From the NCBI RefSeq assembly GCF_014284155.1, contig NZ_JACOFZ010000004.1:124001-188000 (forward strand): a DNA stretch of 64,000 nt, read 5' to 3'. The position numbers and the translations under genes are program-made. Under the pieces are notes generated by a model. The model searched no databases. It was not told where the DNA came from and saw nothing but the letters and a program-made list of their open reading frames with translations. Of the stretch, positions 1 to 64,000 are shown in pieces (the first letter of the stretch is position 1; the number at the start of each line of letters is the position of its first letter). The stretch is from Affinundibacterium nitidum (lineage in GTDB: Bacteria > Pseudomonadota > Gammaproteobacteria > Burkholderiales > Burkholderiaceae_D).

Positions 1-88
1 AGTTTCGTGTTTGCGCCAAGTAAAAATTACGCTTGGCACATGATTTTCCAAATAGAGATCGGAAAAACCACACATTCAAAAAAACTTA

Positions 89-967
89 ATGGTCGAATTT
101 GAAAAAAAAGCAAAATCAGGTAAGATTGTTGTTAAATATTTAACCAAAAGAAATAAGTTAGAGATGCTAGACATGATTCTTAGCGCGAAGACCAATGAGA
201 CCAGTGACACGGCAGGGGCGACGCGAGTACATTTGGCCGGAGCGATCGACAATGTGTTTTTTGCAGAACCTTTGTTTGATGCTATGCCTGACGTCGTGTT
301 CTTTGTTAAAGACCTTGATGGGCGATACGTGGTTGTCAATCAAACTTTGGTCACCCGTTGTGGCCTAAAGGACAAATACGAGTTGGTCGGTCGCACCGTC
401 AACGAAGTCTTTCCGCCAAGTTTGGCTGCTACATTCGAGCAGCAAGACCAGTTGGTGCTAAATGGTGGAAGTGAAGTTCGCGATCAGCTCGAACTGCACC
501 TGTATCCAGATAGAGATCCAGGTTGGTGCTTAACCAATAAGATTGCTTTACGTGATGGTGCGCAAAGGATTATCGGCCTAAGCGGCACCTCTCGTGATCT
601 AGGTATGCCAGATCAACGTCATCCTGTTTATCATCGTATCGCAGCAGCAGTTCGTCATATCCATACGCACTATGCAGAGAATGTGCACATGGCTGAGTTA
701 GAGAAAATTACGGGCCTGTCAGTGGCGCAAATCGAACGTTACTTTCAAAAGATATTTTCTCTGACGCCTCGTCAGTTTATGACTAAGGTCAAACTTGATG
801 CTGCAACCAATCTCCTCGCTGATCATAGCCGTAGCATCACCGATATTGCGGCATCATGCGGCTACCAAGACCACAGCGCGTTTAGTCGCATGTTTAAGGC
901 GACAGTTGGTGTGACGCCGAGTGAATACCGCGAAGTCCTGCTTAAAAGGGCGACTCGCGCGCACTGA
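89..967 (+). CDS. PAS domain AraC-family transcriptional regulator
   Basis: Likely a cytoplasmic DNA-binding regulator that senses a small molecule through a PAS fold. Residues about 62-172 read as a PAS/PAC unit (FDAMPDVVFFVKDLDGRY, later GLSGTSRD). Residues about 184-287 are an AraC double helix-turn-helix with the usual second-helix signature (DIAASCGYQDHSAFSRMFK, then GVTPSEYR). No strong ribosome binding site precedes the ATG at 89. In-frame ATGs at 164 and 173 are possible starts, so the first 25-30 residues are uncertain. The gene stands alone and is followed by a terminator; its target is not evident. Confidence 0.85.
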   Translation: MVEFEKKAKSGKIVVKYLTKRNKLEMLDMILSAKTNETSDTAGATRVHLAGAIDNVFFAEPLFDAMPDVVFFVKDLDGRYVVVNQTLVTRCGLKDKYELVGRTVNEVFPPSLAATFEQQDQLVLNGGSEVRDQLELHLYPDRDPGWCLTNKIALRDGAQRIIGLSGTSRDLGMPDQRHPVYHRIAAAVRHIHTHYAENVHMAELEKITGLSVAQIERYFQKIFSLTPRQFMTKVKLDAATNLLADHSRSITDIAASCGYQDHSAFSRMFKATVGVTPSEYREVLLKRATRAH

Positions 968-1008
968 TCTTCAGCCAACGAATAAATTTGTTAAATGCTT
1001 TCTTCACG

Positions 1009-1034
1009 CCCGGGCTTTGCTCGGGTTTTTTTTT
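1009..1034 (+). terminator. Rho-independent terminator after the AraC gene
   Basis: A 7-bp stem (CCCGGGC paired with GCTCGGG, one G-U pair) with a 3-nt loop is followed by nine T residues. It lies about 40 bases after the regulator stop codon. Confidence 0.8.
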
Positions 1035-1238
1035 CATCGTGAATTCATCAAAAGCGCAACGTCGAAGTGCAGTTTTCTTTAAATTGACTGATATTGTTCG
1101 ATTCGAGGGAATCTTTCATCATCTTTGTAGTCTTAGAAGGTCGCTGTAAAGAAGGCGCAAGTTTTTATTTAAAAAGCATTGGTGATTGATCAGAATTGCT
1201 TGATTCGCCATAAAGAATATTTCAACACAGGAGAACTT

Positions 1239-4200
1239 ATGCAAGTTAGATGGAGGCTGCGGCCACTTGCTTCGATTTTTGTTGGCACACTAGGGTTAGT
1301 GTCGACATTCGCTCAGGCACAAACCAATACCTCCCGCGTTGAGGGGCTGCGGGAAAATAATCCAAGTTGGCATGCGTTGACAGGCGCAAGGGTGGTGATG
1401 GCACCGGGTAAAGTGATTGAAAACGGTACGATTGTTGTCAAAGATGGCGTGATTGTCTCTGTCGCCGCAAATGCCCCAGCTCCAGCCGGCGCAAAAGTGT
1501 GGAAACTCGAAGGGCGTACGGTTTACTCAGGTTTCATCGATATGGCAAGCCCCGTAGGTGTGCCGTCAGGCTTAGCCGCATCCGGCCCTGCGGTTCCTGG
1601 ACGTCCGGCTAGCCCGCGGGTAATTAATGGTCGTGCAATTTCAGCTGAAAATTTACGCGTTCATCCTGAGCAGGACGTAGCGAAACAGTTGGAACCGAAA
1701 TCTGATGAAGTCAAAAATTATCGCGAACTTGGTTTTGCTACAGTGCTCGCGACACCGACTCATGGTATTTTCCGCGGACAAAGTGCCTTGTTGAGCTTAA
1801 ACTCAAATGACAATGCCAAGAATATGGTGATCAACACCCGCGTTGCACAGCATATGGCAAATGAGTTGGATGCTGGTGGTCGTGGAGCTTATCCCAATTC
1901 TCTGATGGGTGTAATTGCGCAAGTGCGTCAGACTTTTTACGATGCACAGTGGTACCAACGTGCCACGGACACTAAATTGAAGACCGAGCGTCCACAGATT
2001 AATGATTCGCTCGAAGCGCTAAAGGCGGTGATCAATGGTCGGCAACCAGTGATCTATGCGACCGACAATGAACAAGCTTATCAACGCATTGCCAAAATCC
2101 GCGATGAATTTGGTCTCAAAGTGATTTTGCAAGGCAATGGCTACGAATACCGTCGCACCAACCACTTGAAAACAAGTGGAATGGCGGTGATTGTGCCTCT
2201 GTTGTTTCCAAATGCACCGGAAGTTGACAATCCAGACTTGGCACTCGATACGTCCTTAGAGGGCTTGCAGCACTGGGAGCAGGCACCATCGAATTTGGCT
2301 TACGTTGAAAAAGCAGGAATAGAATTCGCAGTCACACCAGCAGGCTTGAAAGATGCAAAGAAAGAATTTTGGACACGGCTTCGTCAGGCAATTCGTCGCG
2401 GTTTGAGTATCGATCAAGCATTGGCTGGACTCACCACTGTTCCAGCAAAACTACTTGGAGAGCAAAAACGTTTAGGTTCGATCGCCTCCGGTCAAATGGC
2501 AAACTTAGTGGTGGCTTCCGGCGACTTATTTAGTGACGAAAAAGCGACTGTAGAAATTACCTTCGTCGAAGGTAAACCCTACACGACTGAAAATTACAAT
2601 CGTTTTGAGTTGCGAGGAACATGGAACGTGGTTAGTGCCGGTAAAACAGCAGTTTGGAATATTGCTGGCACGGCTGCGAAACCGATGTTGACGATTGATG
2701 GTGTGAACGTAGAGTTGACGCTTAAAGATTCCCAATTATTGGCGAAATATTCCGATAAGTCTGGGGAGCATGTGATACTCGCCGACGGTCGTGACAATAG
2801 CTTGCAAGGCACCGAGCGAGATGCGCAAGGCCAAACTAAGGCTTGGTCAGCAATTCGTACTAAGGCGATGGTTGCCGACACGACGCCAGCAAAGCCAGAG
2901 AAAATGCCAGCAGCCTTGGTTAACACTTATCCCGCCGGACCGTTTGCGATTACGACACCTGAACGCGTGTCTGTAATCTTGATCAAAAACGCCACAATCT
3001 GGACGAGCGCTAAAGCAGGTAAGCTTGAACAGTCAGACATGCTGGTGGTCGATGGTAAGATCAGCGCGATTGGCAAAGATCTCAAAGCGCCAGCGAATGC
3101 CAAAGTGATCGATGCCAACGGTAAGCATGTTACGCCGGGTATTATCGATGCGCATTCACATACTGCAATGATGCAGGGTATTAATGAGGCAACGAGTTCA
3201 ATTACTGCAGAAGTGCGTGTCGGTGACATTATCGACGCCTCAAGTATCAATATCTATCGCCAGCTAGCGGGTGGTGTGACTACCGCCAATGTGTTGCACG
3301 GTTCGGCCAATACAGTAGGTGGCCAAAATCAAGTGATTAAGTTGCGTTGGGGTTCAGATGCCGAAGGCTTGAAGTTGGATGGCGCGTTTCCTGGCATTAA
3401 ATTCGCTCTTGGCGAAAACGTGAAGCAGGCTAACTGGGGTAACGATTCAACGGGGCGCTACCCACAAACACGAATGGGTGTTGAACAGATTTTGCGTAGC
3501 GCCTTTTTGGCAGCACGTGCCTATAAAGAGGAGCGCGATGCATGGAAAAAATCTCCCTCTAATAGTGTTGAGCCTCGTCGAGATTTGCAACTCGATACAT
3601 TGGTTGAACTGTTAGAACGCAAGCGAATGATTCATATTCACTCTTATCGTCAAGATGAAATTCTGATGTTCGCTCGTATCGCTCAGGAATTTAATTTGAT
3701 GGTAGGCACTTTCCAGCATGTGATGGAAGGTTACAAAGTGGCTGATGTGATTGCAGGTTTGGGGGCAGGTGGTTCGACCTTTTCAGACTGGTGGGGCTAT
3801 AAGATGGAAGTGGCTGATGCGATTCCATTCAACGGTGCATTGATGCATAACGCAGGTGTTGTCACTAGCTTTAATTCAGATAGTGATGAGTTGGCGCGTC
3901 ATTTAAATACCGAAGCTGCCAAAGCGGTCAAATATGGTGGCTTGTCTGAAACCGAAGCATTTAAATTCGTGACCTTAAATCCAGCAAAACAACTGAAGAT
4001 TGATCATCGCACAGGGTCTTTGGAAGTGGGTAAAGACGCTGATTTTGTGATCTGGAATACCAGTCCATTGTCAACTTTTAGTCGTGCCGAACAAACCTGG
4101 ATCGAAGGACGTTTGTATTTTGATTTGGTAAGTGATACTCGTTTGCGTCAAGAGGCTCAAGCAGAACGTCAGCGCATTGCGGCGAAGGTCATTGCTAGTA

Positions 4201-4388
4201 AGAGTAATGCACCAGCTGTGCCAGCAAAAGCTGCAGATGCAGAAAAAGCTGTAGTACCTAAAACTCCAGCAGAAATGCTTGCGGCGAATCAAGCCTACTT
4301 AGAGCTACAGCAGTGGCTACATCGAATGAGTCAACATCGCACAGGCTATTGGGCTGGTGCGGAAGCACATGAGTGCACGGAGGATTAA
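1239..4388 (+). CDS. Exported double-module amidohydrolase family protein
   Basis: A metal-dependent hydrolase of the amidohydrolase superfamily, probably periplasmic; the substrate is unknown. I chose the ATG at 1239 over an upstream in-frame start at 1179. It has an AGGAGA ribosome site 5 bases upstream and begins a typical signal peptide ending near TFAQAQ. The protein is about 1049 aa and holds two amidohydrolase modules. In the first, the usual HxH after the GFID strand reads MAS (residue about 102), so that metal site appears lost. The second has an intact HSH at residues 639-641, followed by the expected histidines ([15 protein letters not shown]) and a metal-binding Asp (FNSDSDE). The next gene starts 2 bases after its stop, so the two are cotranscribed and possibly partners. 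Confidence 0.88.
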
Positions 4389-4390
4389 TC

Positions 4391-5770
4391 ATGAAGCAAA
4401 TACAAATAAATAGTAGCTCGTTTAAGGGTGAGTGGACTCAGCGCCTAAGTGTCTGTGCGGTTTCTTTACTTTTTTCCGCGGGAGCATTGGCGTCGGACAA
4501 CGTACCTGCACCTGCACAAAAAACACCATTGTTGTTCAAAGGCGCGACGATACATACTGTCAGTGGTGACAATATCGTTAACGGGCAGATGCTGGTGGAA
4601 AAAGGAAAAATCACAGCAATTGGCGCAACGCTAAGCGCGCCAGCAGATGTCAAAGTGATTGATGTCAGTGGTAAGCATATTTATCCGGGCATGATTGCAG
4701 CAAACTCAGTGATGGGTTTGGCCGAAGTGCAATCGGTGCGTGCGACAGCTGATTTTGCGGAAGCAGGCGCAATTAATCCGAATGCCCGTGCGATTGTCGC
4801 GGTGAATCCAGATAGCGAGTTGATTCCAACGACGCGCACAAATGGTGTGTTGGCTGCACTAAGTGTACCAACCCCAGGCCCAGTTGGTATGATCAATGGT
4901 ATCTCATCTTTGATTCAGTTAGATGGTTGGACCTGGGAAGATATGTCCGTGCAGGCCGAAGTGGGTTTGCATATTAGTATTCCCTTCATGCGTTTTAATC
5001 CTGAATTGTTCCCCGCACCTCTGGACTCTCGTTTAGAGGAGTTGCGTAAATCAAGCGCGCAACGACTCAAGATGTTAGAAGAGACATTTGATTCGGCGAT
5101 TGCCTACCGTGATGGGCGAGCCAACAAAGATGGCACGCAGATTGACGTACGCTGGGAAGCAATGTTGCCGGTGTTGGCAGGTACGCGCCCAGTGTTCTTT
5201 CATGCACAAGACGCCTCGCAAATTCGTTTTGCGATTAACTTTGCTGAACGCTATCGTCTCAAAATGGTATTGGTCGGCGGTATGGATTCACCTGCATTTG
5301 CCGATATTTTGCGCGAGCGAAAAATACCTGTGATTGTTACCGGTATCCATAAATTGCCCGTTCGACGTGGTGCTGATTACGATTCGCCCTATAGCCTGGC
5401 AGCAAAGTTAGCGTCAGCTGGCGTGCAGTTTTGTATTGCCCGCGGAGGTGCTGATGATGATGCACACAATGAACGTAATTTACCGTATGAAGCAGCGGTG
5501 GCGGCCACCTTCGGTTTAGATGCAAACGAAGCCTTAAAGGCGATTACATTGTACCCGGCACAGATTCTTGGTGTGGCCGATAAATTAGGGTCATTAGAGG
5601 CTGGTAAGCTTGCTAACTTCTTTGTTAGCAATGGCGATCCGTTAGAAACGATGACTAAGATCGAACAAATTTACATTCAGGGTAGAGTGGTTGATGGTTC
5701 GACAAAACAATCTCGTTTGACAGAGAAGTATCAACAAAAATATCTGCAAAAGAAAGACACAGCTAAGTAG
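4391..5770 (+). CDS. Exported amidohydrolase-like protein lacking the HxH metal motif
   Basis: An amidohydrolase-superfamily protein of about 459 aa with a signal peptide (SVCAVSLLFSAGALAS). The start at 4391 follows a GGAGG site and is preferred to the ATG at 4373 inside the previous gene. The position of the first metal ligands, normally HxH after the PGMI strand, reads AANS. Later parts keep the fold (PVFFHAQDASQ, CIARGGADDD). It is probably catalytically impaired or uses a different site. It is translationally linked to the upstream double-module protein (2-base gap), so a structural or substrate-binding role beside that enzyme is plausible but inferred. Confidence 0.85.
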   Translation: MKQIQINSSSFKGEWTQRLSVCAVSLLFSAGALASDNVPAPAQKTPLLFKGATIHTVSGDNIVNGQMLVEKGKITAIGATLSAPADVKVIDVSGKHIYPGMIAANSVMGLAEVQSVRATADFAEAGAINPNARAIVAVNPDSELIPTTRTNGVLAALSVPTPGPVGMINGISSLIQLDGWTWEDMSVQAEVGLHISIPFMRFNPELFPAPLDSRLEELRKSSAQRLKMLEETFDSAIAYRDGRANKDGTQIDVRWEAMLPVLAGTRPVFFHAQDASQIRFAINFAERYRLKMVLVGGMDSPAFADILRERKIPVIVTGIHKLPVRRGADYDSPYSLAAKLASAGVQFCIARGGADDDAHNERNLPYEAAVAATFGLDANEALKAITLYPAQILGVADKLGSLEAGKLANFFVSNGDPLETMTKIEQIYIQGRVVDGSTKQSRLTEKYQQKYLQKKDTAK

Positions 5771-5820
5771 GAAGAGTGAATTGAAAAAATGAAGTGAAAA
5801 CTTTTTTCTTCAAATAAAAA

Positions 5821-5857
5821 GCGCGGCCATCGATAAACAGATCGGCCGCGTTTTTTT
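5821..5857. terminator. Bidirectional terminator between convergent genes
   Basis: The inverted repeat CGCGGCC / GGCCGCG is flanked by seven T on the right and an A-rich run (AAATAAAAA) on the left. It can therefore end both the amidohydrolase operon (+) and the TonB-like gene (-). Confidence 0.85.
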
Positions 5858-5877
5858 ATGGGATGTTAACTTGAGGC

Positions 5878-6210
5878 TTATTGGATTTTCCAATTGAATA
5901 CGATGACTTTGGACTCAACTTGGTTTTTGAATTGGCAATTCTTCAATGCTGTAATCGATGCGCTATCGAGTTCACGGTTTCCACTTGACTCTTCGATGCG
6001 TGCGTCTACCACTTTGCCTTTAGCATCGGTCGCGAAGCGCAGTTTAACGGCGCCGCTCACATCTTGACGCAACAACTGGTCATTATAGGCAGGGGCGGAA
6101 CAAGCATTTGTATTGAACGGATTGATGATCTCAGCCGCATTTGCAGTGAATGTTGTAGCGGCAAAAAGTGCAGCGGAAAGGACGATAGAGAAGCGAGCTG
6201 TCGTGTTCAT
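5878..6210 (-). CDS. Free-standing secreted TonB C-terminal domain protein
   Basis: A small periplasmic protein of 110 aa. A signal peptide (ending TFTANAA) is followed directly by a TonB C-terminal-like domain: a beta strand (GAVKLRFATDAKGKVVDARI), the SSGNRELDSASITALKNCQF helix and a final strand ending FNWKIQ. It lacks the transmembrane anchor and proline-rich spacer of real TonB, so it cannot transduce energy by itself in the usual way. A perfect AGGAGG site precedes the ATG. Two cysteines, one near residue 37 and one in the helix, could form a disulfide bond. Confidence 0.8.
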   Translation of the reverse strand: MNTTARFSIVLSAALFAATTFTANAAEIINPFNTNACSAPAYNDQLLRQDVSGAVKLRFATDAKGKVVDARIEESSGNRELDSASITALKNCQFKNQVESKVIVFNWKIQ

Positions 6211-6435
6211 AGAACCTCCTGAAAAAATGAAAAACGAAAACTATGGTCGGCGTTTTCGCAAGAGTGGGACATTCGATTGTGTCAAATGCCTTGCCGTTGG
6301 AGTCACTATACGTAGCGCTTCGTTGAAAATGAAATTGTGATTTCATATGCATGCTATATCGAGAAAATATATCTTGGGCCATGCATAATTTCAGTGCAAA
6401 TCGATTTGCTTAATTCGAATTGCTTTCACTTTTTT

Positions 6436-6482
6436 TGTGCAAAATTTTTTGCATTCTGAATGCAATTGATTAAATTTGCACA
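6436..6482. promoter_or_regulatory. Nested palindrome, possible operator
   Basis: The gap at 6211-6709 holds no supported gene. It contains a perfect 8+1+8 palindrome at 6449-6465 (TTGCATTC T GAATGCAA), enclosed by a second inverted repeat TGTGCAAA (6436-6443) and TTTGCACA (6475-6482). The AT-rich setting between two divergent genes suggests a regulator-binding site, but which protein binds is unknown. Confidence 0.45.
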
Positions 6483-6709
6483 GACCTGGGGCAAAAGTTC
6501 CAAATTAAAAAATGTCGTTTTTTTGGTGATCGAAGTCGAATAATTCGGTATTGAGAATTAATTTTTGTTAAAACGTAGTGGCGACTATCGATTCCCTAGG
6601 ATAATGATGTTGTCATCGAGATAGTTCGATGCGAGTGTTAAAAACACAATGTCTCGTTTGTTTTATTTGTTGGTACACTCAGTTGAGAATTTCAGTGTTT
6701 AAAAAAAAG

Positions 6710-7390
6710 ATGTTACGGCAACTGCCGAAATTTGGTCAGCCCCTAGTACTGATGATGGTGGTGTTGATACTTGTATTAGTACCGCGCAAAATTGTCAGTG
6801 ATCATACTCGCCTAATTTGGCGTGGAGAGCTAACACGAGCCAGTCTCTCCGATTTAGTTAGTCTCATTGAACATCATCCTAATCAATATAACGTAATTCA
6901 GTTTCGCAATTCTCCTGGCGCGAGTGCGTCTGCAGGGACCATTATCGATCAAGTTGAGCAGTTGATCCAAAACTATCATCTAGGAACAGAGGCGCGAGGA
7001 GCGTGTGCTTCGGCCTGCGCCTCAGTATTTTTGCTTGGAGAAAATAGAACGTTGTTCCCGGGTGTGCGCGGTGAGCCAACCTACTTGATGTTACATGCGA
7101 CTCGACAAAATACGACACGTGAAGTCGATTACGGTTATACGGAAAAAGTTCATCGCAAAATAGCCGCGCGTAGTGAGGGGAAATTTCCTTTAGCCTTACT
7201 CGATCGTATTTTTGATGATAAGAAAGGAACAGCTGATGGAGAATTGTATATTTTTCGCGATCCTCGGCCATCTACCTTAGGACCTCAACATGTTTTCGTT
7301 TGTGCTTCCGCGGTCTATGCGATTCTTGATACATGCGAACCGGTTCGTGGAATTTCCCCTTCAGACCTTGGTATCGACATTGCGAATTAG
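6710..7390 (+). CDS. ClpP/crotonase-fold periplasmic protein (COG3904-like)
   Basis: A predicted envelope protein of about 226 aa with an N-terminal hydrophobic anchor (LVLMMVVLILVLV). The body fits the ClpP-like fold: a strand asking about ranges of residues (NVIQFRNSPGASASAG) followed by the hallmark GACASACASVFLLGENR, which is typical of the uncharacterised COG3904 family. A serine in the CASACAS stretch is the natural nucleophile candidate. The reading frame is open from an ATG at 6629, but that adds a cysteine-rich extension ahead of the lysine-rich n-region. Neither start has a good ribosome site, and 6710 gives the better export signal. The substrate is unknown. Confidence 0.65.
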   Translation: MLRQLPKFGQPLVLMMVVLILVLVPRKIVSDHTRLIWRGELTRASLSDLVSLIEHHPNQYNVIQFRNSPGASASAGTIIDQVEQLIQNYHLGTEARGACASACASVFLLGENRTLFPGVRGEPTYLMLHATRQNTTREVDYGYTEKVHRKIAARSEGKFPLALLDRIFDDKKGTADGELYIFRDPRPSTLGPQHVFVCASAVYAILDTCEPVRGISPSDLGIDIAN

Positions 7391-7475
7391 ATAAAGTTTC
7401 TGATTTTGTACTGCAGATCGTTAAAATGTTGAATTGTGAGTTTTTGTCCACGTTCGAATTACCTGGTGTTTATTT

Positions 7476-8240
7476 ATGCGGCGTTTCATTTTTCGTTTCT
7501 TGGCGTTCTTGATATTGCTCTACGTGGGCTTGTGTGCGGCAATGTTTGTCGCACAACGCTCGTTGATCTATTATCCAGCGCCTGTCTCTCATGCAAACGA
7601 CGCCAATGCCATTCGTCTTCCGGTGCCGGATGCGAATCTCGTAATTTCAACACATCAAACACAGGCATTAAGTGCGATTGTTTATTTTGGGGGCAATGCA
7701 GAAGATGTGAGTTTATCGCTGCCGCAGTTGGCAAAAGCATTTCCTGATAGAGCGATTTATCTCATGCACTATCGTGGTTATGGAGGAAGTACAGGGCAAG
7801 CGAGTGAGCAAGGATTATTCGAAGACGCTCTTGGCCTCTACGATAGTATTAAGACCAAGCATCATGACATTATGGTTGTGGGGCGGAGTCTTGGTACAGG
7901 CGTCGCGACTTATTTAGCGAGTCGTCGTGACACAAGTCGTTTGATATTGATTACACCTTATTACAGCATGGAAAGCGTTGCGTGGGGCCAGTATCCTTAT
8001 TTGCCAGTGAGTCTGCTGTTGCGTGATAAGTATGAGTCGTTTAGGTATGCGCCCCTAGTTAAAGCACCGACCTTGATAGTGGCCGCAGAGTGGGACCAAC
8101 TTACACCACTGGTTGGTACCTTAGCATTGAAAAACGAGTTTAAGAATGGTCAGGTGAAGTTGGTTGTGGTAAAAAAGGCTTGGCACAATGGAATTTCAAA
8201 TAGTCCAGATTATTTACCAGCGTTAATGACCCCTCAGTGA
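7476..8240 (+). CDS. Alpha/beta hydrolase with N-terminal membrane anchor
   Basis: A serine hydrolase of 254 aa resembling the BEM46/ABHD13-like group. A hydrophobic N-terminus (FRFLAFLILLYVGLCAAMFV) anchors or exports it. The nucleophile elbow is GRSLGTG (Ser138). The acid is likely Asp207 (AAEWDQLTP) and the base His237 (KKAWHNGIS). The oxyanion region HYRGYGGSTG is also present. The start lacks a strong ribosome site. The physiological ester or lipid substrate is unknown. Confidence 0.85.
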   Translation: MRRFIFRFLAFLILLYVGLCAAMFVAQRSLIYYPAPVSHANDANAIRLPVPDANLVISTHQTQALSAIVYFGGNAEDVSLSLPQLAKAFPDRAIYLMHYRGYGGSTGQASEQGLFEDALGLYDSIKTKHHDIMVVGRSLGTGVATYLASRRDTSRLILITPYYSMESVAWGQYPYLPVSLLLRDKYESFRYAPLVKAPTLIVAAEWDQLTPLVGTLALKNEFKNGQVKLVVVKKAWHNGISNSPDYLPALMTPQ

Positions 8241-8345
8241 GAGCATATCCGCTTGCAGTTTTGCATCAGAAACAGAAAGGTGTGAGACACAGTTGGTAAC
8301 TAATTCGACGTTCTCATAATAACGATTCAAGAAAAGAGAAGATTT

Positions 8346-8765
8346 TTGGAAAATTCACTCAATTTTGTCTTTAGGCCGCATGGTAAATTTAAAGTGTGGA
8401 TTGAAAATCAGTTTCTTTTGACGGAAGTGACCGGGCCGTGGAACCGAGAATTAGTTGATTACTGGGCTCAACATGCCCTACCTCTAGCAAAGTCGTTTTC
8501 AAGCAGCTTGCCTTATGTTGCAATCACTACGGTTCATGAATCAATTTTGTGTCCGCCAGATGCATTGGAACGTATCGCGCAAGTGGTTCAATATGCGCTC
8601 AAGAATCTACCGTGCTTGGGACACGCAATTGTCGCTAACGATACCGTGTCTGGTCGGGACATCGTGCGTTTTAGCTATGAAAAAATCCAAATCGAGCATA
8701 TCTTTGAAAATATTGAGCAAGCCAAAACTTGGGGTAAAGAAGTACTCGATAAAGCGAAGAGATAA
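8346..8765 (+). CDS. Uncharacterised 139-aa protein
   Basis: I do not recognise this gene with confidence. It begins with TTG, preceded by a purine-rich AAGAGAAG site. The sequence has alternating strands and helices (LLTEVTGPWNRELVDYW, then PYVAITTVHESILCPPDALERI) and no signal peptide or membrane segment. It is loosely reminiscent of SpoIIAA/STAS-like single-domain proteins, but that is only an impression. It is convergent with the YXWGXW lipoprotein gene. Confidence 0.6.
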   Translation: MENSLNFVFRPHGKFKVWIENQFLLTEVTGPWNRELVDYWAQHALPLAKSFSSSLPYVAITTVHESILCPPDALERIAQVVQYALKNLPCLGHAIVANDTVSGRDIVRFSYEKIQIEHIFENIEQAKTWGKEVLDKAKR

Positions 8766-8769
8766 TTGA

Positions 8770-8800
8770 GCTCGGCAGCGAACATTGTCGCTTACCGAGC
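8770..8800. terminator. Hairpin between convergent genes
   Basis: GCTCGG pairs with CCGAGC, and an inner AGCGA pairs with TCGCT around a 6-nt loop. No T-run follows, but its position between two convergent stop codons suggests a transcript-ending or stabilising role. Confidence 0.5.
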
Positions 8801-8817
8801 ATGATCCTTATTGGAAG

Positions 8818-9216
8818 TTAGCGTTGACGGCCCCAATGGCCGGCGCGAAAATGCCAACTGACACCGACGCGCTCCCATCGATGTGGCACCCAAGTGAATC
8901 CTATACGCGGCGCTGACCAATAACCAGCGCGCCAAACGTGGCGCCCACCTTGCCAGTACCAGAAGCCGTTGATCCAAATATAGCCAGGTGCCGGTGCTAC
9001 GGTAATCACTTCCTGCATGGGAGCGGGCGGCGCTACTTCAGTCACCACTTCCTGTACTTGAACTTCATTTGTTGGTGGATAATTTGTTGGTGCTGGGTAT
9101 TGCACATTGCTTCGATGGTATACCGGTGCTGGCGTGACAACAGTGCAAGCACTCAGTAGCAGGCCTGAAACCACGACCGTGCTCATTCCGAATTTTTGCA
9201 TAAGCATGTTAGACAT
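8818..9216 (-). CDS. YXWGXW-repeat lipoprotein
   Basis: An outer-envelope lipoprotein of 132 aa. The signal sequence ends in the lipobox LLSAC. The mature part has a proline/valine-rich spacer and then a tryptophan-rich C-terminal half with repeated W-x-x-G-x-W units (GYIWINGFWYWQGG, HVWRAGYW, FRAGHWG), as in the YXWGXW repeat family. AGGAGA precedes the ATG. Its role is unknown; such proteins are common in betaproteobacteria. Confidence 0.85.
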   Translation of the reverse strand: MSNMLMQKFGMSTVVVSGLLLSACTVVTPAPVYHRSNVQYPAPTNYPPTNEVQVQEVVTEVAPPAPMQEVITVAPAPGYIWINGFWYWQGGRHVWRAGYWSAPRIGFTWVPHRWERVGVSWHFRAGHWGRQR

Positions 9217-9344
9217 GATGATCTCCTAAGATGAGCTTTAAATTACCTGTGACTGCATCTTAGTAAAATCCATATCACCACGCTGTAAGAAGTTGTAACG
9301 ATTTCTTTCAGTTGTATTGATGCGTGGCGTATGGTGACGTTATT

Positions 9345-10649
9345 TTACTGATTTAAGTTTGGATCTTCATCTGAGCTTCGAATCGCCATGATGTGTTTGA
9401 TGGAAGTAGTTTGAAGCGGCAGGCGTCCAAGATCTCGTTCCCAGGAAAATAAGAAACGATTGATATTCCCGCATATGCGCCCTTGGCAAGCACCCATCCC
9501 ACAGCGCGTATGTAATTTTGCTCCGCGCCATTCATTGAATTGTTGTAATTGTCCGTAGCGGACATCCTCGCAACGACATATGATTGTTTCACTTTCACAC
9601 AAGTGTCGTAACTCAGGGCGCAACGCAAAATGTAACTCCAATTTTTCTGCAAATTGGCGCCAAATAGCGCGTTCTTGTAGCATTGGGGTTGCATATTCAG
9701 TTCGTTGACTAGAAGCGTAACCCGCGATGTAACCTTCGGCGAGTGCGAGATCGACACCGCCAATGCCTGTGGACTCGCCAGCACAATAAATCTGTTTGAT
9801 GCTTGTTTCCTGCCATTGATTTACTTTTACATGCGAATTCGTATTTGTGTGCTGCAGTTCGCAGCCGAGTCCAGCGGCAATCTCTAGGTTAGGGGTTAAG
9901 CCATATCCGCATGCCAAGTAGTCGCAACTTAATTCGACTATTTTTCCCTTAGTGGATATCCTTACCCGTTTTTGTTCTTGCATCATGTCTGCCGCTACCA
10001 CAAAGCTATCACTGTAGTAGCGGCTCTGTTTGAGTTTCCACGCTAGCCCAATTGCTTGTTTGATTTTGCTTGGCGTTTTCAATAAGCTATAAGCGAATTG
10101 CCGTAATGCCGACATCGGTGCTTGTTCGATGATGTGTGTCACGATCGCGCCACGGGCCGTCAAGGTTGCGGCCGCTGCAAGCAGCAATGGCCCCGTTCCA
10201 GCGACAATGATTTTTTTGTCTTTGACCGGAAAACCATTTTTTGCCAAGGCTTGCAGGCCACCTGCACCGGTCACTCCTGGTAATGTCCAACCAGGAAAGG
10301 GCAGTAATAACTCACGGGCGCCAGTGGCGATAATGACTTTGTTGGCAATGAATTGTTGGCTACTTGATTGCGGCGCATGTTCAGCGGTCGCAAGGAAAAG
10401 TTGATCGTGCTGCTCAATATGCACCAGCTTGGTTTGGAAATGGAAATGCACATTTTGTGCTTGATTGAGTTCCTGCCAGATCAAGCGGGCACGAGCATCG
10501 GACTGCTGTTGAAATCCTCCGCGCCAAATTTGTCCGCCTGACTGAAAATTGTCGTCAATAATGTCGATTTGTATACCTGAAGGCGCGGCTGCGTGGGCCG
10601 CGGCTAAACCGGCCGGGCCTGCTCCTATAATTAATAATTTTTCTGTCAT
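9345..10649 (-). CDS. D-hydroxyproline dehydrogenase, FAD/NAD(P)-binding HcnB-like subunit
   Basis: A 434-aa flavoprotein of the HcnB/SoxA-alpha type. The N-terminus has GAGPAG (FAD-binding Rossmann loop), a second nucleotide loop occurs near AGTGPLLLAAAATL, and the C-terminus carries a BFD-like [2Fe-2S] cysteine cluster (IICRCEDVRYG, then TRCGMGACQGRICG). It overlaps the small ferredoxin-like gene by the 4-base ATGA, so the subunits are made together. Next to a hydroxyproline epimerase, the most likely role is one subunit of the heteromeric D-hydroxyproline dehydrogenase that makes delta-1-pyrroline-4-hydroxy-2-carboxylate. By sequence alone it would also match hydrogen cyanide synthase HcnB or opine oxidase. 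Confidence 0.85.
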   Translation of the reverse strand: MTEKLLIIGAGPAGLAAAHAAAPSGIQIDIIDDNFQSGGQIWRGGFQQQSDARARLIWQELNQAQNVHFHFQTKLVHIEQHDQLFLATAEHAPQSSSQQFIANKVIIATGARELLLPFPGWTLPGVTGAGGLQALAKNGFPVKDKKIIVAGTGPLLLAAAATLTARGAIVTHIIEQAPMSALRQFAYSLLKTPSKIKQAIGLAWKLKQSRYYSDSFVVAADMMQEQKRVRISTKGKIVELSCDYLACGYGLTPNLEIAAGLGCELQHTNTNSHVKVNQWQETSIKQIYCAGESTGIGGVDLALAEGYIAGYASSQRTEYATPMLQERAIWRQFAEKLELHFALRPELRHLCESETIICRCEDVRYGQLQQFNEWRGAKLHTRCGMGACQGRICGNINRFLFSWERDLGRLPLQTTSIKHIMAIRSSDEDPNLNQ

Positions 10650-10900
10650 GGCATATCTCCCGTGTTGATAGACATGCCGTCACTACACATCGTCTGACAG
10701 GCAAGTTGATGCGCTTGTTGATTGACCGTGACTCTGCATTCTTGACAGATTCCCATGCCACAAAAGGGGGCTCGTATTTCACCACTGACAGAAATTCTTG
10801 TGCCGATTTGTCCGCAGTGCGCGAGAGCTGCCGCGACGCTCAGACCAGGATCGACCATGTGAATCTGGCCGTTAATGTGAATGCTAATTTTAGATTTCAT
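10646..10900 (-). CDS. D-hydroxyproline dehydrogenase [2Fe-2S] subunit (HcnA-like)
   Basis: An 84-aa ferredoxin-like protein. Cys47, Cys52, Cys55 and Cys68 (FCGMGICQECRV, then ACQT) form a plant-type [2Fe-2S] ligand set. This is the usual size for HcnA/SoxA small subunits that pass electrons between the two flavoproteins encoded on either side. It overlaps the downstream HcnB-like gene by 4 bases. Confidence 0.88.
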   Translation of the reverse strand: MKSKISIHINGQIHMVDPGLSVAAALAHCGQIGTRISVSGEIRAPFCGMGICQECRVTVNQQAHQLACQTMCSDGMSINTGDMP

Positions 10901-10937
10901 GGCGATGCTTAGTTTGGTTCATTGAGATCACTAGCAG

Positions 10938-12074
10938 TTAGCACGATTGACTATGCCGCGCTGGAAGATATGGAAGCATGTCGATCTGACTGGTTTGTCT
11001 ACAGATGGCATCCTTAAGTAGCTCGGCGGTCGCTAGCGATGTGGTAATGCCCAACCCTTCATGTCCTGTCGCCATCCAAATGTTTTTTCGACTTGGATGT
11101 GGCCCAATATAGGGGAGTCCATCAGGCGTTGCGGCTCGAAATCCCGTCCAACTTCGAATGGCCTTGAGATCACGAATTGCGGGGACATAAGACGCCGCTC
11201 TCGCCAACATTTTGCTAAGCATGTGCAGATCAATTTCCTTGTGGGTGACATCAAACTGCCGAGAAGAACCGATGAATACCTGTCCTGTTGGGCGCGGTTG
11301 TAAGTTGAACGCGACCGAGTCACCGTCTGAAGCATGGGCGCTCTTTATGTAGCCAAGTTCAACCAACTGATGGTGTATGAATTGCGGATAACGGTCGGTA
11401 ATGAGAAGGTGTCCCTTTTTGTGCCGTAGTGGTAAATCTGGTACGAGATTCATGGCGCTAATACCATTCGCCACGATCGTCTCTTTACTGGTGATGTTTG
11501 AGCCCGACGCCAAATTGACACCATTGTCGTCAATTGAAATTACAGTGTCGCGAATCAATTGAGCGCCAAAGCTCATTGCGGTGTTGAGTAAAATTTGCGC
11601 GCTTTTGGGTGGGTAGACGAGAGCGTCGTCTGCGACAAGAACACCACCCGCTAATCCTGGACGTAGTTTTGGTTCTTTATCATATAACTGTTGTGCAGTA
11701 AGCATTTCACTGGCCACACCATGCTCATTGAGCACACGACATTTGAGCTCAGCTACGTCCATTTCTTCCTGATCTGCCGCGACCCAGATTGTGCCGCATT
11801 GACTGTACTCATGCTGATTGAAATCGCCGCCATTACGGGACACAAGTTGGCGCCATAACTCTAAGCTATAACGCGTCAGAGCAAGTTCTGCAGGATTATC
11901 GTCCATTACGACCAAATGCCCCATGCCAGCAGAGGTCGTGCCTCCGCCCACAATATTAGATTCTATTAGTGCTACTTTGATGCCGTGTTTTGCTAGGCTA
12001 GCTGCGCAAGCACAACCGACAATACCGCCGCCGATGATAACGACATCGTAATCAGACGAGCTTGTCGACATCAT
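10938..12074 (-). CDS. D-hydroxyproline dehydrogenase, FAD-dependent oxidoreductase subunit (HcnC/DAO-like)
   Basis: A glycine/D-amino-acid oxidase family flavoprotein of about 378 aa. The FAD loop is [18 protein letters not shown]. The C-terminal substrate/FAD region contains [20 protein letters not shown] and [11 protein letters not shown], typical of the DAO fold. The start is an ATG whose ATGA overlaps the epimerase stop; a TTG at 12089 would lie inside that gene and is less likely. It probably holds the D-hydroxyproline oxidation site, with the other two subunits completing the complex. Confidence 0.87.
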
Positions 12075-13015
12075 GTACGGATACCCCAAATAAACGGATC
12101 ATTTTGATCGAGAATTAATTGAGACTCAGCGTTGACAAAAGCCGTGCCGCGAATAGTTGGGTGAATTTTTCCATTTTCGCTACCATGACGGAAGCTTCCT
12201 TCGAAGACGCTGCCAATAATGCTTTCTTGTCGCCAAATTTCACCCTCGTTTAACTTCTTATCGGCTGCGAGGCATGCGAGTTTGGCACTTGTACCTGTGC
12301 CACAAGGTGAGCGATCATAGGCCTTACCTGGACAGAGGACAAAATTTTGACTGTCGTTATCATGGGAGCTTGGTGCGGCAAAAAGTTCGATATGATCGAT
12401 TTCAGCACCATCGTCGCCTGTGATGCCTGCAGCATTGAGTGCTTCACGTACTCGCCAACTAAAGCTAGTCAGTGCTTCGACATTCGCCAAGCGCATATCT
12501 TGCCCATGATCTGCCACTAAGAAAAACCAATTACCGCCATAGGCAACGTCGCCCGTTACCGTGCCATGACCTTCAACTTCTACACTTACCGCATGCTGTG
12601 TTCGATAGGCCGGGACGTTGTGGACACTGACGCTATGATCTTCATGCAGTTCGACCTCCACCGCACCAACTGGCGTATCAATTTTGTGTTTGCCGTAGGC
12701 GAGTACACCCTGATAGGCGAGCGTCGAAATTAATCCTATAGTGCCGTGTCCGCACATCCCAAGGTAGCCAACATTGTTAAAAAAAATGACCCCTGCGCTG
12801 CAAGTCGGATCGTGTGGTTTGCAGAGCAGGGCTCCCACCAAAACATCCGATCCGCGTGGCTCACACACGACAGCACTACGGTAATGATCAAATTTGTCCC
12901 GAAATATTTTGACCCGTTCTGCTAGAGTGCCATTACCCAAGTCTGGCCCCCCGTCGACGATTAAGCGAGTTGGTTCGCCGCCAGTATGGGAATCAATGAT
13001 ATGAATTTTTTGCAT
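12071..13015 (-). CDS. 4-hydroxyproline 2-epimerase
   Basis: Proline-racemase superfamily enzyme, 314 aa, that converts trans-4-hydroxy-L-proline to cis-4-hydroxy-D-proline. The two catalytic cysteines are Cys88 (GMCGHGTIG) and Cys238 ([12 protein letters not shown]), and the conserved HTGGEPTR motif is near the N-terminus. I took the ATG at 13015 because an AGGTGA site lies just upstream; a start at 13033 would add six residues. It is the first gene of a four-gene operon with a heteromeric dehydrogenase. Hydroxyproline is thus most likely taken to the pyrroline-hydroxycarboxylate; the later deaminase and dehydrogenase genes are not in the window. Confidence 0.9.
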
Positions 13016-13258
13016 GGACTTCACCTTTACCAAGTTTCGCTAGTTGTGCAACATAGTGTAACGAAGGGCGATTCGCTTTGTCTTGCAGAATTTGAAGGTG
13101 GTATATGCAGAAATCAGCATAGTTAAAAATGGACGATATTTCGATAACAAATGTAGTGGGTGAAAACACCAGGAACTTAAAGACCATGAATGGTCTCCAA
13201 GTTCAAACGACAGTAACTTAAGTGGAAAGAAGCGGCATCGAATGAAGAAAGAAATGAA

Positions 13259-14275
13259 ATGAACAAAGTGATAGATTTTCGTAGCGATACAGTGACCAGA
13301 CCAAGTCAAGCAATGCGTCATGCAATGATGCAGGCTGAAGTTGGTGATGATGTCTACGGTGATGATCCCAGTGTCAATTGTCTGCAATCGAAGTTGGCTG
13401 AGATGGCGGGGCACGAGGCCGGACTTTTGGTCGCAAGTGGCACCCAAAGTAATTTGATTGCGCTATTAACTCATTGTGGTCGCGGAGATGAATATATCGT
13501 TGGGCAGCAGTACCACACCTATCTCTACGAATCGGGCGGCGCGGCTAGTTTAGGCGGGATCGTACCGCAACCAGTGCCAGTGGAAAGCGATGGTAGTTTA
13601 AGCTTGAGCGCCATTGAAGCTGTCATTAAGCCTAAAGACATCCACTATGCATGTTCAACTTTACTCAGCTTGGAAAACACGCATTTAGGTAAGGTATTAA
13701 GCAATGGCTATTTAGCTGGTGCGATCGAGTTGGCGAGACAACATGGCCTAAAAACACACTTAGACGGCGCGCGCGTGTTCAACGCTTGTGTTGCCCAAAA
13801 GCTGAGCCTTGAATCGATCACTGCGCAATTCGACACCGTTTCAATTTGTTGTTCAAAAGGGCTTGGCGCACCTATCGGCAGTGTGCTGTGCGGACCGCGA
13901 GATTTTATCGAAGCAGCCAAGCGGTGGCGGAAAATGGTGGGAGGAGGAATGCGGCAGGCTGGCATCTTGGCTGCTGGAATTGAGTATGCCCTCGACCATA
14001 ATGTGTTACGCCTTGAGGAAGACCACGATCATGCTTCAAGCTTGCAAATCGGGTTGAGTAAGATACAGGAATTGCGAGTAGAGAACGCCCACACCAATAT
14101 GCTTTATGTTGAGTTAGAGAGCCGAGAAATGGGGATACGCTTGGGCGAATATTTGAAGCAAAGAGGAATTTTGATTTCAGCGGGAAAACGTATTCGACTG
14201 GTGACTCATCTGGATATTAACCACACAGACATCGAACAAATGTTGCATCATTGCGAGCAATTCTTTTCTAACTAG
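13259..14275 (+). CDS. ltaE: Low-specificity L-threonine aldolase
   Basis: A cytoplasmic PLP enzyme of 338 aa that splits L-threonine or L-allo-threonine to glycine and acetaldehyde. The PLP-binding lysine is Lys200 in CCSKGLGAPIGS. Asp169 and Arg172 of HLDGARVFNA, and the N-terminal DFRSDTVTRP, are family signatures. The length matches the family. It diverges from the hydroxyproline operon across a 243-base gap that must hold both promoters. A functional link between the two is possible but not shown. Confidence 0.92.
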   Translation: MNKVIDFRSDTVTRPSQAMRHAMMQAEVGDDVYGDDPSVNCLQSKLAEMAGHEAGLLVASGTQSNLIALLTHCGRGDEYIVGQQYHTYLYESGGAASLGGIVPQPVPVESDGSLSLSAIEAVIKPKDIHYACSTLLSLENTHLGKVLSNGYLAGAIELARQHGLKTHLDGARVFNACVAQKLSLESITAQFDTVSICCSKGLGAPIGSVLCGPRDFIEAAKRWRKMVGGGMRQAGILAAGIEYALDHNVLRLEEDHDHASSLQIGLSKIQELRVENAHTNMLYVELESREMGIRLGEYLKQRGILISAGKRIRLVTHLDINHTDIEQMLHHCEQFFSN

Positions 14276-14297
14276 TATTTAAAAAAAGAGATTCCAT

Positions 14298-14408
14298 TGC
14301 TGCAACGCAGCAGAAAATGAGCGATTTTGTTCATAATTAGCTGAATTTTGAGTAACTTTATTCACAAGCGCCCTAGACTCTTAATTTTTTGAATGAATGT
14401 TCTAGGGC
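14298..14408 (+). other. Gene-free stretch with two hairpins
   Basis: The 312 bases between the aldolase and the chemoreceptor hold no gene. A 6-bp hairpin (TGCTGC AAC GCAGCA, 14298-14312) lies just after the aldolase. A second perfect 8-bp inverted repeat, GCCCTAGA (14370-14377) with TCTAGGGC (14401-14408), encloses a 23-base AT-rich loop. The first may be a weak terminator; the second may be an operator or RNA structure upstream of the chemoreceptor. Confidence 0.4.
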
Positions 14409-14587
14409 AAATTGTTAAATACTGTCTTTTTTGTGAAAGATCTTGAAATAAAGGCTTCAAAGTTTTTTGAAAGCAACTAAAATGTCCGTAAGGTAATACC
14501 AGTAGGAAGTATCATAAGAATGAAATTGGGTTACCGGTTTCTTGTTCTGTTGTGCTTTGTTTTAACGATTTGCATGGAACACATAAA

Positions 14588-16294
14588 ATGAATCTACAAA
14601 ATATTCGAATCGGTCAAAGGCTGGCGCTGGGCTTTGGTGTGGTCATTACGCTGTTGGCTTTGCTCGCGGGACTTTCGTACTATCGCATCAGTGGCCTTAG
14701 TAAAGAAATTTCGACTATGGTCAAAGACCGTTATCCTAAAACGGTGGTGGCGAATCAAATTAAAGCGCAGCTCAATGAAGTCTCGCGCAACATGCTCAAC
14801 GTGTTAATCATGACTGACCCGGAGCAGATTAAAAAAGAACTGGCGAATATTGCGAAAGAAAATACAGGAAATGAGGAAGCTCTCGCTCTCCTCAACAAGA
14901 CCATCACTGACGCAAAGGGCCGCGAACAGTTAGCCGCTATTACAGCGATACGCGATAAGTTCATTCCATTGCAAACCAAGTTTGTGGCACTAGTCAATGA
15001 GGACCGCAAAGACGAAGCGATGCTTAAATTTCTGTTCGCCATACGCCCGATTCAAAGTAAGTATTTTGCAGCCTTAGATGACTTTATTGCGCACCAAAAT
15101 AGTCAGATGGAGCAAGCCGGTAAAGATTCTGAGGTAGTCGCAACACAAACAAGTGCCTTTATTCTGTTCCTAGCATTAGCGGCGGGCGGTATCAGTATTG
15201 TGGTCGCGTTCTTGGCGACGAAGAGCATTACGCGTCCGTTGATCGATGCCGTGCGTGTCGCAAAACGTGTTGCCAAAGGTGATTTGAGTAGCGACATTGA
15301 AGTCACGAACAACGATGAAACCGGTCAAATGATGCAAGCTTTGCGTGATATGAACGAAAGCTTGCTGAAAATTGTTGGCGAGGTGCGTGCTGGGACAGAT
15401 AACATCGCCTCGGTTTCGATGGAAATCGCAAGTGGTAATTTAGATCTTTCTAATCGTACTGAGGAGCAGGCGCATTCGTTACAGGATACTTCAACCTCAA
15501 TGCGCGATCTGACCGATACGGTGAAACAAAATGCAGAGCATGCAGCTCAGGCAAATCGCTTGGCATTGTCTGCGTCAGAGGTTGCGGAAAAAGGTGGAGC
15601 GGTCGTCTCACAAGTGGTCGATACCATGGGCTCGATCAATGCTTCATCCCGCAAGATTGTCGATATTATCGGCGTCATCGATGGCATCGCTTTCCAAACG
15701 AATATCTTGGCATTGAATGCAGCGGTAGAGGCAGCTCGCGCAGGTGAACAAGGTCGAGGGTTTGCAGTGGTGGCTTCCGAGGTTCGAAGCTTAGCGCAGC
15801 GTTCTGCTGCTGCGGCGAAGGAAATTAAGACTTTAATTGGCGCTTCGGTTGATGAAGTAACTGCGGGTAGTAAGCTGGTTGAACAGGCGGGCGTCACGAT
15901 GGATGAGGTTGTCGCTAGTGTTAAACGTGTGACGGACATCATGGCAGATATCACTTCTGCTAGCCAAGAACAAAGTGCGGGTATCGAGCGTGTGCATCGT
16001 ACGATCGCACAGATGGACGATGTGACGCAACAAAACGCAGCCTTGGTTGAAGAAGCTGCCGCCGCCGCTGAAGCAATGCAAAATCAAGCCAGCAATTTGG
16101 CGCAAGTGGTCAGCGTGTTCAAGCTCAAAAATGATTATGTTGCTCCCCTAGCCGCACAAGAGGAGAATCAACGTACGGTAAAACCTGCACCTCGTCGTGC
16201 GCCAACGAAATCGAATCCACGATTATTGCGTGGCAGTGATGATACAAATAGAGCAAGTCCTCGAGCGGGGAGTGAGGATATGGAAGAGTTCTGA
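14588..16294 (+). CDS. Methyl-accepting chemotaxis protein
   Basis: An inner-membrane chemoreceptor of about 568 aa. TM1 spans about residues 11-32. A four-helix-bundle periplasmic sensor domain follows, TM2 is near residues 190-215, then a HAMP domain and a long cytoplasmic coiled coil. The coil has the invariant tip (IDGIAFQTNILALNAAVEAA and RSLAQRSAAAAKEIK) that contacts CheA/CheW. The C-terminal tail is basic/proline-rich and ends DMEEF, similar to the tethering tails that recruit CheR/CheB. The ATG at 14588 is preferred to 14552 because it starts the usual NIRIGQRLALGFG segment. The ligand is unknown. Confidence 0.93.
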   Translation: MNLQNIRIGQRLALGFGVVITLLALLAGLSYYRISGLSKEISTMVKDRYPKTVVANQIKAQLNEVSRNMLNVLIMTDPEQIKKELANIAKENTGNEEALALLNKTITDAKGREQLAAITAIRDKFIPLQTKFVALVNEDRKDEAMLKFLFAIRPIQSKYFAALDDFIAHQNSQMEQAGKDSEVVATQTSAFILFLALAAGGISIVVAFLATKSITRPLIDAVRVAKRVAKGDLSSDIEVTNNDETGQMMQALRDMNESLLKIVGEVRAGTDNIASVSMEIASGNLDLSNRTEEQAHSLQDTSTSMRDLTDTVKQNAEHAAQANRLALSASEVAEKGGAVVSQVVDTMGSINASSRKIVDIIGVIDGIAFQTNILALNAAVEAARAGEQGRGFAVVASEVRSLAQRSAAAAKEIKTLIGASVDEVTAGSKLVEQAGVTMDEVVASVKRVTDIMADITSASQEQSAGIERVHRTIAQMDDVTQQNAALVEEAAAAAEAMQNQASNLAQVVSVFKLKNDYVAPLAAQEENQRTVKPAPRRAPTKSNPRLLRGSDDTNRASPRAGSEDMEEF

Positions 16295-16364
16295 AGATAT
16301 GATCTAATATGTAAGCAAAGTCTAGTTTGCTTTTAAATTGATTAATTAACTACCGGGAGTTGAT

Positions 16365-16973
16365 ATGCGCCACACATTCAGCATCAAATCAGGTTTCAAA
16401 GTCTTTCTCGCTTCACTCAGTTTTGCTTTGGTGTGTGGTCAAAGTTTGGCTGCTACGGAAGTGAACGGCGTTAAATTTGAAGATACCGTTAAGGTTGCTG
16501 GTAAAGATCTCAAGTTGAACGGTGCGGGGATGCGCGTGAAAGCGGCTTTCTTTAAACTTTACGTCGCTGGTTTATATTTGCCAGAGAAAAAGACGACCAC
16601 TGCAGATATTTTGGCTTTGACAGGGCCAAAGAGAATGCAGATTGTCATGCAACGTGAAATCAGTTCTGAAGATTTCGGCGATGCATTCATGAAGGGTCTG
16701 AATGACAATTCAGACAAAGCTGAAAAGTCAAAATTGGTCAATCAAACCGTTGTATTCGGTGAGATGTTTGCTTCAGTGCCAGGCTTGAAAAAGGGCGATT
16801 TGTTGACGCTCGATTGGACGCCAGGTACTGGGATGCAATCATTCCTGAACGGCAAACAGATTGGCCAAACCATTGCAGAGCCGCTGTTTTTTAACGCGGT
16901 GTTGAAAATCTGGCTCGGTGAGCGCGCTGTTGACAGCACTTTAAAAGATAAATTACTCGGCGAGAAAAACTAA
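16365..16973 (+). CDS. Secreted chalcone isomerase-like protein
   Basis: A 202-aa protein with a signal peptide (LASLSFALVCGQSLAA) and a chalcone-isomerase-like fold (NGVKFEDTVKVAGKDLKLNG, KLYVAGLYLPEKK, IGEPLFF-like C-terminal segment). Bacterial members are not flavonoid enzymes as far as is known; a lipid or fatty-acid binding role is possible. GGGAG precedes the ATG, and a strong terminator follows the gene. Confidence 0.85.
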   Translation: MRHTFSIKSGFKVFLASLSFALVCGQSLAATEVNGVKFEDTVKVAGKDLKLNGAGMRVKAAFFKLYVAGLYLPEKKTTTADILALTGPKRMQIVMQREISSEDFGDAFMKGLNDNSDKAEKSKLVNQTVVFGEMFASVPGLKKGDLLTLDWTPGTGMQSFLNGKQIGQTIAEPLFFNAVLKIWLGERAVDSTLKDKLLGEKN

Positions 16974-16994
16974 ATTAGGAAATCATTCACATGT

Positions 16995-17024
16995 AACCGG
17001 CTGCTTTTGCAGCCGGTTTTTTTT
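16995..17024 (+). terminator. Rho-independent terminator
   Basis: AACCGGCTGC and GCAGCCGGTT form a 10-bp stem with a TTTT loop, and the right arm runs into eight T residues. Confidence 0.92.
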
Positions 17025-17124
17025 GTGCTCGAGTGGCCTGATTTAATTAAGGAAACGAAACAAAATTCTCAAAATCCGTGTAAAGTGCGACACTTGTTTT
17101 CGCTGATGATGAAGGGGCCGTGCC

Positions 17125-17748
17125 GTGAAAATTCTCGGAAAATCGAGTTCAATCAATGTTCGCAAAGTGCTCTGGACTTGCGTTGAGGTCGGTGCTGATT
17201 TTGAACATATTGAATATGGATCAGGAACCAATGGCGATGTTAACACGCCTGATTTTTTGCACCATAACCCTAATGCGATGGTGCCGGTCTTGATAGATCA
17301 AGGGCAAAGCTTGTGGGAGTCCAATAGCATTTGTCGCTACTTGGCGATGAAATATCAGCGTCAGGATCTCTTGCCGGTGGAACCAATGCCACGTGCGCAG
17401 GTCGAAAAGTGGATGGATTGGCAGTTAGGCGACGTCAACAACGCATGGCGTTATGCTTTCTTATCAAAAGTGCGGCAAAGCCCTTCGCATCAAGATCCTC
17501 AACTGTGTGCGCAAAGCGCCCAGAGTTGGAATCAGTTTATGTTGATCCTAGAGAGACAATTGGCATGCACCGAAGCGTATGTGAATGGAAGCCAATTTAC
17601 GTTAGCTGACATCGTGTTAGGACTCGCATTGAATCGCTGGCGTAGCACACCGATTGATCGCCCTCAAACTCCGGCCTTGGATCGTTATTTTGATTTACTG
17701 ATGCAACGTCCCGGCTATGTGCGTTACGGCGCCAATGGTATTGCATAA
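17125..17748 (+). CDS. Glutathione S-transferase family protein
   Basis: A cytoplasmic GST-fold protein of 207 aa. The N-terminal thioredoxin-like domain starts KILGKSSSINVRKVLW, with serines in the glutathione-activating position, and has the cis-proline motif AMVPVL and the ESNSICRYLA glutathione-binding segment. The all-helical C-terminal half includes FTLADIVLGLALNRW. It starts with GTG behind a GAAGGGG site. The specific substrate is unknown. Confidence 0.9.
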   Translation: MKILGKSSSINVRKVLWTCVEVGADFEHIEYGSGTNGDVNTPDFLHHNPNAMVPVLIDQGQSLWESNSICRYLAMKYQRQDLLPVEPMPRAQVEKWMDWQLGDVNNAWRYAFLSKVRQSPSHQDPQLCAQSAQSWNQFMLILERQLACTEAYVNGSQFTLADIVLGLALNRWRSTPIDRPQTPALDRYFDLLMQRPGYVRYGANGIA

Positions 17749-17789
17749 GAACACGTAGTTTTACATTTTTTGAGATAGAGATTCAAAGT

Positions 17790-18473
17790 ATGAGTTTTGC
17801 GACTTGGTTTTCATTTTTCTGTGCGGCTTGTTTGATTGCGGTTTCGCCTGGCTCAGGAGCTATCCTTTCTATGTCGCATGGCCTCGCCTATGGTGTGAAA
17901 CGGGCGAGTGTCACTATCTTCGGTCTACAATTGGGCTTGTTATTAGTACTGATCATTGCTGGCGCAGGTGTTGGATCGCTATTGTTAGCCTCTGAGTCTG
18001 CGTTTTCTATCGTAAAGATACTTGGGGCAACTTACCTTATTTATTTGGGGGCTCAGCAATTCATCGCAAAAAGCAAACTTGGCAGCGGTCAGGTAGAAGG
18101 GCAAGCAGATGTTCAAACGGCTTCTCCAAGTGCGCCACAAGTCGTGCTAACGCCGCATGCTTCTAGACAGATTTTGACTGGCTTTTTGACGAATGCCAGC
18201 AATCCTAAGGGGATCGTTTTCATGGTTGCTGTGTTGCCCAATTTTATTAATCCGCAATTCGCCATCGTGCCTCAGTTAGGTATTCTTGCAATCACCATGG
18301 TGCTAGTTGATACAACTGTAATGCATGGATATGCTTTTTTAGCATCGTCTTTGCAAGTATGGATGCGTCACCCCAAGGCTGAACGTATTCAAAATAGGGT
18401 ATTTGGGACGGTTTTAATGATGGTGGGTGCTAGTTTGTTTTTTGTTAAGCGTGAAGCCAGTATTGTTGTTTAG
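17790..18473 (+). CDS. LysE/RhtB family amino-acid exporter
   Basis: An inner-membrane translocator of 227 aa with about six hydrophobic segments. The N-terminal family motif is present (CLIAVSPGSGAILSMSHGLAYG), as is the mid-protein GFLTNASNPKG motif. Such proteins export amino acids such as lysine, homoserine or threonine. There is a threonine aldolase a few kilobases away, but no direct link. A hydrophilic loop around residues 95-125 is longer than usual. Confidence 0.9.
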   Translation: MSFATWFSFFCAACLIAVSPGSGAILSMSHGLAYGVKRASVTIFGLQLGLLLVLIIAGAGVGSLLLASESAFSIVKILGATYLIYLGAQQFIAKSKLGSGQVEGQADVQTASPSAPQVVLTPHASRQILTGFLTNASNPKGIVFMVAVLPNFINPQFAIVPQLGILAITMVLVDTTVMHGYAFLASSLQVWMRHPKAERIQNRVFGTVLMMVGASLFFVKREASIVV

Positions 18474-18610
18474 TGGTTTGACGAAACACCTCAATGCGAC
18501 ATCTGCACAAATCTTGTCGATACAGAACGACTAAACGACAATGACTTGCAGAGAAGCAGCAAAAATCTGGGATAATGTTTGCAATGAATCCTTAATGAAA
18601 ACAGCTTTGC

Positions 18611-20683
18611 ATGCACTTTGACTCCCTATCATCTCAGCATCAGCTACCGGAAGAATTCGAGCCGGGGGAACAACGCGACAAAGCAAATCGGCGATTAATT
18701 GGTGGTATAGCCGTTTCATTATTGCTACACGCGCTCATTTTGTCCCTTCAATTTGGCATCCCTGGCCTTGATTTGCCTAGTCTAGAGATGCCCTGGAAGG
18801 AGAGACGCAACGCGGTAGAGGCTTTGCAAATTCAAATTTCGAATCCTGCTCCGGCAAACAAACCAGCACCTCCTGCACCTGCAGTAACGGTGACAGAATT
18901 ATTCAAATTACCTGATCCCATTTTACCAACGCCAGTTTCTAAGAGTAATGGCGGATTGGTTGTTTTGCCGACCCCGGTGCCAGTGCAAACGGTAAAGGAG
19001 AAGAATAAACCAAGCACGAAGCAAGCGCGCGTAGTGAAAGTGCAATCACAGCCAAGTGCGCCGACCGTGGTCAAGAAAGTCTTACCGCCTCCAGAAGCCC
19101 CTGTGCGTATCATCGCTCAAGATCAAAGTCGCAATGATGAGTTTGTCGTGCCTTTAACGACAGAGGAGGAGAGCGAACGTCATCGTGAAGATAAACGAGA
19201 AACAAAACGTCAAGCCGAGGCGATTCCTGCTGAAGCGGTGATCGATAAGAACGCTGAGACTCAGCTCATCGAAGAACAAAAACGAGCAGAATTAGCTGCG
19301 AAAAAATTGCAAGATGAGTTGCAACTGAAGAAGCAGCTTGAGGAAAAGCAAAAACAACTGGCCGAACAAAAGCGTCAAGAGGAATTGCAGGCTCAACAAG
19401 TGCTGGCGAAGACCAGCGACGAACAGCAGAAAAAGCTCGCGAAATTAGTTGAAGAACGTGTGCAAAAAACAGCGGATATTATGCCGATTGAACCCGTTCG
19501 TGAGCAGGATGATCAGAAAAAAATCGCCAAACAAAGAGCTGCACAAGAACTCGCGAAACGTGAACAAGAGCAGGCAATTGAAGAAGCCTTAAAAGAAGCA
19601 AAGCGTCAAGAGTTGTTGGCGCAGGAAACAGCTAAGAAAGAAGAGCAACGTCGTCAGGCCGAGCAGCAACGTCAACGTCAGTTAGCGCTGGAACAAGAAC
19701 AACAACGACAAGCAGCGGCACAATTGCGTCAGCAGCAGTTGGCCGAGCAAGAACGCCTAGAGAAGCAGCAAGCACTCGCGTTGGTGGAGAAAAAGGCGCA
19801 AGAGCAGAGGCAACTTGAACAAAAACTGTTAGAGCAAAAGGTCGCTGAGCAGAAACTTCAGGAGCAAAAGGCAATCGAGCAGAAACTCGTTGAACAACGC
19901 CTAGCGGAACAGAAGTTGGCAGAGCAGCGAGCACAAGAGCAGCGCCTTGCGGAACAACGTGCTTTGGAACAGAAGTTGGCCGAGCAGCGGCAAGCGGAAC
20001 AGAGGCTCGCCGAGCGTCGAGCCGCAGAAAGAGCAGCAAGTGAGAGAGCGGCAGCCGAAGCGGCTGTAGCAAAAGCCAATGCAGATCGTTTGGCATCACA
20101 GAACGCGCAGGCAAACGGCACCGGCAGCAATACCTCTGGTAACGCATCGAATGCGAATGGAACTGGCACCGGTAATAACGGCAACGGAACAAATAATCCG
20201 GTTCAAAACTTAAGTGGTGGGGACCTAACTTCGAGATTGCGCGATCAAGCGCGTGGTGGTGATTTGCTAAAACCTAGAATGCCGTTGACAAAAGGTGTCG
20301 ACGACAATCAAAGAGCGCGTCGACGCAGTTTTCTCGGGGCATATGATAAAGAGGTTCCATTGCGGATGTATGTTGATAGCTTCAAATCTAAGGCAGAGCG
20401 CAATGGTAATTTGATTTATGAAAAGCGTTCTTTAAGTAGTGCCGAATATACGGTCATTTTGAATATCATCATTCGAAGTGATGGTAGCGTGGAAGAAGTA
20501 TCTGTGCTGCGCACGAGTGGCAACCGCGCGATGGATGAGCGTGCTCGCAATATTGCAATCACCAATGCCCCGTATTCTGCCTTTCCACCCGCGCTCGCGG
20601 CGAAGTATGATGTCATTGAGCTTAAACATTTTTGGGTGTTTGGCGATAGGCTTCGCATCTTGGACGATCTGCCTCAATTCTAA
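18611..20683 (+). CDS. Long TolA/TonB-like energy transducer
   Basis: A 690-aa envelope-spanning protein. An N-terminal cytoplasmic tail is followed by one transmembrane helix near residues 37-55 (IAVSLLLHALILSLQFGIP) and a proline-rich stretch. A very long charged coiled coil rich in EQKL/AEQR repeats covers about residues 180-490, then a Gly/Asn/Thr linker (about 495-535) and a C-terminal TonB domain (YTVILNIIIRSDGSVEEVSV ... NAPYSAFPP). The layout is that of TolA, but the end domain is TonB-like. There are no ExbB/ExbD or TolQ/TolR genes beside it. The start codon has no clear ribosome site. It could energise one of the TonB receptors in this window, which is inference. Confidence 0.82.
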   Translation: MHFDSLSSQHQLPEEFEPGEQRDKANRRLIGGIAVSLLLHALILSLQFGIPGLDLPSLEMPWKERRNAVEALQIQISNPAPANKPAPPAPAVTVTELFKLPDPILPTPVSKSNGGLVVLPTPVPVQTVKEKNKPSTKQARVVKVQSQPSAPTVVKKVLPPPEAPVRIIAQDQSRNDEFVVPLTTEEESERHREDKRETKRQAEAIPAEAVIDKNAETQLIEEQKRAELAAKKLQDELQLKKQLEEKQKQLAEQKRQEELQAQQVLAKTSDEQQKKLAKLVEERVQKTADIMPIEPVREQDDQKKIAKQRAAQELAKREQEQAIEEALKEAKRQELLAQETAKKEEQRRQAEQQRQRQLALEQEQQRQAAAQLRQQQLAEQERLEKQQALALVEKKAQEQRQLEQKLLEQKVAEQKLQEQKAIEQKLVEQRLAEQKLAEQRAQEQRLAEQRALEQKLAEQRQAEQRLAERRAAERAASERAAAEAAVAKANADRLASQNAQANGTGSNTSGNASNANGTGTGNNGNGTNNPVQNLSGGDLTSRLRDQARGGDLLKPRMPLTKGVDDNQRARRRSFLGAYDKEVPLRMYVDSFKSKAERNGNLIYEKRSLSSAEYTVILNIIIRSDGSVEEVSVLRTSGNRAMDERARNIAITNAPYSAFPPALAAKYDVIELKHFWVFGDRLRILDDLPQF

Positions 20684-20726
20684 TGTAGTGAGAACCAAGT
20701 CGAAGGCAACATCATAAGGAGTGGAT

Positions 20727-21647
20727 ATGCATGTGTTGATCACAGGTGGAACGGGTCTTATCGGCCAACGCCTCTGCAAAGCCTTAATTGCGCGTGGAGA
20801 TGACGTTAGTGTGTTGAGCCGTCGTCCGCAGCAAGTGCCTGTGCTGTGCGGCTCTCAAGTGCAGGCATTGGGCTCGCTCAAGGAATGGACCACGCAAGAC
20901 TTCGATGCTGTGATTAATTTGGCAGGTGCACCGATTGTCGACGCGGCATGGACTTCAGCACGCAAGCAAGAAATTATAGCTAGCCGTGTCGGCTTTACCC
21001 AACTGCTAGTCGCCAAAATGGCTTCGGTGCCAAATCCGCCAATGGCATTTCTGAGTGGCTCAGCGATTGGTTTCTACGGTGACGATGCTGCTGGCGAACT
21101 CGATGAAAGTAAAACTGCAGGCACAGACTTTTCAGCGATATTGTGCCGCGATTGGGAAATAGCGGCGCAGCGCTATGATGCAGAAGTGCGCCGTCTGCAT
21201 GCAGATCAAATGACGCCTCGAATCGTATTGTTAAGAACGGGCTTGGTACTCGATCCACGCGGTGGCGTTTTGAAGAAAATGCTATTGCCATTCCAGCTTG
21301 GTATCGGTGGTAAGTTAGGCGACGGCAATCAGGCCATGAGCTGGATTCATCATGCTGATTATTTAAACGCCGTTTTGCGTTTGTTGGATGACACTTCTTG
21401 TCGAGGTCCATACAATTTGGTCGCGCCGAATGCGGTGAGCAATGCTTTTTTTTCTCAGACCTTAGCTAAAACTCTACATCGCCCGGCATTGTTCACAACG
21501 CCAGCGTGGGTGCTACGAGCGATATTGGGAGAGCGTGCTGACTTGATTTTGCGTGGACAGCATGTAGTACCTAAAGCACTGCAAGCAGATGACTTTCATT
21601 TTCAATTTCCAGAATTAGCGCAGGCATTGGCAGACATTTTGCAATGA
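20727..21647 (+). CDS. TIGR01777-type NAD-dependent epimerase (YfcH-like)
   Basis: A short-chain dehydrogenase/epimerase of about 306 aa. It starts MHVLITGGTGLIGQRLCKAL with a GxxGxxG nucleotide loop, has NLAGAPIVDAAW and SGSAIGFYGDD (the YxxxK region is altered as in this subfamily), and ends with the DUF1731-like segment (VLRAILGERADLILRGQHVVP). The GTG at 20721 lies inside the AAGGAG ribosome site, so the ATG at 20727 is the start. Its physiological substrate is not known. Confidence 0.9.
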   Translation: MHVLITGGTGLIGQRLCKALIARGDDVSVLSRRPQQVPVLCGSQVQALGSLKEWTTQDFDAVINLAGAPIVDAAWTSARKQEIIASRVGFTQLLVAKMASVPNPPMAFLSGSAIGFYGDDAAGELDESKTAGTDFSAILCRDWEIAAQRYDAEVRRLHADQMTPRIVLLRTGLVLDPRGGVLKKMLLPFQLGIGGKLGDGNQAMSWIHHADYLNAVLRLLDDTSCRGPYNLVAPNAVSNAFFSQTLAKTLHRPALFTTPAWVLRAILGERADLILRGQHVVPKALQADDFHFQFPELAQALADILQ

Positions 21648-21664
21648 ATGTCGTTGAAATTTAG

Positions 21665-22342
21665 ATGAGCCAACAAGAGTTAACAGCAAGGTTGACTTCA
21701 AACGAAGTGCAAGGCAATGAATCCAAACGATTGATGTGTCAGCAATGCTTGCGCGCGCAAAAAGCATGCATTTGTCATTGCGTACAAAGCGCAGACAATA
21801 CTGTTGACGTCTTGATTTTGCAGCATCCACAAGAAGCAAAACATATCAAAAGTAGTGGGCGTTTGTTGCGCCTTTGTTTGCGGCAGAGTCGAATCGAAAT
21901 TGGTGAGCAGTTTGCCCAATCGCAGTTGAGAGAGTGGCTGTCGGCTGATGGTAGACAAAGCTACTTACTCTATCCAGAGGGGAAAAACAGCAGTCTTGAA
22001 CCATCTTGCGGTGCTAAGTGTACGCTTGAGTCCGGCTCGCTCGCTTTGGAAAAAATTCGCATAGTGGTGATCGATGCGAGTTGGCGTCAAAGCCGGCAAA
22101 TGCTGCGCGATAACCCCTTGCTCGAAACCTTACCACGTTATGCTTTGAGCGAGATGCCGGCTTCGCGTTATGTCATTCGACAAGCACATCAAGTCGACCA
22201 GTTATCTAGTCTTGAAGCTTGTACCTATGCGTTGATGCGTCTCGAAAATGAGGAGCAGAAGTTTCAAACTTTGTTACAAGCCTTCGATGCCTTTAATCAG
22301 CTGCAGATTGATTTCGGTGTGCAGCGTCTTCATCGTTCCTAG
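21665..22342 (+). CDS. DTW-domain tRNA-uridine aminocarboxypropyltransferase
   Basis: A 225-aa DTW-domain protein of the same size as E. coli TapT/YfiP, which puts an acp group on uridine 47 of tRNA from S-adenosylmethionine. An N-terminal cysteine cluster (CQQCLRAQKACICHC) may bind zinc. The name-giving motif appears as DASWRQSRQML, an allowed DxxW form. YPEGKN and the C-terminal STLEA-like helix (LSSLEACTYAL) also fit. It lies 17 bases after the epimerase gene and is probably cotranscribed. Confidence 0.85.
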   Translation: MSQQELTARLTSNEVQGNESKRLMCQQCLRAQKACICHCVQSADNTVDVLILQHPQEAKHIKSSGRLLRLCLRQSRIEIGEQFAQSQLREWLSADGRQSYLLYPEGKNSSLEPSCGAKCTLESGSLALEKIRIVVIDASWRQSRQMLRDNPLLETLPRYALSEMPASRYVIRQAHQVDQLSSLEACTYALMRLENEEQKFQTLLQAFDAFNQLQIDFGVQRLHRS

Positions 22343-22361
22343 ATATAGGACACCTGCGTTT

Positions 22362-24398
22362 CTACATCAAGACATTAATGAAAGCATTGCCGATGCCGAT
22401 CAGTGCTGATCCTGCGAGCAAGCCCGCAGCGATGGATTGTGTACCTTCTACCCAAGTTTGATATTCAGGGCTTTCTTTGGGTTTGTTCCTATGCTTGCTT
22501 TCCATGGTCCAGAAAAAGAAGGCACCTATCCACATTGCCAAAACAGATTCTGGTGGCAGCACGACACCCAAGCCAATGGAGATTGCAGACAAGGGAAACT
22601 TACCTTTGCTGACAATCGTTGCGACTTCAAACACGATAGCCACAATCGCCGCAACGACGATGGAGATAATCGCACTATGCGATAAGTTATTAAAACCATG
22701 AGCAATTAATTCCGCTACGCCTTTCCATTGCATGGCAGCGGGAAATGCAAACTGATCGCTGACAATATTGGCCGTGTGGCGCACGCCATTGCTGTCAGCC
22801 GGCAAAAACAATAAGAAGAAAACAGGTACGCAAGCGAGCGTGCCAGAAAAAATTCCTATCATGTGACCAATAGCTTGATGACGTGGTCGCGCTCCCAGCA
22901 TATAGCCAGGTTTGATATCCGATAACAAAACCGCAGCGCTGGACGCTACTTCAGCAGACATCCCTGCGGGAATTAAGTTGCTCGCAGGGTTGCTGCGATC
23001 AAGGCTACCGATGGAAAATTGCGTAATTTTGGCTAAACCACTCGTCGGAATCCAGGAGGTGAGGGCGATTGAATTAATGCAGATCATGGTCAACAAATAG
23101 ACCAAACCCAGTGAGAGAAATGCCAATAGTAAAGGCACGCCAAAGAAGGCGTGGGTGGTCCACACACCCAGCAAACTGAAAATGGGTACGCCAATATACG
23201 AAATCCATAGGGGTACTTCGATGTCTTTCAGTACGTCGTGTTTGGCGACGGGTTCTTGTTTGGCCTTGAAGAAATTCAACAGACGTCTAAAGATCTCAGG
23301 CTTGGCAAACACGCTGATAATCGAGGCGACCACCATCATCACGATGCACCACCAGAGTGACCATTGATTCAAAATTTCGATACGGGAAAGTGGGATCAGT
23401 TTGCCGTCAAGACCAACCCGCGGCGCGATCTCACCCGCTTGTATCATCAAGGGGCCAAGCACTGCAAAATTAAATAGCGCACCGATTAAGCAACTCGTAG
23501 CAATGCGTATGCCCATCATGGCGCCGACACCAGTCAATGCAAGATCGAGCGTAAGGCGTAAACCTAAAGTACGAAAGTCGATACCAAGGATTTTCGGGAT
23601 CCATAATTCGTATTTCACTGCGGCCAGATAATAATAAGTATCGAGGCGCTCCTTCAAGTACCAAGGTTCGGCTAGGTCAGCCCACTTATCCATCATCAAA
23701 ATTTTGAACTGAATTAACTTCATCCAACCATCACTCATCAAGAGCTGTAGGAAAGCAGACGCTGCAGCGACTTTGATTAAGAGCTTGGCTTTCAGCATGC
23801 CACTCGCGGCATTGCCTGAATACAGACTATCAAGGACAACGCCACAAGCATTCCCTTCCGGAAAAGGAAGTTGCTCTTCATTGATGAAACGACGTTTAAA
23901 TGGAAAGGCTAATAGCACACCGAGGATGGCGATAATTTGTATCCAGATTAGCATCTGCCACCAAGCTGGAATCGTATCAGCGATCATCATATAGGCGGGC
24001 AGAGCGGCGACCAAGGGCATGGTCATGTAGCCAGCGGAAGTAGCGATCGATTGTGAGCAATTATTTTCGAGGATGGTGAAATGCTTGCAAATACCAGCGT
24101 TCTCTAAGCTTTTGAATAAAGCAAAAGCGAGTATGACTGAGATGAGATTGACGCCGATCGAAATGCCCGTTTTAGCGCCGATATACATAGCGGTAGAAGA
24201 GAGTATACCGCCGAGAAGAAATCCGGTGACCGCTGAGCGCAAAGTGAGTTGCGCCATGTCTTTGCGATAAACGTGATCATGCCACCACTGATCTTTTTGC
24301 TGTCGTGTCCAAGTCTTGACCTGCTCATCTGTCAATTGCTGAATCGCCACAGTTTCCCCTAGTTTGAATCTTATGATTGTTGTTGTGTTTGCCGCCAT
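22362..24398 (-). CDS. OPT family oligopeptide transporter
   Basis: A polytopic inner-membrane protein of 678 aa with more than a dozen hydrophobic segments. The N-terminal block LTLRSAVTGFLLGGILSSTA and the conserved ENNCSQSIATSAGYM and PFPEGNACGVVL motifs identify the OPT family, whose bacterial members import small peptides or metal-siderophore complexes. It is convergent with the DTW gene, with a 19-base gap between the stops, and monocistronic. The ligand is unknown. Confidence 0.92.
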   Translation of the reverse strand: MAANTTTIIRFKLGETVAIQQLTDEQVKTWTRQQKDQWWHDHVYRKDMAQLTLRSAVTGFLLGGILSSTAMYIGAKTGISIGVNLISVILAFALFKSLENAGICKHFTILENNCSQSIATSAGYMTMPLVAALPAYMMIADTIPAWWQMLIWIQIIAILGVLLAFPFKRRFINEEQLPFPEGNACGVVLDSLYSGNAASGMLKAKLLIKVAAASAFLQLLMSDGWMKLIQFKILMMDKWADLAEPWYLKERLDTYYYLAAVKYELWIPKILGIDFRTLGLRLTLDLALTGVGAMMGIRIATSCLIGALFNFAVLGPLMIQAGEIAPRVGLDGKLIPLSRIEILNQWSLWWCIVMMVVASIISVFAKPEIFRRLLNFFKAKQEPVAKHDVLKDIEVPLWISYIGVPIFSLLGVWTTHAFFGVPLLLAFLSLGLVYLLTMICINSIALTSWIPTSGLAKITQFSIGSLDRSNPASNLIPAGMSAEVASSAAVLLSDIKPGYMLGARPRHQAIGHMIGIFSGTLACVPVFFLLFLPADSNGVRHTANIVSDQFAFPAAMQWKGVAELIAHGFNNLSHSAIISIVVAAIVAIVFEVATIVSKGKFPLSAISIGLGVVLPPESVLAMWIGAFFFWTMESKHRNKPKESPEYQTWVEGTQSIAAGLLAGSALIGIGNAFINVLM

Positions 24399-24650
24399 GA
24401 CTGCGTCTTAAGCAGTATCCTTGTGGTGCAAATCAAGTGTCAAGAAAAACCTTTACATGTAAAACGAATTGCGTGCGGGTGTTGGTTTCAGTTCTAAGAA
24501 AGAGACAACATCATAACTGGAAATAAAGTGAGAAACTATAGCTAAGTTGAATTGATGTTTATTTATGTGTGGTCGGCTGGCTGTGATGTAATACAATGCG
24601 CCGTGAGCCAAGGAGGGGTCTTTAGCTCGAACCACTCTGATAACGTTTAT

Positions 24651-25436
24651 ATGCTCGCCAGCCCCTTGCTCAATTCATCATCTTTTTCAATTCGAAGCCA
24701 ACGCATTAGACAACAAGCCTTTCACGGAACGTGGATACTGTTTCTGCATCTGTGCTTGATCTATGCGCTAATGGTGACTGGGTCATCTAGTTCGTTCACG
24801 CATACTCAGCGCGATTTCAGACCTTTGATGCAATGGGTTTCCGTGCGAACAAATCAGTCGGATGAGTCACGCCCATCATCAAACCAACAGCGGCATTCGC
24901 AAGCGCTGCGGCGTGAAGGAAGATCTGTCCTACCGTTGGATTTACAATCGACCACGCAGAAGCAAGAGGGTACGCAATTGGGTCAGCAAACAAGTACTGC
25001 GGATAGTAGCCAGGTTTCGTCAAATAGGAATGTAGAACTGGTCGACCCATTCGCCGTTCCGACTGATATTTCTCGCGTCGATAGTGCACAGCACCGCTAC
25101 GGTGTGCGTGTGCCTAAACAACTAGGAAACGATGCACAAGTGCCGCTAACGCCCGCACAACAAGCTGCGAGCGACGTGCGATCCAATAGCCCCAAATTGA
25201 CGAAGAGTGAGTTATTTGCACAAGCGGCGGGCACCTTGGAATGTATCTACCAAGCGAGAATGGCCAACGGAAAAATTATCCGTGAGCCCGGACGTTGGGT
25301 GGAGGTAGCAGCACGTTCAGAAATTGGCCAGCCCAAGAATATTTTTAAAGCCCGATTTTGTGTGCGGCTACATCAAAATGATGCTGTTGATGGCAATGAT
25401 TTGACTGAAATCAGTTCGGGACTGCGAGGGAAGTAG
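24651..25436 (+). CDS. Uncharacterised single-pass envelope protein
   Basis: I do not recognise this family. From the ATG at 24651 the protein has about 261 aa: a short cytoplasmic part, one membrane helix (WILFLHLCLIYALMVTG), a polar Gln/Ser-rich low-complexity region, and a more ordered C-terminal domain (LFAQAAGTLECIYQARMANGKI, then IFKARFCVRLH) with two cysteines that might pair. The frame is open upstream to 24552, but no start there has a fitting ribosome site. Confidence 0.6.
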   Translation: MLASPLLNSSSFSIRSQRIRQQAFHGTWILFLHLCLIYALMVTGSSSSFTHTQRDFRPLMQWVSVRTNQSDESRPSSNQQRHSQALRREGRSVLPLDLQSTTQKQEGTQLGQQTSTADSSQVSSNRNVELVDPFAVPTDISRVDSAQHRYGVRVPKQLGNDAQVPLTPAQQAASDVRSNSPKLTKSELFAQAAGTLECIYQARMANGKIIREPGRWVEVAARSEIGQPKNIFKARFCVRLHQNDAVDGNDLTEISSGLRGK

Positions 25437-25504
25437 GCGATCAATCGCGTCATCGATAAGTACCATGCACACACTTTGAAAGCTCAAGACATTTGGCGCA
25501 AATA

Positions 25505-25537
25505 AAAAAGCCTCGCAAATAAAATTGCGAGGCTTTT
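25505..25537. terminator. Bidirectional terminator downstream of groEL
   Basis: AGCCTCGCAA and TTGCGAGGCT form a 10-bp stem with a short A-rich loop, flanked by A6 on the left and T-rich sequence on the right. It therefore works for groEL (-) and for the convergent + gene. Confidence 0.9.
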
Positions 25538-25607
25538 CTTTGAACGATTGCTGAGCTGTTCAGCAGGCTGGTAGATCGGTTTATAAAAACTCGATCTACC
25601 AAGGCAA

Positions 25608-27308
<1,701 letters not shown>

Positions 27309-27401
27309 TCAAAACAGAGAGCGTTCGATTACAAAAAAATTTGTTTTGAGTAAGGTATGAGTAAGCGTAGCGAGCGCCTGAAGTTTGGATCGAGAAGCGC
27401 A

Positions 27402-27419
27402 ATCGTACGAAGGTACGAT
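27402..27419 (-). other. RNA hairpin in the groES-groEL spacer
   Basis: A perfect 7-bp inverted repeat (ATCGTAC / GTACGAT) surrounds a GAAG loop, which is CUUC in the mRNA. It lies between the two chaperonin genes. It could be a processing or stability element that sets their relative levels; there is no T-run, so it is not a normal terminator. Confidence 0.45.
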
Positions 27420-27466
27420 GAGCATCACAGATTCAAAATTCAGCCGCGCAGTAGCTTAATCATTCC

Positions 27467-27757
27467 TTACTTTTGGACGATTGCGAAAATATCTTCTTCA
27501 CGCATCACCAATACTTCATTGCCGTCAACTTTGACAGCTTGGCCAGAATATTTGCCGAACAACACGCGGTCGCCCACTTTAACTTCCAAAGCGCGCACAG
27601 AACCGTTTTCCAATACTTTGCCGTTACCTACAGCCAGTACTTCACCTTGATCTGGTTTCTCTGCTGCTGCGTCAGGCAAAACGATACCGGATGCTGTTTT
27701 TGTTTCTTGATCCAAACGTTTAACGATAATGCGATCGTGCAGGGGACGAAGATTCAT
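27467..27757 (-). CDS. groES: 10-kDa co-chaperonin GroES
   Basis: The 96-aa lid subunit of the chaperonin. It starts [18 protein letters not shown], has a mobile loop around [15 protein letters not shown], and contains [17 protein letters not shown] precedes the ATG. It is the first gene of the operon and lies about 160 bases downstream of a CIRCE-controlled promoter. Confidence 0.98.
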
Positions 27758-27919
27758 ACTAACTCCTAAAAAAATTACAAAAGTAAAAATACCAAAGTAA
27801 AGCGACGTGAGATGCTTGTGATGCCTTGCTACTTGTTTCCAAGAAGCACCGCTAACATAAGCGCCAGCACATCCAAATTTGTTGCTAGAGATAAATGCAG
27901 AAGTGTTTAAAAAACATTG

Positions 27920-27974
27920 TTAGCACTCTCTCTCGCTGAGTGCTAATTATATGGGCGGGGTAGGGCTTTTTCAA
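27920..27974 (-). promoter_or_regulatory. groES-groEL sigma70 promoter with CIRCE operator
   Basis: On the minus strand, TTGAAA (27974-27969) and TATAAT (27951-27946) are 17 bp apart. The TATAAT touches a perfect CIRCE element at 27920-27946, TTAGCACTC-N9-GAGTGCTAA. CIRCE is the binding site of the HrcA heat-shock repressor, so the operon is predicted to be HrcA-repressed and driven by the housekeeping sigma factor. The remaining 5' leader down to groES is unstructured as far as I can see. Confidence 0.95.
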
Positions 27975-28107
27975 GGAAGAAAGTGGAAAAAAGCAGTTTT
28001 ATTTTAAAAATCAGGGAGTTAGCGATGATTTGAGGCTTGTTTTTGATGGTGGATGGGTACACTCCTGCAATGTCTGCATTGAAACCCGCTAACATCTTGG
28101 TCAAGGC

Positions 28108-28602
28108 TTGGTGCATTATTTGACATGTTATGCTCGCGGTCGGCTGCTACATGATGGTCAGATTCGGCTCACGCATCAGCATGTCAATTTTACTTACACA
28201 CCGCATGGTGATAGCGCTACTTCGTATCGCTCGGTTTGCCCGGCTCACACGCCGGAACGTTTTCTGAAACTGGTGTTGCAACTCGTACCCGAACCAGGCA
28301 AACACACGGTGCGCAGTTTCGGTTTGTACGCGCCGCGTAAAACAGCACGATTGAATTTGGTACGCACCGTGTTCCGTCAAGCGCCCATCACCAAGATTGA
28401 ACCATTGACTTGGCAAACGCATTACGCGAAACACGTCACCCAACCCACTGCGCATGTTTGTACTTTGTGTGGTGCGACTATCGGCCATGTCCGTAACATC
28501 GCTCCGCATCATGATCCACCACGACCGCGCCTACATGAAGATCGTCATGTGCAGCGCGACGGCTGCGTGTCTACCTCAATATTCTCGACTTCGTTTCCAT
28601 AA
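28108..28602 (+). pseudogene. C-terminal remnant of an IS91-type (Y2) transposase
   Basis: The 164-residue frame matches only the later part of an IS91/IS801-like rolling-circle transposase: HYLTCYARG, HVNFTYTPHGD, the PERFLKLVLQLVPEPGKHTVRSFGLY core (paraphrased; this is the usual 'mL..HvLP..fh.iRhyGl' region) and a final CTLCGATI zinc-like pair. A stop codon lies in frame just upstream (28090), and the N-terminal part with the catalytic tyrosines is absent. The element is dead. It sits directly upstream of the integron cassette array. Confidence 0.7.
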
Positions 28603-28660
28603 TCCTTCTGATTTTAAAGATAAATCAGATTGCTTCCTTTTCTGATAACTCTTAAAATCT

Positions 28661-28755
28661 CCATAACTAATTTACAACCAGCTGTAGACGCGCCGTGCAA
28701 CAAAGCATTGGTAGCGGACACCGCTACGCGGTTTCGCACAACTAAAACGTTAAAC
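28661..28755 (+). repeat. Upstream attC-like site (degenerate)
   Basis: The right end GTTAAAC (28749-28755) fits the GTTRRRY core and is the exact reverse complement of the R'' of the next site. A CCATAAC heptamer at 28661 could be its R''. The interior contains a strong 7-bp hairpin (GTAGCGG ACA CCGCTAC). The arms pair poorly, so the left half may be eroded. Confidence 0.5.
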
Positions 28756-28759
28756 ATTC

Positions 28760-29314
28760 ATGCTTCCTATCGGCTACCTTTACAAGAACGTCGCTAAACG
28801 TCCAGACTGGCTTGATGTGGAAACAGTTGATGACATTTACGCCCTTAGTGGCTGCGTGTCTGAGGACTTCGCCGATTACACCAACTATTGGCGACATAAC
28901 GGTTTTTGGTTGTTTGATTCGCCTTCAATCATGAAGGAACTAGCGAATGAGCATTCGATTGATCTTAGTGCGCTTTGCCTTTTTTATTATGAGGCGTACG
29001 AAGTCCAATATAATGATGAGACGAATTTGTGGGAACAATTTTTTCCAGAAGCCTCATTTGTAACCAATATTCAGCCACCGAAAAATAATAGGTTGGAAGG
29101 GTTTGATGTCGTGAATTTTTGCTCCGGCACATCACCTGAATGCTCCCCACTTTCTTGTAATTCCATTGCTAAAACGATTCCAACAAATCGTCACTGTCTT
29201 TTTGATACATTTGAAGAAGCGAAGAGTGCTATAGAGAACAGTGCATTTGAAAATGCAGAGCCTGGCCCTTATAGAATTATCGCTGTGTACACCATTAATG
29301 AACTCCATGTTTAA
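28760..29314 (+). CDS. Cassette 1 protein, uncharacterised
   Basis: An unrecognised 184-aa protein. The ATG lies 4 bases after the upstream attC core, as is usual in cassettes. It is predicted to be soluble and acidic, with many aromatic residues (FADYTNYWRHNGFWLFDSPS, FYYEAYEVQYND) and six cysteines, mostly toward the C-terminal half. No membrane segment or known catalytic motif is visible. Its stop codon lies inside the R'' box of its attC, a compact arrangement typical of cassettes. Confidence 0.75.
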   Translation: MLPIGYLYKNVAKRPDWLDVETVDDIYALSGCVSEDFADYTNYWRHNGFWLFDSPSIMKELANEHSIDLSALCLFYYEAYEVQYNDETNLWEQFFPEASFVTNIQPPKNNRLEGFDVVNFCSGTSPECSPLSCNSIAKTIPTNRHCLFDTFEEAKSAIENSAFENAEPGPYRIIAVYTINELHV

Positions 29315-29431
29315 CATTACGCTCAAATCGGAAACTGCGCATTTGGTAGTTTCACCGTTCAGCACTTTATCAATCATTCGCTCTACGGTTTGTGTGCATC
29401 GTGCGCAGTTCCGGATAGCTGAACGTTATGG
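29309..29431 (+). repeat. attC site of cassette 1
   Basis: R'' is GTTTAAC (29309-29315) and R' is GTTATGG (29425-29431). The arms pair well: ATCGGAAACTGCGCA on the left matches TGCGCAGTTCCGGAT on the right with one mismatch. GTTTAAC is the exact reverse complement of the GTTAAAC that opens this cassette. The length is 123 nt. Confidence 0.85.
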
Positions 29432-29459
29432 ATCATTAATACGCCCGACCATCGCAACC

Positions 29460-29909
29460 TTGCTCACCTTGATTTGCATCGCAATTTCACTGCCAACTTT
29501 CGCGGGGGAAGGAAAATTTAATGGTACGTGGTCTATTGATCTTCGTTCAAAAGAAGAACAAAAGCGTGGCGTCGAATGTGGGTTGGCCACATTCTCACTT
29601 GTACAGACAGGAAATAAAATTACTGGAAATCACGTTTTATCAACAGCAGGCTGTGGACGCCTAAATGAAGGTGGTGACAGAACTGTTAAAGGCGTGATCG
29701 TTGAAAAAACGGCAGTGCTTGTTGTCACGAGTGGACGTAATGGAGCAATTGTCATGGGAACAGCTACAGTAAATGGAAACGCCCTATTCTGGGAAACAGT
29801 ACACGAAATTAAACAGGGCGAGCCAGAGGGAGACTCTCCGCTAATTTTAGTGAAGGGAAGACTCACCCGAGAGAAATTACATGAAAATCATCCAAAACAT
29901 GACTTTTGA
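29460..29909 (+). CDS. Cassette 2 protein, secreted, uncharacterised
   Basis: The mature part looks like a small secreted beta-rich protein (GKFNGTWSIDLRS, then FSLVQTGNKITGNHVLS and GAIVMGTATVNGNALFWE), in the style of lipocalin-like or CHASE-like cassette proteins; the function is unknown. A signal peptide ends near SLPTFA. No ATG or GTG in frame lies between the cassette boundary and the signal peptide. TTG at 29460 is the only standard start, though an ATA at 29439 would give a better n-region. An ATG at 29241 lies inside cassette 1, so it cannot be the native start. Confidence 0.65.
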   Translation: MLTLICIAISLPTFAGEGKFNGTWSIDLRSKEEQKRGVECGLATFSLVQTGNKITGNHVLSTAGCGRLNEGGDRTVKGVIVEKTAVLVVTSGRNGAIVMGTATVNGNALFWETVHEIKQGEPEGDSPLILVKGRLTREKLHENHPKHDF

Positions 29910-29981
29910 AAATGACGCGCGAATATGTGTTTTCTTAAAAATTGTTGATTGGCGCGCGCGCCTTTCAAATCAGCGTTATGC
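29892..29981 (+). repeat. attC site of cassette 2
   Basis: A 90-nt site. R'' is CCAAAAC (29892-29898), one base off the reverse complement of the GTTATGG opening the cassette; R' is GTTATGC (29975-29981). The arms include TTTTGAAAATGACGCGCG on the left and GCGCGCGCCTTTCAAA on the right, which are largely complementary. Confidence 0.85.
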
Positions 29982-29997
29982 TAGGGAATGAGTGACG

Positions 29998-30372
29998 ATG
30001 AAGGCGCAGCAATACAAGGATTTTATTGATCAGATGGTTGACGTATGCCGCAACGGGCAGGGCGCAATTGGGTCAACTCGCGTTCGAAATGGAGTTTGGA
30101 ATGAAAACGCAAGAGCCGACTTTCTCGAAGACCAATTTCAAATAAATCAGTTGTTGGGCATACTCAATGACGAGCAAAGAGAAGTGATAGCAGGCATGCT
30201 CGCTCAAGCATTTGAGAGCGGTGTGTTTGAGACGTTGAAGGCACTAGAGGAATTCGAGATTGAACCGTTTCTTGAAGGCTACGAAGGCAGCCCATACCAC
30301 GATTTCATCGGACGGGTAGCGACGGTTCAATGGCAATGGCCCGACGACGATGAAAATGAAAAACCGGCATAA
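29998..30372 (+). CDS. Cassette 3 protein, uncharacterised acidic
   Basis: An unrecognised 124-aa soluble protein. It appears all-alpha in its first two thirds (YKDFIDQMVDVCRNG, FQINQLLGILNDEQREVIAG) and ends in an acidic tail (WPDDDENEKPA). AGGGA lies about 10 bases before the ATG at 29998; a GTG two codons earlier is also possible. The stop codon overlaps the R'' box of its attC. Confidence 0.75.
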   Translation: MKAQQYKDFIDQMVDVCRNGQGAIGSTRVRNGVWNENARADFLEDQFQINQLLGILNDEQREVIAGMLAQAFESGVFETLKALEEFEIEPFLEGYEGSPYHDFIGRVATVQWQWPDDDENEKPA

Positions 30373-30456
30373 CATGGCATTGGTTCAGGACGCGCGGATG
30401 AGTGCTTTTCTAAATTTTACATTTTGGCGTGCTCGCCTCACAATTCAACGTTAGCA
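30367..30456 (+). repeat. attC site of cassette 3
   Basis: A 90-nt site. R'' GCATAAC (30367-30373) is the exact reverse complement of the GTTATGC at the start of this cassette. R' is GTTAGCA (30450-30456). The right arm ends CACAATTCAACGTTA, nearly the same as in the next site. Confidence 0.88.
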
Positions 30457-30465
30457 GTCAAAAGT

Positions 30466-30825
30466 ATGCGTAAAATTGCTTCGCTCAGGAATCCAATTTT
30501 AGGGTGCGTCCGTTGTATCTTGTACTCGGGTGCTGACGGTGTTTATGTATTTCCATGTGCGACTGATGAAGACGGTTCAGCAACAGGGGATTATTGGTTT
30601 GAGTCGATTGAAGACGCCGAAAAATTTTGCAAAGATGAGTACGGTATCAACGGTGTCGATTGGAAAGATGTGTCAGATCCATTGCCCGGATGCCAGCATG
30701 ATTGGTTGATGCCCGTTCGAGTAAAAGGACGTGAAGAAGGGCATCCTGATTGGAGCACGTTCGAGCGATTGGAAGATGGGAAATGGATTTCGTTTAGCGC
30801 AAACCAAGAGAACAATGCCGAATGA
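30466..30825 (+). CDS. Cassette 4 protein, uncharacterised
   Basis: A 119-aa soluble protein of unknown function with an apparent alpha/beta layout (GADGVYVFPCATDEDGSATG, WFESIEDAEKFCKDEYGI) and a conserved-looking C-terminal block (GCQHDWLMPVRVKGRE). The ATG at 30466, 10 bases after the attC core, is the native start. The frame extends upstream to a TTG at 30424, but that lies inside the attC site. Confidence 0.78.
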   Translation: MRKIASLRNPILGCVRCILYSGADGVYVFPCATDEDGSATGDYWFESIEDAEKFCKDEYGINGVDWKDVSDPLPGCQHDWLMPVRVKGREEGHPDWSTFERLEDGKWISFSANQENNAE

Positions 30826-30826
30826 C

Positions 30827-30916
30827 TGCTAACATTACATTCGTGCCGGACGCACGGCGAGATCTTCAGTCACATTTTTCCAAATGGCGCGTGCGCCGTA
30901 CAATTCAACGTTAAGT
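30827..30916 (+). repeat. attC site of cassette 4
   Basis: A 90-nt site. R'' TGCTAAC (30827-30833) is the exact reverse complement of the GTTAGCA that opens the cassette, and R' is GTTAAGT (30910-30916), a perfect GTTRRRY. The arms pair through CCGGACGCACG on the left and CGTGCGCCG on the right with an extrahelical A, as expected of attC hairpins. Confidence 0.9.
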
Positions 30917-30919
30917 TCT

Positions 30920-31288
30920 ATGCGTACTCTTCTCGCTGTGTTGAGTTTTATAGCGTTGCTCGGATGTACAGAACAAGCATCTACCAACACGCCTCTCCCG
31001 TCAAATGCTACATCCGAGTCTTTTGACGACATGCTGAGGCCTGAAGATCCACACTTTTCCGCTGAGGAGCGACGTATTGTTTTGCGCGTGCAAGCCTACC
31101 TTGAGAAGAACACACAAAAGTCGGTCGATGCACGTTACAGAGTTAAGCGGACGAACGAGGGCTTTGAAGTATTTGCTATATTTATCCGCGGCTACTCAAA
31201 TGGCCGTCCTTTAACTTCCCCCGGCGGTCACGTTACAGTTATTTTGCATTCAGATGGCAATGTTATTCGTTACATACTAGGAGAGTGA
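30920..31288 (+). CDS. Cassette 5 lipoprotein, uncharacterised
   Basis: A 122-aa lipoprotein. The signal sequence ends in LLGC, followed by a polar Thr/Ser/Pro spacer. The C-terminal domain (VQAYLEKNTQKSVDARYRVKRT, FEVFAIFIRGYSNGRP, HVTVILHSDGNVI) looks like a small alpha/beta fold. The ATG at 30920 is only 4 bases from the attC core. The target membrane and function are unknown. Confidence 0.8.
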   Translation: MRTLLAVLSFIALLGCTEQASTNTPLPSNATSESFDDMLRPEDPHFSAEERRIVLRVQAYLEKNTQKSVDARYRVKRTNEGFEVFAIFIRGYSNGRPLTSPGGHVTVILHSDGNVIRYILGE

Positions 31289-31300
31289 GGCGATGGCCGA

Positions 31301-31390
31301 ACTTGACATTACGTTCGAGGATGAAGTCGTGATATTGTTTTGTTTTCGTATGAGCGGCGTTGTGTGGCTCACCTCAATTCAGCGTTAAGG
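31301..31390 (+). repeat. attC site of cassette 5
   Basis: A 90-nt site. R'' is ACTTGAC (31301-31307), one base off the reverse complement of the GTTAAGT opening the cassette and with the AAC core changed to GAC; R' is GTTAAGG (31384-31390). The core change may lower its recombination activity. Confidence 0.78.
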
Positions 31391-31400
31391 ATCAAATCAA

Positions 31401-31661
31401 ATGAGACCACTAGAGCGAATCGATGAAATTTCCGATCTCATTAAAGAGATTTGGAATGAGAACCCAGATATGAGGTACATGCAGCTACTCTACACATTGC
31501 AATCGAGCGTTTCTCAGAAAAATATGGATGTTGGAAAAGTAGAAGAACGCGTGGATAAAACCTACTCAAGAATAGGATTTGATTTGTTTAATATCGAGGA
31601 TAAAGAGTTTAAAATTTTCCTTGAGAACTATCTATTTGAACAAAGAGAACGTAATGCTTAA
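31401..31661 (+). CDS. Cassette 6 protein, small, possibly YihD/DUF1040-like
   Basis: An 86-aa soluble protein, AT-rich in codon use. The N-terminus (RIDEISDLIKEIWNENPDMRYMQLLYTLQ) resembles the helix-turn-helix-like start of the YihD/DUF1040 family of small proteins, but this is a tentative reading. The ATG at 31401 is 10 bases after the attC core. No ribosome site stronger than GGAT is present. Confidence 0.7.
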   Translation: MRPLERIDEISDLIKEIWNENPDMRYMQLLYTLQSSVSQKNMDVGKVEERVDKTYSRIGFDLFNIEDKEFKIFLENYLFEQRERNA

Positions 31662-31745
31662 CAGGTCAATCGAAGGAGAATCGCCCATGACTATTACACT
31701 TAAATTTGTGACCGTCATGGTGATCTCGTCAGCTCGGCGTTAACG
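31656..31745 (+). repeat. attC site of cassette 6
   Basis: A 90-nt site. R'' GCTTAAC (31656-31662) has one mismatch to the reverse complement of GTTAAGG; R' is GTTAACG (31739-31745). The inner arms pair through CATGAC on the left and GTCATG on the right. Confidence 0.82.
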
Positions 31746-31759
31746 CTCAGTCACAAACC

Positions 31760-32050
31760 ATGGAGGAATCATTGAATGAAAAAGAAACTTCGGACAATAG
31801 TGGCCGCATCGGTGTGGGAAATTTCTTAATATTGGCAATTGCCTTTGCGGCTTTTGGTGCGCTATTGTATTGGTCTTGGAATTTTGTTGGACCAAGTGGC
31901 CAGACATTTGAGATTGGTCCTTTCATCCTCTTCTGGCTCCGAGAAATTCTTCTATTCGGTATCGTTGGAATAGTCTTAATTTGCGCCGCCATTTTATGGT
32001 TTTCGCGGTTTATTCGGAGGTTGTTAGCGAAGGACGAAAATGAGCTTTAA
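31760..32050 (+). CDS. Cassette 7 protein, two-helix membrane protein
   Basis: A 96-aa protein with two predicted membrane helices (FLILAIAFAAFGALLYWSW and ILLFGIVGIVLICAAILWF) joined by a short periplasmic loop and ending in a basic/acidic tail. It is unrecognised. Its small size and two helices recall holin-like or immunity-type cassette products, but nothing specific supports either. The start is 15 bases after the attC core, and the stop overlaps the next R''. Confidence 0.75.
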   Translation: MEESLNEKETSDNSGRIGVGNFLILAIAFAAFGALLYWSWNFVGPSGQTFEIGPFILFWLREILLFGIVGIVLICAAILWFSRFIRRLLAKDENEL

Positions 32051-32137
32051 CAAGACGGTCGTCTGGGAATCGACAGTTATGGTTTCTATCTTTATTCATT
32101 TTTTGGTGTTGGCGACCGCGATACCTCAGCGTATGAC
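32045..32137 (+). repeat. attC-like site of cassette 7 (degenerate right core)
   Basis: A 93-nt site. R'' CTTTAAC (32045-32051) differs by one base from the reverse complement of GTTAACG. The right core reads GTATGAC (32131-32137) instead of GTT, and arm pairing is weaker, so this site is probably decaying. Confidence 0.6.
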
Positions 32138-32161
32138 TACGCATGTGAACGGAGGATGCGT

Positions 32162-33208
32162 TTGAAAAATAGAAAAATTACACAGCTAATTATAAAAATT
32201 ATTCTGCCGATTATTTCCATTGTCTGCCTCATTGTTTTCGTGCCTTGGCTAGCAGGCTCTGCTTACTTAAAGCCGTTACCGAACTCGGTACAAGAGCAAG
32301 TCAGTGATGCCATCAATTACAAATTGGATGGCATCATCGTCTATGTAGAAAAAAAGGGAAAAGCACCTGAGTTATATTCGTCTGGATGGAAAAATAGAGA
32401 AGATAAAATTCCTGCAGACCCACATTCGCTATTTAAAATTGCCAGTATCAGCAAGTTGTATATTGCTGCGGCCGCTGCGAAATTAGTCGAGAGAAAAAAA
32501 CTCTCTCTGGATAAAACCCTCGCGGACTACTTGCCCGAGCTTATTGGTCGAGTTGAAAATGCAGATAAGATTACTTTGCGAATGCTGCTACAGCATCGAA
32601 GTGGAATTCCTAATTTCATTGATGACCCAAAATTTCCTTGGGCGAATTTGCCAACAGAACCGAATGAACTTCTCAAGTTCGCACTGGATAAGCCTGCTGA
32701 TTTTAAACCAGACAAAAGCTACGGCTACTCTAATACAAATTATCTGTTGATCGGCACTATTTTAGATAAGACTTTGGGGTACAGTCATCACGCCTATATA
32801 AAAAAGGAAATTCTTGAGCCGCTGAAGTTAACACACACGTTTAGTCTACTTAACGAAGTAGATATGAAAGAGCTTGTCAGTGGCTATTACATCGGATATG
32901 ACGGGGATTTGAAAACACAAAATTATGTAAGTCCGGGTGGCTCAATGCTTGCAACAGCACAAGATGTCGGAATTTTCTTGCGCGCCCTGAATGATGGCTC
33001 ATTATTAAACGCCAATGAACAAGCGATTTACTCTTCAATTTATGTGTACGAACATACTGGCTTATTAGGAGGCTATTCTAGTATTGCGCGATACCACAAA
33101 GATATTGATACGGTTGTTATTCAATTCGTCAATACAAGTGGAGGAAGCTCGTGGATGATTTCCGAAATTATCTATAACCGTATAGTGAGAATACTTCACA
33201 AGCAATAG
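32162..33208 (+). CDS. Cassette 8 membrane-anchored beta-lactamase-related serine hydrolase
   Basis: A class C beta-lactamase/D-Ala-D-Ala carboxypeptidase family protein of about 348 aa, anchored by an N-terminal helix (IIKIILPIISIVCLIVFVPWL) and facing the periplasm. The catalytic SxxK is SISK (in LFKIASISKLYIAA), the second motif is the YSN of YGYSNTNYLLIG, and HTGLLGG is in the place of the third motif. The start is TTG at 32162: GGAGG lies 6 bases before it and abuts the ATG at 32156, which is therefore unlikely. It may act on peptidoglycan, esters or peptides; beta-lactam hydrolysis cannot be claimed from sequence. Confidence 0.85.
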   Translation: MKNRKITQLIIKIILPIISIVCLIVFVPWLAGSAYLKPLPNSVQEQVSDAINYKLDGIIVYVEKKGKAPELYSSGWKNREDKIPADPHSLFKIASISKLYIAAAAAKLVERKKLSLDKTLADYLPELIGRVENADKITLRMLLQHRSGIPNFIDDPKFPWANLPTEPNELLKFALDKPADFKPDKSYGYSNTNYLLIGTILDKTLGYSHHAYIKKEILEPLKLTHTFSLLNEVDMKELVSGYYIGYDGDLKTQNYVSPGGSMLATAQDVGIFLRALNDGSLLNANEQAIYSSIYVYEHTGLLGGYSSIARYHKDIDTVVIQFVNTSGGSSWMISEIIYNRIVRILHKQ

Positions 33209-33221
33209 TAATTTGAATAAT

Positions 33222-33355
33222 GCTCAACAAGTCGTTGCAGCAACAGTCGCTGAGCTACTAGGGGAATTTTTTGAGTCGCGGTTTTATGGTTTTGCTGCGT
33301 AAAAACTTTCCACAAAATCACAACTTAAAATTTGCCGCTGAACTCGGCGTTTGCC
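33222..33355 (+). repeat. Terminal attC-like site of cassette 8
   Basis: R'' GCTCAAC (33222-33228) fits RYYYAAC, and the right end CTCGGCGTTTGCC resembles the 3' ends of the other sites, with R' GTTTGCC at 33349-33355. GTTGCAGC on the left and GCTGAAC on the right can pair with one bulge. The length of 134 nt is at the upper end for attC. A matching GGCAAAC is not found downstream, so the array seems to end here. Confidence 0.5.
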
Positions 33356-33432
33356 AAAAAAGTGTAAGCATCGAAATCAACATAACCAAACCAATTCGAC
33401 ATCATTCACGTACGCTTAATCTACTCTTCCCA

Positions 33433-33762
33433 ATGAAAACACCACTTAACCCCGACGAAAAAATCATCAAACAAGGCGCTGCTAATCTTCAGAAGAATAT
33501 TGAAACTGTCGGCGGTAAATTGTATTTGACGAATCAACGCTTAATCTTTGAAGCGCACAGTATCAATATTCAAGGTGGAACCAGCGAGATTGCGTTGTCG
33601 AACGTTCAGTCGCTGCGACCATGTTGGACGAAGTTTTTGGGGCTAATTCCTTTGCTCCCCAACTCGTTAGCGGTCTACAACAAACAAGGTGAAGAATATC
33701 GTTTTGTCTTGTTTGGGCGTCACGCTTGGGCTGCCGCAATCGATGCGCAGAGAGTGCAGTGA
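33433..33762 (+). CDS. GRAM-domain protein
   Basis: A 109-aa cytoplasmic protein with a bacterial GRAM/PH-like domain: LNPDEKIIKQGAANLQ, then GGKLYLTNQRLIFEAHS and the turn before LPNSLAVYNKQGEEYRFVLF. Such domains bind membranes or proteins; the role is unknown. The frame is open from 33271, but that part crosses the attC-like site, so the ATG at 33433 is preferred. It may be the last, incomplete cassette (no R'' follows) or the first gene beyond the array. Confidence 0.7.
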   Translation: MKTPLNPDEKIIKQGAANLQKNIETVGGKLYLTNQRLIFEAHSINIQGGTSEIALSNVQSLRPCWTKFLGLIPLLPNSLAVYNKQGEEYRFVLFGRHAWAAAIDAQRVQ

Positions 33763-33819
33763 ATTGTCGAAGTTGCATAGTCTATTTTCTGAATCATTGC
33801 TTGTTCTTCTGAAATCAAT

Positions 33820-34191
33820 ATGAGCCTGCCGCCTGTGCAATCTACACCTTGTCACTTCTGCGCTCAACGCACAGCGTCGATTGAGAAACCAAGCTTGGAA
33901 ACGACGCAGGCGATATTTTATGAGCCACATGAAGGGGCTTATTGGGCGCGATGCAAGGTGTGCGATACAGAATACGTGGTCTATTGGCTTGAGTATCGCG
34001 ATGATATGTTCACTTATTTTTGCCCCGTCACCTTTTTCGATCGCGGGCCGCTTAAAGCGCCTATGCGTGCGAGTGTGCTCACCTCTGCCGAAGTGCGTTC
34101 TTTCATCGTTGAACATGAGGTATTTGTTGTGAGCCCATGGCAATCAAAATGGGAGCGCGGCGTGTTTTTGCCGTCGCCAATGCCAAGGTAG
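33820..34191 (+). CDS. Uncharacterised zinc-ribbon-like protein
   Basis: A 123-aa protein of unknown function. Two cysteine pairs (CHFC near residue 11 and CKVC near residue 45) could bind one zinc ion, followed by a Tyr/Phe-rich segment (EYVVYWLEYRDDMFTYFCP). No signal peptide. It begins at an ATG with no strong ribosome site and has no evident operon partner. Confidence 0.6.
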   Translation: MSLPPVQSTPCHFCAQRTASIEKPSLETTQAIFYEPHEGAYWARCKVCDTEYVVYWLEYRDDMFTYFCPVTFFDRGPLKAPMRASVLTSAEVRSFIVEHEVFVVSPWQSKWERGVFLPSPMPR

Positions 34192-34339
34192 TCAATTTGC
34201 TGGAGTTCGGTTTGTCGATCCAGCATCATTTACTCCGCGAATGTGCGGTGCGCGTATCTGGCCTAGTTGGGTATTTTTCTGGCCTATGTTAGCCTAGCGA
34301 CTCGGGTGCAATTATTGTAGATCGATCTAGGAGTCAACG

Positions 34340-34726
34340 ATGAAACGTGTAACAGGTATAGGCGGCATTTTCTTTCACGCTAAAGATCCTAAGGCATTGT
34401 GCGCTTGGTATAAAACGCATTTAGGCATTGACGTGCAAGAGTGGGGCGGCGCAGCATTTAGTTGGACCGACGATAGTGGTACGCCCGTTGGTGGTACGAC
34501 GATTTGGTCGATTGGGGCAAATACCAGCGATCATTTCGCACCAAGCACGTCTCCATTCATGATTAACTATCGCGTCGCTGATCTCCATGCCTTGGTCAAG
34601 GTGTTGAAAGAAGAGGGCTGCCAGGTATTGGAAAAGATCGATGAATCTGAATACGGTAAATTTGCTTGGGTGATTGACCCTGAAGGCAATAAAGTCGAAT
34701 TGTGGGAACCACCTGCGGGCCAATAG
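34340..34726 (+). CDS. VOC family (glyoxalase/bleomycin-resistance fold) protein
   Basis: A 128-aa protein of the vicinal-oxygen-chelate superfamily: first beta-alpha-beta unit GIGGIFFHAKDPKALCAWYKTHLGI, second unit NYRVADLHALVKVLKEEGC, and the terminal metal-ligand glutamate in GNKVELWEPP. AGGAG precedes the ATG. Members range from dioxygenases to lyases; the substrate is not predictable here. Confidence 0.88.
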   Translation: MKRVTGIGGIFFHAKDPKALCAWYKTHLGIDVQEWGGAAFSWTDDSGTPVGGTTIWSIGANTSDHFAPSTSPFMINYRVADLHALVKVLKEEGCQVLEKIDESEYGKFAWVIDPEGNKVELWEPPAGQ

Positions 34727-34810
34727 ATAACGCTTTGGGTGGTATTAGCGTTGATACTCTTTAGTGCTTTATGGAGTCGTATAGCTGTTCATATTTTTTA
34801 GGAGAAATTC

Positions 34811-35314
34811 ATGCACTGTAGATTAAAGGCTTCCTTGTTTATCTGTACAGTTTTTACTTCTTTCTTGTCTATGCAGTCAAATGCGCAGGCACAGGTGAAT
34901 AGCACTTCGATCAATCTTGAGTGTGCAGGATCAGGTTCGATTTCAGCGACCCAAACTGCGTTTGAAAATCGCTATAACCCAAAGACAAAGAGCTATGAAC
35001 GTATGGCGGCGCAAACCATGGTGCGTCGCCCCTTCTCTGGAATTAGCCACGTTGAAATAGCTGGTAATAGCCTTCGTATTAGCCTACCGCCCGATATGGT
35101 GCCCTTGATTAACAGCATGAAGGACGGTTGGTTCAACGTTGATGATCTCTTTATGAATGAGCGTGAAATTACAGGGAAGGTTCATATCAATGGGTTTTCT
35201 CAGCCAGACTTGCGTATCGATAGGACAACGGGTTCCATTTCTATCCATAATGGACTGACAGATTTCTCCGGTAAATGTGAGCTCGTCGATGCCAATGCTA
35301 AGCCTAAGTTCTAA
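34811..35314 (+). CDS. Uncharacterised secreted protein
   Basis: A 167-aa protein with a clear signal peptide (LFICTVFTSFLSMQSNAQA). The mature protein has two cysteines (LECAGSG near the start, GKCELV near the end) that may form a disulfide, and a predicted beta-rich body (HVEIAGNSLRISLPPDMV, EITGKVHINGFSQPDLRIDR). AGGAG precedes the ATG. I do not recognise the family. Confidence 0.7.
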   Translation: MHCRLKASLFICTVFTSFLSMQSNAQAQVNSTSINLECAGSGSISATQTAFENRYNPKTKSYERMAAQTMVRRPFSGISHVEIAGNSLRISLPPDMVPLINSMKDGWFNVDDLFMNEREITGKVHINGFSQPDLRIDRTTGSISIHNGLTDFSGKCELVDANAKPKF

Positions 35315-35415
35315 TAAGCCGAGGTAACAGGAATGCGAATCTTCGCTTAGAGCGAGCGTAGAGGTAGTTAATTACGAAAAACCGAATTTGTTTGATGTGG
35401 ACTGGAGATTTGTTT

Positions 35416-36246
35416 GTGAATTATGAGAGCATGGTAGATCAAGCGACACGCGCTGAGCTTGTTGATATTGCCGCCGGATGGGGCCAAGGGCGGGCGACTT
35501 TTGGTGGTTTGCTTGGGGCTTTAGTTGTCGCTCATTTGCAGGGTGCTTTAGCGCGCAAAAGCGAGCCGGGCAGTCAGGTTTCTTTGGTGTTGCGCGCTTT
35601 AACCATCTCCTTCGTGGCACCAGTGGAAGTGGGGCAGGTGAGTATCAGCAGTGAAGTGCTTCGCAGTGGCAAATCAGTGACACAAATGCTGTGCACCATG
35701 AAGCAGAACGGGCAGGTTTGCGTCAGTGCCTTGGCAAGTTTTGGGGCGGCGAGGCAGTCTCGGGTGGTTGTGGCATCGGCGGCTGCGCCGCAGATCGATT
35801 CCCCTGAAGCTGGGCGCGTGATTCCGAATTTGGAAGGTATCGCCCCAGAGTTTACAAAGCTGATTGATTTTAGATTTATCAATGGCGAACTCCCCTTTAG
35901 TGGCGCCGCGACTTCTCATATCGAAGGATGGATGCGCTGGAAGCCTTCAGCTGGTGTGAAGACACCAACGGCTCGTTACCTCGATTTGGTGGCGTTGATC
36001 GATGCCTGGCCGCCAGCTGTTTTGCAAATGCTGGCGCAACCAACTCCCTCTTCTAGTTTGACTTGGACCTTGGAATTTCCCGCGATCGATGACGCTCAGT
36101 TATCGACAGAAGCTAACCCTTGGTGGCAGTATCGTGCCGTCACAGAAAGTGCACAGAATGGTTACGCGCATATTTCATCGCATTGCTGGGACCAAACAGG
36201 GCGATTGGTGGCAATTAGTCGGCAGACTGCTACGGTATTTGCTTGA
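35416..36246 (+). CDS. Acyl-CoA thioesterase family protein (double hotdog)
   Basis: A TesB-like thioesterase-superfamily protein of about 276 aa. The first hotdog unit has the typical GWGQGRATFGGLLGALVV helix entry; the second includes PTARYLDLVALIDAWPPA and ends HCWDQTGRLVAISRQTATVF. I chose the GTG at 35416 because GGAG lies 8 bases upstream; TTG/ATG at 35392/35395 would give a slightly longer form. It probably hydrolyses acyl-CoA thioesters in the cytoplasm. Confidence 0.82.
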   Translation: MNYESMVDQATRAELVDIAAGWGQGRATFGGLLGALVVAHLQGALARKSEPGSQVSLVLRALTISFVAPVEVGQVSISSEVLRSGKSVTQMLCTMKQNGQVCVSALASFGAARQSRVVVASAAAPQIDSPEAGRVIPNLEGIAPEFTKLIDFRFINGELPFSGAATSHIEGWMRWKPSAGVKTPTARYLDLVALIDAWPPAVLQMLAQPTPSSSLTWTLEFPAIDDAQLSTEANPWWQYRAVTESAQNGYAHISSHCWDQTGRLVAISRQTATVFA

Positions 36247-36318
36247 TATGGGAAGCTTTCGGGGCCAAGGGGGCGACGCTCATCGAATCACAGCAATTCA
36301 TTTCAATAGGGAGTACGC

Positions 36319-36792
36319 ATGAATTTATCTGTACTGAAGCACTTAGTTGTTAGCATTTTCATCTCGGTTTGTTTTTCAGATTCTGCCGTAGCCCAATCCA
36401 TGTATAAGTGTGTGCAAAACGGACAAACGACCTATCAAGCAACGCCGTGTCCGCAGCAAGCGAAGCAAAATACCTTAGATCTTAAATTGAAAACGCCTAG
36501 CGCAGCTTCTTCCGCAGCGACTTCATCGGGGCCGGCGAATAGTCCCGAGGTTGAGCGAACTATCGAATTTATCTCGACCTATCAGGCGTGCGCAGGGGTA
36601 ATCAAGATGTTTGCAGATGAAATGTCTGTCCCGTATGAGCAATGGCGTGTGCGAAATGCAAAAATGGTTGCTCGTATCGAAAATGATCCTGCATTACTTG
36701 CCCAGATCGAGAAAAAAGCTGCCGTGAAGCGCAATGGTAAGGCTGGCATCTGTCGCCCAGTAGGTTTAGAACTGCGCGGTGTAAAAGAGTAG
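36319..36792 (+). CDS. DUF4124 domain-containing secreted protein
   Basis: A 157-aa protein with a signal peptide ending near SAVAQS and a DUF4124 domain right after it (MYKCVQNGQTTYQATPCP), which is common in betaproteobacterial envelope proteins. The rest is a Ser/Ala-rich linker and a helical C-terminus. GGGAG precedes the ATG. Function unknown. Confidence 0.85.
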   Translation: MNLSVLKHLVVSIFISVCFSDSAVAQSMYKCVQNGQTTYQATPCPQQAKQNTLDLKLKTPSAASSAATSSGPANSPEVERTIEFISTYQACAGVIKMFADEMSVPYEQWRVRNAKMVARIENDPALLAQIEKKAAVKRNGKAGICRPVGLELRGVKE

Positions 36793-36826
36793 TCCCCAAA
36801 TAGAAACTAAGGCTGGAGAACATCTG

Positions 36827-37444
36827 ATGAAACTTGACGATTTGTTGTTGCAGGTGAGCTCTCATCAAGGAGTCTTTTTATGTGAAGGCATTCGCCATCC
36901 CGAACAACGCAAGGAAGTGCAATTTTCGCATCATATCTCTACCATTTTGAGTGAAACAACTTTGCCCGATATAGGGCGTCTCCATGATTTCTATGCGACC
37001 TTTGGCAGCATTACATTTTTTGTTGATGAGCTGAGTGGTGATGAGGGAAAACACTTGGCATCACCTGAAAATTGGGCAGAGCTAGACGCCGAGTTTCGAG
37101 GTTGGATAGATCATTTTAGCGAAGAAGAGAAAGAAGACTATCTGCCAGATTGGGTTGACACCTGTTTGGTCATTGGAGAAGAGCCGCGCACTGGAAACTA
37201 CCTATTGATGCCCACTCGAGGCGAGAGTGAAGGGCGCGTGTTTGTCTTTGATCATGATGGCTATGAGTTTGTCGATGAAGCAGAGGATATCATTGCCTAT
37301 GTCGAGTATATGCTCAAGCCGGACAATGCATTGTTGGTGAGCTTGGCGTCGCATATGCGGTTTATCGAGGAAGGTTCGCAGCATCAGTGGTGGATCCTCG
37401 AACTACGTGATAATCGCGGCAATTTCGCTACCACCGCTGCCTAA
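36827..37444 (+). CDS. SMI1/KNR4 (SUKH)-like protein
   Basis: A 205-aa soluble acidic protein. The central region, with LHDFYATFGSITFFVDE, a W-rich segment, then GEEPRTGNYLLMPTRG and RVFVFDHDGYEF, fits the SUKH/SMI1-KNR4 fold, which is often used by immunity proteins of contact-dependent or polymorphic toxins. No toxin gene is beside it, so it may be an orphan immunity protein or a housekeeping SUKH member. Confidence 0.6.
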   Translation: MKLDDLLLQVSSHQGVFLCEGIRHPEQRKEVQFSHHISTILSETTLPDIGRLHDFYATFGSITFFVDELSGDEGKHLASPENWAELDAEFRGWIDHFSEEEKEDYLPDWVDTCLVIGEEPRTGNYLLMPTRGESEGRVFVFDHDGYEFVDEAEDIIAYVEYMLKPDNALLVSLASHMRFIEEGSQHQWWILELRDNRGNFATTAA

Positions 37445-37460
37445 CTTGACGCCCCAGTTT

Positions 37461-37985
37461 ATGTTGAAAATGACGACGAACTTCACGCCGGAACAACTTC
37501 AGATTCAATCGTTTTCAGTGGCATATGCCGACGAAGTTTGTCGCCTCATTTTGTCTATTCAAAGAGAGGAATTTGGCCTTCCCGTGACTTTGGAGGGGCA
37601 GGCTGACTTATTGAATATCCCTGATTTCTATCAGCGGGCAAACGGGAATTTTTGGATTGCACTGGTTAATGACCACGTGGTTGGAACCATCGCATTACTA
37701 GATATTGGAAACGCACAAGCTGCCTTACGTAAGATGTTTGTTGCCTCAGAGTGTCGAGGGCAACATCTTGGTGTCGCCGCTACTTTGTTAAGAACATGCC
37801 TGAACTGGGCGGCTTCTAAGCAAACGCGTGAAGTTTTTCTCGGTACGACTGTGCAGTTTTTAGCCGCACATCGCTTCTATGAAAAGCACGGTTTTACAGA
37901 GATCGATCGACGCATTCTCCCTTCAACATTTCCGATCATGTCTGTCGATACAAAGTTTTATCGACAAACGATGGTATGGGAATGA
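37461..37985 (+). CDS. GNAT family N-acetyltransferase
   Basis: A 174-aa acetyltransferase. The acetyl-CoA loop is ECRGQHLGVAATLLRTCL (an R/Q-x-x-G-x-A form), followed by the C-terminal AAHRFYEKHGFTEI motif. The frame is open from 37407 inside the preceding gene; the ATG at 37461 avoids the overlap, with 37470 as an alternative. The acceptor substrate is unknown. Confidence 0.88.
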   Translation: MLKMTTNFTPEQLQIQSFSVAYADEVCRLILSIQREEFGLPVTLEGQADLLNIPDFYQRANGNFWIALVNDHVVGTIALLDIGNAQAALRKMFVASECRGQHLGVAATLLRTCLNWAASKQTREVFLGTTVQFLAAHRFYEKHGFTEIDRRILPSTFPIMSVDTKFYRQTMVWE

Positions 37986-38125
37986 TGGCTTTTTTGCATT
38001 CTCTTCTTTATGCTGCTTTAAAACAAAAAATAATTAGCTAAGCTACACTGCCAAGCATTCTGTGGTCGAGTCATTCTGCTGGTCCTTATACTTTGATTTT
38101 TCATTAGATTGCCTTGGAGATGCTT

Positions 38126-39016
38126 ATGTTTACAACTTCATTGAAAACTACGCGCTTGCAGAGCCTAATGGCATTGCTTGCTTTGTCCTCTTTGCTCGCA
38201 GCGAATGCCAAAGCACAAGAAATGACTTCTGCTGCGGACGCTAGCAAGCCTACCTTGTCTACCGAAGGTCCTCCTTTGTGGGAGATCGGTGGTTCAGGAT
38301 TTGCGGTGAGTCGGCCCGCTTATCCTGGTTCGGATACGTATATTAGCCGTGCGCTCGTAGTGCCATTCTTTTTGTATCGTGGTGAACATTTGCGATTGGA
38401 ACGTGGTAACACGGGCTATAGAGCGGTTAAGACGCCTCGTTTTGAATTTGATATTGGATTTGCCGGTGCGCTAGGTTCAAGTTCCGATAAGGTGACTGCA
38501 CGACGTGGTATGGATAAACTCGGTCATATGATCGAGTTTGGTCCGCGTTTGAATTGGTATTTAACTGATCCGGAGCAAAATGGGCGTTGGCGTTTTGAAC
38601 TGCCGTGGCGCGCTGTGTTTGAGTTGAATGATGGTTTGCAACGCCGCGGTTATGCAGTGGAGCCGGAACTACAGTTTGATCGCCGCGCGAGCGGTGGATG
38701 GCGTTATACAGCAGGCGTGTCTGCAGTGTGGGGTAGTAAGCCATTAGCAGATACTTTTTATCGTGTAAGAGCGGATCAAGTACTTCCAGATCGATCTGCT
38801 TATGACGCTAAGTCTGGCCTCTTGGTTTGGACACTATTTACATCAGTGATGAAGCCCATCGACAAAGATTGGCGCTTATATGCCAACTTTAGAGTTGATA
38901 GCGTGGTTGGTGCGGCAAATGAGAAAAGTTCCTTGGTTCGCCGTAAAACTGCACCTTCCTTGTTACTGGGTGTGACTTACACTTGGAAACAATCAGAGCG
39001 CAGAGCCGGTGAATAG
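38126..39016 (+). CDS. MipA/OmpV family outer-membrane protein
   Basis: A 296-aa outer-membrane beta-barrel protein with a signal peptide ending near AKAQ. It has the family opening (LWEIGGSGFAVSRPAYPGSDTY), strands such as FEFDIGFAGALGSSSDK and EFGPRLNWYL, and a last strand LLLGVTYTWK. GGAGA is 5 bases before the ATG at 38126, which decides the start. MipA relatives scaffold murein-synthesis enzymes; OmpV relatives are porin-like. Confidence 0.88.
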   Translation: MFTTSLKTTRLQSLMALLALSSLLAANAKAQEMTSAADASKPTLSTEGPPLWEIGGSGFAVSRPAYPGSDTYISRALVVPFFLYRGEHLRLERGNTGYRAVKTPRFEFDIGFAGALGSSSDKVTARRGMDKLGHMIEFGPRLNWYLTDPEQNGRWRFELPWRAVFELNDGLQRRGYAVEPELQFDRRASGGWRYTAGVSAVWGSKPLADTFYRVRADQVLPDRSAYDAKSGLLVWTLFTSVMKPIDKDWRLYANFRVDSVVGAANEKSSLVRRKTAPSLLLGVTYTWKQSERRAGE

Positions 39017-39025
39017 CATCTGAGA

Positions 39026-39070
39026 GGCAGCGTCAGGATAACTCAGTCATATCCTTAGCTCGACGCTGCC
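39026..39070 (+). terminator. Long hairpin after the MipA gene
   Basis: GGCAGCGTC pairs with GACGCTGCC (9 bp) and an inner AGGATA pairs with TATCCT. The following sequence is pyrimidine-rich (TTCCTCCTACC) rather than a pure T-run, so it is a probable terminator. Confidence 0.6.
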
Positions 39071-39105
39071 TTCCTCCTACCTTTCAATTTATAGCTGTAG
39101 GTTTT

Positions 39106-39738
39106 GTGGGCACTGAAATTCGAGTTAATACGCACATGCCGGTCGAGCAATGCGTCGCTGACGATGAGACTCGATTGCGGGAGCAATTAGTCTCTCTCAT
39201 TTTGAGGAATGCACCCTTGATGCTTGCACTGCGTGCAGCGAGTCAATTAGGGCTAGAATCCTGGGCGATTGGCGCTGGGGCGATTCGTTCTTTGGTTTGG
39301 GACCACTTACACGGTTTTACATTGCCGACTCCCGTGTCAGACTGGGATTTCATTTATTATGATGCAACAAGCTCACAACTCTGCGATGAACTGAGTGTTA
39401 AACAGTACTTGCAGAAGTCCTGTCCAGAATTTCAATGGGATGTCGTGAATCAAGCGACCGTGCATTGGTGGCTGTCGAAGCAGAATGGTCTCGCGATGCC
39501 ACCATTTACAAGTTTGGAGGATGGCATTGCTTCATGGCCAGAGACAGCAACTTGTGTCGCGGTCAGTTTGGACCATGCGGGAAATGTGACGATTATTTCG
39601 CCACTAGGCTTAGCAGATCTGTTTGATATGCACGTACGCTTTAACCTACGCTGCGCCAGTGTTGATGCCTATCGCCAACGTATTGTGAGTAAGCGGTTTG
39701 ACCAAATCTGGCCCCGCTTAAAAATCACTCAAGCTTGA
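39106..39738 (+). CDS. Nucleotidyltransferase-fold protein
   Basis: A 210-aa protein of the uncharacterised nucleotidyltransferase family related to COG3575: the GAGAIRSLVWDHLHG motif and the acidic PVSDWDFIYYD segment in place of the metal-binding DxD. It starts at GTG (39106), with an ATG at 39136 as an alternative. It is probably cytoplasmic; the nucleotide and acceptor are unknown. Confidence 0.85.
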   Translation: MGTEIRVNTHMPVEQCVADDETRLREQLVSLILRNAPLMLALRAASQLGLESWAIGAGAIRSLVWDHLHGFTLPTPVSDWDFIYYDATSSQLCDELSVKQYLQKSCPEFQWDVVNQATVHWWLSKQNGLAMPPFTSLEDGIASWPETATCVAVSLDHAGNVTIISPLGLADLFDMHVRFNLRCASVDAYRQRIVSKRFDQIWPRLKITQA

Positions 39739-39758
39739 AACCATCAACGCTGCCTAAG

Positions 39759-42176
39759 TTAGGCGACACTCGATTCTTTGATTAAAGGGAGGCGGAAGTA
39801 GAAGGTAGAGCCGACGCCTTCTTCTGAGCTAAATCCAATTTCGCCCTCCATTCTCTGAACCATTTCTTTGCAGATAGAGAGTCCCAAACCAGTGCCGCCT
39901 TTCTTGCGGGTGCTACTACCATCCACTTGGGAAAACTTCTTAAATATCTTGTCCTGAAATTGAATTGGGATGCCTTCACCATAATCACAAACGGCAATTT
40001 CTAGTGTGTTTTCATGGGGTGTCAGGCGTATATCGATATGGCTATCTGGTTTTGAGTATTTGGCTGCGTTCGACAAAAGGTTTGACATAATTTGTTGGAA
40101 GCGTTGGCCGTCACAACGAATTCGGTAATCATGTTCACTCTCTAGAACGAATTTGACTTGATATTGTTTTGCATAGCTCTGATTGGTCTCCATGGCTTGC
40201 GCTAGTAACTCGCGGATGTGATGCTCCTGAATCGTAAATTCCATTTTGCCAGCCGCCAGTTTATCCATGTCTAAGATGTCATTGATGATCAATGCTAATT
40301 GCTGCCCGTTTTGTAAGGCAATGCGGATCATCTTATCTAAAGCATCGGGCAGTTTTCCGAAAACACCACCTTCCATCAAACGCAAAGAGCCGATGATGGA
40401 AGTGAGTGGGGTCCGCAGTTCATGACTGACAATCGAAACAAATTCGCTTTGCATTAGCTCTAGCTGTTTGCGGGCACTGATATCGCGAACCACAAAGATG
40501 AGTTCGACGTGGTCTTTGCGTTCTGTTGCTGTGACACTGATCTCGATATCTACCTGATTGCCGATCGCGTCTGTAATATTGCTTTCAATATTGAGGGTCG
40601 GAATTTGACCGGGTCTGAGCATTTCACAGCCTTCAAGGAAGTGTTCGAGTTGCTCACGCACTTTGAGATTGTCATCGCGATAAAGGCGGCTAAAGAAATT
40701 GTATGGAATAAAATTGAACTCCGGTATTTTCCAGATCGCTAGTGCCGCAGGGTTGATTGACTTGATCTCACCTTGTAAGTTGGTGCTGACAATACCATCG
40801 GCAACATTGTCCAGAATCGCCTGCGTATATTCTGCACTGTCTTGCAGTTTGGTTTCTGCTGCTATCCTTGCGCTCATATCGATGACTTGGAAAATCCAAT
40901 ATCCTTGTTCTAGCTTTCGTCCTTCAATCAGTGCGATGCTAATTAGGCAGGTGACATAGCTTTCATCTTTTCTTTGTAAGGCAATTTCGTACTGTAGGCT
41001 ATTGTTGTCCTGATGTCTCCAGTGTTTGAGTAGATGCTCGACATGTAATTCGGGTGCTAAGCTATCACTACTGATGTCATGCATTTCTTCTTCGGTATAT
41101 CCAAGAATCGCAAGCAGAGTAGGGTTGATATTGAGCCATCTTCCTTTGATCGAAAGTAGGGCCATGCCTTGTGGTGCTGTAGTGAATGCTCGCATGAATT
41201 GCTCGCGACTTTCATTGAGGGCAATTGCAGCGATTGATTGTAGGCGGTATGAGCGAATGATGCGCGCCAAAAGAAAAGAAAGTAGAGCGCCTATCGTCCA
41301 ACCAATCAAGCGAATACCCCAAGTGAGCCAAGCTGAGGTTTCGTATTCTGAGTATTGGGATAATAGCTTCAGATTGCGTCCTGGAACGTCGATATTGAGC
41401 GCTACGCTGTCGTCAAATTCAGTTTTACCTGACGACCAAATTATTTTACTCGAGCTCAAATTTGCATCAGACGTGCTTGCTTCAAGATCTTGTAGCCCGA
41501 TATTCATCTTTAGCTCAGATGCTCGTTTCGTGACTTTCGAAAAGACAGATTTGACATCGAGGACGGTGCTCACCAATCCCCAATATTCGTTGTTGTTAAT
41601 AAAGACCGGCACTCGATAGGCTAAGCCTAGTCCACCTTGCTTTAATTCAAAGGGACCTGCCAAAGCAGCCGTTTTACTCTGGATAATTTTTTGAACAGCG
41701 GGCCATTGCGCAGGGTTATCAGGGTAATACAAACCAATAACAGATTCGTTACCTTGTAGCGGTGCGACTAAATGAATGCGGTTTCCTGGTGCGATCGCTA
41801 TGTTTCGGATATTGGTTTCGGACTTCTGCAAGTTGTGCATCCAAACTTGAATTTCGTCCTTTTCATAGTGGCCATTCTTCGCTTGAATATAAGACACCAT
41901 CCCAGTTGCGAGATGAATGCTTGAATTGAGCTCCGATTCAAGCAGTGCTCGGATTTCGCCTGCATGGCTAATGAGGTTTTGTTTAGTCAGACTCTTTTGT
42001 CGCTGTACCTCCTCGAATAAGAGCAATTCTGTGGCGATCACAACACCGACTAACAATAGCAACGGCAGCCATGGCGTGATAAGGCGGCGCATGACTGCAC
42101 TTTCATTATCTGCTTTATGGCGCATTTTATGCATGAAATAGTGCGAACGAAGATGTGTAATATGATTCAACCACAT
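39759..42176 (-). CDS. CHASE/PAS-domain sensor histidine kinase
   Basis: An 805-aa inner-membrane kinase. TM1 (LPLLLLVGVVIATELLLF) is followed by a periplasmic CHASE domain (about residues 70-250), TM2, and two or three PAS domains (about 325-560). The HisKA dimerisation domain has the phospho-accepting His in SIVSHELRTPLTS. The ATPase domain carries the N box (NLLSNAAKYSKP), G1 (DYGEGIP) and G2 (GGTGLGLSI). There is no receiver domain and no response regulator next door, so it is an orphan kinase here. The start could be any of several ATGs between 42176 and 42092. CHASE domains often bind small amphipathic ligands. Confidence 0.9.
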   Translation of the reverse strand: MWLNHITHLRSHYFMHKMRHKADNESAVMRRLITPWLPLLLLVGVVIATELLLFEEVQRQKSLTKQNLISHAGEIRALLESELNSSIHLATGMVSYIQAKNGHYEKDEIQVWMHNLQKSETNIRNIAIAPGNRIHLVAPLQGNESVIGLYYPDNPAQWPAVQKIIQSKTAALAGPFELKQGGLGLAYRVPVFINNNEYWGLVSTVLDVKSVFSKVTKRASELKMNIGLQDLEASTSDANLSSSKIIWSSGKTEFDDSVALNIDVPGRNLKLLSQYSEYETSAWLTWGIRLIGWTIGALLSFLLARIIRSYRLQSIAAIALNESREQFMRAFTTAPQGMALLSIKGRWLNINPTLLAILGYTEEEMHDISSDSLAPELHVEHLLKHWRHQDNNSLQYEIALQRKDESYVTCLISIALIEGRKLEQGYWIFQVIDMSARIAAETKLQDSAEYTQAILDNVADGIVSTNLQGEIKSINPAALAIWKIPEFNFIPYNFFSRLYRDDNLKVREQLEHFLEGCEMLRPGQIPTLNIESNITDAIGNQVDIEISVTATERKDHVELIFVVRDISARKQLELMQSEFVSIVSHELRTPLTSIIGSLRLMEGGVFGKLPDALDKMIRIALQNGQQLALIINDILDMDKLAAGKMEFTIQEHHIRELLAQAMETNQSYAKQYQVKFVLESEHDYRIRCDGQRFQQIMSNLLSNAAKYSKPDSHIDIRLTPHENTLEIAVCDYGEGIPIQFQDKIFKKFSQVDGSSTRKKGGTGLGLSICKEMVQRMEGEIGFSSEEGVGSTFYFRLPLIKESSVA

Positions 42177-42450
42177 TCTGGAACAACTGTGCGCTTAGAG
42201 ACTATCTGATGCTTTTAAACTGTTGCATAACGATGTGTTTGTGGCAGTAAAGCTAATAAAAAAACGCGATGAAAGTCGAATTGATGTTCGTCAGTTTGTT
42301 CACTAATGACCGATTATTCCGCTTCATTCCTCAAATTGTGCGCTCTATCTCAAACAGAAGGCAGATCAACATCAACTTCTTTACTCTCTCATCATCGAAT
42401 TTATTTTCAAGCGTAAGGACCTAGTCCTGCGACTACTCAAGGAGTGAGCG

Positions 42451-43323
42451 ATGTTAGAGATCAAGAGTGTTGTAAAACAATTTGGCCCGCAGATGCGTGC
42501 AGTTGACGATGTCAGTATGAGTTTGAAGCGCGGAGTTGTTGGCCTTATTGGACATAACGGGGCGGGGAAAACGACATTGATGCAGATGATTGCCACTTTG
42601 AGTAAACCAAGCAGTGGGCAGATCATTTTTCAAGGTGTCGATATCGTTAAACACCCTGACGCCATGCGTACTCGCTTGGGTTTCCTGCCGCAAGATTTTG
42701 GTGTCTATCCAAATTTAAGTGCACTTGAGTTGATGCAGTATTTTGCTGGTTTGAAAGGAGTGCGTGACCCTGAACGTATTCGTTATCTCCTAGAGTTGGT
42801 CAATTTGGCAGAGCATGCAAAACGCAACGCTGCTTTATTTTCCGGAGGTATGCGAAGACGTTTGGGTATTGCGCAGGCCTTGCTTAATGACCCCGATATC
42901 CTCATCGTTGATGAGCCGACGGCGGGTCTTGACCCTGAAGAGCGCTTGCGTTTTCGTAATTTATTAGGCGATTTGGGGCAAGAGAAACTGGTGATTATGT
43001 CGACGCATATCGTTTCTGATGTTGAAAGCATCGCCAGTGAATTGGCGATTATGCGTAAGGGGCGTTTAATTGGTTTCGATACACCTGAAAACATGATTAC
43101 TCAGGCGCGCGGACAGGTGTGGTCGGCGCAAGTTTCCGCCGAGGAGTATGAGCAACTTAAAATCCGTACGCAGGTCTTGCAAGCGCAACGGCAAGGCGAT
43201 CTCTACCAATTGCGCGTCGCTCATCCGTTTGCGCCAGTGAGTAATGCGAGTTTGACTGAGCCTAGTTTAGAAGATGCTTTGATGGCGCAACGTTATTCTT
43301 TGCAGGAGGCCGAAAATGTCTAA
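42451..43323 (+). CDS. ABC-2 type transporter ATP-binding protein
   Basis: A 290-aa ATPase: Walker A GHNGAGKTT, signature FSGGMRRRLGIAQ, Walker B ILIVDEPTAGLDPEE and the H-loop MSTHIVSD. The C-terminal extension (after about residue 215) is typical of exporters for drugs or lipids. AAGGAG precedes the ATG. It overlaps the permease gene by 8 bases, so they form one transporter. Confidence 0.92.
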   Translation: MLEIKSVVKQFGPQMRAVDDVSMSLKRGVVGLIGHNGAGKTTLMQMIATLSKPSSGQIIFQGVDIVKHPDAMRTRLGFLPQDFGVYPNLSALELMQYFAGLKGVRDPERIRYLLELVNLAEHAKRNAALFSGGMRRRLGIAQALLNDPDILIVDEPTAGLDPEERLRFRNLLGDLGQEKLVIMSTHIVSDVESIASELAIMRKGRLIGFDTPENMITQARGQVWSAQVSAEEYEQLKIRTQVLQAQRQGDLYQLRVAHPFAPVSNASLTEPSLEDALMAQRYSLQEAENV

Positions 43324-44959
43324 GGCGAAGATGGTTTCACTAAGTCTCGGTGCCGGCGACGTAGTCAGACATACGCCCACTGCTGGTTGGCAGCAACATT
43401 GGAATACGATGCAGATTTTGATCCTGACCGAAATACGTTTACGTGCACGTCGTTGGACCAGTTTAATCGCTGTGTTCTTGATGGCGGCTATGTGCTGGAA
43501 CATCATATCTGACCCCGCTTCAGGCTACGCGATGATTGTTATAGATCGAGCACGCGTGTTGTACACCAGTTCGGCTTTAGCGCTAGGAAGTTCGAGCTTG
43601 CTCAGTATGATCATGTTGTTTGTCGGTTTTTTCTTGGTGCGAGGCAGGGTCGCAGATGATATTCGTACTGGCATCGGTAGTCTGATCGCAGCGAGCCCAG
43701 TGAGTAATGCAGTATTCCTCTCTAGCCGTTGGATCGGCGGGGTTTTGTATTTTTTGTTGTTGATATTTGCTGGCATGCTGTCAGTCATTGCTCTGCAGAT
43801 GGTGCGTGGTGAGCCAGGAATTGATTTCTGGGTGTACCTACAAACCTATAGCCTTGTGTTTATTCCACTTGCTTTTTATGTCGTGAGTTTGGCCCTACTG
43901 TTTGATAGCGTTCCCTTTTTGATGGGTAAGCTTGGTGATCTTTTATTCTTTATTTTGTGGATAGCCCAATTGAGTTTGATTTCGAAAGTAATGGAGTTGG
44001 GAAAAGGGGAGAGCTCGGCATGGTTTATTTTTGATTTTTGCGGACTGGTGACGACGGTTGCAAATCTGCAGGGTCAATTAGGCACGAAAAATTTCTCGCT
44101 CGGCGGCAGTAATTTCGATCCGGCTTTAGCGCCTATCGTTTTATCCGCATCCTTGTGGTCAGTGAAATTGACTGTTTTACGCGTGGCGACAGCCTTGTTT
44201 GCGCTATTGCCCTTGTTGCTGGCATTCCCTTTGTTTCATCGCTTCTCTCCAGATCGTGTGAAACAATCGCAGTCTCGCAAACGCCGTACGCCAATTGAAA
44301 TTTTGAATCAATGGAGTCGCCCTTTAGCGCGCTTTGTTCAGCCGCTGATGAGTGTTGCGAATCGTATGCCAAATTTTTTCGGACAAGTTGTAGCCGATAC
44401 AGCGCTGACTTTGATTTCTGCACCAGTGTTTATCTTGTGCCTGGTCGTGCTAAATGGTTTTGCTTTGTTCAGTGACGATAAAGGTTTATTTTCAGTCGTG
44501 CCCTTTATCGTGATGGCATGGGGAGTCTTGATTGTAGATATCAGCACACGAGATTATCAGGCAGGCATTGAAAGCATGACAGCCGCCGTCAGCGGCGGAG
44601 TCGAGCGACGTTACCTGCGCCAGTTGAGTGCTTGCATGCTGTTAGCAATGATGTTTGGTGGGGTCGCTATATTACGTTTGTTAAGCGCAGAAGGCTTTGT
44701 CGTGTTGATGTTGTTGACAGGTTTTGTGGCAGCTTCTGCGATGGCTTGTGCAGCAGGAAGAATCACACGTAGTGCTCGACCTTTCCTATCTTTATTCTTG
44801 TTCTGGCTGTATGTCGCTAGTCAGGCAAAAAGTATTCCAATGATAGATTTGTTTGGATTTAATCATGTTGCAACACAGTCAACCTTAATCCTAATGTGCG
44901 AGTTGGCGGTAGCGTCATTGATCGTGGGTATTGGTTATAACAAATGGAAGAACAGCTAG
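43316..44959 (+). CDS. ABC-2 type transporter permease
   Basis: A 547-aa polytopic membrane protein with about twelve hydrophobic segments arranged in two halves. Each half begins with a segment like LTEIRLRARRWTSLIAVFLMA, as in large ABC-2 permeases. It overlaps the ATPase gene and is followed by a strong hairpin. The substrate is unknown. The first 30 residues before LILTEIRLRARRW are soluble. Confidence 0.88.
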   Translation: MSKAKMVSLSLGAGDVVRHTPTAGWQQHWNTMQILILTEIRLRARRWTSLIAVFLMAAMCWNIISDPASGYAMIVIDRARVLYTSSALALGSSSLLSMIMLFVGFFLVRGRVADDIRTGIGSLIAASPVSNAVFLSSRWIGGVLYFLLLIFAGMLSVIALQMVRGEPGIDFWVYLQTYSLVFIPLAFYVVSLALLFDSVPFLMGKLGDLLFFILWIAQLSLISKVMELGKGESSAWFIFDFCGLVTTVANLQGQLGTKNFSLGGSNFDPALAPIVLSASLWSVKLTVLRVATALFALLPLLLAFPLFHRFSPDRVKQSQSRKRRTPIEILNQWSRPLARFVQPLMSVANRMPNFFGQVVADTALTLISAPVFILCLVVLNGFALFSDDKGLFSVVPFIVMAWGVLIVDISTRDYQAGIESMTAAVSGGVERRYLRQLSACMLLAMMFGGVAILRLLSAEGFVVLMLLTGFVAASAMACAAGRITRSARPFLSLFLFWLYVASQAKSIPMIDLFGFNHVATQSTLILMCELAVASLIVGIGYNKWKNS

Positions 44960-44985
44960 TCCTGTCGGCGCATGCACTGAAGTTA

Positions 44986-45013
44986 ACAAGGGGTGAATTG
45001 CTTCACCCCTTGT
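44986..45013 (+). terminator. Terminator hairpin after the ABC transporter
   Basis: A perfect 12-bp inverted repeat (ACAAGGGGTGAA / TTCACCCCTTGT) with a TTGC loop, followed by CTTATT. It closes the two-gene transporter operon. Confidence 0.8.
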
Positions 45014-45115
45014 CTTATTCAACGACCGAAGTGTTGTAATTTGGGAAGCTCTAGCACTTAGCGATGATCTTTTTGCCATGTTTTTTGCCCTAGGTGCGAG
45101 AGTCATGGTAACTTA

Positions 45116-45526
45116 ATGCAATATATTGCCCTAGGTAAATTTTCTGGGCGTGAACTCTATTTTGCAAATGATAGGCTGAGTGTGGAATTAAGACGTAGCC
45201 CCCGAATCAATGTCACTTGGCGCGGCGCTTTTCGAGCGGCCGACGGCAGCATTTTGCCGATCAAAGTGATCAATATTTCAGATTCCGGTATCTTGTTTCA
45301 ATGCCCACAACCTGCGGTGATGAACCGTGATCACCAAATGATGTTGGAGATTCCGCATATTGATCAAATCGCCAATATGTATAAAGTGCCGTGCAAAGTA
45401 AAAGTGATGCACTGTATTTTGAGTGGTGACTTTTTCCGTATTGGCGTGCAATTTATCGAGCTCTCCGAATTGCATCGCGATTTGGTTGCTGCTTGGGTGT
45501 CGATGACCAGTCGCCTCGACCCTTAA
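45116..45526 (+). CDS. PilZ-domain protein, probable c-di-GMP receptor
   Basis: A 136-aa cytoplasmic protein. The N-terminal RRSPRINV (RxxxR) and the ISDSGILFQCP segment ((D/N)xSxxG) are the c-di-GMP-binding motifs of PilZ domains. The C-terminal strands (KVKVMHCILSGDFFRIGVQFIEL) complete the barrel. It stands alone; such proteins adjust motility or surface polysaccharides. Confidence 0.87.
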   Translation: MQYIALGKFSGRELYFANDRLSVELRRSPRINVTWRGAFRAADGSILPIKVINISDSGILFQCPQPAVMNRDHQMMLEIPHIDQIANMYKVPCKVKVMHCILSGDFFRIGVQFIELSELHRDLVAAWVSMTSRLDP

Positions 45527-45572
45527 TTCGTACCCGGGTAGGCGAAGTGACCCGCTTCCTGACACGCTTTCC

Positions 45573-45601
45573 TTGTTCTTACTCTCTCATCGCGGTAGAA
45601 T
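45573..45601 (+). promoter_or_regulatory. Predicted sigma70 promoter of the cobalamin operon
   Basis: TTGTTC (45573-45578) and TAGAAT (45596-45601) are 17 bp apart. Transcription from here would start at about 45608, right at the first base of the cobalamin riboswitch. Confidence 0.6.
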
Positions 45602-45609
45602 AGCGAAGT

Positions 45610-45805
45610 TTTGGTGCTCGCCGACATAGTCATGTTGGCGGTTAAACGGGAAACATAGAGCGAATTTATTTGCTTAAGTGTGCTGCCCCCGCAACGGTGA
45701 ACAAGCGCAAGAAGTTCTTCTTGCCAGCCATCCTTCAATACCACTGTGCTGTATGCATGGGAAGGTCAGATGGTGATGCTTGTCAGCCCGGATACCGGCC
45801 AAAAT
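45610..45805 (+). promoter_or_regulatory. Cobalamin (AdoCbl) riboswitch
   Basis: The 5' leader of the btuB operon carries the conserved landmarks in order: GGTGCTCGCC, AAACGGGAAAC, GCTGCCCCCGCAACGGT, and the B12 box GTCAGCCCGGATACCGGCC. It should turn off expression when coenzyme B12 binds. A further hairpin CGAAC-N6-GTTCG at about 45819-45834 follows and may belong to the expression platform. Confidence 0.95.
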
Positions 45806-45940
45806 AAGTGAAGTGCCGCGAACGGGGATGTTCGAGTGTGTGCCAGTTTTCTGCTGCATTGCTTTTTCCTTTTCCGCATTTTGTATTCAAGCACCCAACG
45901 GGGATCTCGGTTGCTTGTGACTTATTTATTCAAAGTGTGT

Positions 45941-47803
45941 ATGAAACCTATCTTCAAATTATTCGCAACCGCTGCTGCGGTGGCTGCCGCATTTCCTGCT
46001 TCTGCAAATTCCATTAACTTCAACGACAACGATAACGAGACGACCGAACGCGTGATTATCACCGCTGGCCGCCAAGCACAGGTCGCCAAAGACGTGCTGG
46101 CTGATAACGTCGTGATTACGGCAGAAGACATCGCTAAATCTGGCGCGACCAGTATCGTAGACCTCTTACAGCAACAACGCGGTATCGAGATTTCGCGTAC
46201 CGGCGGGGCAGGTTCGGTATCGTCCATTTTCGTACGCGGTGCAGGCAATGCGCAAAGCGTGGTGTATATCGATGGCGTTCGAATTGGTGCTTCGACCACA
46301 GGTGGTGCAACTTGGAGCACGATTCCTCTGGCGCAAATCGAGCGTATTGAGATTGTGTATGGTCCATTATCTAGCTTGTATGGCGCGGATGCGATGGGCG
46401 GCGTGATTCAATTGTTCACGAAGAAATCGAGTAAGGGTACAAGTGCTAACGTTAGCTTTGGCGCCGGCACAGATCATTTGCGTAAATTATCTGCGGGAAT
46501 TTTTGGAGCCGATCAGAGCGGTTTTCAGTATGCTTTAAATGCAGCGCGTGAGAACAGTGATGGTTTTAGTGCTTCCAAGCCAGCGTCTGGTGCTTTTACT
46601 TACAACCCAGATAAAGATGGATATACGCAAAAGAGCTTCAGCGGGAATCTGGCATGGAAGCTTGATCCGAATTGGACTGCAGGTGTCAATTTCTTGCAGA
46701 GTACGCTCGATGTACGTTTCGATGCTGGTGCGAGTTATGACGATCGCAGCCAACAAAAAATGGACAACACGGCTGCTTTCATCAAGGGAAAAGTAAGTGC
46801 AGATTGGAGTACGAGTTTGCAATATTCTCGCGGAAATGATCGTGTATTTTCTGACGCGTCTTATGGTAAAAGCAATGCAGAGACGCTACAACGCGGCTGG
46901 AATTGGCAAAACAATGTGGCCTTCGGTCGCGATGTGTTGCAATTGATCGTCGAGAAGCGCGAAGAAGACGTGAAGACTACTACGGCAGGTGTGGGCGGTG
47001 AACGTGACACGACTTCGTATGCGGCAGCTTACACTTTAAAACAAGACGCGCATTTGGCAACAGCCAGTGTCCGTCGTGATCGTAGTTCTCAATTCGGCTC
47101 GCATAATACTTACAATTTGGCTTACGGTTATCGCTTAACAGAAAATCTGCGTGCGAATATTAGTTATGGCACGAGCTTCCGTGCACCAAGTTTTAATGAA
47201 CTGTATTACCCAGGCTATGGTCTCGATATTAACCGTCCTGAGCTGGGCAAAAATAAAGAGATCGGTTTGTTGTGGGACGATAATGTCACGATGTTCAGTG
47301 CTGTTTACTATGAGAATAAAATCACTGATTTGCTTGCGACTGCCAATCCCTGCCCTGTTCAGCAAAGTACACATAAATACGGCTGTGCTTACAACATCAA
47401 TAAAGCGACCTTGTCTGGCTTCACATTTAGTGCTTCGACAAAATTCGATCAATTGATCTTACGTGCAACGCTCGATATACAAGATCCAAAAGATGATTTG
47501 ACAGGTAAACGTCTAGCGCGTCGTTCTAAACAACATGCGACTTTAGGTGCCGATTATCGTTGGCAAGATTGGACCTTTAGCCTAGAAAATGTGTTGTCCA
47601 GCGAACGTTTTGATGATCAAGCCAATAAAAATCGCTTGGGTGGTTTTGGCGTGCTTAATTTAGTGGCGAACTACCAGTTTGCAAAAAATTGGAACGTACT
47701 CGCGCGCTGGAATAACGTCGCTGATAAGAAATACGAATTGGCGCGTAATTACAATACGCCTGGCTCCAACGTCTATATTGGTTTGAATCACGGCTTTAAC
47801 TAG
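45941..47803 (+). CDS. btuB: Vitamin B12 TonB-dependent outer-membrane receptor
   Basis: An outer-membrane gated barrel of about 620 aa that imports cobalamin using TonB energy. It has a signal peptide (LFATAAAVAAAFPASA), a TonB box region near TERVIITAG, a plug domain (GATSIVDLLQQQRGIEISRTGG, YGPLSSLYGADAMGGVIQLF) and a 22-strand barrel ending NVYIGLNHGFN. The frame is open from 45836, but the ATG at 45941 begins the signal peptide and lies just after the riboswitch. It heads the B12 operon. Confidence 0.93.
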   Translation: MKPIFKLFATAAAVAAAFPASANSINFNDNDNETTERVIITAGRQAQVAKDVLADNVVITAEDIAKSGATSIVDLLQQQRGIEISRTGGAGSVSSIFVRGAGNAQSVVYIDGVRIGASTTGGATWSTIPLAQIERIEIVYGPLSSLYGADAMGGVIQLFTKKSSKGTSANVSFGAGTDHLRKLSAGIFGADQSGFQYALNAARENSDGFSASKPASGAFTYNPDKDGYTQKSFSGNLAWKLDPNWTAGVNFLQSTLDVRFDAGASYDDRSQQKMDNTAAFIKGKVSADWSTSLQYSRGNDRVFSDASYGKSNAETLQRGWNWQNNVAFGRDVLQLIVEKREEDVKTTTAGVGGERDTTSYAAAYTLKQDAHLATASVRRDRSSQFGSHNTYNLAYGYRLTENLRANISYGTSFRAPSFNELYYPGYGLDINRPELGKNKEIGLLWDDNVTMFSAVYYENKITDLLATANPCPVQQSTHKYGCAYNINKATLSGFTFSASTKFDQLILRATLDIQDPKDDLTGKRLARRSKQHATLGADYRWQDWTFSLENVLSSERFDDQANKNRLGGFGVLNLVANYQFAKNWNVLARWNNVADKKYELARNYNTPGSNVYIGLNHGFN

Positions 47804-47858
47804 GCCTGTAGTAACTGAGCTTCCGTTGAAGGCTCATTTTTAGGAAAGCACCCAGACT

Positions 47859-48878
47859 ATGCCACAAGTCATGACAGCGCAAAGAGCACTCGTCTTGCTG
47901 ATCGCAATGGCGGTGCTTTCCCTCATGAGTCTGCTGTTCGCCTGTGTTACAGGCTCAGTCAGTTTATCTTTTCCCGAGTTGTTTTCTGCACTAAACGAGC
48001 TCGTGCATGGTCAGCGTGAAAGCCTTGCTAGTAGTGTTTTGGATCTACGCTTGTTCCGTGCCTTGAGCGCTTTCGTGACGGGTGCAACCTTGGCTTTAGC
48101 CGGTGTTTTAATGCAAGCGCTACTGCGCAACCCGTTGGCCGACCCTTATGTTTTGGGCTTGTCGGGCGGCGCCTCGGTTGGCGCTTTGGCGACCATTCTG
48201 TTTGTTGGTGCGGGTGTCTTGGTCGATATATCGGCTTTTGCAGGCGCCATGTGTGTGGCTGCACTCCTGTTCGGTTTGGCTTATCGTGATTTTCGCGGTG
48301 CGGGCAGTGCGGAAGGTAGCACGCCATTGTTGCTACTTACGGGTGTGATTGTGGCTTCTGGTTGCGGTGCCATTGTCACTTTGCTGTTGTCGATTGCGCC
48401 TGATCATAGTCTTCGTGGCATGGTGTTCTGGATGATAGGTGACTTATCGAATACCCAACCGCGCTATCTTTCTTGGGCGATTTGGATAGGCGTCGCGGCT
48501 TTGATGTTATCGAAAGCGAGGGCGATCAATATCGCTGCAATGCATGCCGATAACGCACGTGCCTTGGGTGTAAATGTGGGGCAGCTCCGTCGGCTTTTGT
48601 TTATATGCGCTGCCTTGCTCACCGCGAGTGCAGTCAGTACCGCAGGCAGCATAGGTTTTGTTGGTCTTATCATTCCACATGCGTGTCGTTTCAAATTTGG
48701 GCCAGATCATCGATTGTTGATACCTCTGGCGAGCCTAGGTGGCGGCGCTTTTTTAGTGGTCGCAGACACCTTGGCAAGAACCATCGCTGCGCCGCATCAA
48801 TTGCCGGTTGGTGTCATCACGGCGATGATAGGCGTGCCAGTATTTTTGTTCCAACTCCACCAGTTGCGGAGGCGTTAA
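47859..48878 (+). CDS. btuC: B12 ABC transporter permease (BtuC/FecCD family)
   Basis: A 339-aa inner-membrane permease of the FecCD family with about ten helices: FRALSAFVTGATLALAGVLMQ, NPLADPYVLGLSGGASVGAL, and FVGLIIPHACR near the C-terminus. It lies in the riboswitch-controlled operon right after btuB. The ATPase gene begins 1 base after its stop. Confidence 0.92.
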   Translation: MPQVMTAQRALVLLIAMAVLSLMSLLFACVTGSVSLSFPELFSALNELVHGQRESLASSVLDLRLFRALSAFVTGATLALAGVLMQALLRNPLADPYVLGLSGGASVGALATILFVGAGVLVDISAFAGAMCVAALLFGLAYRDFRGAGSAEGSTPLLLLTGVIVASGCGAIVTLLLSIAPDHSLRGMVFWMIGDLSNTQPRYLSWAIWIGVAALMLSKARAINIAAMHADNARALGVNVGQLRRLLFICAALLTASAVSTAGSIGFVGLIIPHACRFKFGPDHRLLIPLASLGGGAFLVVADTLARTIAAPHQLPVGVITAMIGVPVFLFQLHQLRRR

Positions 48879-48879
48879 T

Positions 48880-49683
48880 ATGAACAACACCTCTAGCGTC
48901 AATTTCTCGGCCTTGTTATCGACTCAGGATTTGGTTCTACAAGTCGGCGCGCGCGTCTTAGCGCAAGGCCTAAGTTGGCAAGTTAATCGTGGCGAGTGCT
49001 GGTGCATTATTGGTCGCAATGGTGCTGGGAAGTCGACTTTGCTGCGCACCTTAGCTGGCATGCGCGATATTCAAGTCGGTAAGGTGCTCTTGCAGGATAA
49101 GAATCTGCACGATTGGGATTTGTTTGAACTAGCCAAGCTGCGTGCCTATCTGCCGCAAGGGTGGGTAGATGCCTTTGCCTATCGCGCTTTAGAAACCGTA
49201 TTAAGTGCGCGCCATCCTTACCAAGACAATCATTATTGGGAGTCTGGCGATGATGTGCAAATCGCGATGGCGGCGATGCGCTTGCTCGATGTTGAAGACT
49301 TGGCGCAACGTGATGTGCGCAGTTTGTCGGGTGGCGAGCGGCAGCGTGTGGCGATCGCCGCCTTGTTGGCGCAAGACGCTGAATTGTTGCTATTGGACGA
49401 GCCTGCCAATGCTTTAGACCTGGCGCATCAAGTGAGCGTGATGCAAATTTTGGCGCAGAATTGCCAGCAAAAAAATAAAGCGGTGATCATGGTCAGCCAT
49501 GATCTTAATCTCTCCTACCAAGTTGCTACCCATGCTGTATTGATGATGCCTGATGGTAGTTGCTTGTTAGGACTGAAAGAAGAAGTGATGCAAGCCCATC
49601 ATTTGGGCACTTGCCTAGGTCACCCCATTGAGCGATTTGTGCACGGATCGCAAACGCTTTTTCTACCGACGGTGAGCGCATGA
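48880..49683 (+). CDS. btuD: B12 ABC transporter ATP-binding protein
   Basis: A 267-aa ATPase: Walker A GRNGAGKST, Q-loop YLPQGW, signature SLSGGERQRVAIAALLAQ, Walker B LLLLDEPANALDLAHQ. GGAGG precedes the ATG. It works with the preceding permease, and its stop overlaps the start of cobO by 4 bases (ATGA). Confidence 0.92.
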   Translation: MNNTSSVNFSALLSTQDLVLQVGARVLAQGLSWQVNRGECWCIIGRNGAGKSTLLRTLAGMRDIQVGKVLLQDKNLHDWDLFELAKLRAYLPQGWVDAFAYRALETVLSARHPYQDNHYWESGDDVQIAMAAMRLLDVEDLAQRDVRSLSGGERQRVAIAALLAQDAELLLLDEPANALDLAHQVSVMQILAQNCQQKNKAVIMVSHDLNLSYQVATHAVLMMPDGSCLLGLKEEVMQAHHLGTCLGHPIERFVHGSQTLFLPTVSA

Positions 49684-50306
49684 ATATCAAGGACGAAGTC
49701 GAACGCCAAGCCATCAATGAGCGCCATGCGCAAAGGATGCAACGTAAGAAGCAATTGATTGATGAAAAAATAGCGAGCGCGCAAATTCGACGTGGATTGA
49801 TCGTGATGAATTGCGGTAATGGTAAAGGCAAGAGCTCGAGTGGTTTGGGAATGGTCATGCGTGCCTTAGGCCATCAGAAGAAAGTCGGTGTCGTGCAGTT
49901 CATCAAGGGCGCGATGTCAACTGGTGAAGAAAAATTTCTGCGTCGGTTTCCAGAAGAAGTTGAGTTTCATGCGATGGGCGAAGGTTATACCTGGAATACG
50001 CAAAATCGTGAACGCGATATCGCTAAGGCGCAGGCCGCTTGGGAGCAGGCAAGAAAGTTTTTGAACGATCCTACTATCGCGCTGGTGTTGTTAGACGAAG
50101 TCAATATTGCGCTCAAATATCACTATCTCGATGTACAAATGGTGATCGAAGATCTACAGCAAAGACCTCCAATGCAACACGTGATTTTGACTGGGCGAGG
50201 TGCCTTGCCTGAGGTGATTGCGATCGCCGACACGGTCACAGAAATGCAAGAAGTTAAGCATGCGTTCAAGAGCGGCGTCACTGCACAGGAATGCATAGAA
50301 TGGTGA
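49680..50306 (+). CDS. cobO: Corrinoid (cob(I)yrinic acid a,c-diamide) adenosyltransferase
   Basis: A 208-aa CobO/BtuR/CobA-type enzyme that transfers the 5'-deoxyadenosyl group of ATP to the cobalt of corrinoids. The P-loop is NCGNGKGKSSSG; VVQFIKGAMSTGEEKFL and LVLLDEVNIALKYHYLD are family signatures. An N-terminal helical extension (about 35 residues) precedes the P-loop, as is common in this family. Confidence 0.93.
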   Translation: MNIKDEVERQAINERHAQRMQRKKQLIDEKIASAQIRRGLIVMNCGNGKGKSSSGLGMVMRALGHQKKVGVVQFIKGAMSTGEEKFLRRFPEEVEFHAMGEGYTWNTQNRERDIAKAQAAWEQARKFLNDPTIALVLLDEVNIALKYHYLDVQMVIEDLQQRPPMQHVILTGRGALPEVIAIADTVTEMQEVKHAFKSGVTAQECIEW

Positions 50307-51658
50307 ATTTTGAGTCATCCTTGGCGCCGATCTTGATGATTTCTGCCGTGGCATCAGGCCAGGGCAAAACAACAGTCACTGCAGCTTTGGCCCGCTACTT
50401 TAGGCAAGCAGGAAAAGTGGTGCGCGTGTTTAAAACAGGTGCGGATTTCATTGATCCCATGATGTTGGAACAAGCCAGTGGTGATGTCGTGGAGTCGCTC
50501 GATTTATGGCTCAACGGTGAAGAAGAATGCCGTCGTTTGCTCCACCGAGCAGCGCAAAACGCAGACCTTGTTTTGATTGAAGGTGTCATGGGTTTGTATG
50601 ATGGCGCACCTTCATCGGCTGACCTCGCGAATGCTTTTGAAGTACCAGTGGTCGCCGTGGTTGATGCATCAGCCATGGCGCAAACAGTGGGAGCTGTGGC
50701 CTTAGGCTTACGTGATTTCGGCCCTGTAAAATTGGCAGGCGTGATCGCCAATCGCATTGCATCTGATGGACATCTGCAGATGGTCAAAAGCGCATTGCGT
50801 GATATTCCTTTATTGGCGAGCTTGCTGCGTCAACCCTGCACTTTGCCAGAACGACATTTGGGTTTGGTGCTCCCCGAAGAGCAGATCGATTTGGAGCAAA
50901 CTTTAGATCAATTAGGAAGCAGTCTGCGACTGGAAACCGAGGCATGGGCTCAACTGCTGTCAGCGAATAACGCTCAAAATTTCGCCGTACAGTCGGGTAG
51001 AACGCAAGCGGTGAATGTATTACCTGAGACAGCAAAACTACTACAAGGTAAAACCATCGCCATCGCCCGTGATGCGGCTTTTGCTTTTATCTATCCAGCT
51101 AACCTCGCTTGTCTAAAAGCACTAGGTGCGCAGTTGGAATACTTTTCTCCGCTCCGTAATGAGGCTGTGCCTGAGCACGCAGATGCAGTATTTCTGCCGG
51201 GAGGATATCCGGAATTGCATGCCAAGGCACTGCAAGATGCGCATGTTTGGCAAGCGTCGATCAGGCGTGCTCATCGTCAATGCTTGCCTATTTATGCGGA
51301 ATGCGGTGGCATGATGAGTCTTGGCGAACAACTGGTCGATAGTCAGGGAAAGAGTTGGGACATGGCGGGCCTTTTGCCCGGCGTCATACATATGCAGAAG
51401 TCGCTGCAAGCTTTGGGCATGCAGAGTATTCAGAACGCACATGGTGAATTGCGCGGACACACTTTTCATTTCTCACGTTTCGATACACATTTGACGCCGA
51501 ATCAGTTCACCCTCAAACATATCGCGCACGAGAAAACGCTAGCACCGGTCGAAGGTGAGGCAATCTATAAGCTAAATGGCTTACATGCCTCCTATTTCCA
51601 TGCCTACTTTTCATCTAACCCTCGTGCATCAGCGCATTTATTTTTGAAGATGGAGTGA
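50300..51658 (+). CDS. cobB: Cobyrinate a,c-diamide synthase
   Basis: A 452-aa ATP- and glutamine-dependent amidotransferase (CobB/CbiA) that amidates the a and c side chains of the corrin ring. The N-terminal P-loop is ASGQGKTTVTAALARYF. The C-terminal class I glutaminase domain has the nucleophile Cys in AECGGMMSLGE and a final YFHAYFSSNP. AGGA is 9 bases before the ATG at 50300; the ATG at 50291 is also possible. It overlaps the end of cobO. Confidence 0.92.
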   Translation: MVNFESSLAPILMISAVASGQGKTTVTAALARYFRQAGKVVRVFKTGADFIDPMMLEQASGDVVESLDLWLNGEEECRRLLHRAAQNADLVLIEGVMGLYDGAPSSADLANAFEVPVVAVVDASAMAQTVGAVALGLRDFGPVKLAGVIANRIASDGHLQMVKSALRDIPLLASLLRQPCTLPERHLGLVLPEEQIDLEQTLDQLGSSLRLETEAWAQLLSANNAQNFAVQSGRTQAVNVLPETAKLLQGKTIAIARDAAFAFIYPANLACLKALGAQLEYFSPLRNEAVPEHADAVFLPGGYPELHAKALQDAHVWQASIRRAHRQCLPIYAECGGMMSLGEQLVDSQGKSWDMAGLLPGVIHMQKSLQALGMQSIQNAHGELRGHTFHFSRFDTHLTPNQFTLKHIAHEKTLAPVEGEAIYKLNGLHASYFHAYFSSNPRASAHLFLKME

Positions 51659-51659
51659 T

Positions 51660-52457
51660 ATGGCGAGTTTGTATGAACGCATTGCTTGTCTTAGTACCGA
51701 AGCCGTGGAAGTGATGTACGCCTTGGGTGCGGAAGATTTGGTGGTTGGCATTTCTGGGTATTCTGTTCACCCGCCTCGAGCGCGGCTGGAGAAACCCAAA
51801 GTCAGCGGCTTTTCATCGGCAAAACCTGAGAGAATAATGGCGGTCGAGCCTGATCTGGTATTGACGTTCTCGAACATGCAGTCTGAGTTGTGTCGACAGC
51901 TAGTGGCTGAAGGTGTGGAGGTGCACGCCTATAATCAGTACACCATCGCCGGGATTTTTCGCATGATACGTAGTGTCGCGGCATTGATTGATAAGCGCGA
52001 TGCGGGAGAACAATTGGTACAAGAATTAGAAGATCATATCGCTGCAATACGGTTAGCCGCGGCTCGATGGTCACGTCGCCCTCGAGTTTATTTTGAAGAG
52101 TGGGATGCACCGATGATCTCGGGAATTTCTTGGGTGTCTGAGCTGATCCTCATTGCTGGTGGGGTAGATGTTTTCGCAGACTTGGGAGCACAACAACAAG
52201 CGAAACATCGTATTATCGAAGACGCGGAGGAAGTCGTGCGACGTGCGCCTGATATCATCATCGGATCTTGGTGTGGTAAGAAGTTTCGGGCTGAAACCTT
52301 AGCCGCGAGAGACGGATGGGATCAAATCCCCGCAGTAAGGAACAACATGCTGTTTGAGATTAAATCGCCTGATATTTTGTCGCCGGGCCCAGCGGCGATA
52401 CGTGAAGGATTGAGTCAATTACATCGCTGCATTGAGCGTTGGCATGAAGCGCAATAG
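51660..52457 (+). CDS. BtuF-like cobalamin-binding protein without signal peptide
   Basis: A 265-aa protein of the periplasmic binding-protein helical-backbone type (TroA/BtuF): ERIACLSTEAVEVMYALGA, PKVSGFSSAKPERIMAVEPDLVLT and PDIIIGSWCGKKF. By position it should be the BtuF partner of the BtuCD importer. It starts MASLYERIACL, with no signal peptide, directly after cobB (1 base gap, GGAG site), so it is predicted to stay in the cytoplasm unless it is exported in some other way. A start further upstream would fall in cobB. Confidence 0.85.
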   Translation: MASLYERIACLSTEAVEVMYALGAEDLVVGISGYSVHPPRARLEKPKVSGFSSAKPERIMAVEPDLVLTFSNMQSELCRQLVAEGVEVHAYNQYTIAGIFRMIRSVAALIDKRDAGEQLVQELEDHIAAIRLAAARWSRRPRVYFEEWDAPMISGISWVSELILIAGGVDVFADLGAQQQAKHRIIEDAEEVVRRAPDIIIGSWCGKKFRAETLAARDGWDQIPAVRNNMLFEIKSPDILSPGPAAIREGLSQLHRCIERWHEAQ

Positions 52458-52547
52458 ACGACTTAAATGGGCACCTGAATTGCGTCGTGAGATTGTGCTG
52501 TTTTCAATCAGAGATCATAAATAGAATCAACAAAGAGTCGAAGTAGC

Positions 52548-54002
52548 ATGAAAATTCAAAGCTTAATGGTACAGGGTACGACTTCCGATGCGGGCAAAAC
52601 CACTATCGTGACCGCTTTATGTCGGCTACTGCAACGCCAAGGAGTGCGCGTAGTACCGATGAAGCCACAAAATATGGCGTTGAATAGCGCTGTTACCGCC
52701 GATGGTGGCGAGATTGGCCGCGCTCAAGCTTTGCAGGCGCAAGCCGCCGGGCTTGCACCTCACACCGATATGAACCCTGTGTTGATCAAACCTTCGTCTG
52801 ACACTGGCGCTCAGATCGTTGTGCACGGCAAAGTGCGCGCCGACATGAATGCTCGCGATTACGATCAATACAAAACAATTGCGATGTCGGCGGTGTTGGA
52901 GTCTTACGGTCGATTGCAGTCACAATATGACAGCATCATTGTCGAAGGAGCGGGAAGCCCAGCGGAGGTCAATTTACGTGCACGTGATATTGCCAATATG
53001 GGATTTGCTGAGGCGGTCGATTGCCCGGTTATTCTGGTCGCTGATATCGATCGTGGCGGTGTGTTTGCGCACTTTGTTGGGACGCTCGCTTGTTTGTCTG
53101 AGAGCGAACAAAACCGCATTATTGGTTTTGTGATTAATCGTTTTCGTGGCGATATCTCCTTGTTGGAGCCGGGCCTTGATTGGTTGGAGCAGAAGACAGG
53201 AAAGCCCGTGTTAGCCGTGATACCGTATTTACATGGTCTGATGCTCGACGCAGAAGACGCAATTCAACTGAAACAAACCCAATCGGGTAAGTTTAAAGTG
53301 ATTGTGCCAGCAACGCCGCGTATTTCGAACCACACAGATTTCGACGCTTTGCGCGCGCATCCCGATGTGGATTTACAGTTTATTGGTCCCGATCATCCTA
53401 TCCCCGCCGCAGATTTAATTATTCTGCCGGGCAGTAAAAATACCCGTGACGATCTCGCATTCTTAAAGCGTGGCGGTTGGCAAACTGTGTTAGAGCGCCA
53501 TTTACGGTACGGTGGCAAAGTGATCGGTATCTGCGGCGGCTATCAAATGTTGGGTCAAGTGATTGATGACCCACATGGCGTTGAAGGACAGGCTGGGGAG
53601 TCTGATGGTTTCGGGCTCCTCGACATCACAACTGAACTGACACAAGAGAAACGTTTGCAGCAGGTACAGGGTGTGTGCGCTTTCAGCGATGTTAAAGATA
53701 GTCGGGTTGAAGGCTATGAAATCCATATGGGCTTGACCTATGCCAGCAGTGATACCTTGCCCGCATTCTTGATGCAAACTGAGGCTGGAATTGAGGAGGA
53801 GGGCTGTCGTTCGCCAGACGACCAAATTTTGGGAACGTACTTGCATGGTGTTTTTGATCATCCACAAGCCTGTCGTGCTTTGCTAAAATGGGCTGGTCTA
53901 ACTAGTGAAGTTGCAGTAGACCTGAATGAATTGCGCGAACAAAGCATTGACAGAGTAGCAGACGCTTGCCAAGGATTGTTAGATAAATTACAAGCCTTGT
54001 AG
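52548..54002 (+). CDS. cobQ: Cobyric acid synthase
   Basis: A 484-aa CobQ/CbiP enzyme that amidates the b, d, e and g side chains to make cobyric acid. The P-loop is [22 protein letters not shown] and [14 protein letters not shown] are hallmarks; the glutaminase domain has the nucleophile in [11 protein letters not shown] and the His in YLHGVFDHP. It is separated from the previous gene by 90 bases but runs the same way and very likely shares the riboswitch-controlled transcript. Confidence 0.94.
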
Positions 54003-54097
54003 CGATATTGTGTTTCTTAAACAATCTTTCTAGTCAATTTATAGGGCTCTTTACATTCGATAATTTCTCTTCTGCAATTGCGCTTACCTATTTCCGC

Positions 54098-54304
54098 TAT
54101 AATGCGCGCCAATTGTCACGAACTATCCTTTGCACGGTCTTGGTCGCTGAAAAGATAGGATTGTGTCTCAATGTAAATGGAACGTAGTCTTTGTTTCGTT
54201 CCTCTCAGGTTTTGTATCAAAGTGTTTCTTTTAGAGCATCGCGCTGAACTTTTTTGCGCTGCACCACGTCGAAGCTACATCTTTAATTACTTTTTGGTTC
54301 CCAT
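54098..54304 (+). promoter_or_regulatory. Promoter -10 and long leader of a TonB receptor gene
   Basis: The 302-base gap before the receptor has a consensus TATAAT at 54098-54103, but no good -35 element 17 bp upstream, so an activator is likely. The resulting leader of about 195 nt contains a GGAACG-N12-CGTTCC hairpin (around 54180-54205). It does not have the B12 box or other riboswitch landmarks that I know. Confidence 0.45.
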
Positions 54305-56545
54305 ATGTCATCAGCAACATCCCCATTTCGTCTCGCCTTAATTCCTTTGGCTTTAAGTTTGGCTTTCAATGCCTCCGCATTGGCGCAAGAAGCGCCTAAA
54401 GAAACGGTTAAGCCAGAGCAAAAGCCTGTAGTACCAGCGAAGCCAGCAGTGCCGGCCAAGCCAGTCGCAGCGCCAACACAAAAGGTTGAGATCAGTGGTG
54501 CAAAAGGATATGACGAGCGCCGTCAAGACACGGCAAGCAAAATCGTTGTTACCCAAGAAGAAATCCAGCGCTATGGTGATTCCAATATTGGAGATGTTTT
54601 AAAACGCCTTCCTGGCGTGACGATCGGTGGTGTGCAAGGCCGTGGAGGCGCAATTCGCATGCGTGGTCTTGGCGCTGGCTACACACAAATTATGTTGAAT
54701 GGCGAGCCAAGTCCACCAGGTTTCTCGCTTGATTCGATTGCACCTGACAATATCGAACGTATCGAAGTATTCCGTTCCGCAACCGCCGAATTAAGTACGC
54801 AAGCGATTGCCGGCGCGATTAATATCGTCTTGAAAAAAGCGATCGTGACTGCCCAACGTGAACTAAAACTGGGGATGAGCGAAGAGAATGGTAAATATGG
54901 TGCGAACGCCAGCTTGCAATTGTCCGACAAGGCTGGTCGTATGTCCTACTCCGTTTCTGGCAATTTGAATCATGGCGATTTTGAACGACCATCAATTAGC
55001 GATGAAGTGATGACCGATGCCAATGGCAAGCAAGTATATGCACGTCGTACAGAATCAAAAAGCAATGGTACCTTTAGTTTTATCGGTTTATCACCACGCA
55101 TTAATTGGATGCTCGAAAATGGTGACATGCTCACGTCACAGAGCTTCATTAACGCCAATCGCTTTACTTTCAATAACTCAGATCTGACCAGCACAACGGT
55201 GCCAGATGAACGTTTATATTTGAATAGTGCTTCGAATGGTAGCTCCTCTTCCGCTTCGGCCCGCACCAATTTGAATTGGGTACATAAACTCGCTGACAGC
55301 GCTAAACTTGATGTGCGTTTTGGAGCGAACGTCAACCGTCGCACCAGTGATAATACATTTGTCGGCAATTCGTCAAAACAGACCTTAATACGTACCGCAA
55401 ACTCAAGTAATACCGACAATGGCTTTACTTTCGGTGGTAAATACACCGCGCCTTTCGTTGAGGATCATGCGATTGCAGCGGGCTGGGATGGTGGTTACAG
55501 CACACGCGAAGACGACAATAAACAGGCGGATACTTTAACCGGCAATGGCGCGATTCGTCCAATTAACTTGAACGAAACGTTTAACGCAGATGTCACGCGT
55601 CTTGCTATGTACGTGCAAGATGAATGGACTGTGTCCAAGCTGTGGTCTATTTATGCAGGTATTCGTTGGGAAGGTATTGATACCCATAGTCAAGGTAGCG
55701 ATTATGCTGAAGTGAATAATCGTTCGAGTGTGATGAGCCCAATTTTGCAAACTTTGTACAAACTACCAGGCAGCAAGAACGACCAGATTCGTGTAGGTTT
55801 GACTCGCACTTACAAAGCACCGGACACAGGTAATTTGATTCCGCGCCGCTTTATTTCTAGCAATAATAGTGCGACTAGCCCAGACCGTATGGGTAACCCA
55901 AACCTGAAGCCAGAGCTGGCTTGGGGTCTTGATACTGGCTTTGAGCACTATTTGCCTGATGGCGGTATTTTGAGTGTGAATTTCTTCTTGCGTAAGATAG
56001 ACGATTTCACTCGCACCGGCGTAAGCAATGTGAATGGTACGTGGATTGCGATGCCAGTTAATGATGGTCAAGCGACTACGCGTGGTGTCGAATTTGATGC
56101 AAAGTTCCCATTGCGCACATTGATGGATGATGCACCAGCAATCGACTTCCGCGCTAACTTGGCGTTTAATTCTTCGACAGTCAATTCTGTGCCCGGTCCA
56201 AATAATCGTTTGGATGCTCAAACACCCGTGAGCGCCAACTTTGGTGTGGATTACAAGCTCAATGATATGCCACTCACCGTCGGTGGAAATTTAAACTTCC
56301 AGAGTGGTGGTCCAGTGCGTATCTCGGTAAATCAAGGTTCTTACTCGATTCCAAAACGCGTACTCGATGTGTATGCACTTTGGAAATTTGATAACTTGAC
56401 TAATATTCGCGTTTCACTTGGAAATGCGCTGCATCAAGATAACATTAACTCAAGTTCTTATACGGACGCCTCAGGTTCTTTAGTGCGCAGCACCAAGACA
56501 CCAACCAACTTGGCTTTGCGTGTGAACTTCGAACATAAATTCTAA
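54305..56545 (+). CDS. TonB-dependent outer-membrane receptor
   Basis: A 746-aa TonB-dependent receptor. The signal peptide (LSLAFNASALAQ) is followed by an unusual Pro/Lys/Ala-rich segment (residues about 30-58, repeated PAKP and VPAKP units), a TonB box region near QKVEISGAK, a plug (GDVLKRLPGVTIGG, MRGLGAGYTQIMLNGE) and a barrel ending LALRVNFEHKF. It lies after cobQ but has its own promoter and terminator. The ligand is unknown; a corrinoid is possible only by neighbourhood. Confidence 0.88.
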   Translation: MSSATSPFRLALIPLALSLAFNASALAQEAPKETVKPEQKPVVPAKPAVPAKPVAAPTQKVEISGAKGYDERRQDTASKIVVTQEEIQRYGDSNIGDVLKRLPGVTIGGVQGRGGAIRMRGLGAGYTQIMLNGEPSPPGFSLDSIAPDNIERIEVFRSATAELSTQAIAGAINIVLKKAIVTAQRELKLGMSEENGKYGANASLQLSDKAGRMSYSVSGNLNHGDFERPSISDEVMTDANGKQVYARRTESKSNGTFSFIGLSPRINWMLENGDMLTSQSFINANRFTFNNSDLTSTTVPDERLYLNSASNGSSSSASARTNLNWVHKLADSAKLDVRFGANVNRRTSDNTFVGNSSKQTLIRTANSSNTDNGFTFGGKYTAPFVEDHAIAAGWDGGYSTREDDNKQADTLTGNGAIRPINLNETFNADVTRLAMYVQDEWTVSKLWSIYAGIRWEGIDTHSQGSDYAEVNNRSSVMSPILQTLYKLPGSKNDQIRVGLTRTYKAPDTGNLIPRRFISSNNSATSPDRMGNPNLKPELAWGLDTGFEHYLPDGGILSVNFFLRKIDDFTRTGVSNVNGTWIAMPVNDGQATTRGVEFDAKFPLRTLMDDAPAIDFRANLAFNSSTVNSVPGPNNRLDAQTPVSANFGVDYKLNDMPLTVGGNLNFQSGGPVRISVNQGSYSIPKRVLDVYALWKFDNLTNIRVSLGNALHQDNINSSSYTDASGSLVRSTKTPTNLALRVNFEHKF

Positions 56546-56575
56546 GATGTTTAGTTAGTTTGAGTTGTGATTAAA

Positions 56576-56616
56576 AAAAGCGTCGAATGGTTGAAAACCA
56601 ATCGACGCTTTTTTAT
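56576..56616. terminator. Bidirectional terminator
   Basis: AAGCGTCGA pairs with TCGACGCTT, and an inner TGGTT pairs with AACCA around a GAAA loop. A-rich sequence on the left and T6 on the right let it end the TonB receptor (+) and the prepilin gene (-). Confidence 0.88.
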
Positions 56617-56631
56617 TTGCGGTGTGTGAAT

Positions 56632-57129
56632 CTAATTCTTGGTACGTGACCTGCATATAAGTGGCAAATATTGTTTATCGATCGTAGTTCGATTGTTGCC
56701 ATGCACGGTCATTTTTTCAGGTACTTCAGCACCTGCACAGACCCAAGTTACTGGGACTAATGGTGAGTCTTGAATGACCGCTGGTCGTAAAGTGAGGACT
56801 TTGTTTTTAATTCTGTCGTTGGCACGGTTGCCAAATGTCATGTGAATAGCGCCATCTTCAATCGCTACACTTTTCACATAGTTGTTGACGATTTTGTCGG
56901 CATCTGGCAATCCAACGGCTTGGTTGTTTTCAGGGAGTTTTTGTTCTAACTTCCATTTCATCGCGATCGCTGGTTGCGCGGTCTCGGCTGCAAGGGGCAG
57001 GGACTTTTCAATTTGTTCCCGAGTAATTTTATACAGATAAGAAGGTAGCGCCATTGCCGCTAAAATAGCAATGATCACTAACGCAACCATTGCCTCGAGT
57101 AGTGAAAAGCCGAGCACTTTTTTCATCAT
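56632..57129 (-). CDS. Type IV prepilin-like protein
   Basis: A 165-aa pilin-like protein. The leader MMKKVLG ends in the prepilin-peptidase site G|FSLLE, with the conserved Glu at +5, followed by the hydrophobic helix MVALVIIAILAAMALPSY. The C-terminal globular part has two cysteines (WVCAG and LICRS) that may form the D-loop disulfide. The ATG at 57129 follows GGAAGAG; the frame is open to 57192, but that start would overlap the LysR gene and bury the leader. It is a single minor or major pilin without other pilus genes nearby. Confidence 0.85.
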   Translation of the reverse strand: MMKKVLGFSLLEAMVALVIIAILAAMALPSYLYKITREQIEKSLPLAAETAQPAIAMKWKLEQKLPENNQAVGLPDADKIVNNYVKSVAIEDGAIHMTFGNRANDRIKNKVLTLRPAVIQDSPLVPVTWVCAGAEVPEKMTVHGNNRTTIDKQYLPLICRSRTKN

Positions 57130-57184
57130 GAGTCTCTTCCAGATAGGTGATTGCTCAATTTTAACAGAGGCGAATGTTTCAATA

Positions 57185-58105
57185 TCAGCCATTCGTCAGT
57201 TGCTGTGAGGTTTTTTCTAGTAGCCAACTGCGGAAGGCTTGTAGTGGACCATAATTGCTTTGCTCCTCGGGGTACACTAAAAAGTAAGAAGCTTGTTCCG
57301 GCAGACTGCGGTCCATAGGAATCATGAGCTTACCTGCATCGATTTCTTTTTGGGCCATATAGCGCGGTATTAAGGCAACGCCTAAGCCCGCAATACAGGC
57401 TTCGAGTAACATCGTGAAGAGTTCGTAGCGAGCACCTTTAACTGCCGAAATGTCGTTTGGATGATCATGCAATTCAAACCAGCGTCGCCAATCTTCCAGA
57501 CGACTCGATAAATGCAGCAAAGGCATGCCGGCGATATCGTCAAATTGTAGGTGGCGTCGTTTCCCCAAGAATTGTTTGTAAAGGGTAGGGCTACAAACTG
57601 GAATCGCATTGTCCTCAGGAATTAAATAGTCACCAACGGTGCCAGGCCACGGTGCCTTTCCAGAGTGAATCGCGGCATGAAAGAGGCATTCTGAGAAAAG
57701 AAAGGCGCTGGTTTTGGTGCTGAGATTAATCGTGATATCAGGGTGCAAGCTTTGAAATTCTTGTAATTTCGGTATCAACCATTGTGTTGCAAAAGTCGGA
57801 ATGACTGCTAATTCTAAAATATCTGAACCCTCTTTGTGGCCCATTAGTTCCAAAGTGTCACGTTCTATCTTATCAAGGTGGATGCGTATTTTCCCTGCGT
57901 AATCGCGCCCGGCAGCAGTCAATACCACACGTTTCTTGATGCGTGAGAATAGCGCCAAACCGAGCCATTCCTCTAAATTGGCGATCTGTTTGCAGACGGC
58001 GCTCTGCGTTAACGCCAATTCGTCGGCCGCCTGAGTAAAGCTCTGTAGGCGGGCCGCGGACTCGAAAATCAGCAGGGCGTTGAGGCTAGGAACTTTGCGA
58101 CGCAT
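57185..58105 (-). CDS. LysR-family transcriptional regulator (GcvA-like)
   Basis: A 306-aa regulator. The N-terminal winged helix-turn-helix is LNALLIFESAARLQSFTQAADELALTQSAVCKQIANLE (residues about 7-45, given here in outline), and the effector-binding domain has GKAPWPGTVGD and LEACIAGLGVALIPRYM. It is divergent from the DUF1338 gene, with 109 bases between them, so it probably controls that gene and itself. Confidence 0.9.
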   Translation of the reverse strand: MRRKVPSLNALLIFESAARLQSFTQAADELALTQSAVCKQIANLEEWLGLALFSRIKKRVVLTAAGRDYAGKIRIHLDKIERDTLELMGHKEGSDILELAVIPTFATQWLIPKLQEFQSLHPDITINLSTKTSAFLFSECLFHAAIHSGKAPWPGTVGDYLIPEDNAIPVCSPTLYKQFLGKRRHLQFDDIAGMPLLHLSSRLEDWRRWFELHDHPNDISAVKGARYELFTMLLEACIAGLGVALIPRYMAQKEIDAGKLMIPMDRSLPEQASYFLVYPEEQSNYGPLQAFRSWLLEKTSQQLTNG

Positions 58106-58214
58106 AAGAGTTCATTCCATTTATTCACTAAGTCATGATTTTATATCGTTTGTCTAGGCATCGCAAACTGACTAGGATGGCGCTCATTGTTTACTTTTAC
58201 CTCATGGAATCAAT

Positions 58215-59228
58215 ATGAACGCCAATCTCCAATCCTTGTTGAACGCTTTGTTGGGTGCGACCAAGACGCAAGAACTTGCGACCTTGATGCAAATTTCGCC
58301 AAAATTTCGTGTCTGGGAAGAGGGACATGTTTCCCGTTCTGAATTGGCACAAGCATTGAATATGGCTTTGTTCGCTGGCGTGCTCGAACGTGTGCCAAGT
58401 GGCAAGGCTTACACATTGGATGTTGTTGCAAATGGCGGTAAAGTAATGTTAGATCATGGCGCATTGCGCACAGTACGTTGGTTTGGTCTGGGTGAATTGC
58501 CGCCGGGCGAAGCGGCCATTACCCGTATCTTGAAACCTTTGGGTTTCCGCTTGAATGGTGTGTTCCCATTAGACCGTTTGAATATGACTGGCCGTTCCTA
58601 TGCGCAAATTGACGACGCCGACAATATCTCTCAATTTTTTGTGAGCGAATTGCACCCAGAGCGTTTCAGCAAAGACTTCCAAGAAGCCGTGACGCGTGTT
58701 TTGGGCCAGTCGCGTGATCCATTAACGCCAGCCGCCGTGTCTATGCTCAACGAGTTAGAGCGCGACGGAAGTTTGCCTTTGGCGCAAGCACAAGAATTGT
58801 TGCCAGTATTGGTCGCTTGCTTCGAACGTCAACACCCAATCCCAAGCATGGCTGACTACGAAATCCTGTTGAAAGAATCTGCTGAGATGGCATGGATTGC
58901 GACAGAAGGTAATGTGTTTAACCATGCTACCGATCGTGTTCAAGACGTGTTCGCTTTGGCGGAAGAGCAAAAGCAAATTGGTCGTCCAATGAAACCGAAT
59001 GTTGAAGTCTCAGGTTCCGGTCGTATCAAACAGACTGCGTTTAAAGCTGACCCAGTTGTGCGTCAGTTCGTGGCAGCAAGCGGTGAGATCGTTGAGCGTG
59101 AAGTGCCAGGCTCTTTCTATGAATTTATTACGCGTGATAGTTATAAAGATGGCGCGCAAGTGAAGTTGGATTTGGGGTTTGATGCGGGGAATGCTACGGG
59201 CATTTTCAAGATGACCGCCAATGGATAA
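58215..59228 (+). CDS. DUF1338 2-oxoadipate dioxygenase/decarboxylase (HglS/YdcJ-like)
   Basis: A 337-aa non-heme iron enzyme. Family members such as HglS convert 2-oxoadipate with O2 to D-2-hydroxyglutarate and CO2 in the D-lysine/pipecolate route. The three iron ligands can be placed at His81 (LDHGALRTV), His237 (GNVFNHATDRV) and Glu303 (SFYEFITRD). HRLG-type DUF1338 motifs such as RWFGLGELPPGEAAI and FFVSELHPERFS are also present. The divergent LysR gene and the downstream FAD dehydrogenase fit a lysine-degradation unit. Confidence 0.85.
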   Translation: MNANLQSLLNALLGATKTQELATLMQISPKFRVWEEGHVSRSELAQALNMALFAGVLERVPSGKAYTLDVVANGGKVMLDHGALRTVRWFGLGELPPGEAAITRILKPLGFRLNGVFPLDRLNMTGRSYAQIDDADNISQFFVSELHPERFSKDFQEAVTRVLGQSRDPLTPAAVSMLNELERDGSLPLAQAQELLPVLVACFERQHPIPSMADYEILLKESAEMAWIATEGNVFNHATDRVQDVFALAEEQKQIGRPMKPNVEVSGSGRIKQTAFKADPVVRQFVAASGEIVEREVPGSFYEFITRDSYKDGAQVKLDLGFDAGNATGIFKMTANG

Positions 59229-59326
59229 ATCGTGAAATGCGTCCCCAGCGGCGTTGTAACGCCTCGCCGTACTCAAGTACTGTCTTCAGCGCTACGCCTT
59301 GCTGGGAACGCATTGCACGATTTATC
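59224..59326. repeat. REP-like imperfect palindrome, copy 1
   Basis: About 103 bases folding into one long cruciform: the left arm from GATAAATCGTG to CCCAGC is complementary to the right arm from GCTGGG to CACGATTTATC with two mismatches. Inner small hairpins are GGCGTT-GT-AACGCC and GTACT-CA-AGTAC. The element begins on the stop codon of the preceding gene. Confidence 0.75.
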
Positions 59327-59329
59327 TAA

Positions 59330-59421
59330 TCCGCGAAATGCAGCCCCAGGGGCGTTGTAACGCCTCGCCGTACTAAGGTACTTTTTGTGGCGATACGCCT
59401 TGCTGGGACAGCATTGCGCGA
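59330..59421. repeat. REP-like imperfect palindrome, copy 2
   Basis: A second, diverged copy 3 bases after the first. It shares the core GCGTTGTAACGCCTCGCC and GTACT, and its ends (CCGCGAAATGCAGCCCCAG / GCTGGGACAGCATTGCGCG) are again complementary. The tandem pair suggests a BIME-like or small non-autonomous mobile repeat. Confidence 0.72.
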
Positions 59422-59486
59422 ATTGGCGTTTTCGACTAGGGGAATTTTTTTCGATGTACTTACTTGAGTCATCTCAGATTGCCGTC

Positions 59487-59506
59487 ATTCCCGCGAAGGC
59501 GGGAAT
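59487..59506. repeat. dRS3-like 20-bp palindromic repeat
   Basis: ATTCCC-GCGAAGGC-GGGAAT exactly fits the ATTCCC-N8-GGGAAT pattern of dRS3 repeats known from Neisseria and similar small repeats in other betaproteobacteria. It lies in the gap between the two lysine-route genes. Confidence 0.7.
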
Positions 59507-59600
59507 CCAGTGTCGTAACTCGAGATTGTTTCGCTAGCTGCACCCTTTAAACGAATTTGAATTCGCGTTGGAATTTGTCTTTACTCTTTAATTGAAACCT

Positions 59601-61052
59601 ATGCTGACACCTACGACCTCTAATTCTCAACAACAAGCTCTTTTGGTGGCGCTGGCTGGTGTGCTTGGTGCGCATGGTTTGTTGACCGATGCGAATGACT
59701 GCGCGCGTTTTACGACGGGGGCGCGTTATGGTCAGGGTTCGACTTTGGCTGTATTACGTCCTGATACCCATGAGCAAATTGTTGATTGCGTACGCTTGTG
59801 TGCGGAAGCAGGACAGGCGCTTGTTTTGCAGGGGGCGAATACAGGTTTAGTGGCCGCAAGTACACCCGATGCCACTGGACGTTTTGTGGTGTTGAGCCTC
59901 GAGCGTTTGAAAAAGCATATTGAGATTGATCCGATTAATCGTTCAGTGACGGTGGATGCGGGCGTGACTTTGCAAGAGCTGAACGATGCGCTAGAACCAC
60001 AGGGGTTATTTTTCCCTATTGATCTCGGTGCGAATCCTTCGATCGGTGGCATGATAGCTGCCAACACAGGTGGTGCGCGTTTGATAAAGTATGGTGATGT
60101 GCGTCAAAATTTGCTGGGGTTGCGTGCAGTGTTGATGCAGCCGGCGGGCGAGGTCTTAGACTTGCAGTCTGCTTTGCGCAAAAACAATACTGGGCCGGAT
60201 TTAAAACAATTATTTATTGGTAGCAGCGGTGCCTACGGCATTATTACGCGCGCGGTATTGCAAGTGCATCGTATTCCAAAGCAAACGGCAACGGCCTTGG
60301 TCGTTCCGCGCGATCAAGCTGCGGTATTGGAGTTGCTAAGTATCTTAGAACGCGATTGCAGTGAATTTTTAACGGCATTTGAAGGTGTCTCTGGTGCTGC
60401 TTTACAGGCTGTTTTGAAACATATTCCTAGTATTAGTAATCCATTTGCGCCAGAGCCTTTGCCGAATTATTGCGTCTTGCTAGAATTGGCTAGCACGGCT
60501 GATCCGCAAGTGACTGGTATCGATTTAGAGAGCGTTCTCATGCGCTGTCTTGAGAATTTGTTCGGTGATGTTGTTGAAAACGCTGTCGTTGGTCGTGGTA
60601 AAGATCTCTGGCGCATCCGTCATGCCATCAGTGAAGCCTTGCGTCACGAGGGAAAGATGATTGCGTTCGATATCTCCATGCCACGCTCATCATTTGTTGC
60701 ATTCCGTGATGAAGGCCTAGCTTTGATGGCGGAGAAATATCCTTGGATCAAAGTGATGGATTTTGGCCATTGGGCAGATGGTGGATGTCATTTCAATATG
60801 GTGTGGCCACAAGGAGAAGGAATACCTCAGTTTGACAATCAGGTCGTGCAAGCGATTCGTACTGAAATATATGATTTGGTGGTCCATCGTTACCACGGTA
60901 GCTTCAGTGCGGAACATGGCGTTGGCCCTTACAACCTCGACTTTTACCAGCGCTATACGTCAACAGCTGCCCAAGTCTTGGCAGGGAAGATGCAAAGCAT
61001 GCTGGACCCTCAGCGTTTGCTGGGTTTAACTTGGTTTGGCCCGGTTCAATAG
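59601..61052 (+). CDS. FAD-binding oxidoreductase, probable D-2-hydroxyglutarate dehydrogenase
   Basis: A 483-aa flavoenzyme of the VAO/GlcD family (D-lactate/D-2-hydroxyglutarate dehydrogenases). The FAD-binding part has VLQGANTGLVAASTPD, LGANPSIGGMIAANTGG and RYGDVRQNLLGL-like sequence (LIKYGDVRQN). The C-terminal cap has the metal and substrate residues DFGHWADGGCHFN and SAEHGVGPYN. The start is taken as the ATG at 59601 rather than the TTG at 59592. It follows a DUF1338 enzyme whose product would be D-2-hydroxyglutarate, so oxidation to 2-oxoglutarate is the natural role. Confidence 0.82.
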   Translation: MLTPTTSNSQQQALLVALAGVLGAHGLLTDANDCARFTTGARYGQGSTLAVLRPDTHEQIVDCVRLCAEAGQALVLQGANTGLVAASTPDATGRFVVLSLERLKKHIEIDPINRSVTVDAGVTLQELNDALEPQGLFFPIDLGANPSIGGMIAANTGGARLIKYGDVRQNLLGLRAVLMQPAGEVLDLQSALRKNNTGPDLKQLFIGSSGAYGIITRAVLQVHRIPKQTATALVVPRDQAAVLELLSILERDCSEFLTAFEGVSGAALQAVLKHIPSISNPFAPEPLPNYCVLLELASTADPQVTGIDLESVLMRCLENLFGDVVENAVVGRGKDLWRIRHAISEALRHEGKMIAFDISMPRSSFVAFRDEGLALMAEKYPWIKVMDFGHWADGGCHFNMVWPQGEGIPQFDNQVVQAIRTEIYDLVVHRYHGSFSAEHGVGPYNLDFYQRYTSTAAQVLAGKMQSMLDPQRLLGLTWFGPVQ

Positions 61053-61191
61053 TAGGCGATTGAAATCGACTTAATAGCTTGGTCGAACAACATGCTTTTT
61101 GATGTCAACCTAAACGCTGTCGAAAGCATTGATTGAAGGTAGTCAGGCCCTTAATCAATTGAATCAAGTTAAATAAATTTTGGAGACTAGT

Positions 61192-61404
61192 ATGTTGAAA
61201 AAAATAGTCGCTGTCGTTGCAGTCTTTGCTGCCACAATCAGCCTGAGCGCATGTATTTCGGTCAGCGAAAGCAATGTCGAAAGTGGCAAACAAATTGCCA
61301 TTATGTCGCAACAAGCAGTCACTACTTGTGGTGCAGGTAACGTCGAAAAAGTCACAACCACGAGCTTCAGCTGCAAGGACCGTATCATTCGCCCTCAGAA
61401 CTAA
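61192..61404 (+). CDS. Small uncharacterised lipoprotein
   Basis: A 70-aa lipoprotein. The signal ends in the lipobox LSAC after VAVVAVFAATIS. The mature part of about 45 residues has two further cysteines (TTCGAGN and FSCKD) that may pair. TGGAG lies 7 bases before the ATG at 61192, which is preferred to 61180. It is followed by a terminator. Function unknown. Confidence 0.8.
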   Translation: MLKKIVAVVAVFAATISLSACISVSESNVESGKQIAIMSQQAVTTCGAGNVEKVTTTSFSCKDRIIRPQN

Positions 61405-61423
61405 ATCTTAATTCGGATCGAGG

Positions 61424-61455
61424 AAAAAAGCACGAGTATCCCTCGTGCTTTTTTA
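61424..61455. terminator. Bidirectional terminator
   Basis: AAAAAAGCACGAG and CTCGTGCTTTTTT form a long stem with a 5-nt loop (TATCC). It serves the lipoprotein gene (+) and the cydABX operon (-). Confidence 0.9.
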
Positions 61456-61493
61456 TTGGCTCAAAGATATGTCTGAGCGCTTTTTCATGTTTT

Positions 61494-61655
61494 CTAATTC
61501 TCAGCTTGTTCTTCGCGCATGGCCTCTTCAAAACGCTCTTGCGTTTTTGCCTCATCACGTTCACCAAACGCATAATTTGCTTCTAGCCACATGACATTAA
61601 TGATGGCCAAGGCCAGCGCTAATCCTATGCCGAGTATCCAATTAAAGTACCACAT
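61494..61655 (-). CDS. cydX: Cytochrome bd oxidase small subunit CydX
   Basis: A 53-aa single-helix subunit of the cytochrome bd quinol oxidase: MWYFNWILGIGLALALAIINVMWLE is the typical CydX/YbgT signature. AAGGAGA precedes the ATG, 11 bases after the cydB stop. The C-terminal charged tail (RDEAKTQERFEEAMREEQAEN) makes it longer than the 37-residue E. coli protein. The frame is open upstream to 61727, but that part lies inside cydB. Confidence 0.92.
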   Translation of the reverse strand: MWYFNWILGIGLALALAIINVMWLEANYAFGERDEAKTQERFEEAMREEQAEN

Positions 61656-61665
61656 CGTGTTCTCC

Positions 61666-62805
61666 TTAGTAGGCTGAGTGTTGGTGATCTTCGATGTGCT
61701 GGGCGTCGACTTTGCCTCGCATGACACGATAGATCCAAGCGGTGTACATCATTATGATGGGCAAGAAAAATACGACCACCCAAAACATAATGCCCAAACT
61801 TTTATGGCTCGCGACCACATCCCAAGCCGTCAGGCTGCTATTCGGTTGCAAAGAGGAAGGCATCACGAAAGGAAACATTGCCACACCGGCTGTCAGAATG
61901 ATACCCGCCACACTTGTGCCAGTGGCGATGAATGCCAGCCTTGGTCGTAGTAGATGGGTGAAGAGCATGCTGAGTAATGCCGCAACTATCGCAGTTCCTG
62001 GAATGAGGTATAGGGCGCTGTGTTGTTGGAAATTGCTGAGCCAAGCGCCATTGATACGTTCTACTGTTTTTGCAATCGGCATAAATGCAGTATTTGCGTC
62101 CGGCATGCTGGTGATGTGATATCCCTGTACTTGCGTCGCAATCATCCATCCGCCGATGATAAAGCATACGACAGTGATCGCGGCACTCAACTTAAGCGCA
62201 ATACGGGCACGAGCGACGATAGCGGCATCTGTTTTACATAGAAGGAAGGCGGCCCCATGCATGCACAACATTGCCACACTTAAGATGCCAGACAAAATGC
62301 CAAAGGGATTGAGCAAATCGAAGAATCCGCCTTCATAGGCTAAGCGCATTTCACTGTTGTAATGGAAGGGGACACCCTGTAGCAGACTGCCGAAAGCAAT
62401 GCCAAAAATCAAAGGAGGGACGAAACCGCCGATAAATAGCAGCCAGTCCCAAGTGGAGCGCCAACGCGGATCCGCTAATTTACTGCGATAGTCAAAACCC
62501 ACAGGTCTAAAAAATAACGCAAACAGGAGCACCATTAAGGCGATATAGAAACCAGAGAATGCTGCTGCATACGCTAATGGCCATGCCGCAAACAGAGCCC
62601 CACCTGCGGTGATGAACCAAGTCTGATTGCCTTCCCAGGTTGGGCCTACGCTATTGAGCATGATGCGTCGTTCGACGTCGGTCTTGCCGACGAACGGTAA
62701 AAGCATGCCAACACCGAAATCAAAGCCATCCATCAGAGCGAAGCCTATCAGTAAGATGCCGACGAAACACCACCAGATTATTTTGAGTGTGAGATAGTCA
62801 AACAT
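61666..62805 (-). CDS. cydB: Cytochrome bd ubiquinol oxidase subunit II
   Basis: A 379-aa inner-membrane subunit with about nine helices. The N-terminus (IIWWCFVGILLIGFALMDGFDFGVGMLLPF) is diagnostic of CydB, followed by GPTWEGNQTWFITAGGALFAAWP. It pairs with CydA in the high-affinity terminal oxidase used at low oxygen. It starts 9 bases after the cydA stop. Confidence 0.95.
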   Translation of the reverse strand: MFDYLTLKIIWWCFVGILLIGFALMDGFDFGVGMLLPFVGKTDVERRIMLNSVGPTWEGNQTWFITAGGALFAAWPLAYAAAFSGFYIALMVLLFALFFRPVGFDYRSKLADPRWRSTWDWLLFIGGFVPPLIFGIAFGSLLQGVPFHYNSEMRLAYEGGFFDLLNPFGILSGILSVAMLCMHGAAFLLCKTDAAIVARARIALKLSAAITVVCFIIGGWMIATQVQGYHITSMPDANTAFMPIAKTVERINGAWLSNFQQHSALYLIPGTAIVAALLSMLFTHLLRPRLAFIATGTSVAGIILTAGVAMFPFVMPSSLQPNSSLTAWDVVASHKSLGIMFWVVVFFLPIIMMYTAWIYRVMRGKVDAQHIEDHQHSAY

Positions 62806-62814
62806 GATCTGTCC

Positions 62815-64000
62815 TTATGCGCTTAGCTTATGTTCGGTTTCAAAGTGATACTTACCCGTATGCAGTGCGCTCGGCCCTAGACGTGCATACTTGATGATGA
62901 GGTAAAGCTCCACGATCAACAGCGCGGTATAGAACAGAAAGAAACCTGTAAGGCTGAACACGAGGTCGTTGGCACTTAAGGTCGATGCAGATAAGTGGGT
63001 TGGTAAAACGCCAGCGATAGTCCAAGGCTGCCGACCATATTCCGCCACAATCCAACCTGCTTCAATCGCCACCCAAGGAAGCGGAATGCTAAACAGAGCG
63101 AGCTTCAGTAACCAACGTTGCTTTGCGAGGCGTTTGCGGATCAAGAAATAGAAGGAGGTGCTAAAGATAAATAAGAAGAGCACGCCTAGTCCTACCATGA
63201 GACGAAAGCCAAAGAACAAAGGCGCCACTTTGGGAATGGAATCGTGCATGGCTTGATCGATTTGCTGTGGTGTGGCATCGACGACTTTATCTGTGTACTT
63301 CTTGAGTAATAGGCCATACCCTAAATCGACCTTGGCGAGTTTAAATTCATCCTTCACTGCTTGAAGTGCTTCGCCCTCCAATGTGTTTGATTTCAGTTGC
63401 GTGAGAAGGTCGTAGGCGTACATACCTTTGATAATGCGATCGCGGTTCTCTTGTTTGAGATCTTTGATGCCGGTGACTTGGGTGTCCGTTGAGCGCGTGG
63501 CGATGATGCCCATCAAATAGGGGATTTTTACCGCGTAGTCAGTGTGTTCTTTTTTGTCGTTCGGTAAGCCAATTACGGTAAAGGGGGCGGGTGCTGGCTC
63601 GGTATGCCATTCTGCTTCAATGGCCGCGAGTTTAACTTTATTAACTTCGCCGGCCGTATAGCCAGATTCATCACCGAGAACGATCACCGATAAAGTGGAA
63701 GCAAGACCAAAGGCCGCAGCAATCGCAAACGAACGAATGGCAAAGCCAGTGTCACGTGCTTTGAGTAAATAGTAGGACGAGACGCCGAGTACAAACATCG
63801 AAGCGGCGACATAACCCGACGCCACGGTATGCACAAACTTCACTTGCGCGACCGGATTGAAAATCACGGCAGCGATGCTGGTGAGTTCCATACGCATGGT
63901 CTCGTAATTAAACTCCGCACCGACAGGATTATTCATCCAACCGTTCGCAATCAAGATCCAAAGCGCAGAAAGATTGGAGCCAAGCGCGACGAGAAAGGTC
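62815..64000 (-). CDS. cydA: Cytochrome bd ubiquinol oxidase subunit I (partial)
   Basis: The C-terminal 394 residues of CydA; the gene runs off the right end of the window and lacks its start. The frame stays open to the last base (SNLSALWILIANGWMNNPVG), so the apparent start at 63954 is internal. The Q-loop region is included (GLPNDKKEHTDYAVKIPYLMGIIA), with the usual KGMYAYDLL and FGFRLMVGLG segments. It is the first gene of cydABX. Confidence 0.95.
   Translation of the reverse strand, partial: TFLVALGSNLSALWILIANGWMNNPVGAEFNYETMRMELTSIAAVIFNPVAQVKFVHTVASGYVAASMFVLGVSSYYLLKARDTGFAIRSFAIAAAFGLASTLSVIVLGDESGYTAGEVNKVKLAAIEAEWHTEPAPAPFTVIGLPNDKKEHTDYAVKIPYLMGIIATRSTDTQVTGIKDLKQENRDRIIKGMYAYDLLTQLKSNTLEGEALQAVKDEFKLAKVDLGYGLLLKKYTDKVVDATPQQIDQAMHDSIPKVAPLFFGFRLMVGLGVLFLFIFSTSFYFLIRKRLAKQRWLLKLALFSIPLPWVAIEAGWIVAEYGRQPWTIAGVLPTHLSASTLSANDLVFSLTGFFLFYTALLIVELYLIIKYARLGPSALHTGKYHFETEHKLSA

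Follow-up and report, generated by a model that had tools for sequence, protein, structure and literature searches.

A cassette array beside groES in Undibacterium is very probably the tail of a chromosomal integron that lost its head

A run of short genes separated by attC-like sites, with no integrase beside it, raises the question whether it is a store of cassettes separate from any integron or the remainder of one. Such a run lies on the chromosome of a betaproteobacterium (Undibacterium, Oxalobacteraceae), as a sequence-only reading had proposed, in the stretch of 64,000 nucleotides analyzed here (the window, on contig C43 of the genome). Eight plus-strand open reading frames of 184, about 150–160, 124, 119, 122, 86, 96 and 350 aa, in array order, alternate with attC-like sites over positions 28749–33355 (Table 1), in agreement with that reading. 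The complementarity which it had noted between the opening heptamer of each cassette and its own R'' is equally borne out, being exact in three of the eight cassettes and off by one base in four, with four mismatches in the last. The true pairing yields 48 of 56 identities, the unique top among 40,320 permutations (mean 36.5), and the four variable bases alone (26/32 identities) again single out one permutation of 40,320.

Because Rfam at its gathering threshold returned no attC match, but a cobalamin riboswitch only, dedicated attC models were built: R1, trained on sites of the window and of contig C22 in the same genome, and R3, trained on 48 sites from other genomes only, which had been selected by R1. 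Across the whole window, R3 reports seven attC sites, six at E-values from 1.9e-12 to 4.5e-6 and one at 0.041, and nothing elsewhere at E ≤ 1. Of the attC sites listed from the letters, seven are recovered in this way; the first on that list (28661–28755) is instead the eroded end of an IS91-like cassette, and the last reaches 5.8 bits only. This putative last site matches, at 81% over 125 bases, a stretch of the groES array of U. macrobrachii (G012:C4; L083 6082–6216) which R1 scores as a weak attC (20.4 bits, E 0.04), while stretches of about 120 bp resembling the attC of cassette 1 occur in six of the nine relatives searched. A 13-pair R/L-box structure over 18 sites of this genome (six from the window, 12 from contig C22) has 79.3% of its cells paired, and covariation over the same sites amounts to 0.335 against 0.169 (sd 0.026) after shuffling, a value equaled in none of 500 shuffles; the pairs changed on both sides number eight, which does not exceed the shuffles (157/500). 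The bare pattern GTTRRRY...GTTRRRY was rejected as a detector, being uninformative: it gave 104 and 134 hits where the reversed control gave 220 and 276.

Table 1. Features of the groES locus and cassette array, in window coordinates.
Feature	Position	Strand	Details
groES, integron-locus anchor gene	27467..27757	-	NCBIfam GroES 2.2e-50
groES upstream region shared with G039 until shortly before its intI	27758..28025		match stops at 28025
Probable deletion scar (intI, attI, IS91-like 5' part missing)	28026..28065		nothing over 9 bases in common with either G039:C2 or the IS element
IS91-like transposase (Y2_Tnp) cassette remnant	28066..28555	+	Pfam Y2_Tnp 2e-07; 86.7% to intact C11 element (L042), 92% to L038 copies
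IS91-like cassette 3' end, eroded attC-like hairpin	28611..28755	+	95% to L042 over 28611–28733
Cassette 1	28749..29424	+	ORF 28760–29314, 184 aa; GTTAAAC/GTTTAAC exact; no match in Pfam, NCBIfam or PHROG, PADLOC 0.027 only
attC closing cassette 1	29308..29432	+	R3 18.5 bits, E 0.041
Cassette 2	29425..29974	+	ORF open to 29909; GTTATGG/CCAAAAC, 1 mismatch; no family match
attC closing cassette 2	29891..29982	+	R3 E 6.8e-11
Cassette 3	29975..30449	+	ORF 29998–30372, DUF6547 (Pfam 8.5e-14); GTTATGC/GCATAAC exact
attC closing cassette 3	30366..30457	+	R3 E 4.8e-11
Cassette 4	30450..30909	+	ORF 30466–30825, no family match; GTTAGCA/TGCTAAC exact
attC closing cassette 4	30827..30917	+	R3 E 2.5e-8
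Cassette 5	30910..31383	+	ORF 30920–31288, lipoprotein-like by eye; GTTAAGT/ACTTGAC, 1 mismatch
attC closing cassette 5	31300..31391	+	R3 E 1.4e-10
Cassette 6	31384..31738	+	ORF 31401–31661; GTTAAGG/GCTTAAC, 1 mismatch
attC closing cassette 6	31655..31746	+	R3 E 1.9e-12
Cassette 7	31739..32130	+	ORF 31760–32050, small membrane protein by eye; GTTAACG/CTTTAAC, 1 mismatch; Pfam matches weak only
attC closing cassette 7	32044..32138	+	R3 E 4.5e-6
Cassette 8	32131..33348	+	ORF 32156–33208, serine hydrolase, beta-lactamase/AmpH family (Pfam PF00144 5.1e-49); heptamer fit poor, 4 mismatches
Putative last attC	33221..33355	+	R''/L''/L'/R' legible by eye; 5.8 bits only, on part of the site

Searches of PADLOC, PHROGs and NCBIfam with cassettes 1, 2, 4, 5, 6 and 7 gave no or weak matches only. 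The product of cassette 6 matches Pfam DUF1040 at 0.00054, under the cut-off of that model, and that of cassette 8 scores 72 bits against a cut-off of 415 with the NCBIfam class C model and stays far under the cut-off of each beta-lactamase model among the best 25 of its 49 matches. By eye, cassette 2 likely starts at a TTG at 29460 and has an N-terminus resembling a signal peptide. Scans for promoters and terminators found no excess over shuffled sequence (11 versus 11.1 and 5 versus 5.0, respectively).

The origin of the array becomes readable at its left-hand neighbor. The groES gene is 94.8–100% identical at the amino acid level to that of the syntenic stretches examined. Among 44 Undibacterium genomes, the window's own included, 12 encode an IntI over the TIGR02249 cut-off, and seven carry a full-length intI beside the groES upstream region, at distances of 65 bp (G039), 76 bp (G003 and G007), 79 bp (G020), 88 bp (G019), 289 bp (G012) and 1,067 bp (G006); G008 has a truncated intI there, at 110 bp. 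In G039, the nearest genome here, contig C2 has the order groES, intI, attI and an IS91-like cassette starting with GTTGCAC. Its IntI is intact (337 aa; NCBIfam 510 bits versus a cut-off of 435, and 464 versus 265), and after intI lies what we take to be a LexA-like box. G039 was assembled from a metagenome, and this contig stops inside the IS element, so that the view of this order ends before any continuation into cassettes. Window positions 26001–28025 match this contig at 96.8% identity over 2,029 bp, and homology to the IS element begins at 28066, in mid-element: the groES flank abuts the middle of an IS91-like cassette, and about 1.9 kb of the G039 order is absent. No match to the attI unit termed attI-A is found in the window at E ≤ 0.01, nor is the attI of G039 matched there. 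The locus thus holds attC cassettes at the conserved groES position, with neither an adjacent integrase nor an attI at the first cassette. To the right, seven genes have homologues in one neighborhood of the complete genome G006, at least 16 kb past its intI and with the genes at 34340 and 35395 in swapped order; none is matched in the other stretches compared. A GRAM-domain neighbor (33433–33762) was discarded as a synteny marker, occurring in one of the 44 genomes, its own.

The first element of the array also bears on its history. The intact copy on contig C11 (L042) encodes a Y2 HUH transposase with an IS91 zinc domain (PF04986, 1.1e-45; PF14319, Zn_Tnp_IS91, 5.4e-26). In all five copies with a visible start, the element begins with GTTGCAC, across four upstream contexts (preceded by an attI-A unit, by its own attC-like end or, beside intI in G039, by either of two unlike sequences), and it ends with GTGCAAC within an attC-like hairpin; judged from these sequences, start and end form a cassette signature and are the probable boundaries of a gene cassette. 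R1 gives three intact ends 20.2, 18.4 and 14.6 bits, one of which R3 reports at E ≤ 0.1 (20.5 bits), and the eroded hairpin in the window (28694–28756) 11.7 bits (E 0.12, filters off). Members of the IS91 family have ori and ter ends of their own and a GAAC/CAAG target. CAAG precedes the element at the two attI-A copies and is absent at the tandem junction and at both G039 copies. The 42 bases preceding the element were dropped as its left end, the same sequence occurring beside intI and before other cassettes.

Because relatives have intI and attI beside groES at this very place, the window array is very probably the cassette tail of a resident Undibacterium chromosomal integron whose head (intI, attI and half of the IS91-like cassette, about 1.9 kb) has been lost. 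The original order would have been groES, intI on the reverse strand, attI, the IS91-like transposase cassette and then ordinary cassettes. What we infer was a single deletion would have taken out about 1.9 kb, from intI through attI to halfway into the IS91-like cassette, with a 40-bp scar at the junction, and deprived the cassettes of attI and of an integrase in cis. The array is presumably now frozen and mostly silent. The comparison suggests that the IS91-like element at the window and G039 loci goes back to one shared insertion, and only suggests it because the same cassette is also found behind other attI sites. Also weighing against this reading, none of the window's cassette genes turned up at the groES locus of the nine relatives searched.

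Short genes on one strand would also be expected of an ordinary operon with intergenic repeats. The covarying attC structure and the pairing heptamers speak against such an operon, as do the changing neighbors of its genes: cassettes 5 and 6 recur beside other genes in other arrays of the same genome (cassette 5 at 96.7% on C22 and 95.1% on C65 by tblastn; cassette 6 on C22 at 90.7% aa), cassette 5 has a further copy at 90.2% in U. macrobrachii (L098), and a 94% identical homologue of cassette 8 lies in another array contig of G039 (C185). The same gene order, by which an operon might have been recognized, was found in none of nine relatives, and the probability of an operon is negligible. One-ended rolling-circle transposition, a mechanism proposed for ISCR elements, might have brought the cassettes here, given that cassettes follow immediately after the IS91-like element in the window, in L038, in L042 and in G039:C57. 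The constant GTTGCAC start in four contexts and the GTGCAAC hairpin point, however, to a cassette, and synteny already accounts for the locus, which makes this route very unlikely.

An independent CALIN is likewise improbable, in which an IntI acting in trans would have inserted the cassettes at a non-classical attG site of a lineage that had never had an integron at this place. Insertion of this kind is published (Loot et al., 2024, as cited in the available parts of PMC12444791 and PMC11023631), and attC matches without attI or an over-cut-off IntI are scattered through other Undibacterium genomes (among them the single-contig G014, with 14, and G016, with eight). Two observations speak against it: seven of 44 genomes have intI at this locus, and the array opens on its left with a half-deleted first-position cassette rather than with a G|TT junction to the chromosome.

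The head loss favored here fits a genome in which no IntI exceeds the TIGR02249 cut-off, the assembly being a draft of 80 contigs in which a gap could conceal an intact intI. The seven partial matches to this model, none over the cut-off and none on the window contig, comprise two Xer-like pairs (similar ones are listed for most genomes of the genus), one pair representing the recombinase of an IS91-type element, and an intI remnant of about 61 aa on C22. The statement that no integrase is in sight therefore holds at the locus itself, but missed this truncated intI, which has its own cassette array. An IntI-like recombinase on C11, behind an attI unit, scores 169 bits with TIGR02249 (cut-off 265) and 201.5 bits with its best model, NF040815 (cut-off 220).

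The attI unit itself, of about 140 bp, occurs at many genomic places and lacks an intI at 52 of the 58 sites examined. In G012 and G020, with a full IntI upstream, and in G008 and G019:C84, where intI is truncated, it separates intI from the first cassette. The attI model, R2, was trained on 25 copies that it later recovers, and weaker matches were followed at fetched loci only. With three sites without a recognizable core left out, 36 of the other 55 could be tested, showing GTT[AG] and a long enough stretch downstream; a complementary R'' of the first cassette follows at 19 of these 36 (17 of 34 once the two sites headed by intI are set aside), compared with a mean of 3.5 and a maximum of nine in 1,000 shuffles, and is lacking at 17. 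Strict GTTRRRY follows the core at 20 of 55 sites only. These junctions indicate that cassettes would join exactly at the G|TT of an orphan attI core. Some units occupy positions common to several species, with differing first cassettes, a comparison covering three groups with three, four and five genomes and ORFs of at least 110 aa. Sites were grouped by single linkage on upstream similarity, and a group of ten includes two sites each from four genomes and is therefore not one orthologous position. At glmS the left side is common between genomes, the comparison ending before the right side. A candidate attI of the G039 kind behind gcvP (L043) is a 29-base match only (E 0.004). In the C22 array (L016), attI has diverged beyond the reach of R2 and is absent among the matches of that model. 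Some copies of the unit contain a LexA-like palindrome. Our literature search found no account of such orphan docks.

Dozens of attI docks without an adjacent integrase suggest that a single enzyme used to serve numerous sites. On balance, and by a narrow preference, the sequences compared favor Undibacterium integrons as distributed machines, in which a single IntI would have worked in trans on numerous orphan attI docks, placed at positions that species have in common (for example behind glmS) and giving each genome several independent cassette entry points; IS91-family elements would have taken on the cassette format, often first behind the docks, and in the genome of the window the integrases would be gone and docks and arrays fossil. 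attI is usually regarded as a single site in cis with its integrase. If attI copies do stand before arrays at many positions in a genus, several of these common to more than one species and with differing cassettes, cassettes would be captured by a network instead of a single platform, and the origin of new integron loci would become directly testable. A transposase gene with cassette boundaries may connect the capture of cassettes with transposition.

Among known systems, CALINs are defined in IntegronFinder 2.0 as at least two attC sites without a nearby integrase and have been proposed to be degraded integrons, with 2,961 in the set described in the available text of that source (PMC9024848). 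The window, with several attC sites and no integrase nearby, agrees with this definition, so that the label of CALIN-type cluster stands; the idea of a separate integrase-less store is not supported, the array being very probably a resident integron minus its head. It differs from such CALINs in that its degradation can be read: the head survives in relatives, the breakpoint is placed to about 40 bases, and a half-deleted mobile-element cassette comes first. Sister loci that retain intI, together with a breakpoint that can be located, make the passage from integron to CALIN legible. The Xanthomonas chromosomal integron at ilvD, as far as the available parts of its description go, likewise has a conserved anchor gene, integrase loss in some lineages and extra cassette clusters elsewhere (PMC12444791), whereas the anchor here is groES and the extra arrays often start with attI copies, a feature those parts do not mention. 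Delta-attI-type cassettes of class 1 and 2 integrons resemble the docks in that attI sequence lies away from intI, where, according to the accessible portion of the source, it is still used in recombination (PMC12901181). There, in the same portion (PMC12901181), attI pieces with the core AAACAAAGTT replace the attC at a cassette's 3' end within one array, whereas in Undibacterium units of about 140 bp with the core AAACAAGTT head separate arrays at many places on the chromosome. The IS91-like element, finally, shares the Y2_Tnp and Zn_Tnp_IS91 domains of the IS91 family and differs in its ends, GTTGCAC on one side and an attC-like hairpin with GTGCAAC on the other, and in its junction with attI.

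The window covers positions 124001–188000 of contig G000:C43. Its genome, a draft assembly with a completeness of 99.69%, amounts to 4.38 Mb in 80 contigs. The cassette array is real. Eight same-strand ORFs each lie between attC-like sites, and the opening heptamer of a cassette matches its own R'' exactly in three of the eight cases, with one mismatch in four and with four mismatches in one. The sequence-only reading had drawn attention to this correspondence, and when it was rerun over every permutation the true pairing was the sole best of 40,320. The attC R/L-box structure (13 pairs, 18 sites) shows a covariation of 0.335 versus 0.169 when shuffled, a value reached by none of 500 shuffles, while slid versions of the structure score at most 0.168; across these 18 sites, pairs with changes on both sides do not exceed the shuffles (157/500). 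A model built from 48 sites of other genomes recovered seven attC sites in the window and none further at E ≤ 1. The outer two sites proposed earlier are weakly supported: the first proves to be an eroded IS91-like cassette end, and the last is backed by likeness to a relative's weakly scoring attC. Elsewhere, Rfam at gathering threshold gives a single match in the window, a cobalamin riboswitch.

The DNA upstream of groES is present in 42 of 44 genus genomes, the window's own included. IntI above the TIGR02249 cut-off occurs in 12 of the 44 (one of these, G036, carries internal stops), and a full-length intI adjoins the groES-upstream match in seven, as listed in the table. In G001, which is without IntI above the cut-off, attC sites begin 2.7 kb past the match. 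At this locus the nearest relative is G039, which shares 96.8% identity with the window over 2,029 bp, as far as window position 28025. Beyond this point G039 continues with intI, a LexA-like box, attI and an IS91-like cassette, and the window with a 40-bp scar followed by the IS91-like element from element base 766; compared with G039, approximately 1.18 kb of the head and 0.76 kb of the element are missing. On the right-hand flank, seven window genes have homologues in one neighborhood of the complete genome G006, past its integron, where the order of those corresponding to window genes 34340 and 35395 is swapped. The array is a CALIN by definition, as first suggested, and by history very probably an Undibacterium integron of the groES locus that has lost its head.

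Features located in the window, its genome and related genomes (G, Undibacterium genomes, with probable species names, G000 being the window's own; C, contigs; L, stretches taken from contigs)
Feature	Source	Location	Details
Full-length intI	G039	65 bp from end of groES-upstream match	
Full-length intI	G003 (U. baiyunense)	76 bp from end of groES-upstream match	
Full-length intI	G007 (U. fentianense)	76 bp from end of groES-upstream match	
Full-length intI	G020	79 bp from end of groES-upstream match	
Full-length intI	G019 (U. seohonense)	88 bp from end of groES-upstream match	
Full-length intI	G012 (U. macrobrachii)	289 bp from end of groES-upstream match	
Full-length intI	G006	1,067 bp from end of groES-upstream match	
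Truncated intI	G008 (U. flavidum)	110 bp from end of groES-upstream match	
Cobalamin riboswitch	Window	45595–45817, + strand	74.8 bits
Second array	G000:C22	L016 18388 to L017 about 4970	Truncated intI and diverged attI alongside
Inverted copies flanking second array	G000:C22	L016 about 17810–17900; L017 about 8270–8335	By eye
attI unit, then two-gene IS91-type element	G000:C11	L041 4919–7430	Tyrosine recombinase and IS91 transposase; start GTTGAAC
Three attC matches	G000:C65	L039 6101–8926	Just past Xer-like gene, opposite strand

A search of the 80 contigs found no IntI above the TIGR02249 cut-off and only seven partial matches. One is an N-terminal remnant of ~61 aa with a stop; it lies on contig C22 and immediately precedes a second array, which holds about 13 cassettes. 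The final attC of this array is truncated by unrelated sequence, and given the inverted copies on both sides, the array lies as if inside a larger mobile element. One pair of partial matches is a 281-aa tyrosine recombinase, which at 169 bits (cut-off 265) falls below the IntI threshold; this gene and one for an IS91-family transposase make up an element that directly follows an attI unit, and the same GTTGAAC start also follows attI in L173, L183, and L188. The other two pairs are Xer-like, with similar genes in most genus genomes listed. Copies of cassette 5 occur in the window, on C22 and on C65, and copies of cassette 6 in the window and on C22, each with different neighbors, and therefore cassettes moved between arrays during integrase activity.

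The sequence TGTTAACTTCGGTTTCTTTCACTTTAAAACAA|GTT precedes intact IS91-like copies; in G012 and G020 it separates intI from the first cassette. Across 84,980 genomes (a collection possibly without the window's own) an exact attI pattern yielded 13 stretches, all from Undibacterium or Oxalobacteraceae, a result that assigns the window to Undibacterium. At E ≤ 0.001, a model of the TGTTAACTTCGGTTTCTTTCACTTTAAAACAA|GTT unit matched 22 of the 44 genus genomes and none of the remaining 22; the window genome holds six units. Among 58 sites compared (51 loci, 14 genomes), intI lies upstream of four (two full, two truncated) and an IS91-type recombinase downstream of two, and intI-like sequence is absent at 52 within up to 3 kb on each side, some contigs being shorter (minimum upstream 277 bases). 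Conservation between different site groups extends to about −140 and is at background level beyond. A complementary R'' follows the first heptamer at 19 of 36 testable sites (17/34 excluding the two headed by intI) and is missing at the other 17, compared with a mean of 3.5 and a maximum of 9 in 1,000 heptamer shuffles. Strict GTTRRRY follows only 20 of 55 cores. On one U. flavidum contig (G008:C92; L179, L189, L216), seven successive attI matches with cassettes between them span about 20 kb. The single-contig genomes G014 and G016 have 14 and 8 attC matches, far apart among the matches listed, with no IntI above the cut-off and no attI match.

Some attI positions are shared between species. 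Common upstream genes define one group of 10 sites in six genomes (four with two sites each), a second of five sites in five genomes and a third, with glmS upstream, of four sites in four genomes. At locus B, one of these groups, G003 and G007 have genes in common on both flanks, and in the stretch between these they have no ORF of at least 110 aa in common. The five genomes compared at locus C show 97.7–99.7% identity in the left gene, one right-hand gene is common to G001, G012, and G007, and the intervening cassettes are partly common and partly different between genomes.

Intact IS91-like copies encode 391 aa with Y2_Tnp and Zn_Tnp_IS91 domains and lie behind attI on C11 (one) and C32 (two in tandem). 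All five copies whose start is seen begin with GTTGCAC, although the sequence upstream is of four different kinds, and GTGCAAC lies within an attC-like hairpin at the intact ends. Of our attC models, R1 scores three such ends at 14.6–20.2 bits and R3 reports one of the three at E ≤ 0.1 (20.5 bits), modest support for a predicted attC hairpin; the stronger part of the case for a cassette is the boundary evidence, which outweighs that from the hairpin models. The final ~150–180 bases of the element with the hairpin also precede similar ~338-aa genes in four genomes (L052, L053, L054, and L055), the one scanned being an alpha/beta hydrolase.

Taken together, Undibacterium appears to carry a network of orphan attI docks, and the simplest reading would be that these were served by IntI in trans. 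No account of such a network was found in the literature searched, which lay mostly outside subscription papers and included the available text of PMC12444791, PMC9024848, PMC11023631, PMC12901181, and PMC8876359; a similarly bounded search for Undibacterium with integron found neither word in any title or abstract retrieved. Bar one base, the core of the TGTTAACTTCGGTTTCTTTCACTTTAAAACAA|GTT unit is the delta-attI1 core as given in the available text of PMC12901181.
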